DNA of 64,000 bases, from contig NZ_JAUHHF010000003.1 of assembly GCF_030410395.1 (NCBI RefSeq), forward strand, positions 124,001-188,000. The letters are read 5' to 3'. Both the position numbers and the translations under genes were made by a program. Under the pieces are notes generated by a model. The model made no database searches and had not been told where the DNA came from. It worked only from the letters and a program-made list of their open reading frames with translations. Of this stretch, positions 1 through 64,000 are shown piece by piece. Position 1 is the stretch's first letter, and each line of letters opens with the position of its first letter. This DNA is from Zwartia panacis. Its GTDB lineage: Bacteria; Pseudomonadota; Gammaproteobacteria; Burkholderiales; Burkholderiaceae_B.

Positions 1-1417
1 TCGCCCATCGAGGTGCTGTTTCTGTCATCTTTAAAACAGGTCCCAGCGTCAACATCTTGCCGTGATTAGAGGTATCCGTTTTAACGTAGAGTTTTTCAAC
101 CTCTTCCGCCGCCAGACGGTCTGGCGCAGCATCAAAGCTCTCGAGCAGACCTTGACGCTGAATAAACATCGCGGACTGACAAAGCGAAACATTGACCTCG
201 TAGCTGCCGCCCTCTTTGGCACGGCGAGCCAGTGCAAGCATGACTCCGATCGCGCCCAGATAACCTGTCAGATAATCACACATTGGCGCAAATACCAGCT
301 TGGGTTGCCCCGCGCCAATCGCTTCTCCATAGGTATGACAGACACCCGTGACAGCTTGTGCGATTTGCTCCCAGCCGGCACGGTCTTTGAAAGGCCCGCC
401 ACTCCCAAAACAGCTCACTGACAAATGAATCAAGCCGGGGCAAAGATCAAACAGTTGCTCGCGCCCAAACCCCTTTTTCGTCAAAGCGCCTGGACGATAC
501 CCATCGATCACCACATCGGCCGTAGCCACCAGGTCACGGAAAATGGCGGCTTGCTCAGGGATCTCAAAATCCAGAAAACAACTCCGCTTGCCATGACTGG
601 TGTCACGCACGTGCTCGGCAACCTGCGGCAAATGTGGCGCGGTTACCATCAAGACATCCGCGCCATGCTCGGCCAACGTCCTGCCAGCGATCGGCCCCGC
701 CAGGATGCGTGTCAAATCCAGCGTACGCACCCCCTCCAGCGGCCGAGTTGCGCTTGATAAAGCTTTAGGCGCGCTATCTCTGACCTTTCGAATCTCAATG
801 ACTGGGCGAGCACTCAAGTATTGTCCCTGAGGGTGTGCCAGCCACTCTGCCGGAGTGCGAATCAATCCGCCACATGCACGGGCATCCGCGATCGCCTGCT
901 CGAGCTCCTCGCCATTCCACTTCCCAACGCTTGAGGACACGCCTTCAACCGAATGCTCGCATTGCAAAACGCCCAACACCTTGGGCGTCAAACTTGGCAA
1001 ATTCAGATGAGGCAGAAACCATCTGCCGTCCTTGGTCGGCCAAGGTTGAGTCGTCGTCAACATTTTTGCCATCATGTCCGACGGGGCAACTGAAACATAC
1101 TCACCCTCGGAGTTTTGCTTGCGTGTGTAATCCACCGTGCGCAAAGAAGCCGCTGCATGACCCACGTAAATGGCCAACCCTTGCCTCTTGCCATGGCGAA
1201 GTTCCCAGAGGTCATTAGCTGCGATACCGACCATGGAGAGGGCTGCCGCGACCGTTTCACCCACACGGAAAGGTGTCTTATAAAACGGATCCGCGCCTGA
1301 TAGCTGAAGAGTTTCGCTGGGCGCAGCGAGAGCTCTCACGCTCAGAAGCTCTTGAAGAGCTGAGCTAAAGCCTTGCGGCTTGTTTGTTAAATTTAAGTTA
1401 GAACCTTTCGACGACAC
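1..1417 (-). CDS. Family III (CaiB/BaiF) CoA-transferase, two-lobed, 3' end outside window
   Basis: Transfers CoA between an acyl-CoA and a free carboxylate. The frame is open from 1417 down to base 1, so about 472 N-terminal residues are visible and the C terminus is missing. The first ~210 residues are an incomplete lobe (DGRWFLPHLNLP, then TPAEWLAHPQGQYL). The second lobe begins with EGVRTLDLTRILAGPIAGR and AEHGADVLMV, the family III nucleotide-binding start, and carries the motif APMCDYLTGYLGAIG, whose Asp is the expected catalytic residue. The start is GTG at 1417, with GGAG seven bases upstream; the nearby ATG is out of frame. It is divergent from the ABC/dehydrogenase operon and may activate or recycle an acid made by it (inference). 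Confidence 0.9.
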   Translation of the reverse strand, partial: MSSKGSNLNLTNKPQGFSSALQELLSVRALAAPSETLQLSGADPFYKTPFRVGETVAAALSMVGIAANDLWELRHGKRQGLAIYVGHAAASLRTVDYTRKQNSEGEYVSVAPSDMMAKMLTTTQPWPTKDGRWFLPHLNLPSLTPKVLGVLQCEHSVEGVSSSVGKWNGEELEQAIADARACGGLIRTPAEWLAHPQGQYLSARPVIEIRKVRDSAPKALSSATRPLEGVRTLDLTRILAGPIAGRTLAEHGADVLMVTAPHLPQVAEHVRDTSHGKRSCFLDFEIPEQAAIFRDLVATADVVIDGYRPGALTKKGFGREQLFDLCPGLIHLSVSCFGSGGPFKDRAGWEQIAQAVTGVCHTYGEAIGAGQPKLVFAPMCDYLTGYLGAIGVMLALARRAKEGGSYEVNVSLCQSAMFIQRQGLLESFDAAPDRLAAEEVEKLYVKTDTSNHGKMLTLGPVLKMTETAPRWA

Positions 1418-1743
1418 TTGTCTGCTCCATTTTTGGTTTTTAGCTCTATCCAAGCTTGAATTGAGGATATCACTTTAGTTGTTAACCCAACCGGAGATTT
1501 GGAATTGGTTTTGCTTCATTCACAAACATCACGCTTGCGCCTCAAAATCCTCGACAGTCGACTCTCTTTGTTTCTCGCAAATCCTCACATATTTACCTAT
1601 TTGACAACCTGCAAACATCAGGAACATAATCGGATGAAGGTCTAAGTTTTTTAAGTAAGTGACCTTTCGGCAACTATGCAGTTCCTTATCGCAAATACAT
1701 AAAAATATTGACCTAAAAAAGGTCAACAACTGGAGACTAAATC
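1418..1743. promoter_or_regulatory. Divergent control region with GGTC/GACC inverted repeats
   Basis: This 326-base gap separates the CoA-transferase from the ABC operon and holds no convincing gene. Near the operon start, TTGACC (1708-1713) and GGTCAA (1721-1726) form a perfect 6-bp inverted repeat around TAAAAAA. Further up, AAGGTC (1637-1642) and GACCTT (1661-1666) form a second, wider one. The shared GGTC/GACC core suggests an operator or a 5'-UTR hairpin. No regulator gene is adjacent, so its binder is unknown. Confidence 0.4.
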
Positions 1744-2997
1744 ATGTTGCATCGCAACGGCATCACTTCGTTTGTCCTTAAAACTTCTTTGATCGCTCTG
1801 GCTCTCGCCGCCTCCAGTGTCACTCAAGCGGAGACCGGCATCACTGACAAAGAAATCGTTTGGGGCAACTCATCCCCGCTGTCAGGTCCTAATGCCGGAT
1901 ACGGCCCAATTGGTCGGGCTCAACGTGCTTGCTTTCAATACATCAATGATGAACTGGGCGGCATCAAAATGGGTGACGGCAAAACACGAAAAGTGAAATA
2001 CGTTATGTACGACGACGCGATGGAACCCGCGCGTGCCTTGCAAAACGCAAGAAGACTGATTAGCCAAGACCGCGTATTTGGCGTCTCAGGTAACGCAGGG
2101 ACAGGCGCGAACCTGGGTGCAAGGCCTTTCTACAACTCAGAAAAAGTCCCACAAGTCTTTATATTCACAGGCGGGCCCATGTTTGGCGTAAAGGAGGAAG
2201 TTGAAAAATTCCCTTACACCATTCCAGCACTTCTCGCGTACAACACTGAGGCTGTCCTTTATGCCGCTTTCATCAAAGACAAATTTCCAAATGCAAAAAT
2301 CGCTTTGCTCAATGACGATAGCGGTGGCCCATTCTTTTCAAAGGCCTTTGTTAAAGCAGCAAAGGAAATGGGACTGAATATCGTCCTGCATGAAGAACAC
2401 TCCTACAGCGAACCGACCATCGATGCCAAAATCGACAGACTGGCAGCATCCGGAGCGGATGTGTTTGTGGACATCACGACGCCAAAATTTGTGGTTCAAG
2501 CACTCAAAAGAATGGATGCAATTAAATGGAAACCTGCACACATGATTTGGGGAGTAGGGTCGAGCATTGGTGGCGCTCTAGTCCCAGCAGGCCCGGAGAT
2601 TTCAAAAGGTATTTATTCTGGTCTCTGGTTAAAAGATCAAGCTGACCCAGCTTATGCGAACGATGCTGACATGAAGCTCTATGTTGAAAAGCTTAAAAAG
2701 TATGAAAGCGGATTAAATCCAGCAGATCAAAACGCAGCGGTGGGCTGGTTTGTGTGTAATGCGGTCAAGAGCGTTCTGGAACAAACAAAAGAACCAACTC
2801 GTAAAGCTTTTATCAATGCCGCACGCAGCATGAAACAAGTGAAGGTACCTCTTTTGCTGGAAGGGATCACCCTTAATACAAACGGTGCCGTTGATGGCTA
2901 TCCAATCGAATCCATTCAAATGGGTCAGTTTGATGGCACCAAGTTCGTTCCAGTCGGTGCGATTATCAACTACGAGGGTAAAACACCCGGACCTTGA
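1744..2997 (+). CDS. ABC transporter substrate-binding protein, LivK-like (Peripla_BP_6)
   Basis: Periplasmic receptor of a branched-chain-amino-acid-type (HAAT) ABC importer, 417 residues. The first ~29 residues are a signal peptide (hydrophobic LIALALAAS, cleavage near TQA|ETG). The mature part begins with DKEIVWGNSSPLSGPNAGYG, the usual family opening, and continues with AMEPARALQNARRLI, as in type-I periplasmic folds. CTGGAGA lies just before the ATG. It heads an operon with an aldehyde dehydrogenase, a hydroxyacid dehydrogenase and livGFHM, so the ligand is probably the substrate of those enzymes, not leucine itself (inference). Confidence 0.92.
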   Translation: MLHRNGITSFVLKTSLIALALAASSVTQAETGITDKEIVWGNSSPLSGPNAGYGPIGRAQRACFQYINDELGGIKMGDGKTRKVKYVMYDDAMEPARALQNARRLISQDRVFGVSGNAGTGANLGARPFYNSEKVPQVFIFTGGPMFGVKEEVEKFPYTIPALLAYNTEAVLYAAFIKDKFPNAKIALLNDDSGGPFFSKAFVKAAKEMGLNIVLHEEHSYSEPTIDAKIDRLAASGADVFVDITTPKFVVQALKRMDAIKWKPAHMIWGVGSSIGGALVPAGPEISKGIYSGLWLKDQADPAYANDADMKLYVEKLKKYESGLNPADQNAAVGWFVCNAVKSVLEQTKEPTRKAFINAARSMKQVKVPLLLEGITLNTNGAVDGYPIESIQMGQFDGTKFVPVGAIINYEGKTPGP

Positions 2998-3068
2998 TTC
3001 ATGAATATGAGACTTTAAAAATAATCATTTATCAATAAACGCTATTAATAATAAGCAGGATTTTCAAT

Positions 3069-4547
3069 ATGAAGCAAGAAATCACAGCCTATCAAATGTT
3101 AATCGATGGGAAATGGGTCAACAGTCTCGAAGACGATTGGATCAACGTTGAAAATCCTGCCAAAAAATTAATCTTTGCAAAAGTACCGCGCGCCAAAAAG
3201 GCTGATGTCGATTTGGCTGTAGCGGCTGCCAAGAGAGCATTCAAATCCTGGTCAAAAACCACCGCCGCAGAAAGAGGAAAAATCCTCTATCAAATTACGG
3301 ATTCCATTGAAAAGAACAAAGAAAAACTCGCTAGACTGATCAGTAGTGAAAACGGTAACGCGCTCAGAACCCAAAGTCGCGGTGAAGCCGCACTCACGGT
3401 AGAAATATTCCGTTATGTCGCGGGTTTGAGCCGGGAGATCAAAGGCAAAACAACATACCTAAGTCCGGATAATCTGGACTATACGCGCCGCGAACCCTAT
3501 GGCGTTGTCGGTGCGATTGTTCCCTGGAATGCGCCACTTATGCTGGCATCATTAAAAATCGCTCCCGCACTGATGACAGGCAATACGATGGTGCTTAAAG
3601 TATCCGAAGAGGCGCCCTTGGCTGTGCTTGAGCTCGCACGAATTTGTAGTGAATTTTTACCTGCCGGGACATTGAATGTGATCAGCGGCACAGGCCTTGA
3701 GTGCGGAGCCCCCCTTGTTGAACATCCGGATGTTCCAAAAATCTCATTCACCGGCTCGACAGCCGTGGGCAAGTCAATTCTTGCAGCAGCAAGTAAACGC
3801 GTTGCGGCAGTGACTCTTGAGCTTGGTGGCAAAAGCGCGCAGATTGTTTTCCCGGATGTTGATATCGATTACACAACGGATGGCGTAATCACAGCCATGC
3901 GCTTCTCTAGACAAGGCCAATCATGTACGGCCGGCTCACGTCTTTTTCTTCACGAGTCCATCGCGGAAAAATTTCTTGAGGTCCTCAAAACCAAACTAAA
4001 ACGTTTGCGTGTAGGCGATCCTTTAGCCGAGGAAACGGACGCAGGTTCAGTCGTCAATGCCAAACAATACGAAAGGGTTTCCTCTTATATTCGGGAAGCC
4101 ATTGAATCCAACCCCGAATCTTTAATTCTTGGAGGCCTTCCCCCAGCGTCGGGCCCATTGTCTGAGGGTTATTTTTTTGAACCAACCGTATTTTTAAATT
4201 TACCAGACACTGTTCGACTCACATGTGAAGAAGTCTTTGGTCCGGTGTTATCTGTCTCTACCTGGAAAGATGAGGACGAAGTGATTGCACGGGCCAACAA
4301 CTCTGACTATGGACTCGCAGCATTTGTCTGGTCTCGCGCAGGCGCGCCTGCCATCCGGATGGCGCACGGACTAGAAGCTGGCTGGGTACTCGTCAATCAA
4401 GGCGGCGGTCAACAAATTGGTCACTCTTATGGAGGAGTTAAACAATCAGGTGCGGGCAGAGAATTTTCTCTCGAAGGGATTCTTGAAAGCTATACAGATA
4501 TCAAGCAGATATCAGTCAATCTTGGTGATCACGGCTATCCCCGCTAA
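3069..4547 (+). CDS. NAD(P)-dependent aldehyde dehydrogenase
   Basis: Oxidises an aldehyde to the acid, or semialdehyde to acyl product, in the cytoplasm. 492 residues, normal for the superfamily. Visible landmarks are FTGSTAVGKSI (cofactor loop), ELGGKSAQ with the general base Glu251, and GQSCTAGSR with the nucleophile Cys286, at the usual ~35-residue spacing. FEPTVF and EEVFGPVL follow in the C-terminal half. AGCAGGA precedes the ATG. It lies between the ABC receptor gene and the 3-hydroxyisobutyrate-dehydrogenase-like gene; alcohol-to-aldehyde-to-acid oxidation by this pair is plausible. Confidence 0.93.
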   Translation: MKQEITAYQMLIDGKWVNSLEDDWINVENPAKKLIFAKVPRAKKADVDLAVAAAKRAFKSWSKTTAAERGKILYQITDSIEKNKEKLARLISSENGNALRTQSRGEAALTVEIFRYVAGLSREIKGKTTYLSPDNLDYTRREPYGVVGAIVPWNAPLMLASLKIAPALMTGNTMVLKVSEEAPLAVLELARICSEFLPAGTLNVISGTGLECGAPLVEHPDVPKISFTGSTAVGKSILAAASKRVAAVTLELGGKSAQIVFPDVDIDYTTDGVITAMRFSRQGQSCTAGSRLFLHESIAEKFLEVLKTKLKRLRVGDPLAEETDAGSVVNAKQYERVSSYIREAIESNPESLILGGLPPASGPLSEGYFFEPTVFLNLPDTVRLTCEEVFGPVLSVSTWKDEDEVIARANNSDYGLAAFVWSRAGAPAIRMAHGLEAGWVLVNQGGGQQIGHSYGGVKQSGAGREFSLEGILESYTDIKQISVNLGDHGYPR

Positions 4548-4593
4548 AAATATCGGCATTGCATTTCTTGAAACTTATTCGATTGGATCATCC

Positions 4594-5505
4594 ATGAGCC
4601 CTAAAAAATATAGAACACATCAGTCAATTGGTTTTATCGGTCTAGGCATGATGGGTAGTCGTATGATCGGCCACCTCAAAGGCTATGCCAAAGAACTACT
4701 CATCATGGATGTGGATACTGTTCGCGCGCAAGAGGCAGCTACGCGTGCAAATGGTCGATCAGTATCTTCGGTCAATGAAATGGCGAACGCTGATATTGTT
4801 GTGTTGATGCTTCCAAATAGCAAAGTCGTAGACTCCGTTGTCAGAGGCGAACAAGGCAAGCCAGGATTAATCGACCTTTTAAGTACTGGCGCAATGATCA
4901 TCGATATGAGCTCGTCCACGCCGAGCAACACGATTGAGAACGCAGCACTCGCCGCCCAAAAAGGATTGCTCTACATGGATGCGCCTGTATCAGGCGGACC
5001 GACAGGAGCAGAATCAGGCAAGCTTGCCATCATGGCCGGAGGCACCGAAGAAGATTTCTTGCATGCTAAGCCTTTGCTTGACCGCATGGGAACAAACGTC
5101 ATACTCGCTGGCGCCGTCGGATCGGGTCACGCCGTTAAAGCGTTAAATAATCTGCTGTCCGCAACCGTGCTCGCTGCCACTTCAGAGGTTTTTGCAGCGG
5201 GCGAAAAATTCGGACTTGATCCCGAAGTCATGCAAAAAATTATCAACGCCTCCAGCGGCGGGAGTTTTGCTACAAGCCATACATGGCCCAAAGCGATCTT
5301 ACCTAAAAGCTACGATTTCGGTTTCGCCCTTGCTTTGATGCATAAAGACGTTGGTATCGGCATGTCCCTGATCGAATCGACTGGAATCAAAACTACGCTG
5401 GTCAACGCAAGCGCGAAAATGTGGGATAGAGCGCTCAAAGCCTCACAGCCAGGCGCAGACATGACCGAGATTACACGCCAAATACAAAAGGAAGCTGGAC
5501 TGTGA
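4594..5505 (+). CDS. NAD(P)-dependent 3-hydroxyisobutyrate-dehydrogenase-like oxidoreductase
   Basis: Beta-hydroxyacid dehydrogenase family: oxidises a 3-hydroxy acid, or reduces a semialdehyde, with NAD(P). About 303 residues from the ATG at 4594. The frame is open further upstream but would overlap the aldehyde dehydrogenase by 130 bases, so the later start was chosen; its ribosome site is weak. The N terminus has GFIGLGMMGSRM (Rossmann motif), followed by DAPVSGGPTGAESG (substrate loop) and AVKALNNLLSA with catalytic Lys182. It overlaps livG by four bases (GTGA), so the two are translationally coupled. Confidence 0.92.
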   Translation: MSPKKYRTHQSIGFIGLGMMGSRMIGHLKGYAKELLIMDVDTVRAQEAATRANGRSVSSVNEMANADIVVLMLPNSKVVDSVVRGEQGKPGLIDLLSTGAMIIDMSSSTPSNTIENAALAAQKGLLYMDAPVSGGPTGAESGKLAIMAGGTEEDFLHAKPLLDRMGTNVILAGAVGSGHAVKALNNLLSATVLAATSEVFAAGEKFGLDPEVMQKIINASSGGSFATSHTWPKAILPKSYDFGFALALMHKDVGIGMSLIESTGIKTTLVNASAKMWDRALKASQPGADMTEITRQIQKEAGL

Positions 5506-6275
5506 CAGCTCCCCCGAAACTTGTTGTCAGTGATCTGTCACTACGGTTCGGCGGAATTGTTGCGCTGGATAGCTTGTCATTTTCGGTCACTGAGGGCACG
5601 ATCTGTGGACTGATCGGTCCCAATGGCGCAGGTAAAACAAGCTGTTTTAACTGTATCAGCAGGTTATATACCCCTTCTTCGGGGAAAGTTATTTTTGACG
5701 GTGAAGACATCACACGAGTCAAACCTAAAGATGTTGTTTCGCTGGGGATTGCCAGAACTTTTCAAAATCTGGCTTTGCTTCCATCTATGACCGTACTTGA
5801 AAATGTCATGCTGGGCGGACATCATTACGAAAGAACTAGCTTGTTAAAAGCCCCGTTCGTACCACAGAGCTTGCGGTCAGAGGAAGCATCACTGAATCGG
5901 TATGCCCACGAACTGCTTGAGCGTCTGGGCCTGTCTCATCTGCACAATCGACGTGTCGATGACCTGCCATATCCTACGTTAAAAAAAGTAGAGTTGGCCA
6001 GAGCACTTGCTGCGAAACCCAGTTTTTTGATGCTGGATGAACCCGCCGGAGGTCTATCTCATTCAGAGGTTGATGATTTATCCGAAACCCTTGTCCGCAT
6101 TAGACAAGAGTTTTCTTTGACGCTTCTCTTGGTCGAACATCACATGGGCATGGTGATGAAGGTCTCAGACAACATAGTAGTGCTGGATTTTGGGCACAAG
6201 ATCGCTGACGGCTTACCCGCTGAAATTAAAACCAATCCCCGAGTCATTGAAGCCTACCTGGGCAAGCCTAAATGA
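5502..6275 (+). CDS. livG: Branched-chain-type ABC transporter ATP-binding protein LivG
   Basis: One of two cytoplasmic ATPases of the HAAT importer, 257 residues, starting at a GTG that overlaps the previous stop. Walker A is GPNGAGKT (39-46) and Walker B is FLMLDEPAGG, with the switch His in LLLVEHHMG. The ABC signature is odd: LPYPTLKKVELARAL, where most LivG proteins have a glycine (PYGQQR or PFGTLKR). It overlaps livF by four bases. The C-terminal VIEAYLGK tail is typical of LivG. Confidence 0.93.
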   Translation: MTAPPKLVVSDLSLRFGGIVALDSLSFSVTEGTICGLIGPNGAGKTSCFNCISRLYTPSSGKVIFDGEDITRVKPKDVVSLGIARTFQNLALLPSMTVLENVMLGGHHYERTSLLKAPFVPQSLRSEEASLNRYAHELLERLGLSHLHNRRVDDLPYPTLKKVELARALAAKPSFLMLDEPAGGLSHSEVDDLSETLVRIRQEFSLTLLLVEHHMGMVMKVSDNIVVLDFGHKIADGLPAEIKTNPRVIEAYLGKPK

Positions 6276-6985
6276 AAAATGTTCTGGAAGTTAATAATCT
6301 CAAGGCTGGCTACGGGCGCATTAGCGTGCTTCAAGGTATCTCACTCGCAGTCAAAGACGGTTCAATCGCAGTATTGCTGGGCGCCAATGGAGCAGGTAAA
6401 ACGACTACTCTTCGTGCGATCAGCGGACTACTTAAGAGCGAGGGAGAAATCTTACTCGATGAACAAGATATCAACGGCAAATCCGCCGATAGTATCGCGC
6501 GCATGGGAGTTGCACACGCTGCAGAGGGTCGAGGAACCTTTACCGATCTCACTGTCGAGGAAAATCTGCGCGTTGGTGCCTTCAGGAGAAAAGATAAAGC
6601 GGAAATCTCCCTCGATCTGGAAAAAATGTATGGCTTATTCCCGAGACTGCGTGAAAGAAGAGCCCAAAAAGCCGGTAGCCTGAGTGGTGGCGAACAGCAA
6701 ATGCTGGCTGTCGGCCGCGCGTTGATGCTGCGCCCGCGCGTCATGCTTTTAGACGAACCCTCCCTTGGGTTAGCGCCCGTGATCATTAACACACTGTTTG
6801 AGACGTTTTCGCATGTGAATAGAGAACTAGGCGTGAGCATGCTGATCGTCGAGCAAAACGCCAATCTAGCCTTACAAATCGCCCATGATGCCTACGTGCT
6901 TGAGTCAGGCTCAATCACGCTGAGTGGTCCCGCAAAAGAAATCGCTTCACTTGACGGTATTCGTGCCGCATATTTGGGAGATTGA
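6272..6985 (+). CDS. livF: Branched-chain-type ABC transporter ATP-binding protein LivF
   Basis: Second ATPase of the same importer, 237 residues, normal for LivF. Walker A is GANGAGKTT near residue 37, the signature is LSGGEQQMLAVGRALM, Walker B is VMLLDEPSLGLAP, and the switch His is replaced by Gln in LIVEQNANLAL, as usual in LivF. AHAAEGRGTFTDLTVEENL is the characteristic Q-loop/helical region. It overlaps livG by ATGA and lies four bases before livH. Confidence 0.94.
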   Translation: MKNVLEVNNLKAGYGRISVLQGISLAVKDGSIAVLLGANGAGKTTTLRAISGLLKSEGEILLDEQDINGKSADSIARMGVAHAAEGRGTFTDLTVEENLRVGAFRRKDKAEISLDLEKMYGLFPRLRERRAQKAGSLSGGEQQMLAVGRALMLRPRVMLLDEPSLGLAPVIINTLFETFSHVNRELGVSMLIVEQNANLALQIAHDAYVLESGSITLSGPAKEIASLDGIRAAYLGD

Positions 6986-6988
6986 GAT

Positions 6989-7870
6989 ATGCAATATTTC
7001 TTCCAGCAACTTTTGAATGGCATTACCTCTGGCGCAGTTTATGCGTCACTAGGCCTGGCACTTGTTCTGATCTACCGCACAACAAACATCGCTAATTTCG
7101 CTCAAGGTGAAATGGCGACATTCTCTGCTTTCCTTTCATGGCAGATTACTCAGTTTGGCGTCCCGATCGCCTGGTCCATTCTATTGGTCATGATCATCTC
7201 CATTCTGATTGGAGCAGTCGTTTATGCCGTGATCGTAAGACCGGTGCAACATAAAGACGAGATGACCATCATCATCGTGACCCTAGGACTATTTCTCGCG
7301 TTCAATAGTGCCACCGGAGCAATATGGGGATTCATGCAAAAATCCTCCCCGAGTCCTTTCCCGACTACCTCCTGGACGCTGGGCTCTTTGAGAATCTCTG
7401 CCGAGCTCCTTAGCTTTGTCGGGGTGCTGATCGCGGTATCGGGAGGCCTATATTTATTGTTTCAAAAGACCCGACTCGGGATGGCCCTGCGTGCTGCAGC
7501 TTCCAACGCTCAATCAGCGCAACTTGTAGGTATTCCATATACAAAAATGATGATCTTTGGTTGGGGGATGGCCGCAGCGCTCGGTGCAGTTTCAGGCGCA
7601 CTAGTGGCCTCACGACTCACTCTTGATCCCAATATGATGGCCGATGTCATCATCTATGCATTTGCCTCTGCAGTCGTTGGAGGGATGAGTAGCTATGTCG
7701 GCGCGGTAGTTGGTGGAATCGTCGTGGGTGTATCTCAAGCATTCTCGACCGCATTTTTACCTGGCCTGGGTGCTGATCTTCAAATCATCGTCCCACTACT
7801 GCTGATTGTGACGGTCTTGATTATCAAACCTGAAGGTCTGTTCGGCAAAACTGTAGCGGCGAGGGTCTGA
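6989..7870 (+). CDS. livH: Branched-chain-type ABC transporter permease LivH
   Basis: Inner-membrane channel subunit, 293 residues, with about eight hydrophobic segments. LNGITSGAVYASLGLALVLI at the N terminus, NFAQGEMATF and the EAA-like stretch RAAASNAQSAQLVGIP are family landmarks; KPEGLFGKTVAARV is the usual LivH tail. It pairs with LivM, whose start overlaps this stop by one base. Confidence 0.95.
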   Translation: MQYFFQQLLNGITSGAVYASLGLALVLIYRTTNIANFAQGEMATFSAFLSWQITQFGVPIAWSILLVMIISILIGAVVYAVIVRPVQHKDEMTIIIVTLGLFLAFNSATGAIWGFMQKSSPSPFPTTSWTLGSLRISAELLSFVGVLIAVSGGLYLLFQKTRLGMALRAAASNAQSAQLVGIPYTKMMIFGWGMAAALGAVSGALVASRLTLDPNMMADVIIYAFASAVVGGMSSYVGAVVGGIVVGVSQAFSTAFLPGLGADLQIIVPLLLIVTVLIIKPEGLFGKTVAARV

Positions 7871-8823
7871 TGAGTGCAAAACGTATAGTTGGTCTGATTT
7901 TCGCCGCAATCCTAATCGCAATTCCTCTGACCGTTCCGGGCTACCTGACCTTTCAGCTCAGTGGAGTCATGGCCTATGCGGTTGCTGCAATCGGTCTGAA
8001 CCTCATTACTGGTTATGCCGGTCAGATTTCTCTGGGACATAATGCCTTTTTCGCTTTAGGTGCCTACTCGGCGGCCTTGAGCATGACGTATTTCAATGTT
8101 CATTACATGACCTCCATCCTGATTGCCGCCGTTGTCAGTTTTGTGGTCGGCTATCTATCGGGGTTTCCGGCGCAGCGCTTGAGAGGACTTTATCTGGCAC
8201 TGATCACCCTGGTGCTGGCAGTTTCCGTATCGCCAGTCATCAAACATTTCAAATCCGTCACTGGAGGCATGTCAGGCTTATCGATTGAGCGTCCAAGCCC
8301 ACCGGAATGGCTCAATCTGACTCGAGATGCCTGGATTTATTACACCGTTCTGTCGGTCACTGTTTTATGCTTTTATCTAGCTCGAAACTTTGTAGCCGGC
8401 AGCACAGGACGTGCGTTGACCGCGGTGCGTTCCGCGCCTCTTGCCGCCTCTGCGATGGGTGTCAACGTGAACGGCTATAAAGTTTTGATTTTCGGCCTTG
8501 GATCCATGCTGGGTGGTATAGGTGGGGCTTTGTTTAATTTCTCGATCGGCTTCATCGCACCCGACTCTTTTAATTTACTTCTTTCAGTCAGTTTTCTTGC
8601 GGCAATTGTAGTGGGAGGACTTGGCACCATCTGGGGCGCGGTCGTTGCAGGCCTGTTTTTACAGTTTGTACCCTCCTATGCCTCAGATCTGAGTGAAGCA
8701 TTATCAGGTGCAGTTTATGGAGGCATTTTGATTATCTGCATGTTTTTTATGCCTAAAGGAATAGTCGGCACTCTGATTGAATGGAAGCAGTCTCGGGCGG
8801 AGAGAAAAGGTTCAGTTCAATAA
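7870..8823 (+). CDS. livM: Branched-chain-type ABC transporter permease LivM
   Basis: Second membrane subunit of the importer, 317 residues. GLNLITGYAGQISLGHNAF is the LivM signature near residue 45, and the coupling region is RALTAVRSAPLAASAMGVN. LGTIWGAVVAGLFL and MPKGIVGTLIEWKQSR close the protein. It is the last gene of the operon; a convergent gene ends 18 bases downstream, with no clear terminator hairpin between them. Confidence 0.95.
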   Translation: MSAKRIVGLIFAAILIAIPLTVPGYLTFQLSGVMAYAVAAIGLNLITGYAGQISLGHNAFFALGAYSAALSMTYFNVHYMTSILIAAVVSFVVGYLSGFPAQRLRGLYLALITLVLAVSVSPVIKHFKSVTGGMSGLSIERPSPPEWLNLTRDAWIYYTVLSVTVLCFYLARNFVAGSTGRALTAVRSAPLAASAMGVNVNGYKVLIFGLGSMLGGIGGALFNFSIGFIAPDSFNLLLSVSFLAAIVVGGLGTIWGAVVAGLFLQFVPSYASDLSEALSGAVYGGILIICMFFMPKGIVGTLIEWKQSRAERKGSVQ

Positions 8824-8841
8824 TAGAAACGATATATTTCT

Positions 8842-9585
8842 CTACTCAATCCTGACAAACTTAAACTCAGGTACGTTCTTATCCAGCATCAAATCAATCG
8901 CCCCCGCATTCGGCTGATGAAAAAAAGGTCTGCGGGGAAAAATCCGGTCATTGACCCAGTGCTGCGACCAACCCTGGGTCGTGACAACACACTCGCGCAT
9001 CAAATCACCCTCAAAGGCAATCGCACGGCGTCCAAGCTGCTGGCAACCTGTTAAAAAAATATCCACATACGACTGCACAATCGGAAACCGCTCAGTCGCA
9101 GGCATCACCGCTTCGGGTTTATTGACGTAAATCCAATACTGCCCTTGCTGCACGGATGAACCGTCCAGCATACGCATCTGAGCAGGCTCTACGCCAACCC
9201 GGCAATACATTTCCTCCCGTGCATCCGTCGCCGTGATATCCGCAGCATTGAATACGCGATACACAGTCGCCACCATCTTGGCGTCTGGCACGATCGTCAC
9301 CCCTAGGAAGGTTGTACTAAAACCGACCTCTCCACCTCTGGCATTAAAAGCCCTCTGAAAACCCGTCACCATGACTGGCAAAGCCTCACCAGTGTTGGGG
9401 GCCGTTCTGCGCCTGGAAGCATCCTCCATCAAGCTGCCGTAGCCTACTGTGTATTGAGGCTTGCTCGAATCGACAGCAGGATGACAGATTTGAGATTGCG
9501 CAGCCGGTTGCATCGCCGGGTTGACAGACTTTGCCAGCACAATGAATGGGAAACTCAAAAAAACTAATAGATGTAGGGTACGCAT
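8842..9585 (-). CDS. Exported gamma-glutamylcyclotransferase-like protein
   Basis: 247 residues from the ATG at 9585, chosen because MRTLHLLVFLSFPFIVLAKS is a clear signal peptide. Longer starts (up to 9666) add unlikely sequence and run into the divergent gene. The mature part has VGYGSLMEDASRRRT, which matches the YGSL glycine-rich loop of the GGCT-like fold, and VTGFQRAFNARG further on. GGCT-like enzymes cyclise gamma-glutamyl groups, but export of one is unusual and I cannot point to its catalytic Glu with certainty. Function is tentative. Confidence 0.7.
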   Translation of the reverse strand: MRTLHLLVFLSFPFIVLAKSVNPAMQPAAQSQICHPAVDSSKPQYTVGYGSLMEDASRRRTAPNTGEALPVMVTGFQRAFNARGGEVGFSTTFLGVTIVPDAKMVATVYRVFNAADITATDAREEMYCRVGVEPAQMRMLDGSSVQQGQYWIYVNKPEAVMPATERFPIVQSYVDIFLTGCQQLGRRAIAFEGDLMRECVVTTQGWSQHWVNDRIFPRRPFFHQPNAGAIDLMLDKNVPEFKFVRIE

Positions 9586-9669
9586 GATTTTCGTCAGTTT
9601 GATTAATTTTCCTAAGATACCAGAATCAAAACTGTTACCCTTTTGAAAACAATCAAATGGAATCAAACA

Positions 9670-10563
9670 ATGTCAAAACTGATAACTACACTCGCACTCG
9701 CCTTTTGCCTGACGGGTTGCATGGCAACTTATGGTGGTAAGGACCCCGTGTCTCAAGAGGGCCAACTGGTGCGTTACACCTACCAATATGAAAATCAAAA
9801 AACAAATACGACAGATGCCGTTTATCGCAAGCCTAGTGCTCAAAAAAATGAAAAATTACCTGCCGTGATTATCTTGCATGACGGTGGCGGGTGGTCCACA
9901 GGGAGAACACGCCAATATGGAGATTTATTCACCACGAACGGCTACGCAACACTTGAGCCCAGATTATTTAACGATGAAAAATCACCGCGAACCTATAAAA
10001 AAGATCTCGCGAGTCTATATGCCGCGCTCGATTACCTCGCCGCTCAACCAGATGTCGATCCAAATCGTATCTACGCGCTGGGTATGTCATCCGGAGCAAT
10101 CTTGACGATACTCGCCAAGACACAGATGGCCAAAGACTCCTTTGGCAAGTCGAGCGCCTCTTTTAAAGCACTGGCTGCTTTTTACCCGGTTTGCTGGTTT
10201 TTCTCTGACATCATCGATGGAAAGTCTGTCCGTGCCTTTACTGATTTTTCAGCGAACAATCTAAAAAGCTGGCAATCTATGCCAATCAAACTATTCATCC
10301 CTGAGTTTGATGATTATGAAGACAAAGACTCAACAACCTGTGCAAACTTTGTCGCAAAAATCCCCAGTAAACAGTCGCGCGATACCTTTTCAATCAAGAT
10401 GTACCCAAAAGCCACGCACGGATGGGACCACGGAAAGACTTATTCATTTCAAACATGGTCAGCCTGCAAAGGTAAAGGCTGCATCAATACCAATCAATCA
10501 AATCCAAATGTGACTAGCGAAGGTTACAAAGATGTTTTGGAGTTTTTTGATTCTCATAAGTAA
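9670..10563 (+). CDS. Lipoprotein alpha/beta hydrolase, dienelactone-hydrolase-like
   Basis: 297 residues from the ATG at 9670, where MSKLITTLALAFCLTGC gives a lipoprotein signal with lipobox LTGC; an upstream in-frame ATG at 9643 would spoil it. The hydrolase fold shows VIILHDGGGWSTG (oxyanion region), the nucleophile elbow GMSSGA, an acidic stretch PEFDDYED and the catalytic His in KATHGWDHG. It probably cleaves an ester or lactone at the inner face of the outer membrane. It is divergent from the exported GGCT-like gene, with 84 bases between starts. Confidence 0.8.
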   Translation: MSKLITTLALAFCLTGCMATYGGKDPVSQEGQLVRYTYQYENQKTNTTDAVYRKPSAQKNEKLPAVIILHDGGGWSTGRTRQYGDLFTTNGYATLEPRLFNDEKSPRTYKKDLASLYAALDYLAAQPDVDPNRIYALGMSSGAILTILAKTQMAKDSFGKSSASFKALAAFYPVCWFFSDIIDGKSVRAFTDFSANNLKSWQSMPIKLFIPEFDDYEDKDSTTCANFVAKIPSKQSRDTFSIKMYPKATHGWDHGKTYSFQTWSACKGKGCINTNQSNPNVTSEGYKDVLEFFDSHK

Positions 10564-10570
10564 CAAATAA

Positions 10571-11398
10571 TCAAGTCAACCCCATCGTCCTCTCAACACT
10601 GCGCACAAGATTGAGTAACCTGGGTCCCACATCATTTTCAAGTTGATTTGGGCCAAGACGAAAAGCCGGAATTCCGCAATTAAATGCAAAAGACTCACCA
10701 TCAACTTTTGCTAAAACAGGAACACCCACAGAGCGAGTTTCTTTGACGAGACCTTTTTTAGCAAAACAAAACCCCCATTTATCAAACTGCTTGAGAGCCT
10801 CGGACAAATTCGTTTGGACCTCGGCACCAGAGAAATGCTCTAGACCCGACAATTGATCCATGAGCTCTTGTCTTTCATTGGGAAACAAACCGCAGAGATA
10901 AGCTCGACCCATGGCTGTGACTAGCAGTGGTATCCGCGCACCAATACCCGCGACAACAGGCGTCACAGAGGTCGCACTGGCACAGCTTTCAACAAATAGC
11001 ATTTGAGTGCCGTGCCGCACGCCCAGTGACACCACACCTCCAACCTCGTTAGCGAGTTCCTGCATGAGAGGTCTCGCGATCTGGCGAATCTTCATATTCG
11101 CCAGAACAGGATAAGCAGCGGTCAGTATCGAAGTCCCAAGCGTGTACTTGGAGAGTGACGCTACGTATTTGATATAACCGAATTTGGAGAGCGTGTAGGT
11201 AATCCGGGAAACGGCGGGCTTGGATAAACCTGTAATCTCAGCAATTTCCTTATTTCCCATGAATTGGGAGTTTTTATGCTTCAAACACTCGAGGACTTGC
11301 AATCCTCGGGCAAGGGTGGCGACTAAATTAGGATCCCGAGTGACATCAAAGCCCCTCATATCCGTAAATGAATCGTTAATGACACGTTTTCTAGCCAT
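10571..11398 (-). CDS. IclR-family transcriptional regulator
   Basis: 275 residues: N-terminal winged helix (NKEIAEITGLSKPAVSRITY as recognition region, then LSKFGYIKY) followed by the IclR effector domain (TAMGRAYLCGLFPN, TRSVGVPVLAKVDG). It is the last gene of the minus-strand series carboxyltransferase, CoA-transferase, TctC receptor, and probably controls that series and the divergent biotin carboxylase operon through the palindrome at 15327-15353 (inference). Upstream is an inverted repeat GACCTGTA (11407-11414) / TACAGGTC (11446-11453). Confidence 0.92.
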   Translation of the reverse strand: MARKRVINDSFTDMRGFDVTRDPNLVATLARGLQVLECLKHKNSQFMGNKEIAEITGLSKPAVSRITYTLSKFGYIKYVASLSKYTLGTSILTAAYPVLANMKIRQIARPLMQELANEVGGVVSLGVRHGTQMLFVESCASATSVTPVVAGIGARIPLLVTAMGRAYLCGLFPNERQELMDQLSGLEHFSGAEVQTNLSEALKQFDKWGFCFAKKGLVKETRSVGVPVLAKVDGESFAFNCGIPAFRLGPNQLENDVGPRLLNLVRSVERTMGLT

Positions 11399-11464
11399 TC
11401 AATAAAGACCTGTATTACCGTGGTTGATGACGCAACCTGAATTTTTACAGGTCGAAATTATTGA

Positions 11465-12445
11465 CTACTTTGCCAAACCAAGCTTGGACAACACAGATTT
11501 TATACTTGCATATTCTTGATCAAGTAGCGCTCTCGTTTCTTTGGGCCCATAGAAGAATGGTTTCCATTGATTCTGCTCAAGAAATGTCTGCCATTCCTTT
11601 GAGTCATTGATCTTTTGAAGTGCTTTTGCCCAAAATTCAATTTGGCTGGGAGTCATATTTTTAGGGCCCATCACACCCTGAACTGAGGATGTCGAGACAT
11701 CAACGCCTTGCTCTTTCCAAGTTGGAATATTTGAAAGCGCACCTCCCATTCTTTCGGGAGAACCGATTGCAATGATTCTGAGCTTGTCATTTTTAAGTGC
11801 ATTAATAAGATTAGGAGTTGTCGCCGCAACAACATCAATATGCCCACCAAGCAATTGTGTGATTGAAATCCCGGATGACTTAAAGGGGATCACACTTAAA
11901 TTTTCAATTGCCACCCCAGCCTTTTGCAATGGGGACGCAATACCTACATGAATATGGTTTCCGACTGAAGTTGCGACACCTATATGCAGTTTGTTTGGAT
12001 TTTCCTTCATGATTCGAATAAGGTCCGCACCATTTTTAATTGGTGAATCAGCACGCACCACTACACCCACATATTCCCTGAAAAGAAGCGCAATAGGCGT
12101 GTAATCTTCATAACTTCGATTTAACGAACCTAAGATGTGATTATTGATTATTGAGGTTGTGAGCGTCATCAAATAGTTGCCGTCACCAGGATGCTGATCA
12201 AGAACATTGAGACCCACAGCGAGATTCCCGCCAGGTCTGTTAGTGATTACAAAATTCTTGACAATATTTTCTTTTGCTAGCAAATTTTGAAGCTGTCTTG
12301 CCGCAGTATCCAAAGCGGCTCCCGCTCCGGCAGGCACAATAAACTCAACAGTAGAAGTTGGTTGCCACGATGACTGAGCGTGGATCGAGGTTGCTGCAAT
12401 CAAACCACAAGCAGTAATAAGCATTTTAAGCGCTATCTTTTTCAT
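11465..12445 (-). CDS. TctC/Bug-family periplasmic solute receptor
   Basis: 326 residues with a signal peptide ending near AATSIHAQ. The Bug-family fold is seen in VEFIVPAGAGAALDTAARQL and VITNRPGGNLAVG. The usual PGGGSD glycine loop is changed to PAGAGAALD, which may alter carboxylate binding. Such receptors bind small carboxylates; no TctA/TctB membrane genes lie in the window. It sits 27 bases after the CoA-transferase in the same direction, so its ligand may be the acid that is activated there (inference). Confidence 0.9.
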   Translation of the reverse strand: MKKIALKMLITACGLIAATSIHAQSSWQPTSTVEFIVPAGAGAALDTAARQLQNLLAKENIVKNFVITNRPGGNLAVGLNVLDQHPGDGNYLMTLTTSIINNHILGSLNRSYEDYTPIALLFREYVGVVVRADSPIKNGADLIRIMKENPNKLHIGVATSVGNHIHVGIASPLQKAGVAIENLSVIPFKSSGISITQLLGGHIDVVAATTPNLINALKNDKLRIIAIGSPERMGGALSNIPTWKEQGVDVSTSSVQGVMGPKNMTPSQIEFWAKALQKINDSKEWQTFLEQNQWKPFFYGPKETRALLDQEYASIKSVLSKLGLAK

Positions 12446-12472
12446 AATGTCTCCCTATCGTTACTGTTAGGT

Positions 12473-13705
12473 TTACTGTGACGTAAAAACAATTCCATGC
12501 TTGGAAAGCTCTGCTATGTCTTCCCTTTTCATTCCAAGTTTTTTCTGTAGCACTTCCGCAGTATCTTGTCCGACCACGTGCCCAGCATGTCTGATCTTGC
12601 CCGGCGTATCAGAGAGTTTCGGGACGATTCCCATCATCGTTAACTCACCTAATTTTGGATGTGGAACTTTGACCAACATTTCGCGTTCTTCAAAATGCGG
12701 ATCATGAAAGATATCTTCCATCGTGAAGACTTTTGATACAGGTACCTCGGCTGCGATTAAACGAGTCTCTATTTCCGCAGCCGTATAACCAGACGCCCAG
12801 TCCTCAACGATCTTGTTCACTTCCTTGACCCTCGCCGCTCTGGCCCGCTGGGTGGCATAACGTTCATCGCTGATAAGCTCCGGTTGTCCCATCGCTTTTG
12901 CCAAACGTTGAAAAATCACGTCATTGTTCGCTGCGATCAATACATAGCTTCCGTCCTTCGTTGGATAAAGACTATTCGGTGCGGTGGACGGTAGATTCGA
13001 TCCCACGCGTTTAGGAATAATTTTTAAACGATCGTAGGCTGGCACATGGGGCTCCATCATGCTGAATGCTGATTCGTACAGAGTGGTATCTACAACCTGT
13101 CCTTTGCCCGTTTTTTGACGCTGCAAAATCGCCATGAGCGCACCAAATGCCGCAAACACTGCCGTATGCTCATCTGTAACAGCCAAAGCCACGCGCGCGG
13201 GAGGCCTGTCAGGATCTCCCGTCATGTGCCTGACACCCGCGACAGCTTCGCAAGTCACGCCATAGCCCGGCCTATCTTTGTAAGGCCCTGTCTGACCGTA
13301 ACCACTGATGCGAACCATGACAAGACCTGGGTTGTCCGCCGACAAGGTCGAATAGTCCAACCCAAGTCGCTCCAGTGTTCCCGGACGAAAGTTTTCAACA
13401 ACGATATCGGCCTGAGCAATTAACTTCTTGACTAGATTCTGTCCCTGCTCGGTTCTGAGATTAATAGAAACAGATTGCTTGTTACGCAGAATAGTGGTCG
13501 CATATAACGAAACACTTCCATCATGACTTCCCATATTCCTAACAGGGTCACCCTCCGCAGGTTCGATCTTGATCACCTCCGCGCCAAAATCCGCCAACAA
13601 ACGCGTACAGGCAGGCCCCGCAATCGTCGAACACAGCTCGATAACCGTGTACCCACTCAGTGGCGCCTCGTTATCAGTCGTCATCATTTTTGAGTTTCCA
13701 ATCAT
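12473..13705 (-). CDS. Family III (CaiB/BaiF) CoA-transferase
   Basis: 410 residues, the normal size. LSGYTVIELCSTIAGPACTR, LLADFGAEVIKIEP, GDPVRNMG and NKQSVSINL are classic; DRPPARVALAVTDEHTAVFA holds the catalytic Asp region. The ATG follows directly on the TAG of the upstream carboxyltransferase; MMTTDNEAPL six codons later, with GGAAAC upstream, is an alternative start. It probably charges the substrate of the neighbouring acyl-CoA carboxylase. Confidence 0.94.
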   Translation of the reverse strand: MIGNSKMMTTDNEAPLSGYTVIELCSTIAGPACTRLLADFGAEVIKIEPAEGDPVRNMGSHDGSVSLYATTILRNKQSVSINLRTEQGQNLVKKLIAQADIVVENFRPGTLERLGLDYSTLSADNPGLVMVRISGYGQTGPYKDRPGYGVTCEAVAGVRHMTGDPDRPPARVALAVTDEHTAVFAAFGALMAILQRQKTGKGQVVDTTLYESAFSMMEPHVPAYDRLKIIPKRVGSNLPSTAPNSLYPTKDGSYVLIAANNDVIFQRLAKAMGQPELISDERYATQRARAARVKEVNKIVEDWASGYTAAEIETRLIAAEVPVSKVFTMEDIFHDPHFEEREMLVKVPHPKLGELTMMGIVPKLSDTPGKIRHAGHVVGQDTAEVLQKKLGMKREDIAELSKHGIVFTSQ

Positions 13706-15265
13706 CTAACGCATGGGTCGTTGTTTGGGACCCAGCTGAGTTCTGTTCAATTCGTAGGCATCTTCTATCCAGTCACAGAGCAAGGCACGCGTCTCAGAGG
13801 GTTTGATGATGTCAACGATTCCAAATTTTTCCGCCGTTCTGAAAGGTGACGCCAGCTTGTGATAGTAGTTTTCAAGCTCCTGTCGCTTTGCTTCAGGATC
13901 TTCAGCGGCTTCGATTTCCCTACGGTAGGCGGCAGCGACCCCCCCTTCCACAGGAATCGATCCCCAGATCGCCGAAGGCCATGCATAGCGCAAGTTCAAG
14001 GACTGTCCATTCGGACCGAACTTAGGACCATGCAGGCCACCTCCGACCCCAAAAGCGCGTCTAATAATGATTGAGATCCAAGGAACGGTTGCCTGCTCAA
14101 TCGCGCCTGCCGCACGATAGGCAATCGGTACTGTGCCTGCACTTTCGGCTTCGAGTCCGATCATCAACCCTGGCTGATCTGTAAAGTTCACAATTGGAAT
14201 ATGAAACGTATCGCACAGATCTACAAAGCGCTCGATCTTCATCGCGGATTTGTGCGTCATCGCTCCACCCATCACCATGGGGTCGTTCGCCATCACACCC
14301 ACCGGATATCCGTTGAGACGCGCTAAACAAGTCAGCGTCGATCCCCCGAATAATCGACTCATTTCAAATAAAGAGTCTTTATCGACAATCTTTTCAAGTA
14401 TTTTTCTGATCTGATAAGGCGTTCGTTTATTTTCCGGAATGGCGTCATCCAGCTTTTCATCCATCCGCCATGGATCATCTGAACACTCCGTCACAGGAGG
14501 TACTTGCCAGACATTGCGTGGCAGATAAGACAGGAACTTTTGAATTTGCTCGAATGCGTCTTCTTCAGATTTGGCAATGTTATTGACGGAACCCGCCTTC
14601 GCGGCAACCTTTGCGCCCCCGAGCTCTTCTTTGGTCACCGTCTGGTTCAATCCCTGCTTAACAACTGGCGGTCCCGCAGCGAACACCTGACCGACATTTT
14701 CAACGATGACTGAAAAATGCGCGCACGAGACCTTCACTGCCCCCAGTCCTGCGCAAGCACCCAGCGCCGCACCAACAACGGGCACAGTACTTAACAAGGG
14801 GATGACAGGCCATGAAGGGTATCCGGGAATTTTCGTCGATTGCTGCTGTTCGATCAGTCTGACGCTACCACCCGCCGTATCGACCATCCGAATTAACGGC
14901 ATACGAAATTGATACGCCATCCTCTCAGCGTATAACCATTTATCTGAAACCGTAGCCTCGCTTGAACCCGCGCCGATTGTGTAATCGTCCCCGGAGATCA
15001 TCACCTTTCGATTGGCGATCCTGCCTGTTCCTGTCACTGCATTGGAGGCAATGAAGGAAATTAAATTACCTTGCGGATCATATTTTCCCTTTCCAGTCGT
15101 CATCCCGAATTCACGAAACGTCCCCGGGTCTAGAAGTTTTTCAATCCTCTCCCTGACGTTTAATTTACCGAGCTCTTTCTGACGCGCCAACCTATCTACG
15201 CCACCCATTTTGCGCGCCGACTCTCTGCGTAGCTCGAGTTCGGTGTATGCAGCTTCCCAGCTCAT
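13706..15265 (-). CDS. Acyl-CoA carboxylase carboxyltransferase (beta) subunit
   Basis: 519 residues, the size of propionyl- or methylcrotonyl-CoA carboxylase beta chains. The N-terminal half has RERIEKLLDPGTFREFGM and SDKWLYAERMAYQFRMP; the second half has GYPVGVMANDPMVMGGAMTH, IVNFTDQPGLMIGLEAESAG and IIIRRAFGVGGGLHGPKFGP, the biotin/acyl-CoA site residues. It transfers CO2 from carboxybiotin to an acyl-CoA. The biotin carboxylase and biotin carrier lie in the divergent operon, so the holoenzyme is encoded across both strands. The acyl substrate is not evident. Confidence 0.93.
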   Translation of the reverse strand: MSWEAAYTELELRRESARKMGGVDRLARQKELGKLNVRERIEKLLDPGTFREFGMTTGKGKYDPQGNLISFIASNAVTGTGRIANRKVMISGDDYTIGAGSSEATVSDKWLYAERMAYQFRMPLIRMVDTAGGSVRLIEQQQSTKIPGYPSWPVIPLLSTVPVVGAALGACAGLGAVKVSCAHFSVIVENVGQVFAAGPPVVKQGLNQTVTKEELGGAKVAAKAGSVNNIAKSEEDAFEQIQKFLSYLPRNVWQVPPVTECSDDPWRMDEKLDDAIPENKRTPYQIRKILEKIVDKDSLFEMSRLFGGSTLTCLARLNGYPVGVMANDPMVMGGAMTHKSAMKIERFVDLCDTFHIPIVNFTDQPGLMIGLEAESAGTVPIAYRAAGAIEQATVPWISIIIRRAFGVGGGLHGPKFGPNGQSLNLRYAWPSAIWGSIPVEGGVAAAYRREIEAAEDPEAKRQELENYYHKLASPFRTAEKFGIVDIIKPSETRALLCDWIEDAYELNRTQLGPKQRPMR

Positions 15266-15326
15266 TTTTTGTCCTCCAATTATTTTTTCATTATCAGCTC
15301 AAAAACAGTAAAATACAAATATAAGA

Positions 15327-15353
15327 ATTAAATTCCTATATTTGGAATTTAAT
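15327..15353. promoter_or_regulatory. Perfect 10-bp palindrome in the divergent carboxylase promoter
   Basis: ATTAAATTCC (15327-15336) and GGAATTTAAT (15344-15353) are exact inverted copies separated by TATATTT. The site lies centrally in the 140-base AT-rich gap between the carboxyltransferase gene (minus) and the biotin carboxylase gene (plus), so one bound dimer could control both. IclR-family proteins often bind palindromes containing GGAA/TTCC, and an IclR gene ends the minus-strand series. Confidence 0.6.
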
Positions 15354-15415
15354 ATTGATCGAACTAATCCCTTAAAAACCTTATTTTTGAATCGTTTGGA
15401 AACTAGGTGAGACAG

Positions 15416-16777
15416 ATGTTCAGCAAAGTGATGGTAGCCAACCGAGGCGCAGTTGCAGCCCGTGTGCTGAGAGCCCTGAGGGATTTAGGCATCAAATCTG
15501 TCGCCGTTTTCTCTGAAGCTGATCAAGATCTACCCTACTTACAACACGCAGACGAGACCTATTTGCTCGGACCGGCAAATCCACGCGACAGCTATCTCAA
15601 CCAGGATGCTTTGATCAAAATCCTGCTCGAATCTGGTGCAGACGGTGTACACCCTGGCTATGGGTTTCTGGCTGAAAATGCGAACTTTGCGAGCCGAGTC
15701 ATTGAGACGGGTGCGACCTTCATCGGACCAAGCCCACAGTGGATCGATGCAATGGGTCACAAAACCCGTGCACGCTCATTAATGGCATCAAACGGACTCT
15801 CAATGGGAGCGAGTTCAGAACTCTTGAGCGGAGACCTTGACGAAGCTCTATGCGAGGCCGAACGTATCGGGTATCCCGTTCTCGTCAAACCTGCGGCAGG
15901 TGGTGGTGGTATCGGCATGATGGCTGCGCACAACCCTGACCAATTAGCCAAGGCTCTAGAAAGCGCGATCTCCTTGTCAAAGCGCAGCTTTGGGAGTGCA
16001 GAGATCTATCTAGAAAGGCTGATGACCAAACCGCGTCATATTGAGTTTCAACTCCTGGCAGATCGCGAGGGTAACGTGCGACATCTTTTTGAACGCGACT
16101 GTTCGATACAACGCCGACACCAAAAGGTCATCGAAGAGTCCCCCGCACCTCAACTACCGCGTGCGATGTTGAACACAGCTGGAGACGATATTGCCGCAGT
16201 GATGCGAAAACTGAAATACGACAACATCGGAACAGCAGAAACACTTTATGCGGGTGGCTCTGACTTTGCATTTCTCGAAATGAACACCCGCTTGCAAGTC
16301 GAACACGCCGTCACAGAGGAAGTCACAGGCATTGATGTTGTTTGCGCACAGATTCGCTTGGCTGCAGGGGAATCTCTGTCCAGTGTCCTGCCTGAAAAAA
16401 TATCGATTTCTGGACACGCAATAGAGGTCCGCATTTACGCCGAGGATCCAGTCAAATTTTTCCCATCACCTGGTCTTTTGAAAGCCTTAACATTTCCAAA
16501 AGATCAAGGCATCAGAGTGGAGACAGGATATGCAGAGGGCAGTCTCATCACGCCTTATTACGATCCTTTGATCGCTAAACTCATCGCCCATGCGCCAGAT
16601 CGACATCAAGCGATCAACAAATTAATCGACGCACTTGATCAAACCGTCATCCAAGGTGTGAAACACAATATACCGTTCGTACGTATGGTTTTAGATAGCG
16701 AAGAATTTAGATCTGGAAATATTCATACCAGCTTAGGTACAGACCTGATTGCGAGAAATTCTGTCAAACAAGCGTAA
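15416..16777 (+). CDS. Biotin carboxylase subunit of acyl-CoA carboxylase
   Basis: ATP-dependent carboxylation of the biotin carrier; about 453 residues, ending after the biotin carboxylase C-terminal domain with no fused carrier. Landmarks: SKVMVANRGAVAARVLRALR, GYGFLAENANFA, the ATP-grasp loop KPAAGGGGIGMM, RDCSIQRRHQKVIEESPAP and FLEMNTRLQVEHAVTEEVTG. The ATG at 15416 is preferred, with AGGTGA five bases upstream; a GTG at 15407 is also possible. A biotin carrier gene follows 56 bases downstream. Confidence 0.92.
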   Translation: MFSKVMVANRGAVAARVLRALRDLGIKSVAVFSEADQDLPYLQHADETYLLGPANPRDSYLNQDALIKILLESGADGVHPGYGFLAENANFASRVIETGATFIGPSPQWIDAMGHKTRARSLMASNGLSMGASSELLSGDLDEALCEAERIGYPVLVKPAAGGGGIGMMAAHNPDQLAKALESAISLSKRSFGSAEIYLERLMTKPRHIEFQLLADREGNVRHLFERDCSIQRRHQKVIEESPAPQLPRAMLNTAGDDIAAVMRKLKYDNIGTAETLYAGGSDFAFLEMNTRLQVEHAVTEEVTGIDVVCAQIRLAAGESLSSVLPEKISISGHAIEVRIYAEDPVKFFPSPGLLKALTFPKDQGIRVETGYAEGSLITPYYDPLIAKLIAHAPDRHQAINKLIDALDQTVIQGVKHNIPFVRMVLDSEEFRSGNIHTSLGTDLIARNSVKQA

Positions 16778-16833
16778 GGTATCTTTGAAAATTTTTATTA
16801 AATTAATATAGATTCGTTAACAAGGAACTTAAG

Positions 16834-17055
16834 ATGACTCGCAAGGAAATTACTTCGGAAGTAACCGGAAAAGTTTGGAAGATTGTGGCTGCGCCGGGCT
16901 CCTCTATGGCGGAGGACGAAGAAATTATGATTCTTGAGTCTATGAAAATGGAGATTCCCGTAGTGATGTCCGAAGCGGGAACCTTACTGGAAATTCTCGT
17001 TGCCGAAGGTGATTCTGTTGAAGATGGTCAAGTTGTAGCTATTGTTGAAATCTGA
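16834..17055 (+). CDS. Small stand-alone biotin carboxyl carrier protein
   Basis: 73 residues, only the biotinyl domain: the ESMKMEIPV motif carries Lys38 as biotin site, with flanking hydrophobic strands VTGKVWKIVAAPGSSM and AGTLLEILVAEGDSVEDGQ. It lacks the Ala/Pro-rich linker and N-terminal region of AccB, so it resembles the minimal carriers of specialised acyl-CoA carboxylases and decarboxylases. AAGGAA precedes the ATG. It needs a biotin ligase from elsewhere. Confidence 0.93.
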   Translation: MTRKEITSEVTGKVWKIVAAPGSSMAEDEEIMILESMKMEIPVVMSEAGTLLEILVAEGDSVEDGQVVAIVEI

Positions 17056-17135
17056 TGCAGTCTTAACACTGTGAAATATTAGTCTGATCGTATTAGAATT
17101 CAGCAGTACTGGACAATTAGAAATAAGAGAAAAAA

Positions 17136-17729
17136 ATGCAACCTGCACGTGCGATCTACCTTGTATTGGATATGCAAAACGACTTGGTTCATGCGGATGG
17201 GCCAAACGGTAAAAGCCCGCTCGGCGAACAAGTACGCAAACGCGATCTGATTGCCAAAACCGCCCGTACCATCAAGAAAGCCAGAGAGGCTGGTTTGTTA
17301 ATTGGTTTTGTTCGGGTGGGCTTCACAGCAGGCTATCCTGAATGCCCCATCAACTCCCCCGTATTTTCCGCCGCACCTGCAAACGGTCTTTTCAAGCTCG
17401 GTGCTTGGGGTACTGAGATTCACCCTGACCTCGAACAACGCGAAGGTGACATACAAGTCACAAAGCACCGTGTGAGCCCTTTCTACGCTACTGGACTTGA
17501 GGCAGCCTTGCGCGCAAGAAATGTGACCAAAATTTATTGCTCAGGTGTTTCAACACAAGCCGTTGTCCAGGCGACTGTCCGTGATGGCCATGACCGTGAC
17601 TACGAAATGATTGTGCTCGAAGATCTGAGCTGCGCACACAGCGACCAAGAGCACGAGAACTCAATGGGCAGCCTCGCTCGTTTCTGCAAGGTCGAGAAAT
17701 CGGATCAAGTTATTTTTTCCAATCCGTAA
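17136..17729 (+). CDS. Isochorismatase-family cysteine hydrolase
   Basis: 197 residues. YLVLDMQNDLVH holds the catalytic Asp, TKHRVSPFYATGLEAALRAR the Lys region, and IYCSGVSTQAVVQATVRDGH the nucleophilic Cys. Family members hydrolyse amides such as maleamate, carbamoyl or ureido compounds. The adjacent convergent gene is of the maleate-isomerase family. This recalls the maleamate amidohydrolase/maleate isomerase pair of nicotinate degradation, but no other nic genes are present. Confidence 0.88.
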   Translation: MQPARAIYLVLDMQNDLVHADGPNGKSPLGEQVRKRDLIAKTARTIKKAREAGLLIGFVRVGFTAGYPECPINSPVFSAAPANGLFKLGAWGTEIHPDLEQREGDIQVTKHRVSPFYATGLEAALRARNVTKIYCSGVSTQAVVQATVRDGHDRDYEMIVLEDLSCAHSDQEHENSMGSLARFCKVEKSDQVIFSNP

Positions 17730-17747
17730 CTTTCTAAGCTTTCATGT

Positions 17748-17778
17748 GCTCAGTGTTTTGATAATAAAAATACTGAGC
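17748..17778. terminator. Candidate bidirectional terminator hairpin
   Basis: GCTCAGT (17748-17754) pairs exactly with ACTGAGC (17772-17778). TTTT and AAAA inside the arms extend the stem, leaving a short GATAAT loop. It lies between two convergent genes (stops at 17729 and 17785), the usual place for a shared terminator, although the T-runs fall within the stem and not after it. Confidence 0.55.
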
Positions 17779-17784
17779 GTCGAC

Positions 17785-18519
17785 TTAACACTCGCGTAAT
17801 AGTTTTCCATAACCTTGTATTGGATCAGCCACATTGGATTGGCGTAGACAATGCCAAAGCATAGCCTGATTGCTTGTGATGACCGGCGCTTGCAGCAGAT
17901 CCTCTAGTTCATCGATGATCGACAGTACGCGGATATTCGTGCAACTTAAAAAATATGCATCGGCATCGGCGCGCCTCATACTGAGTGCTTTGTCGCGCCA
18001 TTCTTGTGGTGTGATGCTGGCAGTAGAAACTGTTGAAGGTAGATTTAAACCAATCTCATCCAGTACCTTAAAGCCAAAATGATTTAAAAACCTGACCTCA
18101 GAATCATTCACGGATTGTTGATATGGAGTCAGCATGACAATTCGCCGCGCATGCAATGTATTGAGAGCGGCGACCAGGCCTTGTGATGTTGCAATGGCTT
18201 TCTTATTCGCTACTTTTTCAATGCGCGCGACAAGTTGATCTCCCATCGCGGGATCTGAGGTCGACACCGCTGTGCAATGAAACACGATGACGTCGATAGG
18301 CGCAGCGCCCAACAGCTGGGCAGCCTCCTCTGCTCCCTCACTCATTTGCCTAAGATCTTCGGGGTTTGTACCGTGCAACTTCAGGCGGGTAGTGTGAAAC
18401 GAAACACCATCAGGAATAATCGCTTGAACATCCGCTTCAGCCACTACGTTGCGATTAGGCAAAATCATGCCCACTCGCAGACGCTCACCGTAATCAGGGA
18501 AGCGCTTTGGGGTCAACAT
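17785..18519 (-). CDS. Maleate isomerase / arylmalonate decarboxylase family protein
   Basis: 244 residues of the Asp/Glu racemase-like fold. GMILPNRNVVAEADV has the conserved Asn of the substrate loop, IVFHCTAVSTSD the first active-site Cys and YFLSCTNIRVL the second; SQGLVAALN and RRIVMLTPY are also typical. Two cysteines support an isomerase or racemase over a decarboxylase with only one. It lies 36 bases after a TctC receptor gene on the same strand, so the receptor may import its dicarboxylate substrate (inference). Confidence 0.87.
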   Translation of the reverse strand: MLTPKRFPDYGERLRVGMILPNRNVVAEADVQAIIPDGVSFHTTRLKLHGTNPEDLRQMSEGAEEAAQLLGAAPIDVIVFHCTAVSTSDPAMGDQLVARIEKVANKKAIATSQGLVAALNTLHARRIVMLTPYQQSVNDSEVRFLNHFGFKVLDEIGLNLPSTVSTASITPQEWRDKALSMRRADADAYFLSCTNIRVLSIIDELEDLLQAPVITSNQAMLWHCLRQSNVADPIQGYGKLLREC

Positions 18520-18555
18520 ACACTTAGCCCTTTGAAAGCCATCGGGCTCACTCCA

Positions 18556-19542
18556 TCAATTGAGCTGGATATTAGCAATCTTGATGACCTCCGCCCAAGT
18601 TTTGATTTCAGCATTGAAAAATTCCTTAAACATTTCAGGTGTCCCGCCCTGGGGCTGGGCACCCAATGACTCCAAGCGTTTGGACACCTCAGGCGAAGAA
18701 ATTGCCTGATTAAACAAGGAATTAATCTGCTTCACAGTGTTGCTTGGAATGCCTGCTGGTCCAATGACTCCCCACCAGACAAACACTTTGAACTCGGGGA
18801 GACCTTGCTCGGAGAAAGTAGGGACATCTGGCAAAGAACTGGAACGGGTCGGACTGGTGATACCAAGTGCACGCAGCTTTCCTGAGTTGATGTGTGGTGT
18901 TGCTCCCAGTTGATTGTTAAAAAAGAGCTGGATTTGACCACCCATCAGGTCCGTATACACTGCCGCACCACCTTTGTAGGGAACATGAACGCCATCCATT
19001 CCCGTCTGACGCTTAAATAACTCAAAAGCCAAATGCTCTGCAGTTCCACTTCCACCAGAGCCAACATTAAAACTCCCTGGCTTGGCTTTCGCCTGAGCCA
19101 AAAGTTCACTGACATTTTTAGCTGTAACCGTAGGCGCAGCAAGGAGAACCATCAGCACCCTTCCCACCAGCACAATCGGCGTCAAGTCCTTATCTGCATC
19201 ATACCCAGGGTTGGGGTATAGACTTTTATTTACAGCATTCGCATTCGAACCTAGTAAAAGCGTATAACCATCAGGATCGGATTTAGCAACGTATGATGAA
19301 CCAACATTACTCCCTGCTCCGACTCGATTTTCGACGATAACAAGTTTGCCAAGCTTTGTAGAGATATAGTCTGCCAATGTACGCGCGACTACATCAACTC
19401 CCCCACCAGGCCCATAGGGCACAATCAGTTTAATTGGCTTAGTTGGATAATCCTGGGCGCTGACAGCACCAGCCGCGAAAACGGACGACAGCAGAACGAA
19501 ACCAAATGCCACAACGGCACGACGCGACACACTAAATTTCAT
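18556..19542 (-). CDS. TctC/Bug-family periplasmic solute receptor
   Basis: 328 residues from the ATG at 19542, with TTGGAGA eight bases upstream. MKFSVSRRAVVAFGFVLLSS is a signal peptide ending at SAQ. PIKLIVPYGPGGGVDVVART and VENRVGAGSNVG are diagnostic of the family, as are SGGSGTAEHLAFELF and HVPYKGGAAVYTDLMGGQI. It is transcribed with the maleate-isomerase-like gene. Confidence 0.94.
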   Translation of the reverse strand: MKFSVSRRAVVAFGFVLLSSVFAAGAVSAQDYPTKPIKLIVPYGPGGGVDVVARTLADYISTKLGKLVIVENRVGAGSNVGSSYVAKSDPDGYTLLLGSNANAVNKSLYPNPGYDADKDLTPIVLVGRVLMVLLAAPTVTAKNVSELLAQAKAKPGSFNVGSGGSGTAEHLAFELFKRQTGMDGVHVPYKGGAAVYTDLMGGQIQLFFNNQLGATPHINSGKLRALGITSPTRSSSLPDVPTFSEQGLPEFKVFVWWGVIGPAGIPSNTVKQINSLFNQAISSPEVSKRLESLGAQPQGGTPEMFKEFFNAEIKTWAEVIKIANIQLN

Positions 19543-19683
19543 ATTAAGTCTCCAAAATTCTTTTTTATTGCTAGTCACATATTTATTTAGAGAGGGTTTA
19601 AATAAACCCTTGTGCTAGCTTTCTGTATTCAAATATATTGGGTGCATACTCCACTGTCAATCAATAAAATAAAGAACCTCTTG

Positions 19684-21669
19684 ATGACGCCCATATCCCC
19701 CTCACTTCTGTTCAATCCTTTCGAGCTCGCAGGCAAACGTTTGCGAAATCGAATTGTGCATGCCTCGATGACCACACTAACTGTTCGCAATGGATCCGTC
19801 GCTGAGGAACAAATAGCGTATTTCGAAAATCGGGCGCGTGGTGGAGCAGCAATGCTGATCACCGAGCCACTCTCGATGTCGCCGATGCAAGCAGTTCCAA
19901 CCAAGACGCATGTTTTCAATCCCGACAACGCTGTGGGCCTCACACGCATGGCAAAAGCAGTTGAACAGCATGACTGCCGACTCTTGGGTCAGATTCAAGA
20001 TCCGGGGCGGGCCAGACATCATGCAGGTCGGCATCTGAATGCGATTGCGCCTTCAGTATTACCCGATGATATGAGCTGGTCAGTGCCACGCGCTCTAACC
20101 ATTGAAGAGATCGAGAAGTTTGTCAGTGACTTTGCCGAGAGCTCTGCTCTGTTGCAATCTTACGGTTTTAGTGGCGTTGAATTGTCATGTGGACACGGCC
20201 ATTTATTTCATCAGTTCATGTCGCCGCAGTCTAACGTGAGAGTCGATAAATATGGTGGCAATTGGATCAATCGATGCAGATTCATCAGCGAAATTGTGAC
20301 TGCTATTCGTAAAAAATGTGGCGATGATTTCATTGTCGGACTCAAGCTCCCTGGCGATGATGGTTTACATGGCGGAATTGGTCCCGAACAAGCGATCATT
20401 ATTGCGAAAATCTTGACTGCAAGCCGAGAAGTTAGTTACGTATGCTTCGCCCAAGGCACACACGCTAACTCGCTTGAAATGCATATCCCCGATCGATTCG
20501 GACCACGCACTCCCTATCGTGAAATGATCAAAACATTAAAACAAGCGATTCCGGAAACCCCAGTCATATCACTCGGTCGAATTAGCGACCCAGCCGAGGC
20601 TGAAGCCATCTTGGCTTCAGGAGAAGCAGAGCTGATTGGAATTGGACGTGCCCTGATCGCTGACCCAGCATGGCCACTCAAAGTCGCACAATCGCGTATC
20701 AATGAAATTCGCTATTGTCTGGCATGCAATACGTGCTGGGACACAATCATCACCCGACACGAGCCACTCGCATGTGTCAATAATCCCAGAGTCCGGCAAG
20801 CCGACGAAGTTGATTACTGGCCAAGCAAAACGACCAACACCAAGCGCGTCACCATCATAGGCGCGGGCATCGCGGGAATGGAGGCTGCCTGGATCGCCGG
20901 TGCTAGAGGACATCAAGTCACCGTGCTCGGCTCCGGCGCCCAAATCGGAGGTAAAGCTTGGCTACGCTCACATTTTCCGGGTGGCGAGGAGGTCAGCAGC
21001 GTCTATGACTACCAAACTATCGCCGCGATGCGCAGCAATGTACAGATCGAACTAGGTCTCACAGCGACCGTCGCAGACATTCAAGTCCTGAATCCAGACG
21101 TTGTGATCCTCGCAACAGGTGCGACGATGATTCTTCCTTCCTGGTTGCCAACCGACGTGCATGACGAAGGATTTGTCGTTGATCTGCGAGAGACGATGAC
21201 GGGACTGCTGGGAGTATCTTCGAAACAACCCGGTACCGCAGTGATCTTTGACATGGATCACACCGAAGGAACCTATGCGATGGCAGAACGACTGTATGAG
21301 CTGTTTGAACATGTTGCGATCTTGACACCTCGCCATTCACTCGCGGACGACATGGCTGTTGTGACACGTCAAGGGGTGCTGCGACGCTTGTACACGAAAA
21401 AAATTGAAATTCATCTACTTGCATTACCAGTGTGGACTCACGAAGTCGAAAATGGCATTCTTACATGGGAGCATGTCATCACCCACGAGCGACATCAGAT
21501 TAATAATGTTGCATTGATCACATACTCCACACCGCGGAGCAGAAATGATGAGCTTGCAGAACCATTAAGGAAACTTGGTATTGATGTAGTTTTGATAGGC
21601 GACTGCAAGTCACCTCGAGATATGATCGCCGCAACCTCAGACGGACATTTAGCTGGTCATCAGGTTTGA
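19684..21669 (+). CDS. Old Yellow Enzyme-type NADH:flavin oxidoreductase with C-terminal FAD/NAD domain
   Basis: Two-part enzyme like 2,4-dienoyl-CoA reductase, about 661 residues from the ATG at 19684. The N-terminal TIM barrel (1-~340) binds FMN: LFNPFELAGKRLRNRIVHAS, ELSCGHGHLFHQFMSP, LIGIGRALIADP. A cysteine cluster follows, YCLACNTCW and ACVNNP, the likely 4Fe-4S ligands. The C-terminal half has VTIIGAGIAGMEAAWIAGAR for FAD. The usual HGAHGYL active-site motif reads SCGHGHL. Substrate is unknown; it may reduce an unsaturated acyl product of nearby pathways. Confidence 0.9.
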   Translation: MTPISPSLLFNPFELAGKRLRNRIVHASMTTLTVRNGSVAEEQIAYFENRARGGAAMLITEPLSMSPMQAVPTKTHVFNPDNAVGLTRMAKAVEQHDCRLLGQIQDPGRARHHAGRHLNAIAPSVLPDDMSWSVPRALTIEEIEKFVSDFAESSALLQSYGFSGVELSCGHGHLFHQFMSPQSNVRVDKYGGNWINRCRFISEIVTAIRKKCGDDFIVGLKLPGDDGLHGGIGPEQAIIIAKILTASREVSYVCFAQGTHANSLEMHIPDRFGPRTPYREMIKTLKQAIPETPVISLGRISDPAEAEAILASGEAELIGIGRALIADPAWPLKVAQSRINEIRYCLACNTCWDTIITRHEPLACVNNPRVRQADEVDYWPSKTTNTKRVTIIGAGIAGMEAAWIAGARGHQVTVLGSGAQIGGKAWLRSHFPGGEEVSSVYDYQTIAAMRSNVQIELGLTATVADIQVLNPDVVILATGATMILPSWLPTDVHDEGFVVDLRETMTGLLGVSSKQPGTAVIFDMDHTEGTYAMAERLYELFEHVAILTPRHSLADDMAVVTRQGVLRRLYTKKIEIHLLALPVWTHEVENGILTWEHVITHERHQINNVALITYSTPRSRNDELAEPLRKLGIDVVLIGDCKSPRDMIAATSDGHLAGHQV

Positions 21670-21694
21670 TTAAGGGTGTGGTTTAGATTCAAAC

Positions 21695-22666
21695 CTAATA
21701 CCGCTCCCGCATCCTCTCAATCATATCCCTCACCTTATCTCGCAGGGTCGGCGGAGCGATCACTTCAACATCGCTCCCCTGGCGCAAGATATCCTGGATC
21801 AACTCCCAGTCTTCGCCATAGGGGACTTCTAGTTGGTACGAGCCATCGGGCAACATGGTGCTCACCTGATCAGGATGCCAGATTTCATTGGCTACCCATT
21901 GTGCACGAAAGGGAGTGAACTTGAGCGTCGCAACCTGTCGTTGCTTGCCATTGAAAATGCCATAACTTGATTCAAACACTTCACGCAACGTCGCCGCATC
22001 GATCTCCTGCGCAGCCTCCTCAAGCAAATCCACCGAACGGAGTGCATCGACTGCAAAACTGCGAAGCCCTTCTCTCAAATGACAATATGCATCGAAATAC
22101 CAGTTGTCCCGGTAGTACACCAGATGCTGGGGCGAAACGGTCCGCTCGCTGACAGTACCCTCCTGGCGAGAGTAGTACTTGATCAGTAAACGTTTCCGAT
22201 TGATCAGAGCTTGCGCCAGTATTTGAAAATACTCGCTCACGACCTTGCGTTGTCCCATCGGGATGATGCGAATACGCGCTGAGGCTTCTTTGGCACTACC
22301 CGTCCCTTCATCTAGCAAGCCTTCCAACCTAGACTTAAAAGGCAAAATGTGCGGTGCCAATAACCCTCCAGGCTCGAGCTTAGAGATCATCTCCAGCATC
22401 GTCAGGACTGAGTGAATCTCTTGTTCGCTAAACCAGACACCCGGCAGCTCAAAAGTGCGTGCATTGCTGGGCTGCTGCGTCAGTGCATACCCACGCAAGC
22501 TTGAGTTCCAGGCAAATGGGATGCCAAGCCGATCACGCATGTACGCCAGATCACGATTGAGCGTTGCACGTGACACCTCGAGCGTCTCAAGCATCTGCCG
22601 CATCGTGACCGAGGGCTGGGCCATCAGCATCGTTTGAATCTTGTAAAAGCGTTCAGTGCGATCCAT
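21695..22666 (-). CDS. WYL-domain transcriptional regulator (YafY-like)
   Basis: About 323 residues from the ATG at 22666; GGAG lies four bases upstream, and a GTG six codons earlier is less likely. The N-terminal helix-turn-helix (TMRQMLETLEVSRATLNRDL) is followed by a WYL ligand-binding domain with RLLIKYYSRQEG, SPQHLVYYRDNWYFDAYC and the C-terminal LRQGSDVEVIAPP. Such proteins sense nucleic-acid or small ligands and often act near DNA-damage or phage-defence genes; nothing of that kind is adjacent here. Confidence 0.92.
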   Translation of the reverse strand: MDRTERFYKIQTMLMAQPSVTMRQMLETLEVSRATLNRDLAYMRDRLGIPFAWNSSLRGYALTQQPSNARTFELPGVWFSEQEIHSVLTMLEMISKLEPGGLLAPHILPFKSRLEGLLDEGTGSAKEASARIRIIPMGQRKVVSEYFQILAQALINRKRLLIKYYSRQEGTVSERTVSPQHLVYYRDNWYFDAYCHLREGLRSFAVDALRSVDLLEEAAQEIDAATLREVFESSYGIFNGKQRQVATLKFTPFRAQWVANEIWHPDQVSTMLPDGSYQLEVPYGEDWELIQDILRQGSDVEVIAPPTLRDKVRDMIERMRERY

Positions 22667-22743
22667 GAGGCTCCAATTCCACACGTACAGTTTGAAACCT
22701 AATTTACACGTTTACGGGTGCTCTTTTTTCAGTTTAGGCGTGA

Positions 22744-22782
22744 TTTAAAAAAAGAAAAAACAGTAGCATCCAGTGAGACACC
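22744..22782. repeat. Intergenic element copy 1 (A-rich lead, GCATCCAGTGAGACACC)
   Basis: An A-rich lead is followed by GCATCCAGTGAGACACC (22766-22782). Copy 2 at 25579-25614 has the same lead and GCATCTGATGAGACACC. Copy 3, inverted at 26537-26549, shares CACCCAGTGAGAC. All three lie in gaps around the Sel1-like, DUF3857 and lipoprotein genes. A regulator site or short dispersed repeat are both possible; the WYL regulator gene begins 78 bases from copy 1. Confidence 0.4.
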
Positions 22783-22790
22783 TCATTGGT

Positions 22791-23564
22791 TCAACATCTA
22801 ACAGCCACAGAACTCTTTCCGCCTCCGAGCTCAAACCTCACCCCCTCCGGACGTATTGTTGCTTCATATAGAAATACCTCTGCGGAGTTCTTGCTGCATT
22901 TCATGACGACACTCACCTGCTGCGGATTTTCAACAGTCATACCCATGGTTGAGCACATCATCTCCATCGGTTGAATGACTTCAAGCGCCTGAACTTCTAA
23001 TCCCATGAACTCTCCACCAAAAGCCTGACTCATTTCTCGAGTTTCCTGACAGGTCAGTCCCGGGACAGAAAACTTTCCCCGCAACTGCGCTGGTATCGTT
23101 CGTGCAGAGACTGGAGGTCTATTTTTTTCAAGGCTCTTTAAATTTTGAGTAGCCTCTGGAAAACCATACGTCGATGCATTTTGAAAAAGAACTTCGGCAA
23201 GATAAATGTTGCGAGCCACTCCCTTGCCGTCGCGATACAACTCACCTAAATTATTCAGCGCACCCAGATTGTTCAGGTCACTACCCTTGCGGTAGGCTTC
23301 GATCGCCTCTGTCACGTTATTCACTTTTTCCAGAGCGCGACCATATTGAAACCAGAGTTGCCCGTCTTTAGGGGCTACAGTCACTGCCGCCTTGCAGGCA
23401 GCCACTGCCTTGGCTCCGTCAAGCTTTGCATAAGGGACGCCCGGCCCTTTACGATCCGGATCAGCCGGAGAAGCAGCCAGTGCGTGACAGGCAGCGGGTT
23501 GCGCATGTGCAATATCTGACATCACAAGAAATGACGTCACAGCGGTGATTAGCAATGATTTCAT
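22791..23564 (-). CDS. Exported Sel1/TPR-repeat protein with unique C-terminal domain
   Basis: 257 residues from the ATG at 23564, where MKSLLITAVTSFLVMSDIAH is a signal peptide ending HAQ. Central Sel1-like repeats are seen in LWFQYGRALEKVNNVTEAIE and LGALNNLGELYRDGKGVARN. The last ~90 residues (after RTIPAQLRGKFSVPG) have two or three cysteines and hydrophobic strands, with no fold I recognise. The gene follows the DUF3857 protein gene after 64 bases, so the two are probably cotranscribed and both periplasmic. Confidence 0.8.
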   Translation of the reverse strand: MKSLLITAVTSFLVMSDIAHAQPAACHALAASPADPDRKGPGVPYAKLDGAKAVAACKAAVTVAPKDGQLWFQYGRALEKVNNVTEAIEAYRKGSDLNNLGALNNLGELYRDGKGVARNIYLAEVLFQNASTYGFPEATQNLKSLEKNRPPVSARTIPAQLRGKFSVPGLTCQETREMSQAFGGEFMGLEVQALEVIQPMEMMCSTMGMTVENPQQVSVVMKCSKNSAEVFLYEATIRPEGVRFELGGGKSSVAVRC

Positions 23565-23628
23565 ATTCAGGGTTCCATTGTTGTTAGAAATATTACCCTT
23601 AAATCGACAATGCTTTCCAAAAAAACAA

Positions 23629-25500
23629 TTAATCATAAAAAATCTGCGATCTCAAATCTCTTTGCACCACCGCATGTAACTTTCTAATCACTTGATAATC
23701 ATTCGGTTGGCAGACCATACTCGGGCGTTGCGCCTGAACGACGCGCTGAACCGTCAGGACTTGTCCGCGCAGGCGATATGTGGACTGATAAAGCAAACCC
23801 GACTCATCAAAAGCTGCATCCGCCGGTATTCGAGTGATCTTTGCCTCAGATGGAAACTCCACTTCATACGTTTCCTCATAACGATAGGACCGACACACAA
23901 ACGGAAACAACACTCGCTCTTTAGGTCGATTAAAGCTCAAACGATTGATAAAAGACGGCGTTAAACCTACAGGCACGCTGAGCGCCCCTGGTCCGGGAAA
24001 ATTAGCGACTGGATCGAGTGTGAAGCTGCCCCGATTGGTAAAAGGCGTATCCAAATCTCGAGCATCTGAGGGCGTGTAATGTCCCTCCCCCGACTGCCGA
24101 TTCGCAGACAAATTCGACTGCGCAAGCCTTTCCTTATACTCCCCCTCATGATCCATAAAGCTCAAGCGCGCACTGTAATCCGCATAACCCGCGTACTCCG
24201 AATACACCGTCCCTGTCATCTGACCATCGGCTTGAATCTGAATATGCGTGAGCGATTTGATCCAGTTGGTTAAGGCGTCAAGCTTGGGGGTGCGCCCCAG
24301 ACGATTCAGTGCAGTCAAGACAGTAGGCTTGTCCATGACACTGATTGGCAAAATACCAAAAGGCGCGAGCTCAGCCGTCGGATCAAGATACAGATCCCAT
24401 TGCGGGATATAGGTGATGACATGATTAAACGGGCTGATGGATCCTAAGCGCGGCATCTCATACGCGCTGCCTGAGTTGATCATCGCCGTCGAAGCTTCAA
24501 TCCCTTTTGCGGCAAGCAATGCAATCAAGAGCGTCGTCTTGTCCTTGCAATCGCCATAGCGATTGCGGATCACCTGGTCGGCAGGATTAGGCACCACACC
24601 GCCCGAGCCAAGAAATATCGCCACATAACGAATCTCTTTGGAGACCCAGTGATACAAGGCCGCGGCTTGCGCTTTTGGATCATGTATGCCAAAGGTTATC
24701 TCATCGGCCAGCTTCTGCACCTGCATCGTGACCGCTGTCTTGGGGGCCGCGGACTGCTCATACACCTGACCAACTGCCAAGGGGCTCACAAACGTAGATA
24801 AATGCAGATAGGGTCCGAAATCACTCGCCGAAACCTGACCACTCTCGGCGTGCTGGATCGCTGCCTGGCTATAGGTATAACGATAGCGTACCTCGCCATT
24901 AGGACTGTCAGACAGTCGACCACCCTCAAATCCACGACTATCCGCGAGAATGTGGATGGCAGGGTCATGCGAAATATTGAACTCTAGCTGACCATATTCA
25001 ACAGATGTCCCCAATGATCTGCGAAACATAAACTGTCTTGGAAAAAGTGGCGTATGCGTTTTACGCAGCACCGTTGAGTGCGCACGCGCTCCAACATTGA
25101 TCTTGGGAAAAATCACCACCTGAGTCTTGCGAGAGGTAAACATCGCCGCCCCCTCGGAGCGTTCTTCATCGACGACTCTGATCGCATCTGCCGCCACAGG
25201 GATTCGTTCACCCGAAGGCAGTTCGGTGAACGCCTCAAGCACCTCCACAGTCTGTCGGTCGCTGTAAAAGTCCACGTCATCCTGACTGACCAACTCAATC
25301 GCCGCTGGGGACTTAACCCGCGTGACACTCTCGATCTTCTCGTGAAAAGTACCGTCGGCCCGCACATGAATCGTGATGACCTGGCGCTCAATGGCATAGA
25401 GACTCTTGTGTGGCTCTTGGGTCTGAGCGTGCGCATGCATGGAAACAAAAAATAGCGCACAAACCGTTTGCAGAGTCAAAGCTTTAAACATGCCGTTCAC
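23629..25500 (-). CDS. Exported DUF3857/transglutaminase-like protein
   Basis: 623 residues with a signal peptide ending HAHAQ. DUF3857 (beta-sandwich) fills roughly 40-230. A transglutaminase-core domain follows: YHWVSKEIRYVAIFLGSGG, then NRYGDCKDKTTLLIALLAAK with catalytic Cys318, and NHVITYIPQWDLYLDPTAE with the His and Asp. The triad is complete, so enzymatic activity (peptide cleavage or crosslinking) is possible. The C-terminal ~200 residues are beta-rich. Proteins of this type act at the envelope; the substrate is unknown. Confidence 0.9.
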   Translation of the reverse strand: MNGMFKALTLQTVCALFFVSMHAHAQTQEPHKSLYAIERQVITIHVRADGTFHEKIESVTRVKSPAAIELVSQDDVDFYSDRQTVEVLEAFTELPSGERIPVAADAIRVVDEERSEGAAMFTSRKTQVVIFPKINVGARAHSTVLRKTHTPLFPRQFMFRRSLGTSVEYGQLEFNISHDPAIHILADSRGFEGGRLSDSPNGEVRYRYTYSQAAIQHAESGQVSASDFGPYLHLSTFVSPLAVGQVYEQSAAPKTAVTMQVQKLADEITFGIHDPKAQAAALYHWVSKEIRYVAIFLGSGGVVPNPADQVIRNRYGDCKDKTTLLIALLAAKGIEASTAMINSGSAYEMPRLGSISPFNHVITYIPQWDLYLDPTAELAPFGILPISVMDKPTVLTALNRLGRTPKLDALTNWIKSLTHIQIQADGQMTGTVYSEYAGYADYSARLSFMDHEGEYKERLAQSNLSANRQSGEGHYTPSDARDLDTPFTNRGSFTLDPVANFPGPGALSVPVGLTPSFINRLSFNRPKERVLFPFVCRSYRYEETYEVEFPSEAKITRIPADAAFDESGLLYQSTYRLRGQVLTVQRVVQAQRPSMVCQPNDYQVIRKLHAVVQRDLRSQIFYD

Positions 25501-25578
25501 ACCATTTATTCAATTGCAATACCTGCGACATCCACGATACACGTTTGCACCGATCTTTTGCCACTTTAAAAAAGATAT

Positions 25579-25614
25579 TTAAAAAGAAAACAAAGTCGCA
25601 TCTGATGAGACACC
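25579..25614. repeat. Intergenic element copy 2 (GCATCTGATGAGACACC)
   Basis: TTTAAAAAGAAAACAAAGTC followed by GCATCTGATGAGACACC (25598-25614). It lies in the 183-base gap between the divergent DUF3857 and lipoprotein genes and matches copy 1 (22744-22782) in both the A-rich lead and the GAGACACC core. A promoter element or protein-binding site shared by these genes would fit. Confidence 0.4.
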
Positions 25615-25683
25615 CGGCTGCTTAACCTAATACTTCGCACCCCAATTCCCTCCACACATCACAACAACAAGACAGGCAAAAAA

Positions 25684-26445
25684 ATGAGCATCTCCAGACT
25701 GTTATCCCTCTTGGCCATACTCGGGGCTTCGCTCCTGCTGGGCGGCTGCGCCTCTATTACTGGCGGCACACAACAAAGCGTATCCGTTGAAACCAGACAA
25801 GACACCGCTCAAGTATCCGGCGCAGCCTGTGAGTTGGTGAATGCAAAAGGTAAATGGTTTCTCACCTCCCCTGGCTCGGTTCAAATCCAACGCTCCAACG
25901 ATGACCTTCAGGTCACCTGTAACAAGGCCGGCCTCGAACCCGGACGAGCCTCCGTCACCTCGATCGTGAAACCGGGCATGGTAGGTAACTTTTTCTTTGG
26001 CGGAATCATCGGCGTCGCGATCGACCACGCATCGGGCGCAGCCTATGACTACCCCAACATGATTCAAGTCATGATGGGACAAATGACCAAAGTCGGCTAC
26101 ACCGAAGGACATGCGACAACACACACCACAGCTACGCCCGCCGGCTCTCCCTCAGGAGTTACAAAAACCAGCGTCACCCCTGCAGGCACCACGACTACCG
26201 AAACATTGACATTAACGCCAACAGGCACTGTCGCCAGTAGTACGGCCACCTCATCAGCCACCTCATCAGCCACCTCACCGGCCAGCGCGCCACAGGCGAC
26301 AGCTCCCCCAGCGAGTACCGCTGCAGCAGCCAATCCACCCGTCGCACCCGTTTCCCTCGATGCCGCCAAAAACCAATGCGTGGAGCTTGGCATCAGACCT
26401 CAGACCGAAGCCTTTGGACAGTGCGTGATGAGGATTGCGAAGTAG
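25684..26445 (+). CDS. Outer-membrane-type lipoprotein with Ser/Thr/Ala-rich linker
   Basis: 253 residues. The lipobox is LGGC in LLGGCASITGGTQQSV. Residues ~25-145 form a conserved-looking domain (VSGAACELVNAKGKWFLTSP, then DLQVTCNKAGLEPGRA) containing a glycine-rich hydrophobic stretch NFFFGGIIGVAIDHASGAAY. Residues ~150-225 are low-complexity Thr, Ser, Ala and Pro, including a short DNA repeat of CCACCTCATCAG units near 26248-26280. A small C-terminal piece with two cysteines follows. Binding partner and role are unknown. Confidence 0.82.
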   Translation: MSISRLLSLLAILGASLLLGGCASITGGTQQSVSVETRQDTAQVSGAACELVNAKGKWFLTSPGSVQIQRSNDDLQVTCNKAGLEPGRASVTSIVKPGMVGNFFFGGIIGVAIDHASGAAYDYPNMIQVMMGQMTKVGYTEGHATTHTTATPAGSPSGVTKTSVTPAGTTTTETLTLTPTGTVASSTATSSATSSATSPASAPQATAPPASTAAAANPPVAPVSLDAAKNQCVELGIRPQTEAFGQCVMRIAK

Positions 26446-26453
26446 TCAGCGCT

Positions 26454-26498
26454 TTAGCACTCTATCGCACACATCACTAAAGCCAGAGTCTTTTTCAT
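26454..26498 (-). pseudogene. 14-codon remnant of a secreted/lipoprotein gene start
   Basis: Read on the minus strand from 26498, an AGGAG six bases before the ATG leads into MKKTLALVMCAIEC and a stop. That is the start of a signal peptide of entericidin or small-lipoprotein type, cut off after 14 codons. It could be a decayed gene, or a short leader peptide. Just upstream, ATCTCC (26504-26509) and GGAGAT (26516-26521) can form a hairpin that would cover the ribosome site. Confidence 0.35.
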
Positions 26499-26536
26499 GT
26501 TGGATCTCCTGTTTTGGAGATGATGCGCGACTTACT

Positions 26537-26549
26537 GTCTCACTGGGTG
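26537..26549. repeat. Intergenic element copy 3, inverted
   Basis: Read on the minus strand this is CACCCAGTGAGAC, close to the core of copies 1 and 2 (CATCCAGTGAGACACC and CATCTGATGAGACACC). It lacks the A-rich lead. It sits in the 170-base gap between the lipoprotein gene and the end of the enolase-superfamily gene. Being short, chance similarity is not excluded. Confidence 0.3.
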
Positions 26550-26615
26550 ACACAAACTGCAGCACACCCATTTCAAAATCACATAAAAGACTACCGCGAT
26601 GCGAGATTTAGCTAT

Positions 26616-27758
26616 TTAAACGTAGCACGGACCTTCAATCAAAGGATGTGACTTGATGAAGTCCATATCCAGCGTTAAGCCATAACCTACACCTTCTGGA
26701 GGAGAAACACATCCGTTTGAGTCCAATTTATAAGCGACTTGACCCGCAAGATGGTCTCTAAAAGGATTTAATCCAGTGACATCGCCTTCGAAATAACCGG
26801 GATTATCCACGCCGCATAACAAATGCAAACTACAAGCCATATTGATTGCTGTTGCTGATGTATGTGGGTTAACAGTCAATTTTTTTGCACCTGCCATTGC
26901 TGCTATACGCATTGTTTCCGTTATGCCACCTGTTTTAGATAAATCAGGCTGAAGATAACGCACGCAATTGTCTTCAATCAGCGTATCGAATTCGTAACGA
27001 GTGTAGTGATTCTCTCCTGCAGCCAAGGGAACATTGCTCATCTTTGCCAATGTTGCGTAAGCATGACGATCCTGAGGTGGAAATGGCTCCTCAAGCCAGG
27101 CAACCTGAGCTTCAGCAAATGCTGGCAGCACTCTAGCCGCAGCCTCCAGCGTGTAATTTGTATTTGCGTCTGTCAGGATCTCAATATCATCTCCAACAGC
27201 CTTACGCACAGCCTGTACTCTCGCGATATCCTTCTTGGGTGTATCGCCCATTCGTAGCTTCAGCGCTCGATAGCCATCACTGATATAACCAAGCGCCTCC
27301 TGAACCAAACTCTCTGGCTCTTGCCAACCCAGAGCAATGCCGCCCGCATAGGCTTTGATCGGTTTCGAGGTGCCACCTAACATCCGATAAAGAGGTTGAT
27401 TCGCTTGTTGACAGCGGATGTCCCAAAGAGCTTGGTCAAGTCCACTTAATGCCAAAACGGCAGCAGCGCCCATGCCATGGCTTGCAATCTGCATTTTATA
27501 GACGCGCGCCCATACTCCGTTCACGTCTGTCGCATCCATTCCCAACACCAATTCAGACAGTGTTGTATCAATGAGCTTGGCAATTGCGCCCGGACAACGC
27601 CCGTGATGTGATTCGCCCCAACCGGTCAATCCCTCGTCAGTATCGACTCGTATCAAGACAGCATCACGCTTGACACTACGTCCGATACCCAATGTGACTG
27701 ATTTGTTGGCGGGTACAGGGAAAGAGATTGGAACTGCTTGTATACGTGTGATTTTCAT
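26616..27758 (-). CDS. Mandelate racemase/muconate-lactonizing enzyme family protein (copy A)
   Basis: 380 residues of the enolase superfamily. The N-terminal capping domain has VDTDEGLTGWGESHHG. The barrel shows ALKLRMG (Lys-x-Arg in place of Lys-x-Lys), the metal ligands TDANTNYT, WLEEPF and AGENHYTR, and NPHTSATAIN with the general-base His. The family dehydrates or racemises sugar acids and related hydroxyacids. It is the last gene of the GntR-linked cluster, seven bases after the 2-hydroxyacid dehydrogenase gene. Confidence 0.9.
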   Translation of the reverse strand: MKITRIQAVPISFPVPANKSVTLGIGRSVKRDAVLIRVDTDEGLTGWGESHHGRCPGAIAKLIDTTLSELVLGMDATDVNGVWARVYKMQIASHGMGAAAVLALSGLDQALWDIRCQQANQPLYRMLGGTSKPIKAYAGGIALGWQEPESLVQEALGYISDGYRALKLRMGDTPKKDIARVQAVRKAVGDDIEILTDANTNYTLEAAARVLPAFAEAQVAWLEEPFPPQDRHAYATLAKMSNVPLAAGENHYTRYEFDTLIEDNCVRYLQPDLSKTGGITETMRIAAMAGAKKLTVNPHTSATAINMACSLHLLCGVDNPGYFEGDVTGLNPFRDHLAGQVAYKLDSNGCVSPPEGVGYGLTLDMDFIKSHPLIEGPCYV

Positions 27759-27764
27759 TTGAAA

Positions 27765-28733
27765 TTAGTCCTTAAATACTTCAGGATTGACAACATTTTT
27801 GGGGCGTTCATTTTTTAATAACGCCAACATTGTCTGAACTGCACCCTCACTCGTCACGAAAGAGCTACTTTCCGTGATGCCTGCACAATGAGGCGTCAAC
27901 ATCAAATTAAGACAATCAAAAATTTGCTCTGTACCCGTCAGAGGCTGCTTATCGAACACATCCAGTAAAGCGCCGCCCAAACGCCCCTCTCGAAGGGCAA
28001 TCACCAACGCATCCGTATCAACGACTGGACCGCGCGACACATTAATCAAAATCGCACGTTTTTTCATCGTGGCGATTGTGCTGTGGTCGACAAGATTTCT
28101 GGTTTGATCAGTTAAAGGACAGGCCAAGACAACAGCATCGGACTGAGCAAATAACAATTCCTTATCCGCAGCAATCACACCCTTAGGCAATGTTTCAGGA
28201 CGACGTGTCAGGCCAAGAACTTTCATGCCGAGGCCTTGCGCCATCGAGGCGATCAATGAACCGATTGATCCTACGCCGACAATGCCTAAGGTGCTCGCTC
28301 CGAGCTCCAAATAATGATCGGCTGCGGGCCGAGCTTTAGACCAGCCATCTTTTCTCAGTGAAGCATCCATTCCTGCCAAGTTGCGTCTTAAAGCAAGCAT
28401 GCCAGCGATGCAATACTCCGCGACCGCTTGAGAATTACAACCGGGTAAATTCGCGACCGCTATCTTTTTTTCTGTGGCAGCCGGAACCGGAATCATATCC
28501 AGACCCACTCCGTGTCGCACAACTGCGCGCGTCAAGGGAGCATCTTCAAAGATGTCAGGAGGCAATTGATTTCTAACAATGACACCATGAACATCTCGAA
28601 TGAGTCGCTTGTAGGTCGAGGCTTGGGTGTCAGGTGCAATCACTATGTCGCATTGTGATGCTAATAAAGCCTGCATATCCGGGTGGATAGGGCTAGTTAG
28701 CAATACTCGAGCGCGCGGATTATTGTGCTTCAA
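27765..28733 (-). CDS. D-2-hydroxyacid dehydrogenase (phosphoglycerate-dehydrogenase-like)
   Basis: 322 residues. Reduces a 2-keto acid or oxidises a D-2-hydroxyacid with NAD(H). ASTLGIVGVGSIGSLIASMA is the nucleotide-binding motif; INVSRGPVVDTDALVIALRE carries the catalytic Arg, and LMLTPHCAGITESS the catalytic His. The ATG lies 14 bases inside the end of the upstream fumarylacetoacetate-hydrolase-like gene, so the two are coupled. It may act on the keto acid produced by the dehydratases of this cluster. Confidence 0.92.
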   Translation of the reverse strand: MKHNNPRARVLLTSPIHPDMQALLASQCDIVIAPDTQASTYKRLIRDVHGVIVRNQLPPDIFEDAPLTRAVVRHGVGLDMIPVPAATEKKIAVANLPGCNSQAVAEYCIAGMLALRRNLAGMDASLRKDGWSKARPAADHYLELGASTLGIVGVGSIGSLIASMAQGLGMKVLGLTRRPETLPKGVIAADKELLFAQSDAVVLACPLTDQTRNLVDHSTIATMKKRAILINVSRGPVVDTDALVIALREGRLGGALLDVFDKQPLTGTEQIFDCLNLMLTPHCAGITESSSFVTSEGAVQTMLALLKNERPKNVVNPEVFKD

Positions 28734-29649
28734 AGAACGGCACTCCTTTTTTTATTGGATTGACCAACTGTCCTAATCCCTCCAAAGAGACTGTTACCTG
28801 TTGTCCAGGCAAAAGCCAAGCCTGAGGTGAGTGCGTTGAAGCCCCACCTCCCGGAGTTCCGGTGGCGATCACATCGCCTGGTTCCAGTGGAAAGCGATGG
28901 GAAATCCACGAAATGAGTTGAGGAATACGAAAAACCATATTTTCCGTGGAGCCATCTTGAAGCAAACGGCCATCAACCTCTAGTTTGATTCTGATTCGAT
29001 GCGGATCCACAATCTCATCTGGAGTAGCAATCCATGGTCCCAGCGGAGCTGTAGCAGGTAAATTCTTGCCACGCAGAAAATTCCCTCTATCCCGTTTGAG
29101 TAAACCTGATCCACTTACATCATTGTGAATGGTGTATCCAGCCACAAAGCCCATCGCCTCGGATTCTGAGACACATATAGCCCGGCGTCCTATGATGGCA
29201 GCAAGTTCGCCCTCGTAAGCCACATCACCCACATCAGGCGGAATCAGTATCGGCTCATTCGGACCGATGACCGTTTGCCCAGAACGAAAGAAAACGACAG
29301 GTTCAGCTGGTGGTGGCATACCTCTTTCAGCTAAAGCATCGCGAAAGTTAAATGCTGCACCCATGACTTTTCCTGGCCTTTGTAACGGAGCGAGGAGTTG
29401 TGCTGAATTCAGCTGCACAAGCGCTTCATTGGAAAAACTATAGGATTGAATACGTGACTGCCAAACAAGCAAGCCCGCCTCGATCATCGCAAGCAGACAC
29501 GCAGGGGTAGAACCCATCAGATCAACACACGCTTCGTGTCCCAAATCCAGAATCTGATCTGTATCAGGCAAGAGCACGCCAGCGCGAGGGATCATCGCAT
29601 GTTTACCAGCACCACCACCAGATTTCAAAACAAAGGTAACAAACCGCAT
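28720..29649 (-). CDS. Fumarylacetoacetate-hydrolase family protein
   Basis: 309 residues from MRFVTFVLKS (29649); an ATG two codons earlier is possible. The C-terminal FAH domain shows YEGELAAIIGRRA, GYTIHNDVSGSGLLKRDRGN, RGKNLPATAPLGPWI and PLEPGDVIATGTPGG, with metal-binding Glu and Asp residues. Family members are hydrolases, decarboxylases or hydratases of 2-keto and 2,4-dioxo acids. In this cluster, action on a 2-keto-3-deoxy sugar acid is a reasonable guess. Confidence 0.9.
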   Translation of the reverse strand: MRFVTFVLKSGGGAGKHAMIPRAGVLLPDTDQILDLGHEACVDLMGSTPACLLAMIEAGLLVWQSRIQSYSFSNEALVQLNSAQLLAPLQRPGKVMGAAFNFRDALAERGMPPPAEPVVFFRSGQTVIGPNEPILIPPDVGDVAYEGELAAIIGRRAICVSESEAMGFVAGYTIHNDVSGSGLLKRDRGNFLRGKNLPATAPLGPWIATPDEIVDPHRIRIKLEVDGRLLQDGSTENMVFRIPQLISWISHRFPLEPGDVIATGTPGGGASTHSPQAWLLPGQQVTVSLEGLGQLVNPIKKGVPFFEAQ

Positions 29650-29694
29650 AAACAATATCCTTGGGGCTTATAAAAAATTGAGATGCCTGTGTAT

Positions 29695-30837
29695 TTAGGC
29701 AACGCGATACTTGTTCAATATTTCGCGATTAATCTCAATTCCTAATCCCGGACCTGTTGGAATTTGAACAACACCTTTGTTTTGAACGATTGGTTCGACA
29801 GACAAATAGTCACGGAAAGGATTTTCACATTGCTCAAACTCTAGCAATGGAGGAAAGGGTCGGTAGCTTGGTGGCTGGTCAGGCAACGCACCTAAAAAAT
29901 GCAAGGTTGCGGCTAGGCCAATCGCAGAGCCCCAAGCGTGCGGCACACACTCAACACCATGTGCACTGGCCAATGTCGCAATCTTGCGGCATTCGCTGAT
30001 CCCTCCTGCAGCGCATACATCCGGCTGAATAATATCCATGGCCTTTCGAACAACGATATCTCTGAATCCCCAGCGAGTAAATTCATTTTCACCCCCGGCT
30101 ACAGCCATATCCAAAGCCCTAGTTACTTCGACATAGCCATCAAGATCCTCTGGCGAAATAGGCTCCTCGAACCACTCTACACCCAGTTTTTCAAGTTCTC
30201 TGCCCAGACGGATAGCCTGCGGAACCGTAAAACAATGATTTGCATCCACCATCAGACGAGCTTTATCTCCAAGTGCTTGGCGGACGGCAGCCACACGCTC
30301 GATATCAAGCTTCATATCCCCTAGTCCGATTTTCATCTTGATCGCGGTGAAACCCTCTTCTTGATATCCCTGCGCTTCTTCAACAGCCTCCTCGATCAAT
30401 CTATTCATATCAATGAAATAGAGTCCCGTGGCATAACAATTCACCTCTGTTCGGAAAGAACCCCCGATCAGCTTATGAATAGGTTTACCCACTGACTTGC
30501 CAATGATGTCCCATAGCGCAATGTCAATGCCACTCATTGCACTGGTCACCATCCCTTTTCCGCCATAATCTTTGATACGGTTATAGAGATATTCCCAAAT
30601 CACCTCGACATCAAACGCATCGCGCCCGATGATATGGGGTGCTAACTGCGTTTCAATGAATGCGCGTGCAACTTGAGAAGGCCCATAACACTCACCCCAA
30701 CCAACGATGCCATCGTTGGTCTCAATTTCGACAATACAAGATCCTCGCGTCTTATAAAGCCACCCTCTGGACGAAGTGAAAGGGCGCTCGACTGGGGCCG
30801 CTACGACATGACAAGTCACTTTTTTAATAATACTCAT
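29695..30837 (-). CDS. Mandelate racemase/muconate-lactonizing enzyme family protein (copy B)
   Basis: 380 residues. GWLYKTRGSCIVEIETNDGI and GWGECYGPS lie in the capping domain. The barrel has AIKMKIGLGD with the Lys-x-Lys base, metal ligands MVDANHCF, WFEEPISPEDL and GGENEFTR, and CVPHAWGSAIGL with the His. The catalytic set resembles D-galactonate or galactarolactone-type dehydratases/cycloisomerases. It differs from copy A in the Lys/Arg position, so the two probably have different substrates or stereochemistry. Confidence 0.91.
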   Translation of the reverse strand: MSIIKKVTCHVVAAPVERPFTSSRGWLYKTRGSCIVEIETNDGIVGWGECYGPSQVARAFIETQLAPHIIGRDAFDVEVIWEYLYNRIKDYGGKGMVTSAMSGIDIALWDIIGKSVGKPIHKLIGGSFRTEVNCYATGLYFIDMNRLIEEAVEEAQGYQEEGFTAIKMKIGLGDMKLDIERVAAVRQALGDKARLMVDANHCFTVPQAIRLGRELEKLGVEWFEEPISPEDLDGYVEVTRALDMAVAGGENEFTRWGFRDIVVRKAMDIIQPDVCAAGGISECRKIATLASAHGVECVPHAWGSAIGLAATLHFLGALPDQPPSYRPFPPLLEFEQCENPFRDYLSVEPIVQNKGVVQIPTGPGLGIEINREILNKYRVA

Positions 30838-30879
30838 GAGTTCTTTTTTTCCGTGATTGGTTCTAAATTCTGTGTCAAT

Positions 30880-31869
30880 TTATTTCTTTTGATTGGCGAA
30901 TACTTTTTCCCCAACCTCCACGAGAGCCGCCGTCACTCCAACAACCTCTTTGTTCAGGGCTTCTCCAGTTAGATTGTCGACCACGGCACTGCCCTCGGCC
31001 GACAGTTTCTTAAATCGTTCGCTCTGAATTGCTTCGCTGAACATCGCAATCAAACGATCTTGAACGGCCTGTGGAGTTTTTGCTGGAGCGACCAAGTAAG
31101 CCATCTGGACGAGAGGTCCATAAGGAAACACGTCATAGCCCTTGGACTTGAAAGTTGGAACATCTGGCATCGCCTGTAAAGGCTCATTGGCAAATACACC
31201 CAGTGCCCGCACAAGCTTGCCATCAATTTGCGCCTTACTCTCCGAAGGCTTGAGGACTGCTGCATTAATCTGACCACCTGCCAGATCTGCAATCACGCGT
31301 GATCCGCCTGTGTAAGGCGCCACAATGATCTCGCTCCCCGCAATACGGCCGGTCATGAGAGCAAAGATATGATTCAAATTATTGCTGCCAGGTGTACCAA
31401 TCGATACTTTGCCCGGGTTCTTTTTAACAAATGCGATAAATTCATCCAGATTTTTATATGGACTGTTGTAGGGCACTAAAAGCAGCAGAGGATCGGTTGT
31501 GACTCTTGCGATTGAGGCAAACTCACTATTTCGCAAGGGAGTCAGGTTTTGAGCAATCAATGCCAAGGTTGAACTCGTCCCCATGCCAATTGTGTAACCA
31601 TCTGGCTCTGCCCTGGCGACTCGTGTCATACCGATTGATCCTGTCGCGCCTGGTACGTTTTCCACCACAACCCTGATTCCCTTCTCGCCGAGAATGCTCG
31701 ACAAGGCTCGCGCAGAAATATCATTTGAGCCACCCGCATTCCATGGCACGATCAGACGAATCTCTCTGCTCGGAAAAGTATTTTGCGCAAGAACAGGTGC
31801 CGCAACGGTCAGTGCAACCAATGATCCGACTAACGAACGGGCAATGCGTGAAAAGATGTTCTGTTTCAT
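30880..31869 (-). CDS. TctC/Bug-family periplasmic solute receptor
   Basis: About 329 residues from the ATG at 31869, giving signal peptide KQNIFSRIARSLVGSLVAL ending VLAQ; the AGGAG upstream lies inside the longer frame from 31890. EIRLIVPWNAGGSNDISARA is the carboxylate loop, then VENVPGATGSIGMTRVARAE and IVAPYTGGSRVIADLAGGQI. It is the first gene of the sugar-acid-type cluster, so its ligand is probably that acid (inference). Confidence 0.92.
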   Translation of the reverse strand: MKQNIFSRIARSLVGSLVALTVAAPVLAQNTFPSREIRLIVPWNAGGSNDISARALSSILGEKGIRVVVENVPGATGSIGMTRVARAEPDGYTIGMGTSSTLALIAQNLTPLRNSEFASIARVTTDPLLLLVPYNSPYKNLDEFIAFVKKNPGKVSIGTPGSNNLNHIFALMTGRIAGSEIIVAPYTGGSRVIADLAGGQINAAVLKPSESKAQIDGKLVRALGVFANEPLQAMPDVPTFKSKGYDVFPYGPLVQMAYLVAPAKTPQAVQDRLIAMFSEAIQSERFKKLSAEGSAVVDNLTGEALNKEVVGVTAALVEVGEKVFANQKK

Positions 31870-31916
31870 TCCAGCTGTCTCCTGATTCATGAAATTAAAT
31901 TTCTCTATTTGTTATT

Positions 31917-31926
31917 TGTTATAACA
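31917..31926. promoter_or_regulatory. Palindrome TGTTATAACA, candidate GntR operator
   Basis: A perfect 10-bp palindrome between the GntR gene (ends 31976) and the TctC receptor gene (starts 31869). It is followed by ATACAAC, and preceded by another TTTGTTAT-like half. FCD-type GntR repressors commonly bind short AT-rich palindromes of this size, and this spot would control the receptor-enzyme series. Confidence 0.5.
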
Positions 31927-31975
31927 TACAACATTTGTGCAGTCGATGCAATTGCATTTGAATAAACCGCTTAAG

Positions 31976-32665
31976 TTATTTTGTTTGTCTTTCCATCAAT
32001 AGAGCATAGACATCTGCTCGAGCACTTTCGATGTCTGCATGAATCGCAGCGGCGGCCTGATCAGCATCACGCCTTTTCAGTGCGTTCAGTGCATCCACAT
32101 GGTGTGAATAGCGTTTCAATCCTGGCTTGTATTCTGGCAGTGCAAGATTCAAAGTTGGCCCGCATCTTAGCCAGGCGCCTTCAATCACATCCTGAACGAT
32201 GGGCAACTGGCTGATTTTGTAAATGCCGAAATGGAATCGATTATGTGCAGCAAGATACTTTGCACCCTGAGCAGTCTCAATCGATTTTTTCATATCGAGC
32301 ATCGAGCGCTCTAACCCTTCAAGCTCTTCAGTTGTCGCCAAACGGGCAGCAGCCGCAGTAGCCATAGGTTCGAGGTTTGCTCGTATTGCCATCAGCTGAT
32401 CAAATTGATGCGCGTCCAACAAAGGAACAGTGGCCCCACCGCCTTGCCCTACACCCCCACGATCCAGCACCTTTTCAGCAATCAAGTGATTCACAGCATC
32501 ACGGACAGGCGTCAAACTGATACCAAGCTCATCAGCCACATCCCGCAAAATGATCCGAGCACCTGGGGCATAACGCCCTTCAAGCAGCGCCGCTTTGAGA
32601 GTCAAGTAGGCCTGATCCCAAAGGGTTCGACGCTCGATAGGCTTTAGAGACTTGGGACGAATCAT
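31976..32665 (-). CDS. GntR-family regulator, FadR (FCD) subfamily
   Basis: 229 residues. The winged helix occupies the first ~75 (YAPGARIILRDVADELGISL, then PVRDAVNHLIAEKVLD). The all-helical FCD effector domain follows, with MAIRANLEPMATAAAARLA, AHNRFHFGIYKI and SHHVDALNALKRRDADQAAA, which include the metal-binding Asp/His pattern of ligand-sensing FCD domains. It lies upstream of and in the same direction as the receptor and sugar-acid genes, and likely represses them. Confidence 0.93.
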   Translation of the reverse strand: MIRPKSLKPIERRTLWDQAYLTLKAALLEGRYAPGARIILRDVADELGISLTPVRDAVNHLIAEKVLDRGGVGQGGGATVPLLDAHQFDQLMAIRANLEPMATAAAARLATTEELEGLERSMLDMKKSIETAQGAKYLAAHNRFHFGIYKISQLPIVQDVIEGAWLRCGPTLNLALPEYKPGLKRYSHHVDALNALKRRDADQAAAAIHADIESARADVYALLMERQTK

Positions 32666-32724
32666 GGATTAGACCGAGAAGATTTGATCGGATTGTACTC
32701 AGATGATTCAAAGCAGCGCTAGTT

Positions 32725-33654
32725 CTATTCAGTTTGAGCCTCTAGCCTTATCTCCTCATGCCTGCATATATCAATTAGATTTTGCGTGGCAGGCGAAAGC
32801 GTTTTATTTTCCATCGTAATAGCACATAGCACCCGAGAAAAAGCTCCATCCGAAAATGCGATCTCAGTCACTTCTGAGGTTTTGTAAGCTTGAAATAATG
32901 AACGGGGAAGTATTCCAATTCCATGACCCGCAGCGATAAAACTAACCATTGAGCTGATACGCTCTACTTCGAAAACAGGTGTGATTTGATAACCGCGAGC
33001 CTTGTAAGCCGACTCAATCAGTTGTCGGACATTGCTATCAGCCTTCAGGGATATGTGAGGATATTGAGGAAGTTGGGACCATTTCACATTTTTGTTTTTG
33101 ATAAGTGGATGTTTGATCGGGCAAATTAACACGAGCTGATCAGTAAATAATGGCTCTTGTTTGAGATCTTTAGCTGTTTCTTTTTTAGGAGCAAAAGCTA
33201 CGTCGACCTTCTGACTCCTAAGCATTTCAATGCATTGTTCAAATAGCTCTTCGTAAAGAGTAATTTGAATATCCGGGTAAATCTTGGTGAATTTCTTCAG
33301 AGCTCTAGGCAATAACTTTGCCATCACGGAAGGGGAAGCCGCGATAGAAATTGCCCCCTGTCGTCCCTCGACGAGTTCGGCAGTTTCGCGCATCGTTTGA
33401 TCAAATGATTCCAACAGTTTTTTCGCCATTGGAAGAAAACTCAACCCTAATTGAGTGAGCGCAACGCTTCGCGTATGGCGATCAAAGAGACGTCCCCCAA
33501 TGGATTGTTCTAGCTGTTGCACAGCGGTACTAAGGGCTGGCTGTGAAATATGAAACGCTTCGGAGGCCTTGCTAAAACTTAATGAGTCAGCCACGGTGAT
33601 AAAGACCTCGAGCTGACGAATGGTCAAATGTCGACGTGATGTATTTATTTGCAT
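32725..33654 (-). CDS. LysR-family transcriptional regulator
   Basis: 309 residues. TIRQLEVFITVADSLSFSKA and QPALSTAVQQLEQSIGGRLF make up the N-terminal helix-turn-helix; the effector-binding domain follows (GAISIAASPSVMAKLLPRAL, VSFIAAGHGIGILPRSLF). It is divergent from the TauD-type dioxygenase gene with 110 bases between starts, the normal arrangement for a LysR activator and its target. Confidence 0.94.
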   Translation of the reverse strand: MQINTSRRHLTIRQLEVFITVADSLSFSKASEAFHISQPALSTAVQQLEQSIGGRLFDRHTRSVALTQLGLSFLPMAKKLLESFDQTMRETAELVEGRQGAISIAASPSVMAKLLPRALKKFTKIYPDIQITLYEELFEQCIEMLRSQKVDVAFAPKKETAKDLKQEPLFTDQLVLICPIKHPLIKNKNVKWSQLPQYPHISLKADSNVRQLIESAYKARGYQITPVFEVERISSMVSFIAAGHGIGILPRSLFQAYKTSEVTEIAFSDGAFSRVLCAITMENKTLSPATQNLIDICRHEEIRLEAQTE

Positions 33655-33676
33655 TATTTATATATATATAAATAAT
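33653..33676. promoter_or_regulatory. 24-bp perfect AT-only palindrome over the LysR start
   Basis: The sequence from ATTATTTATATA reads the same on both strands for 24 bases and overlaps the first two bases of the lysR start codon. The same gap also holds CGATCA (33723-33728) and TGATCG (33735-33740), an inverted repeat 24 bases before the dioxygenase ATG. LysR proteins typically bind one site over their own promoter and one near the target -35, which these two could be. Confidence 0.45.
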
Positions 33677-33764
33677 AACTATAAAATTTAATAAATATAA
33701 CACTATGCTTACTCAAAAAAATCGATCATTAAAGTGATCGTCACTACCTCAATGGAGACTAAAA

Positions 33765-34655
33765 ATGAATCAAACAGTTGCCTCGCGCGAAACTATAAAA
33801 ATTACGCCACTCGACGGAGCACTCGGTGCAAACGTAGAGGGTGTTGATTTTTCAACGCCATTAAATAATGCAGATCGCGAAGCAATTGAGAAAGCTTGGG
33901 CTGACCACTTGGTACTACGCTTTAGGGGCGTCGGCAAACTTTCAGCGGACGAATTGATTATGTTTTCTAAAAACTTTGGTAGTTTGGATGCTCGACCCAT
34001 CAGTACTTCAGACAGAAATCCCTATTTTGAAGTTGATAAGCCAGAAATAACCATTATTTCTAATGTGTTGATGGACGGAAAACCGATTGGTGGACTTGGT
34101 TCATATGAGGCTGTATGGCATTCAGATATGACATATGTCGATCAGCCACCAAAAGGGAGTTGTCTCTATGCCGTTGAGATTCCACCAAGCGGTGGTGATA
34201 CATATTTTGTAAATATGTACGATGCTTATGAAACGCTCAATTCTGCAATTAAGGAAAAGATCAAGAATCTGTTTTGCATTCACGATGCCAGTCGTAATAG
34301 CGCCGGAGAATTAAGGAAGGGATTCAAAGACAACGATGACCCAACACAAACTGTCGGTGCCCGTCATCCCTTAGTGCGCCTTCATCCAGTCAGCCAACGT
34401 CAATGTTTATTTTTAGGTCGTCGAAGAGGTGCTTATATCCCGGGCTTATCTTTATCGGAAAGTGAAGATTTATTAAATCAATTATGGGAGCATGCGACGC
34501 AGCCTAAGTTTGCATGGGGCCAACAATGGAAACTTGGGGATATGGTCATGTGGGATAACAGGTGCACGATGCACCGTAGGGAGGCATTTGACACATCGAG
34601 CAGGAGATTGATGTTGCGCACTCAAATTTCGGGTGAAAAAGTCTTGGCATCTTGA
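33765..34655 (+). CDS. TauD/TfdA-family 2-oxoglutarate- and Fe(II)-dependent dioxygenase
   Basis: 296 residues. The iron triad is His119 and Asp121 in VWHSDMTYV and His270 in TMHRREAFD; the oxoglutarate Arg lies in SSRRLMLRTQISG. GALGANVEGVDFSTPL and LVLRFRGVG are usual N-terminal landmarks. The family hydroxylates and thereby cleaves sulfonates, aryloxyacids and similar compounds. GGAG precedes the ATG. It is followed after 32 bases by a TctC receptor gene, suggesting uptake and oxidation of the same compound. Confidence 0.92.
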   Translation: MNQTVASRETIKITPLDGALGANVEGVDFSTPLNNADREAIEKAWADHLVLRFRGVGKLSADELIMFSKNFGSLDARPISTSDRNPYFEVDKPEITIISNVLMDGKPIGGLGSYEAVWHSDMTYVDQPPKGSCLYAVEIPPSGGDTYFVNMYDAYETLNSAIKEKIKNLFCIHDASRNSAGELRKGFKDNDDPTQTVGARHPLVRLHPVSQRQCLFLGRRRGAYIPGLSLSESEDLLNQLWEHATQPKFAWGQQWKLGDMVMWDNRCTMHRREAFDTSSRRLMLRTQISGEKVLAS

Positions 34656-34687
34656 TTCATTCGATCACAATGTGATGGGTAGCGAAA

Positions 34688-35683
34688 ATGATAAATCGTT
34701 TGAATAAATTTATGATGTTGTGTGGACGAGCTGTCACGACAGCTTGTTTTGTGACGATGTTAAGTATGACAGTTCAGGCTCAATCTTTTCCTTCTGCACC
34801 TGTGACTTTTATAGTTCCTGGACCAGCCGGTAGTGGGACTGATCAGATTGCAAGACTTTTGGCTGATCAGTTCACGAAAATTTGGAATCAGTCTGTCGTA
34901 GTAGAAAACCGCGCAGGAGCTTCAGGTTCGCTAGGAGTACAAATGTTAATGCGTGCTAAACCTGATGGCTACACCATCATGATTGGTCATGTATCGACTC
35001 ATGGTATCGTGCCTGCGCTTCGTAAACCCAAACCTTATGATCCATTTACTGACTTTGCACCGATCGGCGAGATTGGTTCCTCGTCCAATATCCTCGTTAT
35101 TACACCGGATAAAAATATTAAGACTCTAGATGAATGGGTTGCGGCATCTAAAACGAAAAATAGTGTTTCGTACGGCTCGCCAGGGATAGGCTTGTCTCAG
35201 CACTTTGATGGTTATTCTTTCGGTAAAAAATTTAATGTAGAAGTTCTGCATATTCCATACAAAGGCACAGGACCTGCGGTGAACGATTTGCTTGGTGGCA
35301 GGATTGACATGATGTTTGTGACTCCTCCAGCTGTGATGCCCTTGGTCAACAGTGGCAAACTTGTAGCGTTAGCGCAAACCTCTGAAACTCGCCAGATGGC
35401 ATTTAGCAACGTCCCAACATTTAAAGAGCTTGGTTATGATGATTTGATCAATAAAACTTGGTGGGGTTTGTTTGCACCGCTAGGAACGCCCAGAAATATC
35501 GTTGAAAAACTCCATGAATCACTTTTGAGCGCTCTCCAAAATGATTCCGTTCGTAAGGGGTTAGAGTTGCTCGTTGTTGATCCAGCCCCACCAAAATCAT
35601 CCGCAGATTTTGGTGATTTCGTTCGCAAGGATTACCAGCGCTGGGTAGATTTGGTTCAGCAGTCAGGAATCACTGTCAACTGA
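34688..35683 (+). CDS. TctC/Bug-family periplasmic solute receptor
   Basis: 331 residues. The signal peptide runs to VQAQS. PVTFIVPGPAGSGTDQIARL, VENRAGASGSLGVQ, YGSPGIGLSQHFDGYSFG and HIPYKGTGPAVNDLLGGRID are the family signature. It is cotranscribed with the dioxygenase. A TGACCCA/TGGGTCA inverted repeat follows around 35708-35745, a possible weak terminator. Confidence 0.93.
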   Translation: MINRLNKFMMLCGRAVTTACFVTMLSMTVQAQSFPSAPVTFIVPGPAGSGTDQIARLLADQFTKIWNQSVVVENRAGASGSLGVQMLMRAKPDGYTIMIGHVSTHGIVPALRKPKPYDPFTDFAPIGEIGSSSNILVITPDKNIKTLDEWVAASKTKNSVSYGSPGIGLSQHFDGYSFGKKFNVEVLHIPYKGTGPAVNDLLGGRIDMMFVTPPAVMPLVNSGKLVALAQTSETRQMAFSNVPTFKELGYDDLINKTWWGLFAPLGTPRNIVEKLHESLLSALQNDSVRKGLELLVVDPAPPKSSADFGDFVRKDYQRWVDLVQQSGITVN

Positions 35684-35831
35684 CTCACCGATATTACGAA
35701 TGTCAATGACCCAAATATTGTGTTGCGTCTGTACGTGGGTCAAAAACGCATTGCCATCACGCAGCCGTTGCTGTACTTCATTGGGTATGTTTAAAAATAT
35801 TTACAGGTACTTATCAAGTCTCAAACAATCC

Positions 35832-35978
35832 TATAAAATCACTCCAAGACATTCAGATTTGGGCTGACGCCCATGCCAACCTGCCCTCCCGGGCAAGGTG
35901 GATCGCCGAGAGGCAATGTGACCGGAAACGGTAACTAAGCGGGATGCGTCAGCCCTCTTCTACAGAAGAGGGCTTTTT
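35832..35978 (+). ncRNA. Structured leader RNA: multibranch aptamer-like fold overlapping a terminator
   Basis: A -10-like TATAAA is at 35832. From 35861, GGGCTGACGC pairs perfectly with GCGTCAGCCC (35946-35955), closing a junction with three hairpins: ACCTGCCC/GGGCAAGGT (35879-35899), GCC-GAGA-GGC (35905-35914) and ACCG-GAAA-CGGT (35921-35932). The last two have GNRA tetraloops. Bases 35951-35955 of the closing stem are also the 5' end of an intrinsic terminator (35951-35974), so the two folds exclude each other. This is the architecture of a riboswitch or attenuator for the two small genes at 36052-36559. I do not recognise its class; a stand-alone sRNA is the alternative. Confidence 0.7.
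35951..35978 (+). terminator. Intrinsic terminator of the leader RNA
   Basis: AGCCCTCTTC, loop TACA, GAAGAGGGCT, followed by a T-run (35974-35978, then GTTTTG). The 10-bp stem is perfect. It shares AGCCC with the closing stem of the upstream RNA and lies 74 bases before the first downstream start codon. Confidence 0.85.
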
Positions 35979-36051
35979 GTTTTGTACGGGGGATTTATAT
36001 CCAACTTGCCAACCCGGGCGTCTTGCCGAACTGGCTAAACAGGAGATCGTG

Positions 36052-36384
36052 ATGACTGTGCACGTGCAATTATTGTCGGCCTTTATTCGAAAAGCCGATA
36101 TCGCCGCCCATTACCCAGGCGGCTGTGAAACCTTTGAGCGGCGACATACCTTGGGCGAGGGTGATGCGTATTTGTATCGCTTGATATCGATGAGCAGCTC
36201 GGAGCTAGCGAAGCTCATTGATGAGATTGAACAATGCGGTTTCGACATCGAGCAGTTTGTAGCCATCGCCGATATGTGGGCGGGTCCATTTAAAGAGATT
36301 CCAAATATTTGTTTCACTCAAGTCGGTCACGACTTTCCCCCTAAATGGATCGCTGCGGCAGCACAGGAGCATAATCATGACTAA
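36052..36384 (+). CDS. Small protein of unknown function, gene 1 behind the leader RNA
   Basis: 110 residues from the ATG at 36052, with AGGAG six bases upstream. The frame also runs back through the terminator to an ATG at 35944, but that start has no ribosome site. The protein is soluble and slightly acidic, with no signal peptide or membrane segment; a helical stretch (SMSSSELAKLIDEIEQCGFD) precedes FVAIADMWAGPFKEIPN, and it ends in a His-rich tail. I do not recognise the family. It overlaps the next gene by eight bases, so the two are translated together. Confidence 0.75.
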   Translation: MTVHVQLLSAFIRKADIAAHYPGGCETFERRHTLGEGDAYLYRLISMSSSELAKLIDEIEQCGFDIEQFVAIADMWAGPFKEIPNICFTQVGHDFPPKWIAAAAQEHNHD

Positions 36385-36559
36385 AACCGCTCCCCCAAAA
36401 CCTATCCCCGCGAGTGCCTTGGAATATCGTCCACGTGATTATTTTGGACGCTACGACTTGCAGGTAGAACTCCTGAGTACGGTCAAAGGTCGGGTTAGAC
36501 GTTCTTTGATCAAACACTCCGTGAGCGGGTGCTATCGTCATGTGCGTAACGGTCGCTGA
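36377..36559 (+). CDS. Small basic protein of unknown function, gene 2 behind the leader RNA
   Basis: 60 residues, basic, rich in Arg and Lys in the second half (VKGRVRRSLIKHS, then YRHVRNGR). RPRDYFGRYDLQVELLSTVK is the central stretch. The size and charge allow nucleic-acid binding, but no known fold is visible. It starts within gene 1 (ATGACTAA overlap), and its last 22 bases overlap the tail of the convergent IclR gene. Confidence 0.65.
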   Translation: MTKTAPPKPIPASALEYRPRDYFGRYDLQVELLSTVKGRVRRSLIKHSVSGCYRHVRNGR

Positions 36560-37305
36560 ATCCGACTAATGGCATTCATCAGAATGGGAGCGAATTTCTT
36601 TTCATATTCATTCGCACCCCATTCCCACGCTGACCCTGAAATATGAATCGCGGCAAAAGGTTTTCCATCGTCGGACAGCACTGCGGCGCCCAGTGCTATT
36701 TCCCCGTGAATAAATTCATTGACGACCAGCGCATAACCTTTGCGACGGATTTGAGACAAAACAGTTTTCAATTTGTGATGATCCGTCACCGTGTCCGGCG
36801 TATAGGCATGGAACTCCTTTCCTTTTAACCATGCCTCCAATTCGCTCGGCCCAAGCGAGGCCAACGATGCGCGTCCGCCTGCGGTACAAAAAACAGGCAC
36901 CCTTCGACCCACAAGAGAGGCCTGATATTCCTGCGTCTTGGTCTGGTGTCGCATGACGTGAACCAATTCATCGTTCTCAATCAGGGAAAGACTGATTCTT
37001 TCTCCCGTTTTTTCACAGATGTCCAGCAAGAGGGGATTAACGGATTCGACGAAAGCATTGGTACGTAAATAGTCGAAAGCCTGATTCAGCACCTTTTTAC
37101 CCAGACGATAACGACGGGTCTGAGAATTTTGTTCCAGCACTCCCAGTTCACAAAGCGTGTGGGCGTAGCGTTGCGCCGCGCTCTTATCCATCCCGCTCAG
37201 CTGGACCATTTCCATCAGACTCAAGTCGTTCGCTGTATGCCGAAAACAATCCAGGATGGAGAACGCTTTGGCGACAGAGGCAACAAATAACGGTGACGTT
37301 GACAT
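36538..37305 (-). CDS. IclR-family transcriptional regulator
   Basis: 255 residues. Helix-turn-helix LMEMVQLSGMDKSAAQRYAH followed by the effector domain (ARKAVLSQIRRKG-type helix; RVPVFCTAGGRASLASLGPS; VNEFIHGEIALGAAVLSD). It is divergent from an M20 peptidase gene and a TctC receptor gene, its likely targets. Directly upstream are a tandem 13-bp repeat and a perfect palindrome that look like operators. Confidence 0.93.
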   Translation of the reverse strand: MSTSPLFVASVAKAFSILDCFRHTANDLSLMEMVQLSGMDKSAAQRYAHTLCELGVLEQNSQTRRYRLGKKVLNQAFDYLRTNAFVESVNPLLLDICEKTGERISLSLIENDELVHVMRHQTKTQEYQASLVGRRVPVFCTAGGRASLASLGPSELEAWLKGKEFHAYTPDTVTDHHKLKTVLSQIRRKGYALVVNEFIHGEIALGAAVLSDDGKPFAAIHISGSAWEWGANEYEKKFAPILMNAISRIQRPLRT

Positions 37306-37329
37306 GAAATTGAGAGCCTAGGTTGATTT

Positions 37330-37357
37330 GATTCAACAAAATACGATTCAACAAAAT
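37330..37357. promoter_or_regulatory. Tandem 13-bp direct repeat upstream of the IclR gene
   Basis: GATTCAACAAAAT occurs exactly at 37330-37342 and 37345-37357, a 15-base period, 25 bases upstream of the IclR start. The first copy also forms an inverted repeat with the preceding GTTGA (37322-37326). Autoregulatory binding is plausible. Confidence 0.5.
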
Positions 37358-37419
37358 TTGACAGCTGGATGACAAAAAACAAGAAACAGATTAATGTTCA
37401 TAATCAGATTAAATAATAC

Positions 37420-37442
37420 AAAGTATTGTATTGCAATACTTT
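37420..37442. promoter_or_regulatory. Perfect 9-bp palindrome upstream of the M20 peptidase gene
   Basis: AAAGTATTG (37420-37428) and CAATACTTT (37434-37442) are exact inverted copies around TATTG. The site ends 38 bases before the peptidase ATG, in the gap shared with the IclR gene, and is a good candidate for the IclR operator at the catabolic promoter. Confidence 0.6.
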
Positions 37443-37480
37443 AAAACACCCAATTTAAACACCAGTCGAGGACGCGCGTG

Positions 37481-38638
37481 ATGCAAAACTCAAAAGCAGT
37501 CGAATGGATTGATTCACAGCAGACCGCTATGCTGTCATTGCTCGAAGAGCTGGTGGGCATTGACTCACACAGCTACTACAAAGAGGGTGTTTCCCAGGTT
37601 TTTCGCAAACTTGAGTCTTTTTTCAAGACCTTCGGATTGAAAACCGAATCCCATTTTGTGCAGGGAGTCGAGGCGGCTCTGTCCGTGACCATCAATGCTG
37701 GTGCGAGCCTTGGCCGCCCCGTTCTGCTGATGGGGCATTGCGATACCGTCTTTCCAAGGGGAGAAGTCGCCAAACGTCCGTTCCGCATCGAAGGCAATCG
37801 AGCGTACGGCCCGGGCGTTGCGGACATGAAAGCGGGCGTCGTCATGAACGCCTTCATCATCGCCGCGCTTGCCCAGTCAGGACATACGACCACCGAAGTA
37901 TCCGCACTATTCACATGCGACGAGGAAATCGGCTCGCCCCTGAGCAAAGAGGTCATCGAGGCGTTTGCCCGCAAAGCTGCTTTTGTCTTCAACGGCGAAC
38001 CAGGGCGCCCCTCGGGTAACGTCGTGACAGGACGCAAGGGCGGTATTTTTCTCGAGATGGATGTCCAGGGTAAAGCCGCGCACTCTGGGGCCAATTTTTC
38101 GGAGGGCATTAATGCGATCTCGGAAATCGCGAACAAAATCGTGGAGCTCGACAAGCTCACAGACATTGATGAGGGATTAACCGTCAGTGTTGGATTGATT
38201 TCAGGCGGTCAGTCTGTCAATACCTCAGCCCCTTCCGCCAAAGCAGCTATCGATGTGCGTGTCAAAGATCTGGCACAGCGCGAACACGTCATGAGCCGAA
38301 TTCAGTGCATTTGCAATAAAAACTTCATCACCGGAACACTGTCCAAGCTGAGCGTCATGGGTGAATTCAAGCCATTCGTCCCGACCGCAGCCTCGCAGAA
38401 ACTCTTCGAACTGTACCGGGACACGCTCAAGGATATCGGCCATCGCACAGATCAGGAATTTAGCGGCGGATGCGCAGACTCGGGAGTGACCTCCAGTCTC
38501 GGCGCGATCACGCTATGCGGAACCGGACCCGTGGGTGGCAAATTTCATACCCAGGACGAATACACCGAAATCGATTCCTTTTTGCCCCGAGCAAAAGCAG
38601 TGTTGCTGACGATTGGCAAAGTCCACGCCGCACTGTGA
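37481..38638 (+). CDS. M20-family metallopeptidase (carboxypeptidase G2-like)
   Basis: About 385 residues from the ATG at 37481, with GAGGA eight bases upstream. Two-zinc exopeptidase: LMGHCDTVFPRGEVAKRPF has the first His-x-Asp, GPGVADMKAGVV the bridging Asp, FTCDEEIGSP the catalytic and metal Glu pair, and GGKFHTQDEYTEI the C-terminal His. The insert dimerisation domain has AAHSGANFSEGINAI. No signal peptide is seen, so it is cytoplasmic. It probably releases an acid or amino acid from an N-acyl or glutamyl compound brought in via the following receptor. Confidence 0.92.
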   Translation: MQNSKAVEWIDSQQTAMLSLLEELVGIDSHSYYKEGVSQVFRKLESFFKTFGLKTESHFVQGVEAALSVTINAGASLGRPVLLMGHCDTVFPRGEVAKRPFRIEGNRAYGPGVADMKAGVVMNAFIIAALAQSGHTTTEVSALFTCDEEIGSPLSKEVIEAFARKAAFVFNGEPGRPSGNVVTGRKGGIFLEMDVQGKAAHSGANFSEGINAISEIANKIVELDKLTDIDEGLTVSVGLISGGQSVNTSAPSAKAAIDVRVKDLAQREHVMSRIQCICNKNFITGTLSKLSVMGEFKPFVPTAASQKLFELYRDTLKDIGHRTDQEFSGGCADSGVTSSLGAITLCGTGPVGGKFHTQDEYTEIDSFLPRAKAVLLTIGKVHAAL

Positions 38639-38714
38639 GAGCGACTGATATCAACACATGCCATCAGCTATCAGCAGTCACAAATTTTTAATACCCCTTC
38701 TATCTAAATTAAAT

Positions 38715-39731
38715 ATGAAACACAATTTTGCTTCTCCCCTTCGTTCTTTATTCAAAACCACCGCAGCAATCTGCCTGACAGGCATGGTCGGCTTAAGTCC
38801 CGCTCTGGCAAACGACTATCCAGGATCTCGGCCTGTGAGCCTGATGGTCCCCTATCCTGCAGGTGGTCCCAGCGATGTCAGCGCACGCATACTGAGCGAG
38901 CCGATTTCCAAAGCCTTGGGCGCACCCGTGATCGTTGAAAACCTTGGTGGAGGCACGGGAACCATTGCAGCCTCGAAAGTGCTCAATGCCAATGCGAATG
39001 GACGCATCTTTTTTCAGGGCACTCAAAATGAACTGATCATTCCCCCACTCACCAATAAAGCGATTCGCTATCAGCCCGATGAGTTTGAAAGTGTTCAGCC
39101 GATCACTGTGACACATCTTGTCTTGTTGGTACGCAAAGACCTGCCCGTCAACAACACAAAAGAGTTTATTGATTTAGCGGCCTCCCGCAACAAATCAGAT
39201 TCACTGACCTATGGCAGCGTGGGTGTCGGATCCCTCTATCACCTGATTACCGAACAGATGGGGAAAACACTCGGCGTGACTTTCACTCACATCCCTTATA
39301 AGGGTACGGCGCCAGTCGTGCAGGATCTGGCCAGTGGACAAATCGATTTTTCCATCATGCCATTTCAGGCATCCATGCTGGAAATGATTAAAACAGGTCG
39401 CTACAGAGCGATCGCAGTGCTCTCCAAGGACAAACCCGCAGTCCTCGCGAGCATTCCCAGCATTACTGACACGCCCAAACTCGAAAATTTCGAATACGCC
39501 AGCAATGCAGGATATTTTGTCAAAAAAGGCACGCCCGAAGACATCAAGAAAGTGTTGAACAAGGCCATCAGCTCAGCGCTGACCAATCCTGAGGTTATTA
39601 AGTCCCTCGAGGCTGACGGCCGTAACGTCGCAAAGCCGATGAGCCTTGAACAGGCGAACGCTTTCTATGAAAACGAAATCGCCAAATACAAAGAGATGAT
39701 TAAAGTGACAGGCTACGTCCACACGAACTAA
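38715..39731 (+). CDS. TctC/Bug-family periplasmic solute receptor
   Basis: 338 residues from MKHNFASPLRSLFKTT (38715), giving a signal peptide ending ALAND; earlier in-frame starts would bury it. PVSLMVPYPAGGPSDVSARI, VENLGGGTGTIAASKVL, YGSVGVGSLYHLITEQMG and HIPYKGTAPVVQDLASGQID identify the family. It follows the peptidase gene by 76 bases in the same direction. Confidence 0.93.
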   Translation: MKHNFASPLRSLFKTTAAICLTGMVGLSPALANDYPGSRPVSLMVPYPAGGPSDVSARILSEPISKALGAPVIVENLGGGTGTIAASKVLNANANGRIFFQGTQNELIIPPLTNKAIRYQPDEFESVQPITVTHLVLLVRKDLPVNNTKEFIDLAASRNKSDSLTYGSVGVGSLYHLITEQMGKTLGVTFTHIPYKGTAPVVQDLASGQIDFSIMPFQASMLEMIKTGRYRAIAVLSKDKPAVLASIPSITDTPKLENFEYASNAGYFVKKGTPEDIKKVLNKAISSALTNPEVIKSLEADGRNVAKPMSLEQANAFYENEIAKYKEMIKVTGYVHTN

Positions 39732-39780
39732 AGCGCAGACAAAGCGAGTACGTATACGTTTTGTAGCGGCGATCAGATCA

Positions 39781-39806
39781 GGCACCCGTTAACAAAGCGG
39801 GATGCC
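39781..39806. other. Hairpin between convergent tctC and yghU
   Basis: GGCACCCG pairs with CGGGATGCC with one bulged A and loop TTAACAAAG. It lies 50 bases after the receptor stop and before the yghU stop. There is no T-run on either side, so it may be a weak or Rho-assisted terminator only. Confidence 0.35.
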
Positions 39807-39818
39807 TCACTCTGCCAT

Positions 39819-40694
39819 CTAGCTTGCAGGTTGAATCTTGTCTTGCGTTTTAGTGTCAAAGTCGCTGGCGTCATGGCGTTCACGCAGCTGTTCTGAAGGC
39901 TCGCCATGCATACGATTGACCATGCGACCGCGCTTCACTGCGGGCCGGCTGTAAACAGTCTCGGCCCAGCGTTGAACATGCTTGTAGTCTTGCACGCTTA
40001 AAAACTCGGCCGCCCCATATAACCAACCCTTCACCAACCCGCCGTACCATGGGAACACCGCAATATCAGCGATCGTATAGTGATCGCCACCCAAGTACTC
40101 ACTGACGGCAAGGCGACGATCCAGAACGTCAAGCTGGCGCTTGGTTTCCATCGTAAAACGATCAATGGCGTACTGAAACTTAGCTGGCGCGTAAGCGTAG
40201 AAGTGACCAAACCCGCCACCCAAATAAGGCGCACTACCCATTTGCCAGAACAGCCAGTTCAAGGCCTCAGTGCGGGCGGCACCCGATTTGGGCAGAAAAG
40301 CCTGAAATTTGTCAGACAGGTAGAGCAAGATCGAGCCGGATTCAAACACGCGCACCGGTAGCTCGCCACTGCGGTCCATCAGCGCTGGGATTTTTGAGTT
40401 TGGGTTGATATCGACAAAACCCGAGCCAAACTGGTCACCATCACGGATGTTGATGAGCCAAGCATCATACTCAGCGCCTACGTGCCCCAGCGCCAGTAAC
40501 TCTTCGAGCAAGATCGTGACCTTGACGCCATTAGGCGTGCCCAACGAGTACAGTTGCAGAGGGTGCTTGCCAATTGGCAGTTCTTTGTCGTGAGTCGGCC
40601 CGGCGATCGGCCGATTAATATTCGCAAAGGCGCCGCCGCTGGGTTGATCCCAAGTCCAAACTTTGGGGGGGACGTAATCTTTAGAATCTGTCAT
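39819..40694 (-). CDS. yghU: YghU-type glutathione S-transferase / disulfide-bond oxidoreductase
   Basis: 291 residues, close to the 288 of E. coli YghU. The characteristic N-terminal extension (VWTWDQPSGGAFANINRPIA) precedes the thioredoxin-like domain, LYSLGTPNGVKVTILLEEL. Then come INPNSKIPAL, VFESGSILLYLSDKF (glutathione site) and the helical domain with YTIADIAVFPWYGGL. These proteins bind two glutathiones and act as disulfide reductases and peroxidases. It is a single gene, not linked to neighbours. Confidence 0.94.
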   Translation of the reverse strand: MTDSKDYVPPKVWTWDQPSGGAFANINRPIAGPTHDKELPIGKHPLQLYSLGTPNGVKVTILLEELLALGHVGAEYDAWLINIRDGDQFGSGFVDINPNSKIPALMDRSGELPVRVFESGSILLYLSDKFQAFLPKSGAARTEALNWLFWQMGSAPYLGGGFGHFYAYAPAKFQYAIDRFTMETKRQLDVLDRRLAVSEYLGGDHYTIADIAVFPWYGGLVKGWLYGAAEFLSVQDYKHVQRWAETVYSRPAVKRGRMVNRMHGEPSEQLRERHDASDFDTKTQDKIQPAS

Positions 40695-40779
40695 TGGGTC
40701 TCTTCACTTGAGTCAATTGTCCATCCATGCGGTGTACAAAGATGGCGTTACTAAGCCATATAGTACGATCAGAAATCAA

Positions 40780-40934
40780 TCAATCCAATGTAATATTTAC
40801 CTCTGCAGTGATCTTAGCCCAGCGCTCGCGCTCCTCAGCTGCGTATTTTGTAAATTCCTCTGAGGTACCGCCGATCGTAATGGCGCCCCTGTTCAAGAAC
40901 TCCTCCTTAAACTGAGGATCGTTCAGGAGCTTGA
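40780..40934 (-). pseudogene. 3' fragment of a tctC receptor gene, duplicated from 43076-43230
   Basis: Read on the minus strand, this encodes the last ~50 residues of a Bug receptor (NDPQFKEEFLNRGAITIGG to NITLD and stop). It aligns to 43076-43230 without gaps, with 10 mismatches in 155 bases (about 94%), six of them synonymous. Upstream homology stops abruptly at 40934, so the fragment has no start and is not expressed as a receptor. Confidence 0.9.
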
Positions 40935-41058
40935 AGCGTTATTACTTGATTTTGAAGAACGATCCGGAACAGACCCGATTCTCAATCCAGACATCAACGA
41001 ACTCAGACGCAAATTAAAGATTAAGAAACGCTGCACCATGCAGGTTATCTCTAGATGA
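40935..41058 (+). other. Orphan open reading frame tail at the duplication junction
   Basis: On the plus strand a frame beginning at the junction reads LEALLLDFEERSGTDPIL, continues through NPDINELRRKLKIKKRC and stops at 41058. It looks like the C-terminal end of a basic, helical protein whose front was lost to the rearrangement. I do not recognise it. The rest of the gap up to 41203 shows only a 29-codon frame at 41104 with weak support. Confidence 0.35.
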
Positions 41059-41203
41059 CAAGGCAAACAGACTCGCCAACTTACGCGGGTAGAAGGTGGC
41101 ACGATGCAACAGTTAGAAACAAAAAATAGTCCTCAAAGCCAATCACTTTGGATGTCGTTAAAACTAAAATTCCACATGAATCACGCCCGATAGGTAGCAC
41201 TCC

Positions 41204-41422
41204 ATGGAAACTAAATTGGCAAAACTTGAAGCCATCATCCCTACCCTCGCCACGCGCGAAGATTTGGCAAGGCAAACAACAGAAACCATGGACCGCATAG
41301 ATCGCTTAGTTGCAGGATTAAGAACCGATCTTGACCGTAAATTTATTCTATGTATGAGCATACAAATCACAACTCTATTCGCCATCGTTGGCCTGCTTTC
41401 AAAGATCGCTAATATTTTTTAG
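41204..41422 (+). CDS. Small coiled-coil protein with C-terminal membrane helix
   Basis: 72 residues. An amphipathic helical part (KLAKLEAIIPTLATREDLAR, DRIDRLVAGLRTDLDRKF) is followed by one hydrophobic segment (ITTLFAIVGLLSKIANIF). Similar small proteins accompany DUF1640/haemolysin XhlA-type membrane proteins in phages and bacterial genomes. Function is unknown; it lies inside the region bracketed by the duplicated tctC fragment. Confidence 0.6.
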   Translation: METKLAKLEAIIPTLATREDLARQTTETMDRIDRLVAGLRTDLDRKFILCMSIQITTLFAIVGLLSKIANIF

Positions 41423-41516
41423 CCATAGCTGCCTGCAATTCAATGTACTCCCAGGCCTGTCTGCTGCGGCCCGCTGGCGTGTTGATCACTTATTCAGCTG
41501 CAAAGAATTTTCACCG

Positions 41517-43010
41517 TCAGTGAGCGATTGAAAACCCATACCTTTTATTTAATAAATGTATTGCTGACTTATATGCACCATCGGACCAAGTGGAGCGCTG
41601 CGGATTGTAGCTCTCGCCTGCTAGAGAAACATTTTCATCGCCGAGTGGCTGCACTGCCCAATTAAAAATATCACGTGTTGAAAACGGATATCCTGCACGT
41701 ATGTAGTACCAACCATCAGGCCATTCCCAATAGAAGGTTTTGCTTGCTTTCCCAATTTCAACCGGCTGTGTCACGCCGTTATTGGCAAACAAATGTTCGA
41801 GGCCTTTTTTAACTTCACGCTCAATTGATTCAAGACCTTCGGAGGCAAGTGCTCGCCATTTCTGGACACACTCAAGACTATCGCTGTAAACAGACCGAAT
41901 CACATTTTGATTGGCTGCGTATGGCTCCTGAGGTATTTCAATCGAATTAATACAACTGTCCGTTGTCCAAGCGCGCCATACTTTTTTGTTGTCCTTCATA
42001 CCTCGGATATTGAGCCACCAAGGATTGTCATACCATTGTGCGACGGTGACGACATTGACACCAACTAATGATTGATATTGTGGTTGCGACTGAATCGCAC
42101 GAGCGATATTTCCTTGGATATGATCAAACGCCTTTGGAGGAACGCTAATCATCACATGCGAACTTGTCACACGATGCTTGGTTGTGATTAAAGAATAGCG
42201 GTTTGATTCTTTATCAATACTTTTAACAGGTTCTTCCAGGTAAATACGTACGCCACTTTCTTGCGCTTTGCGAGCGAGTCCTCGCACATAGGCAGACATT
42301 CCGCCTACCGGATAGGACGCCTCACAGCAAACATCGATGTCCTCTTCCAGAAAATCAAGATAGCCTTTAGCACTTAACGAGTATTCGTAATCGCTACGAA
42401 ATCGGCTCATATCTCGAAGATATTCATAGCCATTATTCCCAAGAACACGCGTCGCATAAGATTTAAAATCAGGAAATTGATCGATATGCTTGCGGTGCTC
42501 ACTCTCAAGCAAACGCCGCAGCAGCTGTGTCGGCGCATCCCCTTTCTCTTGGTCAAACTCAATTCCTGGATATAAAACTACAAAATCATCAGGATTCGTT
42601 GAATAAAGGCCGCGGGCAAAAATGAGCTCTTTCTCAAGACTCGGTTTTTCTAACTCGATTCCGAGATCGTGAGCGAGTTTAAATAAGACATCTTGCCCCT
42701 CCATCACACGGCGACCACCAACCGCAATCAGAGGTCCTTGGAGTTGATTAAGATCTTTCCCAATATCGTAAATACGCCCACCTAAACGATTTTCTTTTTC
42801 GAATAAACATACTTTGTCTTTGTAGAGAGGCCCTAACTGGTATGCAATATATAGACCTGCAGGTCCCCCCCCAATAATGCTGTAGTCGCAATCCAGGGCT
42901 GGTAATGGTTTTTCAGAGTCTTTTTTACCAATGTCTCCTGCTTGAGAGATCAAACTCAAGCAGGAGAGCACATAGAAAAGGATCCAAACAGAAAGTTTCT
43001 TGATTTGCAT
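41517..43010 (-). CDS. Exported flavin-containing amine oxidase family protein
   Basis: About 497 residues from the ATG at 43010, chosen since MQIKKLSVWILFYVLSCLSL reads as a signal peptide; starts at 43028 and 43079 are possible, and no start has a good ribosome site. FAD binding is seen in CDYSIIGGGPAGLYIAYQLG and KENRLGGRIYD at the N terminus and VSLAGESYNPQRSTWSDGAY at the C terminus, the standard amine oxidase pattern. Oxidation of an amine or amino acid outside the cytoplasm would fit. It directly follows the TctC receptor gene on the same strand. Confidence 0.85.
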   Translation of the reverse strand: MQIKKLSVWILFYVLSCLSLISQAGDIGKKDSEKPLPALDCDYSIIGGGPAGLYIAYQLGPLYKDKVCLFEKENRLGGRIYDIGKDLNQLQGPLIAVGGRRVMEGQDVLFKLAHDLGIELEKPSLEKELIFARGLYSTNPDDFVVLYPGIEFDQEKGDAPTQLLRRLLESEHRKHIDQFPDFKSYATRVLGNNGYEYLRDMSRFRSDYEYSLSAKGYLDFLEEDIDVCCEASYPVGGMSAYVRGLARKAQESGVRIYLEEPVKSIDKESNRYSLITTKHRVTSSHVMISVPPKAFDHIQGNIARAIQSQPQYQSLVGVNVVTVAQWYDNPWWLNIRGMKDNKKVWRAWTTDSCINSIEIPQEPYAANQNVIRSVYSDSLECVQKWRALASEGLESIEREVKKGLEHLFANNGVTQPVEIGKASKTFYWEWPDGWYYIRAGYPFSTRDIFNWAVQPLGDENVSLAGESYNPQRSTWSDGAYKSAIHLLNKRYGFSIAH

Positions 43011-43075
43011 TGCAATATGTCTAATCATGCCTATCGAACTGGTACCAAACCGCCCGCGATTGCTAGAAAGATCCA

Positions 43076-44068
43076 TCAATCCAACGTAATATTTGCCTCT
43101 GCAATGATCTTGGCCCAGCGCTCACGCTCCTCAGCTGCGTATTTTGTGAATTCCTGTGAGGTGCCGCCGATCGTAATGGCGCCCCTGTTCAAGAACTCCT
43201 CTTTAAACTGAGGATCGTTCAGGATCTTGACTGTTTCTGCATTGAGCTTAGCGACGATATCTGGTGGCGTACCTTTGGGAGCAAACAAGCCAAACCAGCC
43301 ACTGACATCAAAGCCTGGCAAGCCAGCCTCGGCAAGCGTTGGTACGTCAGGCAAGAGCGGTGAACGCGTTGCGGACGTGACACCTAGAGCCGTTAGCTTT
43401 CCTGATTTAATCAAGGACAAACAAACTGGCAGGTTACAGAACATCATTTCAACGCGACCGCCAATAATGTCGTTAATCACTGGCGTTGTGCCCTTATAGG
43501 GGATGTGCACCATCTCTACACCGGCCATCTTCTTATAAATCTCACCGGACAAATGCATACTACCGCCCGCACCGCTTGATCCGTAATTAAAGCTCTTCTG
43601 CTTTTGGAGTGCGAGGAGCTCTTTAAGATTCTTGGCAGGCACATGCGATCCCACGACCAGTACGTTGGGCACGCTAATCAGATTCGTGATACCAACAAAG
43701 TCACGTTGCGGATCATATTTAATGTTTTTATGTAGCAACACGTTGATCGAGCCAATGCTTGTCGCACCCACCAATAGGGTATAGCCGTCTGGAGGTGCCG
43801 AGGCAACAAAGGCTGCGCCAATATTGCCGTCTGCACCCGTTTTATTTTCTGCGACAACGGGTTGGCCCAAAGCAATAGAGAGTTTATTAGCGACAGTACG
43901 CGTCAAAATATCCGTGAGCGTACCCGCTGCAAAGGGCGCAACAATCGTGATGGGTTTATTTGGGTAGTTGGCGGCTTGCGCTTGCGCAAACGAATGTGGC
44001 AGTAAAGCCAGTGCGGTCAGGCTGCTCAAGCCCACCGTACGGAGCGTTGTAAAGAGGTTTTTTTTCAT
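43076..44068 (-). CDS. TctC/Bug-family periplasmic solute receptor
   Basis: 330 residues from MKKNLFTTLRTVG (44068), with GGGAGA upstream, giving a signal peptide ending AQAAN. PITIVAPFAAGTLTDILTRT, VENKTGADGNIGAAF, YGSSGAGGSMHLSGEIYKKM and HIPYKGTTPVINDIIGGRVE mark the family. The carboxylate loop PFAAGTLTD departs from PGGGxD. Its last 155 bases are repeated at 40780-40934. An amine oxidase gene follows, so an amino acid or amine-acid ligand is conceivable. Confidence 0.93.
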   Translation of the reverse strand: MKKNLFTTLRTVGLSSLTALALLPHSFAQAQAANYPNKPITIVAPFAAGTLTDILTRTVANKLSIALGQPVVAENKTGADGNIGAAFVASAPPDGYTLLVGATSIGSINVLLHKNIKYDPQRDFVGITNLISVPNVLVVGSHVPAKNLKELLALQKQKSFNYGSSGAGGSMHLSGEIYKKMAGVEMVHIPYKGTTPVINDIIGGRVEMMFCNLPVCLSLIKSGKLTALGVTSATRSPLLPDVPTLAEAGLPGFDVSGWFGLFAPKGTPPDIVAKLNAETVKILNDPQFKEEFLNRGAITIGGTSQEFTKYAAEERERWAKIIAEANITLD

Positions 44069-44218
44069 GTTGATCTCCCGTTCAATTTTTATAAAAGATG
44101 AGTGAACTTTTTTACAAAGTTTATATAACTTTGACACCCTCTTCCTTTCCTGAGATCTTACTTCCAAGTTGGGGCAATTTCCTAAAATTTTGAATAACAA
44201 ATACCGATAAAATTGCTT

Positions 44219-44764
44219 ATGGATATCTATTACCTACCCGGGCGAGGCGGTCGGCTTGAAACAGGCCTAGGCGAAGCACTTCTCTCACGGGGGCTGAACC
44301 TCTCCGGGAGAGAAACCCTTGGTGCTTTCGCGAAACTCAGCTTTTCGGAACAAATCGAGCACGTTGCGCAAGATCTCAAGACACACTTTTGGCACGAAAA
44401 CGCCTTGGTCGTCGCCAACTCTTTTGGAGCTTATCTTTTTTTGCATGCTCAGACATTAATGCCCCCCTTCCCAGGAAGAGTGCTTTTACTCTCCCCGATC
44501 GTGGGAGAGTTTGCAAATAGTGAATCACAAACTTTTTTCGTCCCACCCAGAGCGCGACAACTTATGGAGTTGGTTCAGGCCGGTAAATACCATGCCGTCA
44601 AACAATGCGAAATCCATGTGGGCGAACTTGACTGGCAAAGCAATCCCGAAAATGTCCAAGCTCTAGCCACACACATGACATGGGACGTCACGGTCGTCCC
44701 TCAGGCGGGACACATGCTGCCTAAAGCCTATGTTGGAGAATTGCTGGATCGATGGATTGGTTGA
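44219..44764 (+). CDS. Small alpha/beta hydrolase (RBBP9/YdeN-like)
   Basis: 181 residues from the ATG at 44219. YYLPGRGGRLETGLGE is the N-terminal loop, ALVVANSFGAYLFLHAQ has the nucleophilic Ser, and VPQAGHMLPKAYVGELLDRW the catalytic His. The size and pattern match the small serine hydrolases of the RBBP9 group. No partner genes are evident. Confidence 0.75.
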   Translation: MDIYYLPGRGGRLETGLGEALLSRGLNLSGRETLGAFAKLSFSEQIEHVAQDLKTHFWHENALVVANSFGAYLFLHAQTLMPPFPGRVLLLSPIVGEFANSESQTFFVPPRARQLMELVQAGKYHAVKQCEIHVGELDWQSNPENVQALATHMTWDVTVVPQAGHMLPKAYVGELLDRWIG

Positions 44765-44788
44765 CATAAAAAACGTGATGCCTAAACC

Positions 44789-45172
44789 TCAGCGGCGCCA
44801 CCCCGCAGTCATAAACCGATCAATCCGCCCATCCTTGCAAAACGCATAGCCCCAAATCAACTGACGTCTGATCGGATTCGGCCCCACAGACTCAAACAAG
44901 TGCACAGTCTCGTCAGGCTGTAGCCCATCGCGAAACTCGACCCACAAGGCATTTAAATGTCCAAACGGGAAATTCGGAGCAGCCCCCATTGGATCCATCA
45001 CCATATTGGTTTGCTCGATCTCGGGAATCGTCATCTTCCTGATCAAGGCATCTTCTTTTAGGACAAACTCTTTAGCCTTGGCGCGTTGCCCACTAACAGC
45101 CTCAGCATCTTTCTTTTTGAAAATCTCAACAATCTTGAAACCGATTGCGACTGGCCATAATGACCAGCACAA
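44789..45172 (-). CDS. Hypothetical protein with N-terminal membrane segment
   Basis: About 127 residues from a TTG at 45172. The hydrophobic stretch LCWSLWPVAIGFKIVEIF at the start continues upstream in frame (to a stop at the HNH gene), so a rarer upstream start is possible. The remainder (KKKDAEAVSGQRAKAKEFVL, then FPFGHLNALWVEFRDGL) is soluble and of no family I recognise. It follows the HNH gene closely on the same strand. Confidence 0.55.
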   Translation of the reverse strand: MCWSLWPVAIGFKIVEIFKKKDAEAVSGQRAKAKEFVLKEDALIRKMTIPEIEQTNMVMDPMGAAPNFPFGHLNALWVEFRDGLQPDETVHLFESVGPNPIRRQLIWGYAFCKDGRIDRFMTAGWRR

Positions 45173-45195
45173 TCCTAAAATACAAATATCGATCT

Positions 45196-46212
45196 TTAGT
45201 GCATTTCATCCTTCTCTTTAGGCTCCCACGTATGAAACAACCGAGCTAGCGCCCGATTATGAAAATCACTTAAGAACCTTCTCCGAGCACTCACAGTCGC
45301 CCCTGTTTGGTTCATAAGCATCTCCCGCAAAGGATGATGACTAGCGATCAAAAAATTGTTTCTAGTCTCCAATCTCTCTAACAAGGCAATCGTAGGGATT
45401 CGCGCAAACTTCCCACCTACACCTGCATTACAGTCGGCGCATGCAAGTACTAGGTTCCAAACACCGTCGATGAGCTCAAACGATTTCTCTCGACTCAAAA
45501 CATGCGGAAAGAAGTGATCCACTTCGGTTTCGCGACCAGTCGTGATATCAATCTCACGACGACAATAAAAGCATTTACCCTTCTGGTAGCCGTTTAACGC
45601 ACCTCGAGCACTGGTAACGGTTTTTCTGCGGTTCGTGCGGTCAAAGGTAAACAACATGCTCTGCTCGGCATCGTGCTTGATATCAATCAGATGAGGTGCC
45701 ACGCCCATACCCCAAGCCGTTTCAACAAGATTCCACCGAGACTCGACCTCGACTCCTAGATTCTGCGTATGAGTTCCCTCCATCAACGCAGAAAACTCAT
45801 CCGTGATACGGATTCCGTTGTTACTGGCACGCTCGTCGATAAAGAAGCGTTTTTGTGTATCTCCTGCCCCCACGACATGGAAAGCATCGATCACGTTTAC
45901 AAAGCCTCGACGAACGGTCTCTTCGACTAGTTTTGTCTGGTTTGGATCCTCCACCCCATACCGACGGCAAGCCTCTAAATATTGGCTCGACGCTGACACT
46001 GCTTGCTTGGGTGCAAGCTTGAGATGCGTAACGATATGCTGGGCAAAGGTTGGAGCAAGGTCTGACAGCTTAATTAGCTGACCCGCCTGAGGGTTAAGCT
46101 CTAAGAGAGACTTCGCTAACGCGAATTTGTACGAAGCGGAGTTTCTCCCGAATAAAATAATCCCTCGCCAGTAGTCTTCGAGTGTTGGAGCGATGGTGAT
46201 AAAAGGTTGCAT
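45196..46212 (-). CDS. HNH endonuclease domain protein
   Basis: About 338 residues from MQPFITIAPTLEDYW (46212); an ATG at 46251 lies inside a palindrome and was rejected. The HNH motif is at the C-terminal half: KCFYCRREID with the first Cys pair, EVDHFFPHVLSREKS with the Asp-His, and NLVLACADCNAGVGGK with the second Cys pair and Asn. The first ~210 residues are of unknown fold. It may be a restriction or defence nuclease; it is divergent from a methyltransferase gene. Confidence 0.85.
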   Translation of the reverse strand: MQPFITIAPTLEDYWRGIILFGRNSASYKFALAKSLLELNPQAGQLIKLSDLAPTFAQHIVTHLKLAPKQAVSASSQYLEACRRYGVEDPNQTKLVEETVRRGFVNVIDAFHVVGAGDTQKRFFIDERASNNGIRITDEFSALMEGTHTQNLGVEVESRWNLVETAWGMGVAPHLIDIKHDAEQSMLFTFDRTNRRKTVTSARGALNGYQKGKCFYCRREIDITTGRETEVDHFFPHVLSREKSFELIDGVWNLVLACADCNAGVGGKFARIPTIALLERLETRNNFLIASHHPLREMLMNQTGATVSARRRFLSDFHNRALARLFHTWEPKEKDEMH

Positions 46213-46223
46213 GAGCCTGAAGC

Positions 46224-46259
46224 GGTAACATTTGTAACTAACATGTTTCAAATGTAACC
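46224..46259. promoter_or_regulatory. Inverted repeat between HNH and methyltransferase genes
   Basis: GGTAACATTTG (46224-46234) faces CAAATGTAACC (46249-46259), 11-bp arms with one mismatch, around a 14-base spacer containing AACATGTT. It fills the gap between the divergent starts at 46212 and 46296 and could control both genes. Confidence 0.5.
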
Positions 46260-46295
46260 AAATTCTGGCTGGCTGGCTAAGTCCTTGGAGTATTT

Positions 46296-46907
46296 ATGGC
46301 AGGCGTTCCTTACTACGATGTGCATGCTCAGCAGTTAACTGAGCAATATGAGTCTTTGGAGGCTCACGCTGTGCACCACTGGCTCTTGGATTTATTACCA
46401 ACTCGCGATAAGGCAATGGCGCTGGATGTGGGGGCTGGCTCTGGCCGAGATGCGGCTTGGCTGGCCGATCGTGGATTTAACGTATGGGCGGTTGAGCCTT
46501 CTGCGGGGATGCGTCAAGAGGCGCAAAAGCTTCATAGCGGAGCTGCTATCACTTGGCTTGACGATCAATTACCTAGTCTTGAAAACACGCTCTCGCATGC
46601 GGCTACCCAAGGTGTTTCTTTTGACTTTATTTTGCTGAGCGCGGTTTGGATGCATCTGGCGCCAGCGCTCAGGCCAAAGGCCTTTGAAAACCTCATGCAT
46701 TTGCTTGCCGCAGAAGGAGTACTGGCCGTGACCTTGCGCTGCGGACCTGCACCTGTCGAACGTGAAATGTACGAGGTCTCTGAACAAGAAATTCGCCAAC
46801 TATCAGAGAAATACGGAGCGACCGTACTGAGATGTATCTCAGCACCTGATCAAAGTGGTCGCCCAGAAGTTAGTTGGATTCAGATGGCTTTACGAAAAGA
46901 CTCGTGA
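46296..46907 (+). CDS. Class I SAM-dependent methyltransferase
   Basis: 203 residues with GGAG six bases before the ATG. Motif I is ALDVGAGSGRDAAWLADRG, followed by VWAVEPSAGM (acidic loop, Glu), FDFILLSAVWMHL (motif IV region) and LAAEGVLAVTLRCG. No target-recognition or DNA-methylase NPPY/DPPY motif is present, so it is a small-molecule or protein methylase, not the modification partner of the neighbouring HNH nuclease. Confidence 0.88.
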   Translation: MAGVPYYDVHAQQLTEQYESLEAHAVHHWLLDLLPTRDKAMALDVGAGSGRDAAWLADRGFNVWAVEPSAGMRQEAQKLHSGAAITWLDDQLPSLENTLSHAATQGVSFDFILLSAVWMHLAPALRPKAFENLMHLLAAEGVLAVTLRCGPAPVEREMYEVSEQEIRQLSEKYGATVLRCISAPDQSGRPEVSWIQMALRKDS

Positions 46908-46913
46908 CACTTA

Positions 46914-47231
46914 TCACCCAAAAATATTAAACATCCCCAGTAAGCTCATCGCACCTAATTGCATCTTCACATACAGTTTCATCTTTTGATCCATCGACTG
47001 CTGGATCTCGGTTGTTTTAAGTTTCAACGCTTCGATCTCTTTTTCTAGCCGTTTAATCGCCTGAGCATGCTCTTGCTCCAGTGCGTTCTGCTCAAGATGT
47101 ATAGGTTGTGGATCAATGGCAGCAGCAGTTGCAAACTTTGTCGCGGGCGCTGTTTCTGTGGATGATCTGGTGGAGACTTTAGTTGCGGATTTGGTTTTTG
47201 GAGCAGGTTTCTTTGTTTCTGTGTTTTGCAT
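46914..47231 (-). CDS. Hypothetical protein, disordered N terminus and coiled coil
   Basis: 105 residues. The first ~45 are Lys/Thr/Ala/Pro-rich and probably disordered. EQNALEQEHAQAIKRLEKEI and the following residues to ~85 have heptad character, and the end (KMQLGAMSLLGMFNIFG) is hydrophobic. It may be a membrane-tethered coiled coil. No family recognised; convergent with the methyltransferase gene, six bases apart. Confidence 0.6.
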   Translation of the reverse strand: MQNTETKKPAPKTKSATKVSTRSSTETAPATKFATAAAIDPQPIHLEQNALEQEHAQAIKRLEKEIEALKLKTTEIQQSMDQKMKLYVKMQLGAMSLLGMFNIFG

Positions 47232-47325
47232 AGGGATGTTCAGTGTTGGTTAGGGCTGAACATGGTATGCAGAGGGGACTTCTTTCGGAGAGTGATTTCA
47301 CGCGCTTATCCAGTGCGACTGATAC

Positions 47326-48831
47326 TTATAGTATCCGTCCGGTAAACGCGCTCCACAGGCGCACCATGGCATAGGTATCAAGCTTGCAATAGTCAAGCAG
47401 CTGTCGCTCGATCTCGGCTTTGCGTGCGGTTGTTGTGTAGGGTGCGATGGCTTCAGCAAAGGCGTCCATGGCCATGCCGCCGTCTTGGACGCCTTCGAGT
47501 TTTTCGTAATTAAGCTCTGGGGGTGGACAGAGTGCGGGCAAGACGGCTTTGATGCTCCAGCTACCCTGTTGGCTGGGATGGTAGTAATGCTCCCGTGCGA
47601 TAGGCAATAGATCGACCACGCGTGCATTGAGCGCGAGCAAATCTTGGGAGAGTTGCGGAAATCTCTCGGCGAGCTCGCGGATGCGGGTCATTTCAAAGCC
47701 TGCGTTGTACACAAAAATCGGGATGGGCTCGCGACAGGCTGCGATCAGGGCCTCGGCAAAGGCCTTAGAGGGATCGTTGCCGGAGAGGTCGATAAAGGCC
47801 TGCTCAGTAAGCTGTGTGTTGGACTGGCGATGAACGCTAAACTGAAACGGGATATGCTGATAGGGTCGCGTACCCGGCCAGATCGGCACGGCAAACGAGA
47901 TGGTTTCAAAATCCAGAAAATACGCCGGCAGCGTGTGCGCAGCCAGCGCCTGTGCTGCACTCGCTTGATCAAAATACGCCTCTTTCGCAAGAGTCGCATT
48001 TTTAACGCGCTGTTGTTTGTCGCTCAGCAAGTGATCAGGAACGTCACGTAGCTCTGTGATGCCCGTGTTTGCGATGAGCGTGGTCAAGCCTTTTTTCAAG
48101 GGCTTGGGTAGCCAGGCAATGGGGTGTTCAGCTTGAGGTTCTTGGCTCTGGCAGTGTGCGTAAAATCCGCAAGGATAAGGATCATGGCAGTGCTTGCTGG
48201 TCGTAATGGCGGGTGCCGTGGCTTGGGCGACGATGCTTTGCGCGGCTTCGATCCAACGTTCGACTTCTGCACCCCGGGCAAAGGCCTCGTCGGTCAGGTC
48301 GTTTTCTACGAGCAGGCCTTGATAGTCTCCGTCGCCGGGATAGGTCCAGGTGTTGTCAATATGTGCGAGTGCGATAGCGGTCAGGGGCACGCCTGCCGCG
48401 CGGGCGACAAAAGCTTGGATGGCAACGTCATCGCGGTGGTAGTCTTTGACGGAGGTCGAGGATTTGACCTCGACCATGCGCCAGGCGCGTAGGGGTTGGG
48501 ATTGGGGGTTTTGTACCGGCAGCATCACATCTGCAAACGCCATCGCCCCCTCGGCGGCAAAGCCGGCTTCAAAAATGGGATTTGGCGTGTCGAGCAGAGA
48601 CATGCTGAGTGAGAGCGCGGCATCAATGCCCTCGGCAAAGGGCTCGATGACCGTGCCCTGCCCTGTGGGGTCATACAGCTGCTGGGCAATCTCTCCGACT
48701 TGATGTCCAGTGTCAAAGTTTTTCTGGGAGGCCGCAGTGTCTGCGCGTAAGTCTGGGTGATGAACTTCGAGCCACACGCGCTTGGGGCACTGCCGATAGG
48801 GCATTAGTTTTGACTTGGACAGTGGGCGCAT
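47326..48831 (-). CDS. DUF2779 protein: Cas4/RecB-like nuclease plus RNase-H-like exonuclease domain
   Basis: 501 residues, GGAGA before the ATG. The start (SKSKLMPYRQCPKRVWLEVH) and MVEVKSSTSVKDYHRDDVAI are those of a RecB/Cas4 PD-(D/E)xK nuclease; KHCHDPYPCGFYAHC supplies the cysteines expected for an iron-sulfur cluster with the early Cys. The second half (AYFLDFETISFAVPIWPGTR and ARVVDLLPIAREHYY) is the DUF2779 domain, with a DEDD-like acidic pattern. A role in DNA processing or defence is likely. Its frame is open upstream, in phase with the truncated antitoxin at 48889, broken only by a TAG. Confidence 0.85.
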   Translation of the reverse strand: MRPLSKSKLMPYRQCPKRVWLEVHHPDLRADTAASQKNFDTGHQVGEIAQQLYDPTGQGTVIEPFAEGIDAALSLSMSLLDTPNPIFEAGFAAEGAMAFADVMLPVQNPQSQPLRAWRMVEVKSSTSVKDYHRDDVAIQAFVARAAGVPLTAIALAHIDNTWTYPGDGDYQGLLVENDLTDEAFARGAEVERWIEAAQSIVAQATAPAITTSKHCHDPYPCGFYAHCQSQEPQAEHPIAWLPKPLKKGLTTLIANTGITELRDVPDHLLSDKQQRVKNATLAKEAYFDQASAAQALAAHTLPAYFLDFETISFAVPIWPGTRPYQHIPFQFSVHRQSNTQLTEQAFIDLSGNDPSKAFAEALIAACREPIPIFVYNAGFEMTRIRELAERFPQLSQDLLALNARVVDLLPIAREHYYHPSQQGSWSIKAVLPALCPPPELNYEKLEGVQDGGMAMDAFAEAIAPYTTTARKAEIERQLLDYCKLDTYAMVRLWSAFTGRIL

Positions 48832-48888
48832 GGGTGTTCTCCGATACTGCTTTGATGACTTGCCAAGAGCACCGAATGCGAGACTGCT

Positions 48889-49089
48889 CTAGAGACTCTC
48901 ACGACCTAAGCCAGTATCGCGAGAGAGTTGAGACCTCCCTTTGGCACGCGCAATATTACCTAGCGCTTTGGCAAGAAACGCGGCATCATCTCCTGCTTCT
49001 TGCAGACAGGCTTCAAAATACATTGCCATGTCCTGTTCCGTTTTAAGGTACTCAGCGCTATCCCATTTGCGAACTTTGAGGGTGTTCAT
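48889..49089 (-). pseudogene. Truncated addiction-module antidote (CC2985/HigA-like)
   Basis: 66 residues. VRKWDSAEYLKTEQDMAMYF and LAKALGNIARAKGRSQLSRD match the start of the antidote family, whose usual continuation is GLSRESLYKAL with a further ~30 residues. Here a TAG follows GRESL, replacing the Tyr codon. In-frame codons after the stop (LAFGALGKSSKQY) still resemble the missing helix, and the frame continues into the DUF2779 ATG. No cognate RelE-type toxin is next to it. Confidence 0.7.
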
Positions 49090-49154
49090 TCGTTACACCT
49101 TAATTTTTTGTGCAGTTGCAATAGTTGCCATCCTCGGTGCAGTCAGTGCGGAGG

Positions 49155-49490
49155 CTATACTGCCGCCAATATTAAGTGTCCAACCTCTGCTTTGGTCGGA
49201 CGAATCTTTATTTCAATGTTGTAGCCTAATCGTGTCAGGCAATCCATCAGTTTGCGTTCAGACAGATTGGTGAAGTCGCCCCGCATCATGTCAGAGACCT
49301 TTGGTTGGGAAATGCCCATCCGCTTGGCTGCCTCCTGTTGTGTCAGGCCACGACTTTTCATGGCTTTTCTGATTTCAATCACCAAGCCCGTTTTAATCTT
49401 GAGCTTTTCAGCATCAACTAGGCCAAGATCAGCAAACACATTGGCAGAGCCATGATGCACTTCAACGCCGCTAACAAGTCGAGTTTTCAT
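49155..49490 (-). CDS. XRE-type antitoxin (HigA-like)
   Basis: 111 residues. The helix-turn-helix is MKSRGLTQQEAAKRMGISQP then KVSDMMRGDFTNLSERKLMD; the N-terminal ~35 residues (GVEVHHGSANVFADLGL) are the usual toxin-contact or start region. Its start overlaps the upstream toxin gene by four bases. It should neutralise that toxin and repress the shared promoter upstream of 49849. Confidence 0.88.
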   Translation of the reverse strand: MKTRLVSGVEVHHGSANVFADLGLVDAEKLKIKTGLVIEIRKAMKSRGLTQQEAAKRMGISQPKVSDMMRGDFTNLSERKLMDCLTRLGYNIEIKIRPTKAEVGHLILAAV

Positions 49491-49849
49491 TTCCGTAACT
49501 CCTTTACGTACGCTTCGGCAATTTTCAACCTGGCGTGGATGATGTCCATGTCCTCTTTCGGCGTGGAGATACCGCGCTTGCTCTTTTTTTGAAAGCAGTG
49601 AAGGACAAACACTGCTTCAGTAAACTTAACTGTGTAGACGGCGCGGTAGGTGCCGCCGATATCATCTTCCAGTACCTCAAGTACGCCTGCACCACCAAAG
49701 CCCTTAAGTATTTTGGCTGCATCATGCTTGTCGCCAACTTGAGCTAGCGACAAAGCAAAGCCGAAAATTCGCCTTACATCTGCAGGCAAATCCAACAAGT
49801 CTTTATAGCTGCTGCCGATCCATTCGAGCGGTTTTTCTTTCGTAGACAT
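49487..49849 (-). CDS. RelE/HigB-like toxin (phage Gp49 family)
   Basis: 120 residues. PLEWIGSSYKDLLDLPADVR, then LKGFGGAGVLEVLEDDIGGT, YRAVYTVKFTEAVFVLHCFQ and KKSKRGISTPKEDMDIIHAR follow the Gp49/DUF891 pattern, whose Lys and Arg near FQKKS contact RNA. Members cleave mRNA on ribosomes. Toxin-first order with a downstream XRE antitoxin is the HigBA arrangement. Confidence 0.88.
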   Translation of the reverse strand: MSTKEKPLEWIGSSYKDLLDLPADVRRIFGFALSLAQVGDKHDAAKILKGFGGAGVLEVLEDDIGGTYRAVYTVKFTEAVFVLHCFQKKSKRGISTPKEDMDIIHARLKIAEAYVKELRK

Positions 49850-49981
49850 GACTAAATATATATGAAATGGTATAAAAAGTCAATCAAAGATGTCGCCTTC
49901 TCAGACGATATTCATGACCGCATGTCCCTATTCATGCGCGTAAATACGTTATGTTGTGATCTATCCAAAGAGGAGTCCGCT

Positions 49982-51646
49982 ATGGCTGTCCTTTACCCTT
50001 CCCTGCCGCCGGCGATACCGATCAATGGCTTACAACGCGAGGTTGATGTGCTGCGGATGCTTGAGCAATCACTCTCCCAAGGGTATGAGATTTTTCATAG
50101 TGTGCCGTGGCATTCGGTGCACGAGGGGCGTGACCGGCATGGTGAGATTGATTTGGTGGTGCTGGGGCCGACGGGCAATATCATGTTGCTGGAAATCAAG
50201 TCCGGTACGTTGAAACTGATCGACGGGGTGATGTTCAAGCTCTACAAGGATGGCAGCAAGGACGTGGGGCGGCAGCTTAGGGTTCAGCACGCCGCGATGG
50301 TCAGTCGCTTGCAGCAAGCGGGCCTGCGCGCGGTAGTCACTAATTGTCTGGTGTTGCCGGACTTTAGGGTAGAGGGGCAGCACGTTTTGAGCATCCCGCC
50401 TGAGCGGATTGTCGATGCGACGGGGTTTGCGCAGCTGGGTTCTTATGTGATGGAGGCGCTTTCTAGTGGTGGTGGAAGTGCTGGAGGGAGTAGCTTGATT
50501 AAAGCTGAGCCTAGTCCGCTCACCGCACTACGGCAATTTCTCTGTAATGAGTTTAAAGTCACGCCCGATCTGCGAGTCTTGGGTGCGCAGCTGCGTCAGA
50601 CCACCCTGCGTCTGGCCGATGGTCTGGCGACCTGGGTGCCGCGAATCGATACGCCCTCGGGTGTCTTGAGGATCCAGGCGACGGCGGGCTCGGGTAAGAC
50701 GCAACTGGCCTTGCGTTTGTTACAAGATGCCGCCGCAACCTCTCAGCGCAGTCTCTATGTTTGTTACAACCGCGCGTTGGCAGATCACATCACGCAACTC
50801 GCCCCCACGCGCGCCCACGTCGCAAGTTTTCATGAACTCTGTGTGGACCATCACCGCAGGCATGTGGGTGAGCCGGATTTTGGCGCCCAGGGCTTGTACG
50901 ATCAGTTGAGTGCTGAGTACAAGGCAGCAGTCGAGGCGACTCCGGAGATGCAGGGTCGCTATCAACTGATCATCATCGACGAGGGGCAGGATTTTGAACC
51001 GGACTGGGTGGCGAGCTTGCTGCCGCAACTCTCGGAAGACGGTCGGATTTATTTACTCGAGGATGCAGCACAACGCCTCTATCCGCGCGAAGAGTTTGAT
51101 CTGTCGGATGTGGTGACAGTCCACTGCCAGGACAATTTCCGTACTCCCCGCCAAATCTGCCAGGTCCTCAACGCGCTCAAGCTCTCGCAAGCACCGATCG
51201 AAGCGCGCTCGGCCTATGAGGGCGAGGTGCCCAATTTTCACACCTACACGACCGAGGCGCAGCTGCGACGCCAAACTGAAACCGCGGTGAAACATCTACT
51301 GTCGCTCGGTATCGCGCTCTCCGACATTGCCTTGGTGAGCTGGCGCGGACTGACGAACTCGGTCTTGATCCAGACCCCAGCCCTGGGGGACTGGTCGCTC
51401 AGACGCCCCACCGGTAAATACTCTAAGTCCGGGGACGCGCTCTGGACGGAGGGCGAGTTATTGGTGGATTCGGTCTATCGCTTCAAAGGCCAAAGCGCTG
51501 CCGGGATCGTGTTGACCGAGGTGGATTTTGCGGCGCTCGATGAGGGCGTGAAACGGAAATTGTTTGTGGGACTGACGCGAGCGCATATCGCAGCAGAGGT
51601 GGTGCTAACCGAACGTGCGGCTGGGGAGTTGATGGGAGTGTTGTAG
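49982..51646 (+). CDS. NERD-domain UvrD/Rep-like DNA helicase
   Basis: 554 residues from the ATG at 49982, with GAGGAG six bases upstream; a longer frame back to 49862 has no ribosome site. The NERD nuclease-like domain fills ~10-140 (REVDVLRMLEQ, GEIDLVVLGPTGNIMLLEIK). The superfamily I helicase core has Walker A RIQATAGSGKTQLALR (Lys239), Walker B IIIDEGQDFEPDW, and motifs V/VI DSVYRFKGQSAAGIV and KLFVGLTRAH. It is short for a UvrD, lacking large inserts. Such proteins are found in DNA repair and phage-defence contexts; the neighbours favour the latter. Confidence 0.88.
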   Translation: MAVLYPSLPPAIPINGLQREVDVLRMLEQSLSQGYEIFHSVPWHSVHEGRDRHGEIDLVVLGPTGNIMLLEIKSGTLKLIDGVMFKLYKDGSKDVGRQLRVQHAAMVSRLQQAGLRAVVTNCLVLPDFRVEGQHVLSIPPERIVDATGFAQLGSYVMEALSSGGGSAGGSSLIKAEPSPLTALRQFLCNEFKVTPDLRVLGAQLRQTTLRLADGLATWVPRIDTPSGVLRIQATAGSGKTQLALRLLQDAAATSQRSLYVCYNRALADHITQLAPTRAHVASFHELCVDHHRRHVGEPDFGAQGLYDQLSAEYKAAVEATPEMQGRYQLIIIDEGQDFEPDWVASLLPQLSEDGRIYLLEDAAQRLYPREEFDLSDVVTVHCQDNFRTPRQICQVLNALKLSQAPIEARSAYEGEVPNFHTYTTEAQLRRQTETAVKHLLSLGIALSDIALVSWRGLTNSVLIQTPALGDWSLRRPTGKYSKSGDALWTEGELLVDSVYRFKGQSAAGIVLTEVDFAALDEGVKRKLFVGLTRAHIAAEVVLTERAAGELMGVL

Positions 51647-51817
51647 GGGGACATGCAGAGGGGAAGACGGACATGTCACTATCGAGTAACAACCCGATAA
51701 CTTGTATGGATACAGAGTAAAAATCACCAAGTTCGCAGCAAAATTCTTGATTAGCGAACATCCACTGTCACAAGGACTCTAACCCGCTCTTGTTTCTGAG
51801 TCTTAGACAAAAACAAC

Positions 51818-51991
51818 ATGACACGTAGAAACTCACCCAATGCCATCAAAACACTAGATGACCTTAGTGCACTATCCAGTATCGTGGTGGATAAACGCTT
51901 GGGCAAACGGGCTTCAGCAAAAAAGAGCAGGCGTAATCGCCATTACGAAAAGCAGTTCATCAGAAATACCCTTGCGCATCATTTGACTTAA
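51818..51991 (+). CDS. Small basic protein of unknown function
   Basis: 57 residues, strongly basic, with helical character in the first half (NAIKTLDDLSALSSIVVD) and RASAKKSRRNRHYEKQFIRN near the C terminus. No ribosome site of quality precedes the ATG, but the frame has Lys/Arg composition and codon use like a gene and is followed after 40 bases by the phosphatase gene. The remaining gap after the helicase (51647-51817) holds nothing I can identify. Confidence 0.5.
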   Translation: MTRRNSPNAIKTLDDLSALSSIVVDKRLGKRASAKKSRRNRHYEKQFIRNTLAHHLT

Positions 51992-52031
51992 GACAACTCT
52001 GAACAACAGTCGGACGCGTGACGCAATCAAA

Positions 52032-52520
52032 ATGAACAAAGCTGACTTTAAAATCTTATTTGTCTGCATGGGCAACACCTGCCGGAGTCCCATCGCAGAA
52101 GCTGTTTTTTCAAAAAAGCTTGCTGATAGAGATATCCTGCACAGGTTCAAAATTGACTCAGCGGGAACGCATAATTTTCATCCCGACACACCACCAGATG
52201 AACGAAGCCAGAAACATGCACTCAAGAGAGGATACGATCTTTCAAACTTGAGGGCTAGACCAGTTATTGAACGTGATTTTGAAGAATTCGATTTGCTTTT
52301 GACGATGGATTGGGATAACCGTGTGTTGCTGGAGGAAATGTGTCCTGCTTCACATCTTTATAAAATTCGGGGTTTGGCTGAGTTTTTGCAAACAACTCAA
52401 GCATCTGTCATACCTGATCCTGACTACGGAGGGGATCAAGGGTTTGAAGATGTACTGGATTTGATCGAAGAGGCTAGCGAAGGGCTGATGAAATTCTCAC
52501 TTCACAAGATAAAAGCATAA
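52032..52520 (+). CDS. Low-molecular-weight protein-tyrosine phosphatase
   Basis: 162 residues. The phosphate loop ILFVCMGNTCRSPIAEAVF has nucleophile Cys12 and Arg18, and VIPDPDYGGDQGFEDVLDLI holds the general-acid Asp. Complete and probably active. No exopolysaccharide kinase genes are nearby, so a free-standing role (small phospho-metabolite or protein dephosphorylation) is more likely than capsule control. Confidence 0.95.
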   Translation: MNKADFKILFVCMGNTCRSPIAEAVFSKKLADRDILHRFKIDSAGTHNFHPDTPPDERSQKHALKRGYDLSNLRARPVIERDFEEFDLLLTMDWDNRVLLEEMCPASHLYKIRGLAEFLQTTQASVIPDPDYGGDQGFEDVLDLIEEASEGLMKFSLHKIKA

Positions 52521-52582
52521 AGAAAATCAGCGCAGCAGTCATTGCGTTGACAGATGCTGATACCTGCTTGTCACAATAGCAA

Positions 52583-52604
52583 AATGTATCTACAATGTAT
52601 ACAC
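52583..52604. promoter_or_regulatory. Tandem 11-bp repeat before mazEF
   Basis: AATGTATCTAC (52583-52593) is followed directly by AATGTATACAC (52594-52604), with two mismatches and a spacing of one helical turn. It ends 17 bases before the mazE start, where MazE/MazF complexes usually bind to autoregulate. Confidence 0.55.
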
Positions 52605-52621
52605 TTGTTAGGAGTGCTCGC

Positions 52622-52864
52622 ATGGACGCAGTAATTCGAAAATGGGGAAATAGCCCCGCCCTTCGCTTGACAACAGCCGTATTAAAAGAGGCCGGACTTC
52701 AGCTCGAAGAAAGAGTGGACCTCAGGGTGTCAAAAGGCCAAGTGATCATCACAGCAATAGACAAAGTCGAGTACGACCTAGATATGCTTGTGGATGGCAT
52801 CAATGCTAGAAATACCCACGGTGAAATCAGCTTTGGTGCCCCCGTCGGCAAAGAGGCGCTCTAA
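52622..52864 (+). CDS. mazE: MazE-type antitoxin
   Basis: 80 residues from the ATG at 52622 (AGGAG seven bases upstream; an ATG at 52595 lies in the operator). The AbrB/SpoVT swapped-hairpin domain is MDAVIRKWGNSPALRLTTAV and ERVDLRVSKGQVIITA; the C-terminal ~30 residues form the flexible toxin-wrapping tail. Its TAA overlaps the mazF ATG by one base. Confidence 0.93.
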   Translation: MDAVIRKWGNSPALRLTTAVLKEAGLQLEERVDLRVSKGQVIITAIDKVEYDLDMLVDGINARNTHGEISFGAPVGKEAL

Positions 52865-53205
52865 TGCCGCGCGTTTATGTTCCAGATGCAGCTGATGTCG
52901 TTTGGCTAGAATTTGATCCGCAGGCAGGGCATGAACAAGCCGGACACCGACCAGCACTTGTCATCAGCCCTGCAACCTACAACAGCAAAACAGGTCTCAT
53001 GGTCTGCTGTCCGCTGACCTCTAAAATTAAAAACAATCCCTTCGAGGTAGTGACTCAGATTGACGGCGTCGATTGCGCAGTTCTGTCAGATCAAGTGAAG
53101 TCACTAGACTGGAAGGTCAGACGTGCGAAAAAGAAAGCCATCGTTCCTCCAATGGTCATGCTGCATGTCAGAGCGAAAATCAAAGCGTTATTAATGATCA
53201 AATAA
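52864..53205 (+). CDS. mazF: MazF-type endoribonuclease toxin
   Basis: 113 residues. DVVWLEFDPQAGHEQAGHRP with the conserved Gly-His-x-x-Gln-x-x-x-Arg-Pro, ALVISPATYNSKTGLMVCCP and DQVKSLDWKVRRAKKK are typical of MazF/PemK mRNA interferases. The Arg and Ser/Thr in the second strand region support activity. Its last 15 bases overlap the convergent VOC-family gene. Confidence 0.95.
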   Translation: MPRVYVPDAADVVWLEFDPQAGHEQAGHRPALVISPATYNSKTGLMVCCPLTSKIKNNPFEVVTQIDGVDCAVLSDQVKSLDWKVRRAKKKAIVPPMVMLHVRAKIKALLMIK

Positions 53206-53622
53206 ATTCTCAACCCACTGAGGATTCCAAACAACCTCCCAGAGGTGTCCGTCCGGATCCTGGAAATACCCTGAGTACCCACCCCAAAATGTGTCATGTG
53301 CGGGCTTGACGATAGTCGCCCCTGCCGTGGCAGCTTGAGTCATGACTGCGTCCACTTCGGCTTTTGAGGATACGTTGTGACCCAAGGTCATCTCGGTGGG
53401 GCAAGAACTGCCTATTGCGATCCCAGTATCCTGGGCGATACTCGCCCTGGGCCAGAGCGCGAGACGAAGACCCGGCTGCATATCAATAAACACAACAGCA
53501 CCATGCTCAAACTCTTGGCCAATGATGCCCTGTGTAGGAAAGCCGAGCCCGTCGCGGTAAAAGCGTAGCGACACCTCGAGATCCTCGACGCCGAGCGTGA
53601 TCACTGTGATGCGTGGTTTCAT
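53191..53622 (-). CDS. VOC/glyoxalase-family protein
   Basis: 143 residues with two beta-alpha-beta-beta-beta units: VITLGVEDLEVSLRFYRDGL opens the first, and VSSKAEVDAVMTQAATAGAT with FWGGYSGYFQDPDGHLWEVV the second. The ending DPDGHLWEV is the usual metal-ligand (Glu) strand. Substrate unknown (small-molecule isomerase, dioxygenase or resistance protein). Its 3' end overlaps mazF tail to tail. Confidence 0.9.
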   Translation of the reverse strand: MKPRITVITLGVEDLEVSLRFYRDGLGFPTQGIIGQEFEHGAVVFIDMQPGLRLALWPRASIAQDTGIAIGSSCPTEMTLGHNVSSKAEVDAVMTQAATAGATIVKPAHDTFWGGYSGYFQDPDGHLWEVVWNPQWVENLFDH

Positions 53623-53691
53623 TGGCTGACTCCGTTCGGTGCATGACTAAATACGAATAACGAGCTTGACCGAATCTGTCAGTGTATTTCA

Positions 53692-53706
53692 GATCACGCT
53701 GTGATC
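53692..53706. promoter_or_regulatory. Palindrome GATCACGCTGTGATC
   Basis: A perfect 6-bp inverted repeat around GCT in the 202-base gap between the VOC gene and the peptide-type ABC operon. It is a candidate operator for the transporter operon. Its GATCAC/GTGATC arms resemble the CGATCA/TGATCG repeat before the dioxygenase gene, but the spacing differs. Confidence 0.4.
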
Positions 53707-53824
53707 CCTGCGCTTGAGATCATTGCACTTGCCGGGAGCCGTCACAAAACCTTCACACAACAGTAACCCAACGTACATCTAGCCTCTTTAAAGTTGCTTT
53801 CAGTGCTCTCAACTGGAATCAACG

Positions 53825-55492
53825 ATGACATTTTCACTTCCCCGTTTAGCCAAATACCTCACGCTGGCATTTGCCGGCGTCACATTGACCGCTCAAATCG
53901 CAAACGCGCAATCCGCTGTGCCGGACAATCGTCCAGTCGTACGTGTCGCGGTTCAGCAGATTTCCAATAGCGGCGCGCTCGATCCCTTACGCGAACAGAG
54001 TAACGTCGGGACACGCGTACTGCCGATGATTTATGCCGGTCTGATCGAGCTAGACACCACCGGAGACCTAAAACCCAAAGCCGGGATCGCCGAATCCTGG
54101 AAGCGCATCGACGATCGCACGCTCGAGTTCACGCTCCGTCCTGGTGTGAAATTTCACAACGGTGATCCTGTCACAGTCGAAGACATTGCCTTCAGTTTTA
54201 GCCCTCAGCGCATGTTTGGCAATACCAAGCCCAGCATAGGCGTCGCAACGGCAAAACCTGCAGCAGCAGATGCCGCAGCAAATGAACCCACCTTTGCCAC
54301 CGGCCCCACACCTCCAGCCGAAGTCGTGGCGGTCGCACGCAACATCTGGCCTTCGTTGATCGGCGTTGAGATTGTCGATGACAAAACCGTGCGTTTGGTC
54401 AATGCCTTGCCAGACTTGACGCTTGAAGGTCGTCTGGCGCGCCTGGGCTCCGAGATCATTTCCAAAAAGGCCTATCTGGCGGCCAAGGACTGGAACACCT
54501 GGGCGCAACAGCCCATCAGCGCGGGTCCTTTCAAGGTTAAAGAGCTCAAGCAGGATCAGTCCTTGGTGCTGGTTGCCAACGACGACTACTTTGGTGGCAA
54601 ACCCAATGTGCGTGAGATCCGCTATACGGTCGTACCTGAGGTGTCCTCGCGCATCAATGGTTTGATTTCGGGTCAATATGATTTTGTGACGGATATTCCA
54701 CCCGATCAGTTCAAGCTGATTCAAAACAATCCAAAATTCGAAATCTCTGGTGGCCCGGTGATGAATCACCGCTTGGTGGTGTTTGATAAAACGCACCCAG
54801 TTCTGGCGAATCCCAAGATCCGCCAGGCCATGTCGCACGCGATTGACCGCAAAGCCATCGTGGACGCGCTGTGGGGTGGCAAAACCACGATTCCGGCTGG
54901 TTTGCAGTGGGAATTCTACGGCGACATGTACATCAAGGATTGGGAAGTTCCCAAATACGATCCTGCCCTGGCTAAAAAACTGTTGAAAGAAGCCGGCTAC
55001 AAAGGCGAGCCGATTCCTTTCCGCACCATGAACAACTACTACACCAACCAGACACAGACCGATCAGATCATGCTCGAGATGTGGAAAGCGGTGGGTCTGA
55101 ACGTTCAGATGCAGATGGCGGAAAACTGGGCACAGATTTTTGAAAAAGGTCCAACGCGTGGTGTGCGCGGCTGGTCCAACTCCGCGCCCTTTAGCGACCC
55201 AGTCGGCTCAATGGTCAACCAGCATGGTCCGAATGGCCAGCAGCAGCGTATGGGTGAGTGGAGCAACGACGAATTCAACAAACTCTCTAACGTGCTGACC
55301 TCCTCGGTCAATCCGCAAGAGCGTCGTGAAACATTCGCACGCATGCTTGTCATTGCCGAACGCGAAGACCCGGCTTACACGGTCCTGCATCGTACCGCCG
55401 TGTTTTATGCCAAGCGTAAGGATTTTGGGTGGAAACCTTCGCAAACGTTCTTGATGGACTTCCGCGCGGACAACCTTCAGCCTCCAAAATGA
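53825..55492 (+). CDS. ABC transporter substrate-binding protein, family 5 (peptide/nickel type)
   Basis: 555 residues, signal peptide ending ANAQS. VRVAVQQISNSGALDPLREQ, LKPKAGIAESWKRIDDRTLE and GVKFHNGDPVTVEDIAFSF are family SBP_bac_5 landmarks, with IRQAMSHAIDRKAIVDALWG in the second lobe. It is the receptor for the following ATPase and permease genes. Given the phosphonate-monoester hydrolase at the end of the operon, the ligand may be an organophosphorus compound and not a peptide (inference). Confidence 0.93.
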   Translation: MTFSLPRLAKYLTLAFAGVTLTAQIANAQSAVPDNRPVVRVAVQQISNSGALDPLREQSNVGTRVLPMIYAGLIELDTTGDLKPKAGIAESWKRIDDRTLEFTLRPGVKFHNGDPVTVEDIAFSFSPQRMFGNTKPSIGVATAKPAAADAAANEPTFATGPTPPAEVVAVARNIWPSLIGVEIVDDKTVRLVNALPDLTLEGRLARLGSEIISKKAYLAAKDWNTWAQQPISAGPFKVKELKQDQSLVLVANDDYFGGKPNVREIRYTVVPEVSSRINGLISGQYDFVTDIPPDQFKLIQNNPKFEISGGPVMNHRLVVFDKTHPVLANPKIRQAMSHAIDRKAIVDALWGGKTTIPAGLQWEFYGDMYIKDWEVPKYDPALAKKLLKEAGYKGEPIPFRTMNNYYTNQTQTDQIMLEMWKAVGLNVQMQMAENWAQIFEKGPTRGVRGWSNSAPFSDPVGSMVNQHGPNGQQQRMGEWSNDEFNKLSNVLTSSVNPQERRETFARMLVIAEREDPAYTVLHRTAVFYAKRKDFGWKPSQTFLMDFRADNLQPPK

Positions 55493-56490
55493 TGTTTGAC
55501 AGAAACCCAGTCAAAAAACAGACTCCCGAGACGCTCTTGAGCGTCAAGGGTCTGACCATCGCGTTTGCCAACGGTATCGAAACGCGCAAAGTAGTGCACA
55601 GTGTCGATCTCGAGATTAAAAGAGGGACGGCGCTGGGGATTGTGGGTGAATCTGGGTGCGGGAAAAGCGTCACCTGGATGGCGATGCTGGGTCTTCTAGG
55701 GCCCAAAGCCCGTGTCTCGGGGAGCGCCAAGCTCTCTGGACAGGAGCTGATCGGCATGGACGACCGCCGACTCTCTGAAGTCCGTGGTGGCAAGATCGCC
55801 ATGATTTTTCAGGATCCAGCCTCTTGTCTGAATCCCGTGCACCGCATTGAAAAACAGCTTGCCGAAAGTTTGGCGCTGCACAGGGGGCTCCATGGCGACG
55901 AGGCGCGCCGAGTTTCTCTGGATTTGCTCGATCGGGTGCAAATGCCCAATGCCAAGCAACGCCTGAGCGCTTATCCGCATGAGCTTTCTGGCGGCATGAA
56001 TCAACGCGTCATGATCGCGATGGCGCTGGCTGGCGAACCTGATTTACTCGTAGCTGACGAACCGACCACGGCGCTTGATGCGACCGTGCAGGCGCAGATT
56101 CTGGATTTGTTGAATCAGTTGCGCAAAGATTCCGATATGGCGCTGGTGCTGATCTCCCACGATCTGGGCGTGATCGCCGAGGCCAGCGAACGCGTCGCCG
56201 TCATGTATGGTGGCCGAATTGTCGAGCATCTGCCCACCGACGATTTGTTCACTCGAGGTCATCACCCCTACACCAACGGACTCTTGGCTGCGATGCCTTC
56301 GCTTGAGTCCGAACAAACCTCGCTCAAGGCGATTCCGGGCCAGGTCCCCACCGCCGGCACGGCCTTTAAAGGTTGCAGCTTTGCGCCACGCTGCGATTTC
56401 ACCCGTGACGACTGTCATCGCATCCTGCCCGTTCTGCGCAGGGTCCATGCCGATCATCGTGTGGCGTGCCACGTAGAGAGAGCAGCATGA
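55489..56490 (+). CDS. Peptide-type ABC transporter ATPase (DppD-like)
   Basis: About 333 residues. The ATG overlaps the receptor stop (ATGATG at 55489; the second ATG is equally possible). Walker A is GESGCGKSVT, the signature is LSGGMNQRVMIAMAL, Walker B is LLVADEPTTALD and the switch His is in LISHDLGV. The C-terminal oligopeptide region has GCSFAPRCDFTRDDC with the Cys pattern of this family. It overlaps the next ATPase gene by four bases. Confidence 0.94.
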   Translation: MMFDRNPVKKQTPETLLSVKGLTIAFANGIETRKVVHSVDLEIKRGTALGIVGESGCGKSVTWMAMLGLLGPKARVSGSAKLSGQELIGMDDRRLSEVRGGKIAMIFQDPASCLNPVHRIEKQLAESLALHRGLHGDEARRVSLDLLDRVQMPNAKQRLSAYPHELSGGMNQRVMIAMALAGEPDLLVADEPTTALDATVQAQILDLLNQLRKDSDMALVLISHDLGVIAEASERVAVMYGGRIVEHLPTDDLFTRGHHPYTNGLLAAMPSLESEQTSLKAIPGQVPTAGTAFKGCSFAPRCDFTRDDCHRILPVLRRVHADHRVACHVERAA

Positions 56491-57566
56491 CACCTTTACT
56501 CAAGGCGACTCAGGTCAGCCGCAACTTTAGCGTCAAAGACTCCAAAACCAGGTTTGCCAAGCCGCGCATCCTGCGTGCGGTCAATCAGATCTCGCTTGAA
56601 CTCAACGCAGGCCAAACACTCGGTCTCGTCGGGGAGTCTGGCTGTGGCAAATCCACCCTCGCCCGCATGCTGATCGGTTTACTTCCGGCCTCGAGCGGGG
56701 AGATCACGTTTGCGGGTCAGCCGATTCAGGCTAAACGTAATGCGCACTGGCGCGCGCAACGCCGGGACATGCAAATGGTTTATCAGGATCCGTTAGCAGC
56801 TCTCGATCGTCGTCTCAAGATTGTCGATCAAGTGCTAGAACCTCTCGTGATTCAAAACCTTGGCGATCGTGCTACGCAACTGGCTGCCACCCACGAGGCG
56901 CTCGAGTCCGTGGGTATCGGCGAGGATCTTTATGGTCGCTATCCCCATGAGCTCTCGGGTGGTCAGCGTCAGCGCGTAGTGATGGCGCGAGCCCTGGTGC
57001 TCAAGCCTCGTTTGCTGGTCTGTGATGAGCCTGTTTCAGCACTCGATCTGTCGATCCAGGCGCAAGTCATCAACCTTTTGTCCGACCTGCAAAAAAGTCG
57101 CAACCTAGCCATGCTCTTTATCAGTCACGACTTGCGTATCGTGCGTCATATTTGTGATGACGTGGCAGTGATGTACCTCGGGAAAATCATCGAACAAGGC
57201 CCTGCGGAAAAAATCCTCTCAGAGCCCGCTCACCCCTATACAGCCGCGCTGATATCGGCGGTATCTCATCCGAGTGGCGCACGTGGTACGAATGGCACTC
57301 TTGGGGCAACGGGTGCCACCGAGCCACGCAAACGGATTTTGCTCACGGGCGAACCGCCTAATCCGATTGATGTTCCGACCGGATGCGCGTTTCATCCTCG
57401 CTGTCCCAGCATGCTGGCACGCTGCAAGACTGAGACGCCAATTAAAACGATGCTCGACGGTCGACACGCTGTCGCGTGCCATCTGCATCAAGGTAGCGCG
57501 CCGCTTGTCTACGTCCCGTTGGCCACTGACTCCCTACCCCCATCACCACTCAAAGCTGCAGCCTGA
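56487..57566 (+). CDS. Peptide-type ABC transporter ATPase (DppF-like)
   Basis: 359 residues from the ATG at 56487 (ATGA overlap with the previous stop). Walker A GESGCGKSTLARML, signature LSGGQRQRVVMARAL, Walker B LLVCDEPVSALD, and GCAFHPRCPSMLARC at the C terminus. A Gly/Thr/Ala-rich insert (ARGTNGTLGATGATEPRKR) near residue 290 is unusual and probably a loop. Confidence 0.94.
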   Translation: MTPLLKATQVSRNFSVKDSKTRFAKPRILRAVNQISLELNAGQTLGLVGESGCGKSTLARMLIGLLPASSGEITFAGQPIQAKRNAHWRAQRRDMQMVYQDPLAALDRRLKIVDQVLEPLVIQNLGDRATQLAATHEALESVGIGEDLYGRYPHELSGGQRQRVVMARALVLKPRLLVCDEPVSALDLSIQAQVINLLSDLQKSRNLAMLFISHDLRIVRHICDDVAVMYLGKIIEQGPAEKILSEPAHPYTAALISAVSHPSGARGTNGTLGATGATEPRKRILLTGEPPNPIDVPTGCAFHPRCPSMLARCKTETPIKTMLDGRHAVACHLHQGSAPLVYVPLATDSLPPSPLKAAA

Positions 57567-58483
57567 TGAATTATTTACTGACTCGGGGCGCGCGCTCCGG
57601 ACTCACTGTTTTACTCGTCGTCACCTTCACCTTTTTTATCCTCCGAATGTCTGGCGATCCAGCCATGATGATTCTGTCCGCCGATGCGCCACCTGAGGCC
57701 ATCGAGGCCTTTCGCAAAAGTTGGGGACTCGACGCGCCACTCTCTCATCAATACTTTGGCTATCTGGGCAACATTCTGGCCGGCAATTTTGGCGTTTCGA
57801 TGCGCAATGGCGCCTCGGCCATGTCGCTGGTCCTAGAAGCGATCCCAGCCACGCTCGCGATTACCCTGCCCGCCTTTTTATTAAAGCTTTTACTCGGGAT
57901 TCCTGCCGGCGTATTTGCGGCGTTTCACCGCAATACCTGGATTGACCGCTTGATCATGAGTTTTTCTGTGGCGGGTCATTCGATGCCGAGCTTTGTCTTG
58001 GGTGTGTTGATGGTGTTGATCTTTGCGGTATCCCTTGGCTGGCTCCCCAGCGGTGGTTACGCCTCGTGGGGGCATGCCGTTTTACCCATCATCACGCTGT
58101 CGATCGGCGGCGCAGCGGTGCTCGCTCGCTATACCCGCTCGGCCATGCTCGAAGTGTTGGGTCAACCTTACATCCGGGCGGCTTCGGCCAAGGGACTGAG
58201 CTGGCGTCATGTCGTGATTCGTCACGCCCTGCCGAATGCGGCGGCACCTATTTTGACAATCACGGGTTTGATGCTCGGCGCGCTGATCGCCGGTGCGGTC
58301 GTCGTTGAGAGCGTATTTTCCTGGCCCGGAGTGGGTCGACTCATCGTCTCGGCAGTCGCCAATCGCGACCTCGCTGTCGTCCAGGCAGCCTTGCTGTTGG
58401 TGACCTTCAGCATGGTGGGCGCCAATCTGCTGGTCGATGCGCTCAACCTGATGATCGATCCCAAGATCCGGTCCTCGAAATAG
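57566..58483 (+). CDS. Peptide-type ABC transporter permease (DppB-like)
   Basis: 305 residues, about six membrane segments. TRGARSGLTVLLVVTFTFFI at the start, and the coupling motif YIRAASAKGLSWRHVVIRHA then LPNAAAPILTITG are typical of the B-type permease. Overlaps the previous stop by one base. It pairs with the C-type permease that follows. Confidence 0.94.
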   Translation: MNYLLTRGARSGLTVLLVVTFTFFILRMSGDPAMMILSADAPPEAIEAFRKSWGLDAPLSHQYFGYLGNILAGNFGVSMRNGASAMSLVLEAIPATLAITLPAFLLKLLLGIPAGVFAAFHRNTWIDRLIMSFSVAGHSMPSFVLGVLMVLIFAVSLGWLPSGGYASWGHAVLPIITLSIGGAAVLARYTRSAMLEVLGQPYIRAASAKGLSWRHVVIRHALPNAAAPILTITGLMLGALIAGAVVVESVFSWPGVGRLIVSAVANRDLAVVQAALLLVTFSMVGANLLVDALNLMIDPKIRSSK

Positions 58484-58492
58484 GAGCATCGC

Positions 58493-59377
58493 ATGAGCAC
58501 AATAACGGCTATCTCGACATTTACATTCAAAATCACCGCATTGTGCAACAATCTGCTTCGGTGTCCGACCATCGTGTTGATTGGCTGGATCTGGCTCGCA
58601 GTGATGTTGTTCATTGCTCTGTTTGCGGAGATATTGACTCCGTATGCCTACACCGCACTCGATTTATCGGCCAGGCTTCAGCCCCCCGTAGGCTTCGGCG
58701 GACAGATCAATCACCTGCTGGGAACCGATGAGCTTGGACGGGACGTCATGTCTCGACTCGTGACCTCGATCCAGATGAGCTTGCTGATTGCCTTTGCCAG
58801 CACCTTGATTTCCGCGACGATTGGTTTGACGCTGGGCTTTCTGGCGGCACGCTTCAGAGGTTGGGTCGAGCAAGCCGTGATGGTGGCGATCGATTTCCAG
58901 GCCTCGATTCCGTTTATGTTGATCGCACTCGCGGTTCTGGCGTTTTTTGGCAATACCCTGGTCCTGTTTATCTGTCTGATGGGTTGCCACGGCTGGGAAC
59001 GCACCGCGCGGATCACCCGCAACCTCACCGTTGCCGCGGTCGAGCAAGGCTATGCCAATGCCGTTCAGGCTCTGGGCGCAAGCACCTGGCGCATTTACTT
59101 TCGCCACATCCTGCCCAATATCGCCAGCACCTTGATCGTCAGCATGACGCTGACCTTTCCTGAGGTCATTTTGCTCGAATCCGGCTTGTCCTTTTTAGGA
59201 CTTGGCGTACAAGCCCCCCTGACAAGCCTGGGCAACATGGTGGGATATGGACGCGAATACCTGCAATCCGCGCCTTGGATCCTGTTGGCTCCGGCGGCAG
59301 TCATTGTGCTGACCACGCTTTCGATTTCTCTGGTCGGCGACTGGGTACGCGACAAGCTCGACCCGACCCTGCAATAA
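58493..59377 (+). CDS. Peptide-type ABC transporter permease (DppC-like)
   Basis: 294 residues. HLLGTDELGRDVMSRLVTSI is the C-type permease signature, and the EAA loop is ANAVQALGASTWRIYFRHIL. LESGLSFLGLGVQAPLTSLG precedes the last segments. AGGAG lies just before the ATG. It completes the importer. Confidence 0.95.
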   Translation: MSTITAISTFTFKITALCNNLLRCPTIVLIGWIWLAVMLFIALFAEILTPYAYTALDLSARLQPPVGFGGQINHLLGTDELGRDVMSRLVTSIQMSLLIAFASTLISATIGLTLGFLAARFRGWVEQAVMVAIDFQASIPFMLIALAVLAFFGNTLVLFICLMGCHGWERTARITRNLTVAAVEQGYANAVQALGASTWRIYFRHILPNIASTLIVSMTLTFPEVILLESGLSFLGLGVQAPLTSLGNMVGYGREYLQSAPWILLAPAAVIVLTTLSISLVGDWVRDKLDPTLQ

Positions 59378-59413
59378 ATACCGCTATTCATTTTCTTATT
59401 TGGAACTGGACTC

Positions 59414-60958
59414 ATGACACGCACTAAAAAAAATGTACTCTTGATCGTGGTCGATCAATGGCGAGGCGATACCCTGGGCAAGCTCGGACACCCGACTGTC
59501 AAAACGCCCAATATCGATGCGCTCGCCAACGAAGGCGTGACCTTTGCCAAGCACTACACGCAAGCTGTCCCGTGCGGTCCTGGTCGCGCCTCGATGCTGA
59601 CCGGTCTCTACATGATGACGCACCGCGCAGTGCAGAACACCATTCCACTGGATGCGCGCCATACCAACATCGCCAAAGAAGTCCGCAAAGCAGGCTATGA
59701 GCCCGCACTGGTTGGCTACACCACTACGACACCCGATCCGCGCGAGACGGCCCCTCAGGATCCGCGTTTTAAAGTGCTCGGCGCGGACATGGAAGGCTGG
59801 AAGCCCGTCGGCTCCTGGGGCCTGAAAATGGAAGCCTATTTTGCCTGGGTCAAAGCCAAAGGCTTTCCAGTACCCAAAATCCCCACCAATATCTGGCTAC
59901 CCAAAGGTCAGGATGAAAGCGATATTGGCGCGACCGCCAAGCCCAGCACCATCCCGGCTCACCTGTCGGATACATCATTCTTTACCGACCGCGCCTTGGA
60001 GTACCTCAAAGGCACCGAGGGCAAGCCCTGGTTTCTGCACTTGGGTTACTACCGCCCGCACCCACCCTTTATCGCCCCAGAGCCCTACAACTCGATGTAC
60101 GCCCCCGAAGACTGCCCTCCGCCCATTCGTGCGGAGTCCGTCGACGCCGAGGCGGCGCAGCATCCCATGCTGGAGTTTTATCTCAAGTCGATCGAACGTA
60201 AAAAGTTTTTTGAACACGGCCAGGGTCTGGGCGCCGACATGACTGAAAAAGAAGTCCTGCAGATGCGCGCGACCTACTATGGACTGATGTCAGAAGTCGA
60301 TGCGCACGTCGGTCAAGTCTGTGACTATCTGAAGCAAACGGGTCAATGGGACAACACCCTGGTGATCCTGACGAGCGATCATGGTGAACAGCTCGGCGAC
60401 CATCATCTGCTGGGCAAGCTCGGTTATTTCGACCAGAGCTTTCACATCCCCATGATCGTGCGCGACCCAAGCGAGTCGGCCAACCTCACCCGCGGGAAAA
60501 TCGTGCGCCATTTCACCGAAACGGTCGACACCATGCCGACCATTCTCGAATGGATGGGCTTACCTATCCCGCGCACCTGTGACGGGGAATCGCTCCTGCC
60601 CTTTATTCATAGCGCAGAAGCGCCTGCCAACTGGCGGACCGAAGTGCATTACGAGTTTGATTTCCGCAATATTTATTATTCCAAGCCAGAGGATTATCTC
60701 GGACTGGACATGGACGAGTGCGCGCTCTCCGTCATCCAGAATGATCGCTACAAGTATGTCCACTTTGCCGCACTCCCACCGCTGCTGTTCGATCTGGAAA
60801 AAGATCCTGGTCAGTTACGAAATGTCGCCGAGGATCCCGCCTACGTCAAACCGTTGCTGGAGATGGCGCAGAAAATGTTGAACTGGCGACTCAAGCACGC
60901 CGATCGCACGCTCACTGGCTATGCCGCCACACCTGAAGGGTTGACCTCAAGACTATGA
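59414..60958 (+). CDS. pehA: Phosphonate monoester hydrolase / phosphodiesterase of the sulfatase family
   Basis: 514 residues, the same length as the characterised enzymes, whose sequence it follows closely. VPCGPGRASMLTGLYMMTHR carries the sulfatase signature C-x-P-x-R with Cys54, to be converted to formylglycine. VVDQWRGD and ILTSDHGEQLGDHHLLGKLG supply metal ligands. HLGYYRPHPPFIAPEPYNSM and DWRTE-type helix to YKYVHFAALPPLLFDLEKD are diagnostic of the phosphonate-monoesterase subgroup. It is promiscuous in known members (phosphodi- and monoesters, sulfate esters). No signal peptide: cytoplasmic. It sits at the end of the ABC operon and overlaps the HAD gene by ATGA. A maturase must be elsewhere. 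Confidence 0.92.
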   Translation: MTRTKKNVLLIVVDQWRGDTLGKLGHPTVKTPNIDALANEGVTFAKHYTQAVPCGPGRASMLTGLYMMTHRAVQNTIPLDARHTNIAKEVRKAGYEPALVGYTTTTPDPRETAPQDPRFKVLGADMEGWKPVGSWGLKMEAYFAWVKAKGFPVPKIPTNIWLPKGQDESDIGATAKPSTIPAHLSDTSFFTDRALEYLKGTEGKPWFLHLGYYRPHPPFIAPEPYNSMYAPEDCPPPIRAESVDAEAAQHPMLEFYLKSIERKKFFEHGQGLGADMTEKEVLQMRATYYGLMSEVDAHVGQVCDYLKQTGQWDNTLVILTSDHGEQLGDHHLLGKLGYFDQSFHIPMIVRDPSESANLTRGKIVRHFTETVDTMPTILEWMGLPIPRTCDGESLLPFIHSAEAPANWRTEVHYEFDFRNIYYSKPEDYLGLDMDECALSVIQNDRYKYVHFAALPPLLFDLEKDPGQLRNVAEDPAYVKPLLEMAQKMLNWRLKHADRTLTGYAATPEGLTSRL

Positions 60959-61620
60959 ACCACCTCGCTCCCCTTTTATTTACCAAAGAAGCCGTCGTGT
61001 TCGACCTGGACGGCACGCTCATGCACACAGAGCCTGAAATCCGCATGGCGATCAATGCGGCCTTGGTGGACTGTGGCTTTCCGGAAATCGATCCAGAGAT
61101 GGCGTTGCCTAATTTGCATGGCCCCTCGAGAGAAGTGCTGGAAAGTGCCGCCGCCATGGTCGACGTACCCAGTTCCTTCGTGCCTAAGCTACAGGAAGCC
61201 TATATGCGGCATTACAAGCAACAGGCACATGCACACTCTAGGCTCTATCCTGGCGCTCTCGAGCTGCTGGAACATCTGCGCGATCATGATTTCAAGCTCG
61301 CGGTCTGCACAAACAAAGTAGAAGCCAACGCGCGACATGCACTGCGCACAGTCGGGATCATTGACTTTTTTGATGTCATCACGGGAGGGGACACGACAGC
61401 GCATGCCAAGCCTCACCCACTGCCCCTGTCGCACACGCTCAAACAGATGGGGGTCGCACACGAATATGCCGTTCTCATTGGCGACACACATGTCGATGCG
61501 CGCTGCGCCGCGCATTGCAATGTCGACTTTATCTTGCACCAAAATGGCTATGGAGCGCCCAGCGAACCAGAACACAAGATCGCCGGGCAATTCAACACAT
61601 ATGGTGGAGTATTTACTTAG
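60955..61620 (+). CDS. HAD-superfamily phosphatase (phosphoglycolate-phosphatase-like)
   Basis: 221 residues. Motif I is VVFDLDGTLMHTEPEIRMAI with nucleophile Asp, motif II VCTNKVEANA, and motifs III/IV HAKPHPLPLSHTLK and VLIGDTHVDARCAAH. The helical cap lies between I and II (type C1). Translationally coupled to the hydrolase gene, so it probably removes phosphate from the monoester that enzyme produces. Confidence 0.92.
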   Translation: MNHLAPLLFTKEAVVFDLDGTLMHTEPEIRMAINAALVDCGFPEIDPEMALPNLHGPSREVLESAAAMVDVPSSFVPKLQEAYMRHYKQQAHAHSRLYPGALELLEHLRDHDFKLAVCTNKVEANARHALRTVGIIDFFDVITGGDTTAHAKPHPLPLSHTLKQMGVAHEYAVLIGDTHVDARCAAHCNVDFILHQNGYGAPSEPEHKIAGQFNTYGGVFT

Positions 61621-61642
61621 TGGATGAACTGCGTCGATTCAC

Positions 61643-62467
61643 TTAATCGATGAGTTTGCCATTTTCACGAAACGGATAGGGGCCTTCGTATGGTCCGACA
61701 AATGCTAGGTGTGTCACCAGCCCTTCCGGAGGTGACCATCCAAATACGCGGAAGGCCGGCGGCTCCAGCATCCAGGTTGACGCTGCGTCTGTTGTAAGGT
61801 TAAGCGTCACTTGATGAGCTGGCGAAGGGGTCGTACTTGCAATCGTTCCCGCGAAACGCACATCAATCGCACGATGCAAGTGCCCGCAAATGATCCGCTC
61901 GACGTTAGGATGACGTGAGATGATACTCTTGAGTCTTTCCACGCCTCTCTGAACACCGATTTTATCCATATGACCGATCAAGGTCGTAAATGGCGGATGA
62001 TGCATTGCCACGATCACAGGCTTGCCAGCGTTTTTATCCAACGATTTCTCAAGCCAATCCAGTCTTTCATCGCAAAGTTCTCCCCCACTTTCACCCAACA
62101 CGCACGTATCGAGTGTCATTAAGGTCAAAGGTCCAATGTCAACCTCGTACTGCACAAATCCAGATTCTCCCAAGTAGTCGTGCGCGGGAAAAGCCGCACG
62201 CAATCCGTCTCGATCGTCATGATTTCCAGGCAGCAGGTACACCGGCATATCAAGAGGAGCGATCAACTCTGCCAGATGTCGATACTCTTGCTCGCGACCA
62301 AAATCCGTCAAATCTCCCGTCATTACGACAGCCAAAGGTTTTTGTTTTAGAGACAAAATAGATTGCACTGCGTTTCGCAAGTAAGGTGCGGTATCCAGTC
62401 TGTTATAAGCCAAGCGTCCCGGTTCGCGGATATGGGTGTCTGACAATTGAACAAATGTAAAGGACAT
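61643..62467 (-). CDS. gpdQ: GpdQ-like glycerophosphodiesterase / metallophosphoesterase
   Basis: 274 residues, identical in length to Enterobacter GpdQ. Two-metal site: LSDTHIREPG (Asp10, His12), TGDLTDFGR, PGNHDDRDGL, AMHHPPFTT and CGHLHRAIDVRF, with PSPAHQVTLNL behind. Hydrolyses phosphodiesters such as glycerophosphodiesters. Its ATG overlaps the stop of the upstream ABC ATPase gene, so import and hydrolysis are coupled. Convergent with the HAD gene 22 bases away. Confidence 0.92.
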   Translation of the reverse strand: MSFTFVQLSDTHIREPGRLAYNRLDTAPYLRNAVQSILSLKQKPLAVVMTGDLTDFGREQEYRHLAELIAPLDMPVYLLPGNHDDRDGLRAAFPAHDYLGESGFVQYEVDIGPLTLMTLDTCVLGESGGELCDERLDWLEKSLDKNAGKPVIVAMHHPPFTTLIGHMDKIGVQRGVERLKSIISRHPNVERIICGHLHRAIDVRFAGTIASTTPSPAHQVTLNLTTDAASTWMLEPPAFRVFGWSPPEGLVTHLAFVGPYEGPYPFRENGKLID

Positions 62468-63516
62468 TAAGCCTCCGTGGCACGCATGAAAGAATGAGGA
62501 TGAAAATCGACTGAAACTGTGTCACCTTGCTTGAATAAAGCATCGCGTGGCGCATCCACGACAAACGGCTCTTGGCCATCCATAGCGATGCGAAATTGCA
62601 AACGATCACCGCGAAAGCTGCGGTGCAATATCTTCCCCACCGCGCGATCGGGTCGGTAATAATCGATGACAATATCTTCTGGTCGAACAAGTAAATCTTG
62701 ACCCAGGTAACCAGGCGCACTCAGTACAACGGTACCAAGTTTAAGGATTCCACTATTTACTTGCTCTAAATCTCGGCGAAGCAGATTGACCCGACCCAGA
62801 AAATGAGCCACGAAAGCATGTGTAGGATTCCGATACAAAGACTCCGGATCACCAACCTGAACAATCTCCCCTGCCCGCATCACAGCCATGCGATCAGCAA
62901 TCGCCATCGCTTCTTGCTGATCGTGCGTCACATAGACCGCAGTCATGCCCAATCGACGCAGTAACTCGGCCAATTCATCGCGCAAAGTATCCTTGAGCTT
63001 ACTATCCAGTGCGGTTAAAGGTTCATCCAACAGTAATATTTTTGGCTGTGCAGCGACTGCGCGTGCGAGTGCGACCCGTTGCTTTTGTCCACCTGAGAGC
63101 TCGGCAGGTCGTTTGTGTTCATGCCCTCCAAGGCGAACCAAATCAATCAATTCACCGACGACTTGATTTCGTACAGAAACATTTACACCTCGGACTTTCA
63201 GGCCATATTCAATATTTCTTTGAACAGACATATGTGGGAACAGCGCGTAATGCTGAAAAACCATTCCGACCCTTCGTTCCTCGATGGGTCGAGAGGTCAC
63301 GTCTTGCTCACCAAACATGATCCGACTGCCCTGGTCCGCGACTTCAAGGCCCGCCAAGATGCGTAACAAAGTCGTTTTGCCGCAGCCAGACGGGCCAAGT
63401 AAGGTCATGATTTCGCCCGGCTCCACACGTAGATTCGTGCGCTTCAGACCGCGCGTGCCATCAGGGTAGGTTTTGGCGCAATCCGTGACGGACAAGGCGA
63501 TTTGTTCAAGTTCCAT
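62467..63516 (-). CDS. ABC transporter ATPase, PotA/UgpC-like with TOBE domain
   Basis: 349 residues. Walker A LLGPSGCGKTTLLRILAGLE, signature LSGGQKQRVALARAVAAQP, Walker B ILLLDEPLTALD, switch His in VYVTHDQQEAMAI. The C-terminal TOBE-type barrel (LLVRPEDIVIDYYRPD, then HRSFRGDRLQFRIA) is usual for spermidine/phosphonate/sulfate-type importers. It overlaps the permease gene by 11 bases upstream and gpdQ by one downstream. Confidence 0.93.
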   Translation of the reverse strand: MELEQIALSVTDCAKTYPDGTRGLKRTNLRVEPGEIMTLLGPSGCGKTTLLRILAGLEVADQGSRIMFGEQDVTSRPIEERRVGMVFQHYALFPHMSVQRNIEYGLKVRGVNVSVRNQVVGELIDLVRLGGHEHKRPAELSGGQKQRVALARAVAAQPKILLLDEPLTALDSKLKDTLRDELAELLRRLGMTAVYVTHDQQEAMAIADRMAVMRAGEIVQVGDPESLYRNPTHAFVAHFLGRVNLLRRDLEQVNSGILKLGTVVLSAPGYLGQDLLVRPEDIVIDYYRPDRAVGKILHRSFRGDRLQFRIAMDGQEPFVVDAPRDALFKQGDTVSVDFHPHSFMRATEA

Positions 63517-64000
63517 AATATTTTTGAGTTAGATTCGCCACTACATTGAGTAGCCAAAGAAGCGGTAAAACCACCAAAAAGAACATGAGCGTGTAAGCCG
63601 ATCCGATTTCAATCCGCATAGAGGCGTAACTATCCGCCAAACCGACGGGCAAGGTTCGGGTCAAAGGGGTATGCAGCAGCCAAGTCAGATTGAATTCACC
63701 GATAGAAAGTGTAAACACCATGAGACCTCCCGCAACGATTGAGGGCAGGACCACAGGCACTAAAACCGTCAGGAAACGCGTCACAAAGCCCGCACCCAAA
63801 GATCTTGCAGCCTCTTCGATCGAGGCAATATCTGAACGCTGAAACGCGGCACTTACGGTGCGCACCATAAATGGCAACGTAAAAACCATATGCCCGACCA
63901 AGATAAACGCATAGCTTTGACGAAAATCTCTCCATTCACCGTACGTCAGAATCAAGGCTAAACCTGTCGCTAAACCAGGCACGGCCACTGGCAATGTCAA
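63506..64000 (-). CDS. ABC transporter permease (aminoethylphosphonate/polyamine type), 5' end outside window
   Basis: The last ~164 residues are present; the frame is open to the window edge. About four membrane segments remain, with the coupling motif IEEAARSLGAGFVTRFLTVL then VPVVLPSIVAGGLMVFTL, and TYGEWRDFRQSYAFILVGHM. The pattern is that of binding-protein-dependent permeases of the PhnV/PotC group. The second permease domain and the receptor should lie beyond 64 kb. Confidence 0.88.
   Translation of the reverse strand: MTLPVAVPGLATGLALILTYGEWRDFRQSYAFILVGHMVFTLPFMVRTVSAAFQRSDIASIEEAARSLGAGFVTRFLTVLVPVVLPSIVAGGLMVFTLSIGEFNLTWLLHTPLTRTLPVGLADSYASMRIEIGSAYTLMFFLVVLPLLWLLNVVANLTQKYYGT

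Follow-up and report, generated by a model that had tools for sequence, protein, structure and literature searches.

Probable regulatory sites around a WYL gene

Three look-alike sequences lie in intergenic gaps of the 64-kb stretch of DNA analysed here ('the window'), close to a gene for a WYL-domain regulator, and the question is whether they form a common operator, perhaps of that regulator, or instead represent a small mobile repeat; both options were raised by a sequence-only reading of the window. The three related copies claimed in that reading are real. All fall into a single register, the near-palindrome GTGTCTCA-N5-TGAGACAC (sites 1, 2 and 3, see Table 1): the first copy, GCATCCAGTGAGACACC, occupies 22766-22782, the second, GCATCTGATGAGACACC, 25598-25614, and the third, at 26537-26549, is the complement of CACCCAGTGAGAC, i.e. 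GTCTCACTGGGTG. With a matrix built from relatives and the window copies, sites 1-3 are the top matches in the window, scoring 25.7, 25.0 and 22.4, respectively, and the sole further window match with a score over 12 comes from site 3 on its opposite strand. A pattern derived from the two direct copies and then counted in the same window has two matches with up to two mismatches, and none of 100 shuffles had two. The short core TGAGACACC was discarded as a signal by itself, its enrichment in the window being unclear (17 occurrences with one mismatch versus 11.5 expected, 17 being reached in 6 shuffles); the signal resides in the longer site.

The A-rich lead that the first two copies were said to have in common is borne out by an alignment of 78 nt scoring 39 (shuffle maximum 28), and this shared promoter segment of ~78 nt makes a local duplication likely. 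Alignments of site 3 with sites 1 and 2 are not above chance (23 versus 25 and 18 versus 26); it is through the register and the relatives that site 3 is tied to the other two.

Table 1. Features of the locus, in window coordinates
Feature	Position	Strand	Remark
WYL regulator gene (HTH, WYL, WCX)	21695..22666	-	323 aa from conserved ATG; putative binder of the sites
A-rich lead plus site 1 (promoter segment)	22705..22782	+	alignable to the site 2 segment
Site 1, near-palindrome	22761..22781	+	centre 22771; in the gap separating the Sel1-like and WYL genes
A-rich lead plus site 2 (promoter segment)	25538..25614	+	aligned with the site 1 segment
Site 2	25593..25613	+	centre 25603; before the lipoprotein gene, kept before its orthologue in some relatives
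-10-like hexamer TAACCT	25623..25628	+	starts 20 nt from the site 2 centre
Lipoprotein gene	25684..26445	+	253 aa, no Pfam family; predicted target of site 2
14-codon remnant of secreted repeat-protein gene	26454..26498	-	putative former target of site 3
-10-like hexamer CATCAT	26520..26525	-	starts 20 nt from the site 3 centre
Site 3	26535..26555	-	centre 26545; assigned by matrix score, register and relatives

The WYL protein

With its domains in the order HTH, WYL and WCX, the regulator belongs to the WYL-domain transcription factors. By Pfam-type scores WYL and WCX are above the cut-off and HTH_11 is below it (E 2.2e-4, 21.5 bits, cut-off 25). A search of its own genome at E <= 1e-20 gave one match to this protein. 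Its best PDB match by sequence is PafBC (6sj9); as the AlphaFold model is of low confidence (pTM 0.43), we treat the fold search as supporting only. The arginine motif R-x-F/W-R-x-D-R is not preserved, although its first arginine is kept: all 42 distinct readable WYL sequences, counted with repeats merged and with three loci yielding no match to the motif search, have A/S/G at the second and A/S/T/G at the third arginine position. One locus, L041, was excluded from alignment A1 on account of stops in its translation.

The site recurs upstream of WYL genes

With a matrix trained solely on the window's three copies and a score of at least 13, a site is found upstream of 14 of the 26 other distinct WYL-orthologue upstreams, the remaining 12 having none; with our own window included the count is 15 of 27 distinct upstreams, versus 0.13 in shuffles. 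Thresholds from 10 to 14 give 20 to 13 upstreams versus 1.8 to 0.07. In the nearest three relatives (L045-L047, WYL proteins 78-79% identical) the site is 335-385 nt away, before the preceding gene, and in two of them it scores under 13 (12.6). Site 1 is centred 105 nt from the WYL start, and in relatives with a near-start site the centre lies ~80-107 nt upstream.

Order-wide, the site takes the form GGCTCA-N5-TGAGCC. The core GNCTCA-N5-TGAGNC, picked after some of the same loci had shown the GGCTCA form, is matched at 9 or more of its 10 bases upstream of 13 of 21 other-family WYL genes, and of 14 of 25 when four same-family loci are added (shuffles 0.15); the other 11 of the 25 are without a site, and 10 of 35 loci went uncounted for lack of a clear start codon. 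The site is present in 69 of 123 WYL-bearing genomes versus 16 of 226 without WYL (p = 6e-24, the genomes not being phylogenetically independent), and in 51 of 93 versus 16 of 226 once the 30 genomes viewed before the pattern was chosen are taken out (p = 8e-20). Within the genus the association is weak (p = 0.023). The 20-mer GTGTCTCAYCNRGTGAGACA with one mismatch proved too strict for such a search, its matches being limited to two genera (5 of 268 genomes).

Promoter geometry and putative targets of the sites

A -10-like hexamer tends to start 19-20 nt away from the centre of the palindrome. It was by eye that the +20 spacing was noticed first, in the same two-genus data in which it was then counted: at this offset nAnnnT occurs in 15 of the 30 non-redundant sites, the other offsets having a mean of 2.1 and a maximum of 7 (at +19). 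For this count other genera were left out and similar flanks merged, reducing 64 sites to 45 clusters, 30 of which score at least 20. In fresh order-wide data, covering 76 distinct exact sites of the 166 places found in 85 genomes, the hexamer is commonest at +19 (51 of 151 readings) and next commonest at +20 (23); the other offsets have a mean of 5.8 and a maximum of 14. Taking the hexamer as -12 to -7, the palindrome centre would be at about -32, and this spacing thus places the site over the -35 position.

Site 2 has such a hexamer before the lipoprotein gene, which we regard as its presumed target. Among 32 searched genomes the lipoprotein orthologue occurs in five, and in three of these (G000, G144 and G159) it is preceded by the site; the distant orthologues in G165 and G171 have no site match scoring above 14. 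The spacing of site 2 is reproduced by TAAGCT in G144 and TACTCT in G159. Likewise, the leaders of relatives have CATCAT or CAACAT at the spacing seen at site 3, whose former target appears to have been a secreted-protein gene, now decayed. The leader and start of the remnant align to those of intact genes at L103, L104, L105 and L093 with scores of 103, 72, 81 and 78 (shuffle maxima 24-26); the alignment to L036 is weak (40 versus 34). A hairpin spanning this gene's ribosome site was considered and rejected, as its 5' arm would be mostly untranscribed if the -10 is right. At site 1 the better half and the A-rich lead face the + strand, that is, away from WYL, with hexamers TCAACA at +20 and CAACAT at +21; towards WYL there is no -10-like hexamer at +20.

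In relatives, genes preceded by the site include recC, sbcD, rmuC, cas3, a methylase and a helicase. DNA repair, DNA metabolism or defence account for 10 of 37 non-WYL target groups and 21 of 53 targets, to be read against a small function control of 10 ORFs (10 of 13 qualifying ORFs scanned). Of the 37 groups, 20 lack a Pfam family, and some are probably spurious ORFs; 15 of the 73 phased readings are without an ORF of 100 aa. Given its position before DNA-repair and phage-defence genes, the site may point to a stress-response gene set that has yet to be described. Among the matches listed, the open-licence literature contains no paper on such a regulon, and of the papers listed for the two half-sites none is on the subject.

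Weighing the readings

Sites upstream of WYL genes, co-occurrence across genomes and the spacing to the -10 all support a common operator, and we consider the element a likely operator of the WYL protein encoded next to it, be the effect of that protein activating or repressing. A small mobile repeat or recent local duplication devoid of regulatory role would account for the ~78 nt common to sites 1 and 2 and for the 106 own-genome matches, versus 40 for the reversed control, to the pattern of the sequence-only reading at up to three mismatches. However, at up to one mismatch this pattern has no third copy in the genome, a score above 16 is limited to sites 1-3 among the 30 loose-match loci listed, and the many dispersed copies with common ends typical of mobile repeats were not found, flanks being common to sites 1 and 2 only. 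GTNKCAYCNRGTGAGNCA with at most one mismatch has five own-genome matches versus one for the reversed control: sites 1 and 3 exactly, site 2 at one mismatch, plus two outside the window sites, one (C50) within an ORF and the other (C22) scoring below 15.5. As the targets share little besides the palindrome, and sites in other genomes stand at matching places before orthologous genes, this explanation is highly improbable; the genome copy search and the conservation upstream of WYL led us to reject both mobile repeat and chance match. Another conserved regulator could instead bind the palindrome and have the WYL gene as one of its targets, as some WYL genes lack the site and it is present in three of eight genus members and in the 16 of 226 order genomes without detected WYL. 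Co-occurrence of site and WYL across the order speaks against this, and MerR, the only alternative tested, whose gene is near sites in several relatives, was rejected: at E <= 1e-25 it was unmatched in G000, G144, G026 and G086, all of which have sites and WYL. We find another regulator improbable.

A related alternative, overlapping with the operator reading, is that the WYL protein binds and represses by covering the -35, to be freed by a ligand. CapW, a WYL protein, represses defence genes. The same is described for BrxR (PMC9122601), and a site over the -35 could indeed block polymerase. However, a palindrome at the -35 with a weak -10 behind it resembles DriD-activated promoters, and the BrxR repeats are downstream of a predicted -10. 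Repression thus seems rather unlikely, and we lean towards the WYL protein acting as an activator.

On the operator reading with activation, an HTH-WYL-WCX dimer would bind the 21-bp near-palindrome, which would cover the -35 position of promoters whose -10 is weak, and the bound dimer would most likely recruit RNA polymerase, as described for DriD. Binding by this protein, as a dimer, is what we infer from the sequences; the signal may be DNA damage or infection. The own-genome set appears small (the lipoprotein by site 2, the decayed secreted-protein gene by site 3, the WYL region by site 1), and in relatives the same operator would precede the WYL gene and several DNA-repair and phage-defence genes. 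We slightly favour a wider proposal: a Burkholderiales regulon under one WYL activator, apart from classical SOS, in which GGCTCA-N5-TGAGCC would replace the -35 before recC, sbcD, rmuC, ribonucleotide reductase, helicase, CRISPR cas3 and restriction-modification genes, and which in the lineage of the window would have been reduced to an envelope lipoprotein plus remnants. Lacking two of the three usual arginines, the WYL pocket would then sense something else, or sense it otherwise. If true, this gives a Burkholderiales stress and phage-defence regulon a genomic address (palindrome plus phased -10) and names its regulator, so that repair and defence operons switched on together become predictable; a WYL clade without the arginines thought to read single-stranded DNA would also make the question of the WYL ligand directly testable.

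Comparison with known WYL systems

BrxR shares with our case a WYL regulator, inverted repeats and a tie to phage defence, and differs in being a repressor of neighbouring defence genes, with repeats downstream of a predicted -10 (PMC9122601). SiwR of Mycobacterium smegmatis is described as an activator of the WYL type whose target promoter carries an imperfect palindrome of 19 bp (PMC10693628), much as we predict here; however, the SiwR site is in the -26 region between the -35 and -10, a placement not seen here, where the site is centred on the -35. PafBC, the mycobacterial WYL activator of the DNA-damage response and the top PDB sequence match, is a heterodimer of two WYL proteins. As described for PafBC, ssDNA binding is abolished by changing both arginine pairs or the PafB pair alone, and not by changing the PafC pair alone (PMC11804915); of the pair needed, only the first member is left in our protein.

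A close parallel is DriD of Caulobacter crescentus (PDB 8tp8, 9pfq), for which a site over the -35 at a constant distance to a weak -10 is described (PMC12340889). Activators of the DriD type take single-stranded DNA as their effector. The sequence match to our protein is modest (E ~1e-8, in the WYL-WCX part), DriD retains, within RSWRLDR, the two arginines missing from our protein, and its operator, ATACGAC-N7-GTCGTAT, is not that of our sites, GNCTCA-N5-TGAGNC. Both are HTH-WYL-WCX proteins, however, and the ~20-bp pseudo-palindrome overlapping the -35, with a weak -10 at a favoured spacing, is found in our sites too; among the DriD targets are recJ and dnaG, to be compared with the DNA-repair genes that follow the site in relatives.

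A palindrome linked to the WYL gene

The sequence-only reading had described three related short elements around envelope genes, possibly a common operator, perhaps of the adjoining WYL regulator, or a small mobile repeat; the sequence bears out all three copies, here sites 1–3, at their positions. With a matrix built from relatives and the window copies, these are the top three matches in the window. Of the five matches to GTNKCAYCNRGTGAGNCA (up to one mismatch) in the Zwartia panacis genome, three are sites 1–3, one lies within an ORF and one scores below 15.5. The looser pattern of that reading, with up to three mismatches, gives 106 matches in this genome as compared to 40 for its reversed form, and among 30 of the 106 loose-match loci a score above 16 is reached by sites 1–3 only.

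Features in the window, sites 1–3 being set in a common register
Feature	Position	Strand	Sequence or remark
Site 1	centre 22771	+	CAGTAGCATC-C-AGTGAGACAC
Site 2	centre 25603	+	AAGTCGCATC-T-GATGAGACAC
Site 3	centre 26545	-	TTGTGTCACC-C-AGTGAGACAG
WYL start	ATG 22666		ORF listed from GTG 22684; ATG from alignment with relatives (MDRTERF)
'Sel1-like' gene	22791–23636		TPR matches only, below Pfam cut-offs
Inverted repeat ATCTCC/GGAGAT	26504–26521		spacer of 6 bases; covers the ribosome-binding site of the decayed gene for a secreted protein
Cluster adjoining site 3	26616–31890		Gene names from reading alone: two enolase-superfamily genes, 2-hydroxyacid dehydrogenase, fumarylacetoacetase-like gene, Bug-type binding protein

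The sites are very likely operators of the WYL-family regulator. The same site, e.g. AGTATCACCTGGTGAGCCAG, recurs 5' of WYL orthologues in the related Alcaligenaceae compared (Zwartia, Jezberella and MAGs). A matrix trained on the three window copies only reaches the threshold score of 13 in 15 of 27 distinct WYL upstreams; one of the 15 belongs to the window itself, leaving 14 of the 26 others, and for shuffled upstreams the figure is 0.13 of 27 (at most 2). Among the nearest relatives (loci L045–L047) the best match lies 335–385 nt from WYL, before a preceding gene, and one of the three reaches score 13. Across 32 genomes of the genus, GTNKCAYCNRGTGAGNCA with up to one mismatch has 137 matches as compared to 26 for the reversed pattern, and 12 of 22 exact matches have a WYL gene no more than 10 kb away. 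The site (TGTCTCAYCNRGTGAGACA, up to two mismatches) is present in 20 of 24 genus genomes with WYL and in 3 of 8 without (p = 0.023). At family level, such a site turns up in 30 of the 41 genomes from two genera with a WYL orthologue (at least 60% identity), as compared to 20 of 227 others.

Since Zwartia is placed in the Burkholderiales, we took this as the order; 123 of 349 genomes drawn from it carry WYL orthologues (E ≤ 1e-50). The upstream test counted the 25 of 35 WYL loci with a clear start: GNCTCA-N5-TGAGNC, with at least nine of ten core bases, stands 5' of WYL in 14 of these (0.15 in shuffles); 21 of the 25 come from other families, and 13 of these 21 have it. Exact GGCTCAYNNNRTGAGCC is found in 85 of the 349 genomes, at 166 places (21 for the reversed pattern). 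Of the 123 genomes with WYL it occurs in 69, and of the 226 lacking WYL in 16 (p = 6e-24, genomes being counted singly and uncorrected for relatedness), the mean number of sites per genome being 1.20 and 0.084, respectively; setting aside the 30 WYL genomes viewed prior to the choice of pattern leaves 51 of 93 as compared to 16 of 226 (p = 8e-20). On plasmid 2 of Variovorax sp. SRS16, GTGGCTCATAGCGTGAGCCAC is centred 49 nt upstream of the WYL start.

Next to their WYL locus, several relatives carry a MerR gene accompanied by a VIT/von Willebrand A protein (L104 7532–10299, L099 2049–4873). This MerR regulator, found near the sites there, has no match (E ≤ 1e-25) in the window's own genome or in three further genomes with sites and WYL. 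One genome, G173, carries tandem WYL genes (L099 7525–8589 and 9981–10955) with a site 5' of each, and a third WYL elsewhere (L143). Contigs L049, L063 and L064, which are close to Alcaligenaceae MAGs, are titled Bordetella parapertussis and are possibly mislabelled.

Promoter geometry

In 15 of 30 non-redundant sites from two genera, a -10-like hexamer (nAnnnT) starts 20 nt from the palindrome centre (+20), while the other offsets average 2.1, with a maximum of 7 at +19; the +20 spacing had first been noticed by eye in part of the data later counted. Order-wide, where 76 sites were each read in both directions (151 readings), the commonest start of the hexamer is +19 (51 readings), with +20 next (23) and the remaining offsets averaging 5.8 (maximum 14). 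If the hexamer is read as -12 to -7, the palindrome centre falls near -31 to -32 and covers the -35 element. Activation from over the -35 position is likely.

Predicted targets in the window

TAACCT lies at +20 from site 2, which stands before the lipoprotein gene. Lipoprotein orthologues in two genomes (G144 and G159) have site and hexamer arranged in the same way; the arrangement was not found before the orthologues of G165 and G171 (49 and 45% identical). Two convergent genes have their 3' ends on either side of site 3. Along the minus strand, CATCAT comes at +20 from the site, then a ribosome-binding site and ATG, with a stop after 14 codons; this leader aligns with those of intact secreted repeat-protein genes in four genomes (103, 72, 81 and 78; shuffle maxima 24–26) and weakly with a fifth (40 against 34). 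The inverted repeat listed in the table is conserved in relatives; in G086 (L036) its stem is, by eye, altered yet paired.

Site 1 has the Sel1-like gene on one side and WYL on the other. The order DUF3857, site, WYL in G144 agrees with DUF3857, Sel1-like, site 1, WYL in the window. Site 1, however, faces the opposite way and shares the lead of the lipoprotein promoter, and in the direction of WYL no -10-like hexamer is found at +20 from it. Possibly it is a copied piece of promoter that doubles as the WYL site. Any role in the Zwartia panacis genome would run through the predicted target lipoprotein.

Predicted targets in relatives

A DNA-repair and defence regulon is fairly likely in relatives. 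Within the genus, the site precedes WYL itself, a YbjN-like gene, recC (G163) and the genes of the secreted protein and of the lipoprotein; a NERD-helicase gene, divergent across the site from the YbjN-like gene, is only a candidate target. For other families, the longest ORF starting 30–220 nt downstream was taken for all 73 phased readings, yielding 58 targets (100 aa or longer) that fall into 38 groups, WYL being one group (5 targets). One representative of each of the remaining 37 groups (53 targets) was scanned with Pfam, both RecC targets being scanned.

Ten groups (21 targets) belong to repair, DNA metabolism or defence: RmuC, Cas3 (type I-C by PADLOC), an MrfA-type helicase and an SNF2 helicase (three targets each, by Pfam); RecC (by Pfam), a SprT-like protein (Pfam, below cut-off) and a methylase matching type III RM (two each); and SbcD, ribonucleotide reductase and another Cas3 group (one each, by Pfam). 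For seven groups the family is a different one or the match is weak (MerR twice, NUDIX, PKD, DUF1376, YfbR-like and a transposase zinc ribbon), and for 20 of the 37 the scan of the representative gave no family. In L239, HsdM lies downstream of the site, outside the 30–220 nt range. The control, small and unmatched, comprised ten ORFs lying over 1.5 kb away from any site; five could be given a family (glycosyltransferase in two cases, epimerase, Fic protein and exonuclease in one each). In a group of 317–371 aa proteins (L254–L258), each follows a site whose +20 hexamer is CAAACT or CACACT, and WYL adjoins in four of five loci; the representative of the group has no Pfam match.

Comparison with known systems

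Among the literature matches listed, from open-licence papers, none describes the operator or regulon, and 'burkholderi' is absent from the main text of the BrxR paper (PMC9122601). The WYL protein has WYL and WCX domains above cut-off and HTH_11 below it; its best PDB sequence match is PafBC, with DriD among those that follow. According to PMC11804915, ssDNA binding by PafBC is lost when two arginines are changed in the WYL domains of both proteins or of PafB alone, but not when they are changed in PafC alone. In the motif R-x-F/W-R-x-D-R, all 42 distinct readable sequences have A, S or G for the second arginine and A, S, T or G for the third; with both replaced, the ligand of the WYL protein, or its grip on the ligand, may differ. 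Since the operator differs and a ligand feature is missing, we do not file the protein as a DriD orthologue. The geometry is alike: according to a preprint (PMC12340889), DriD sites keep the same spacing to weak -10 elements and have the -35 at their centre, and the WYL-site promoters would work in the DriD manner.
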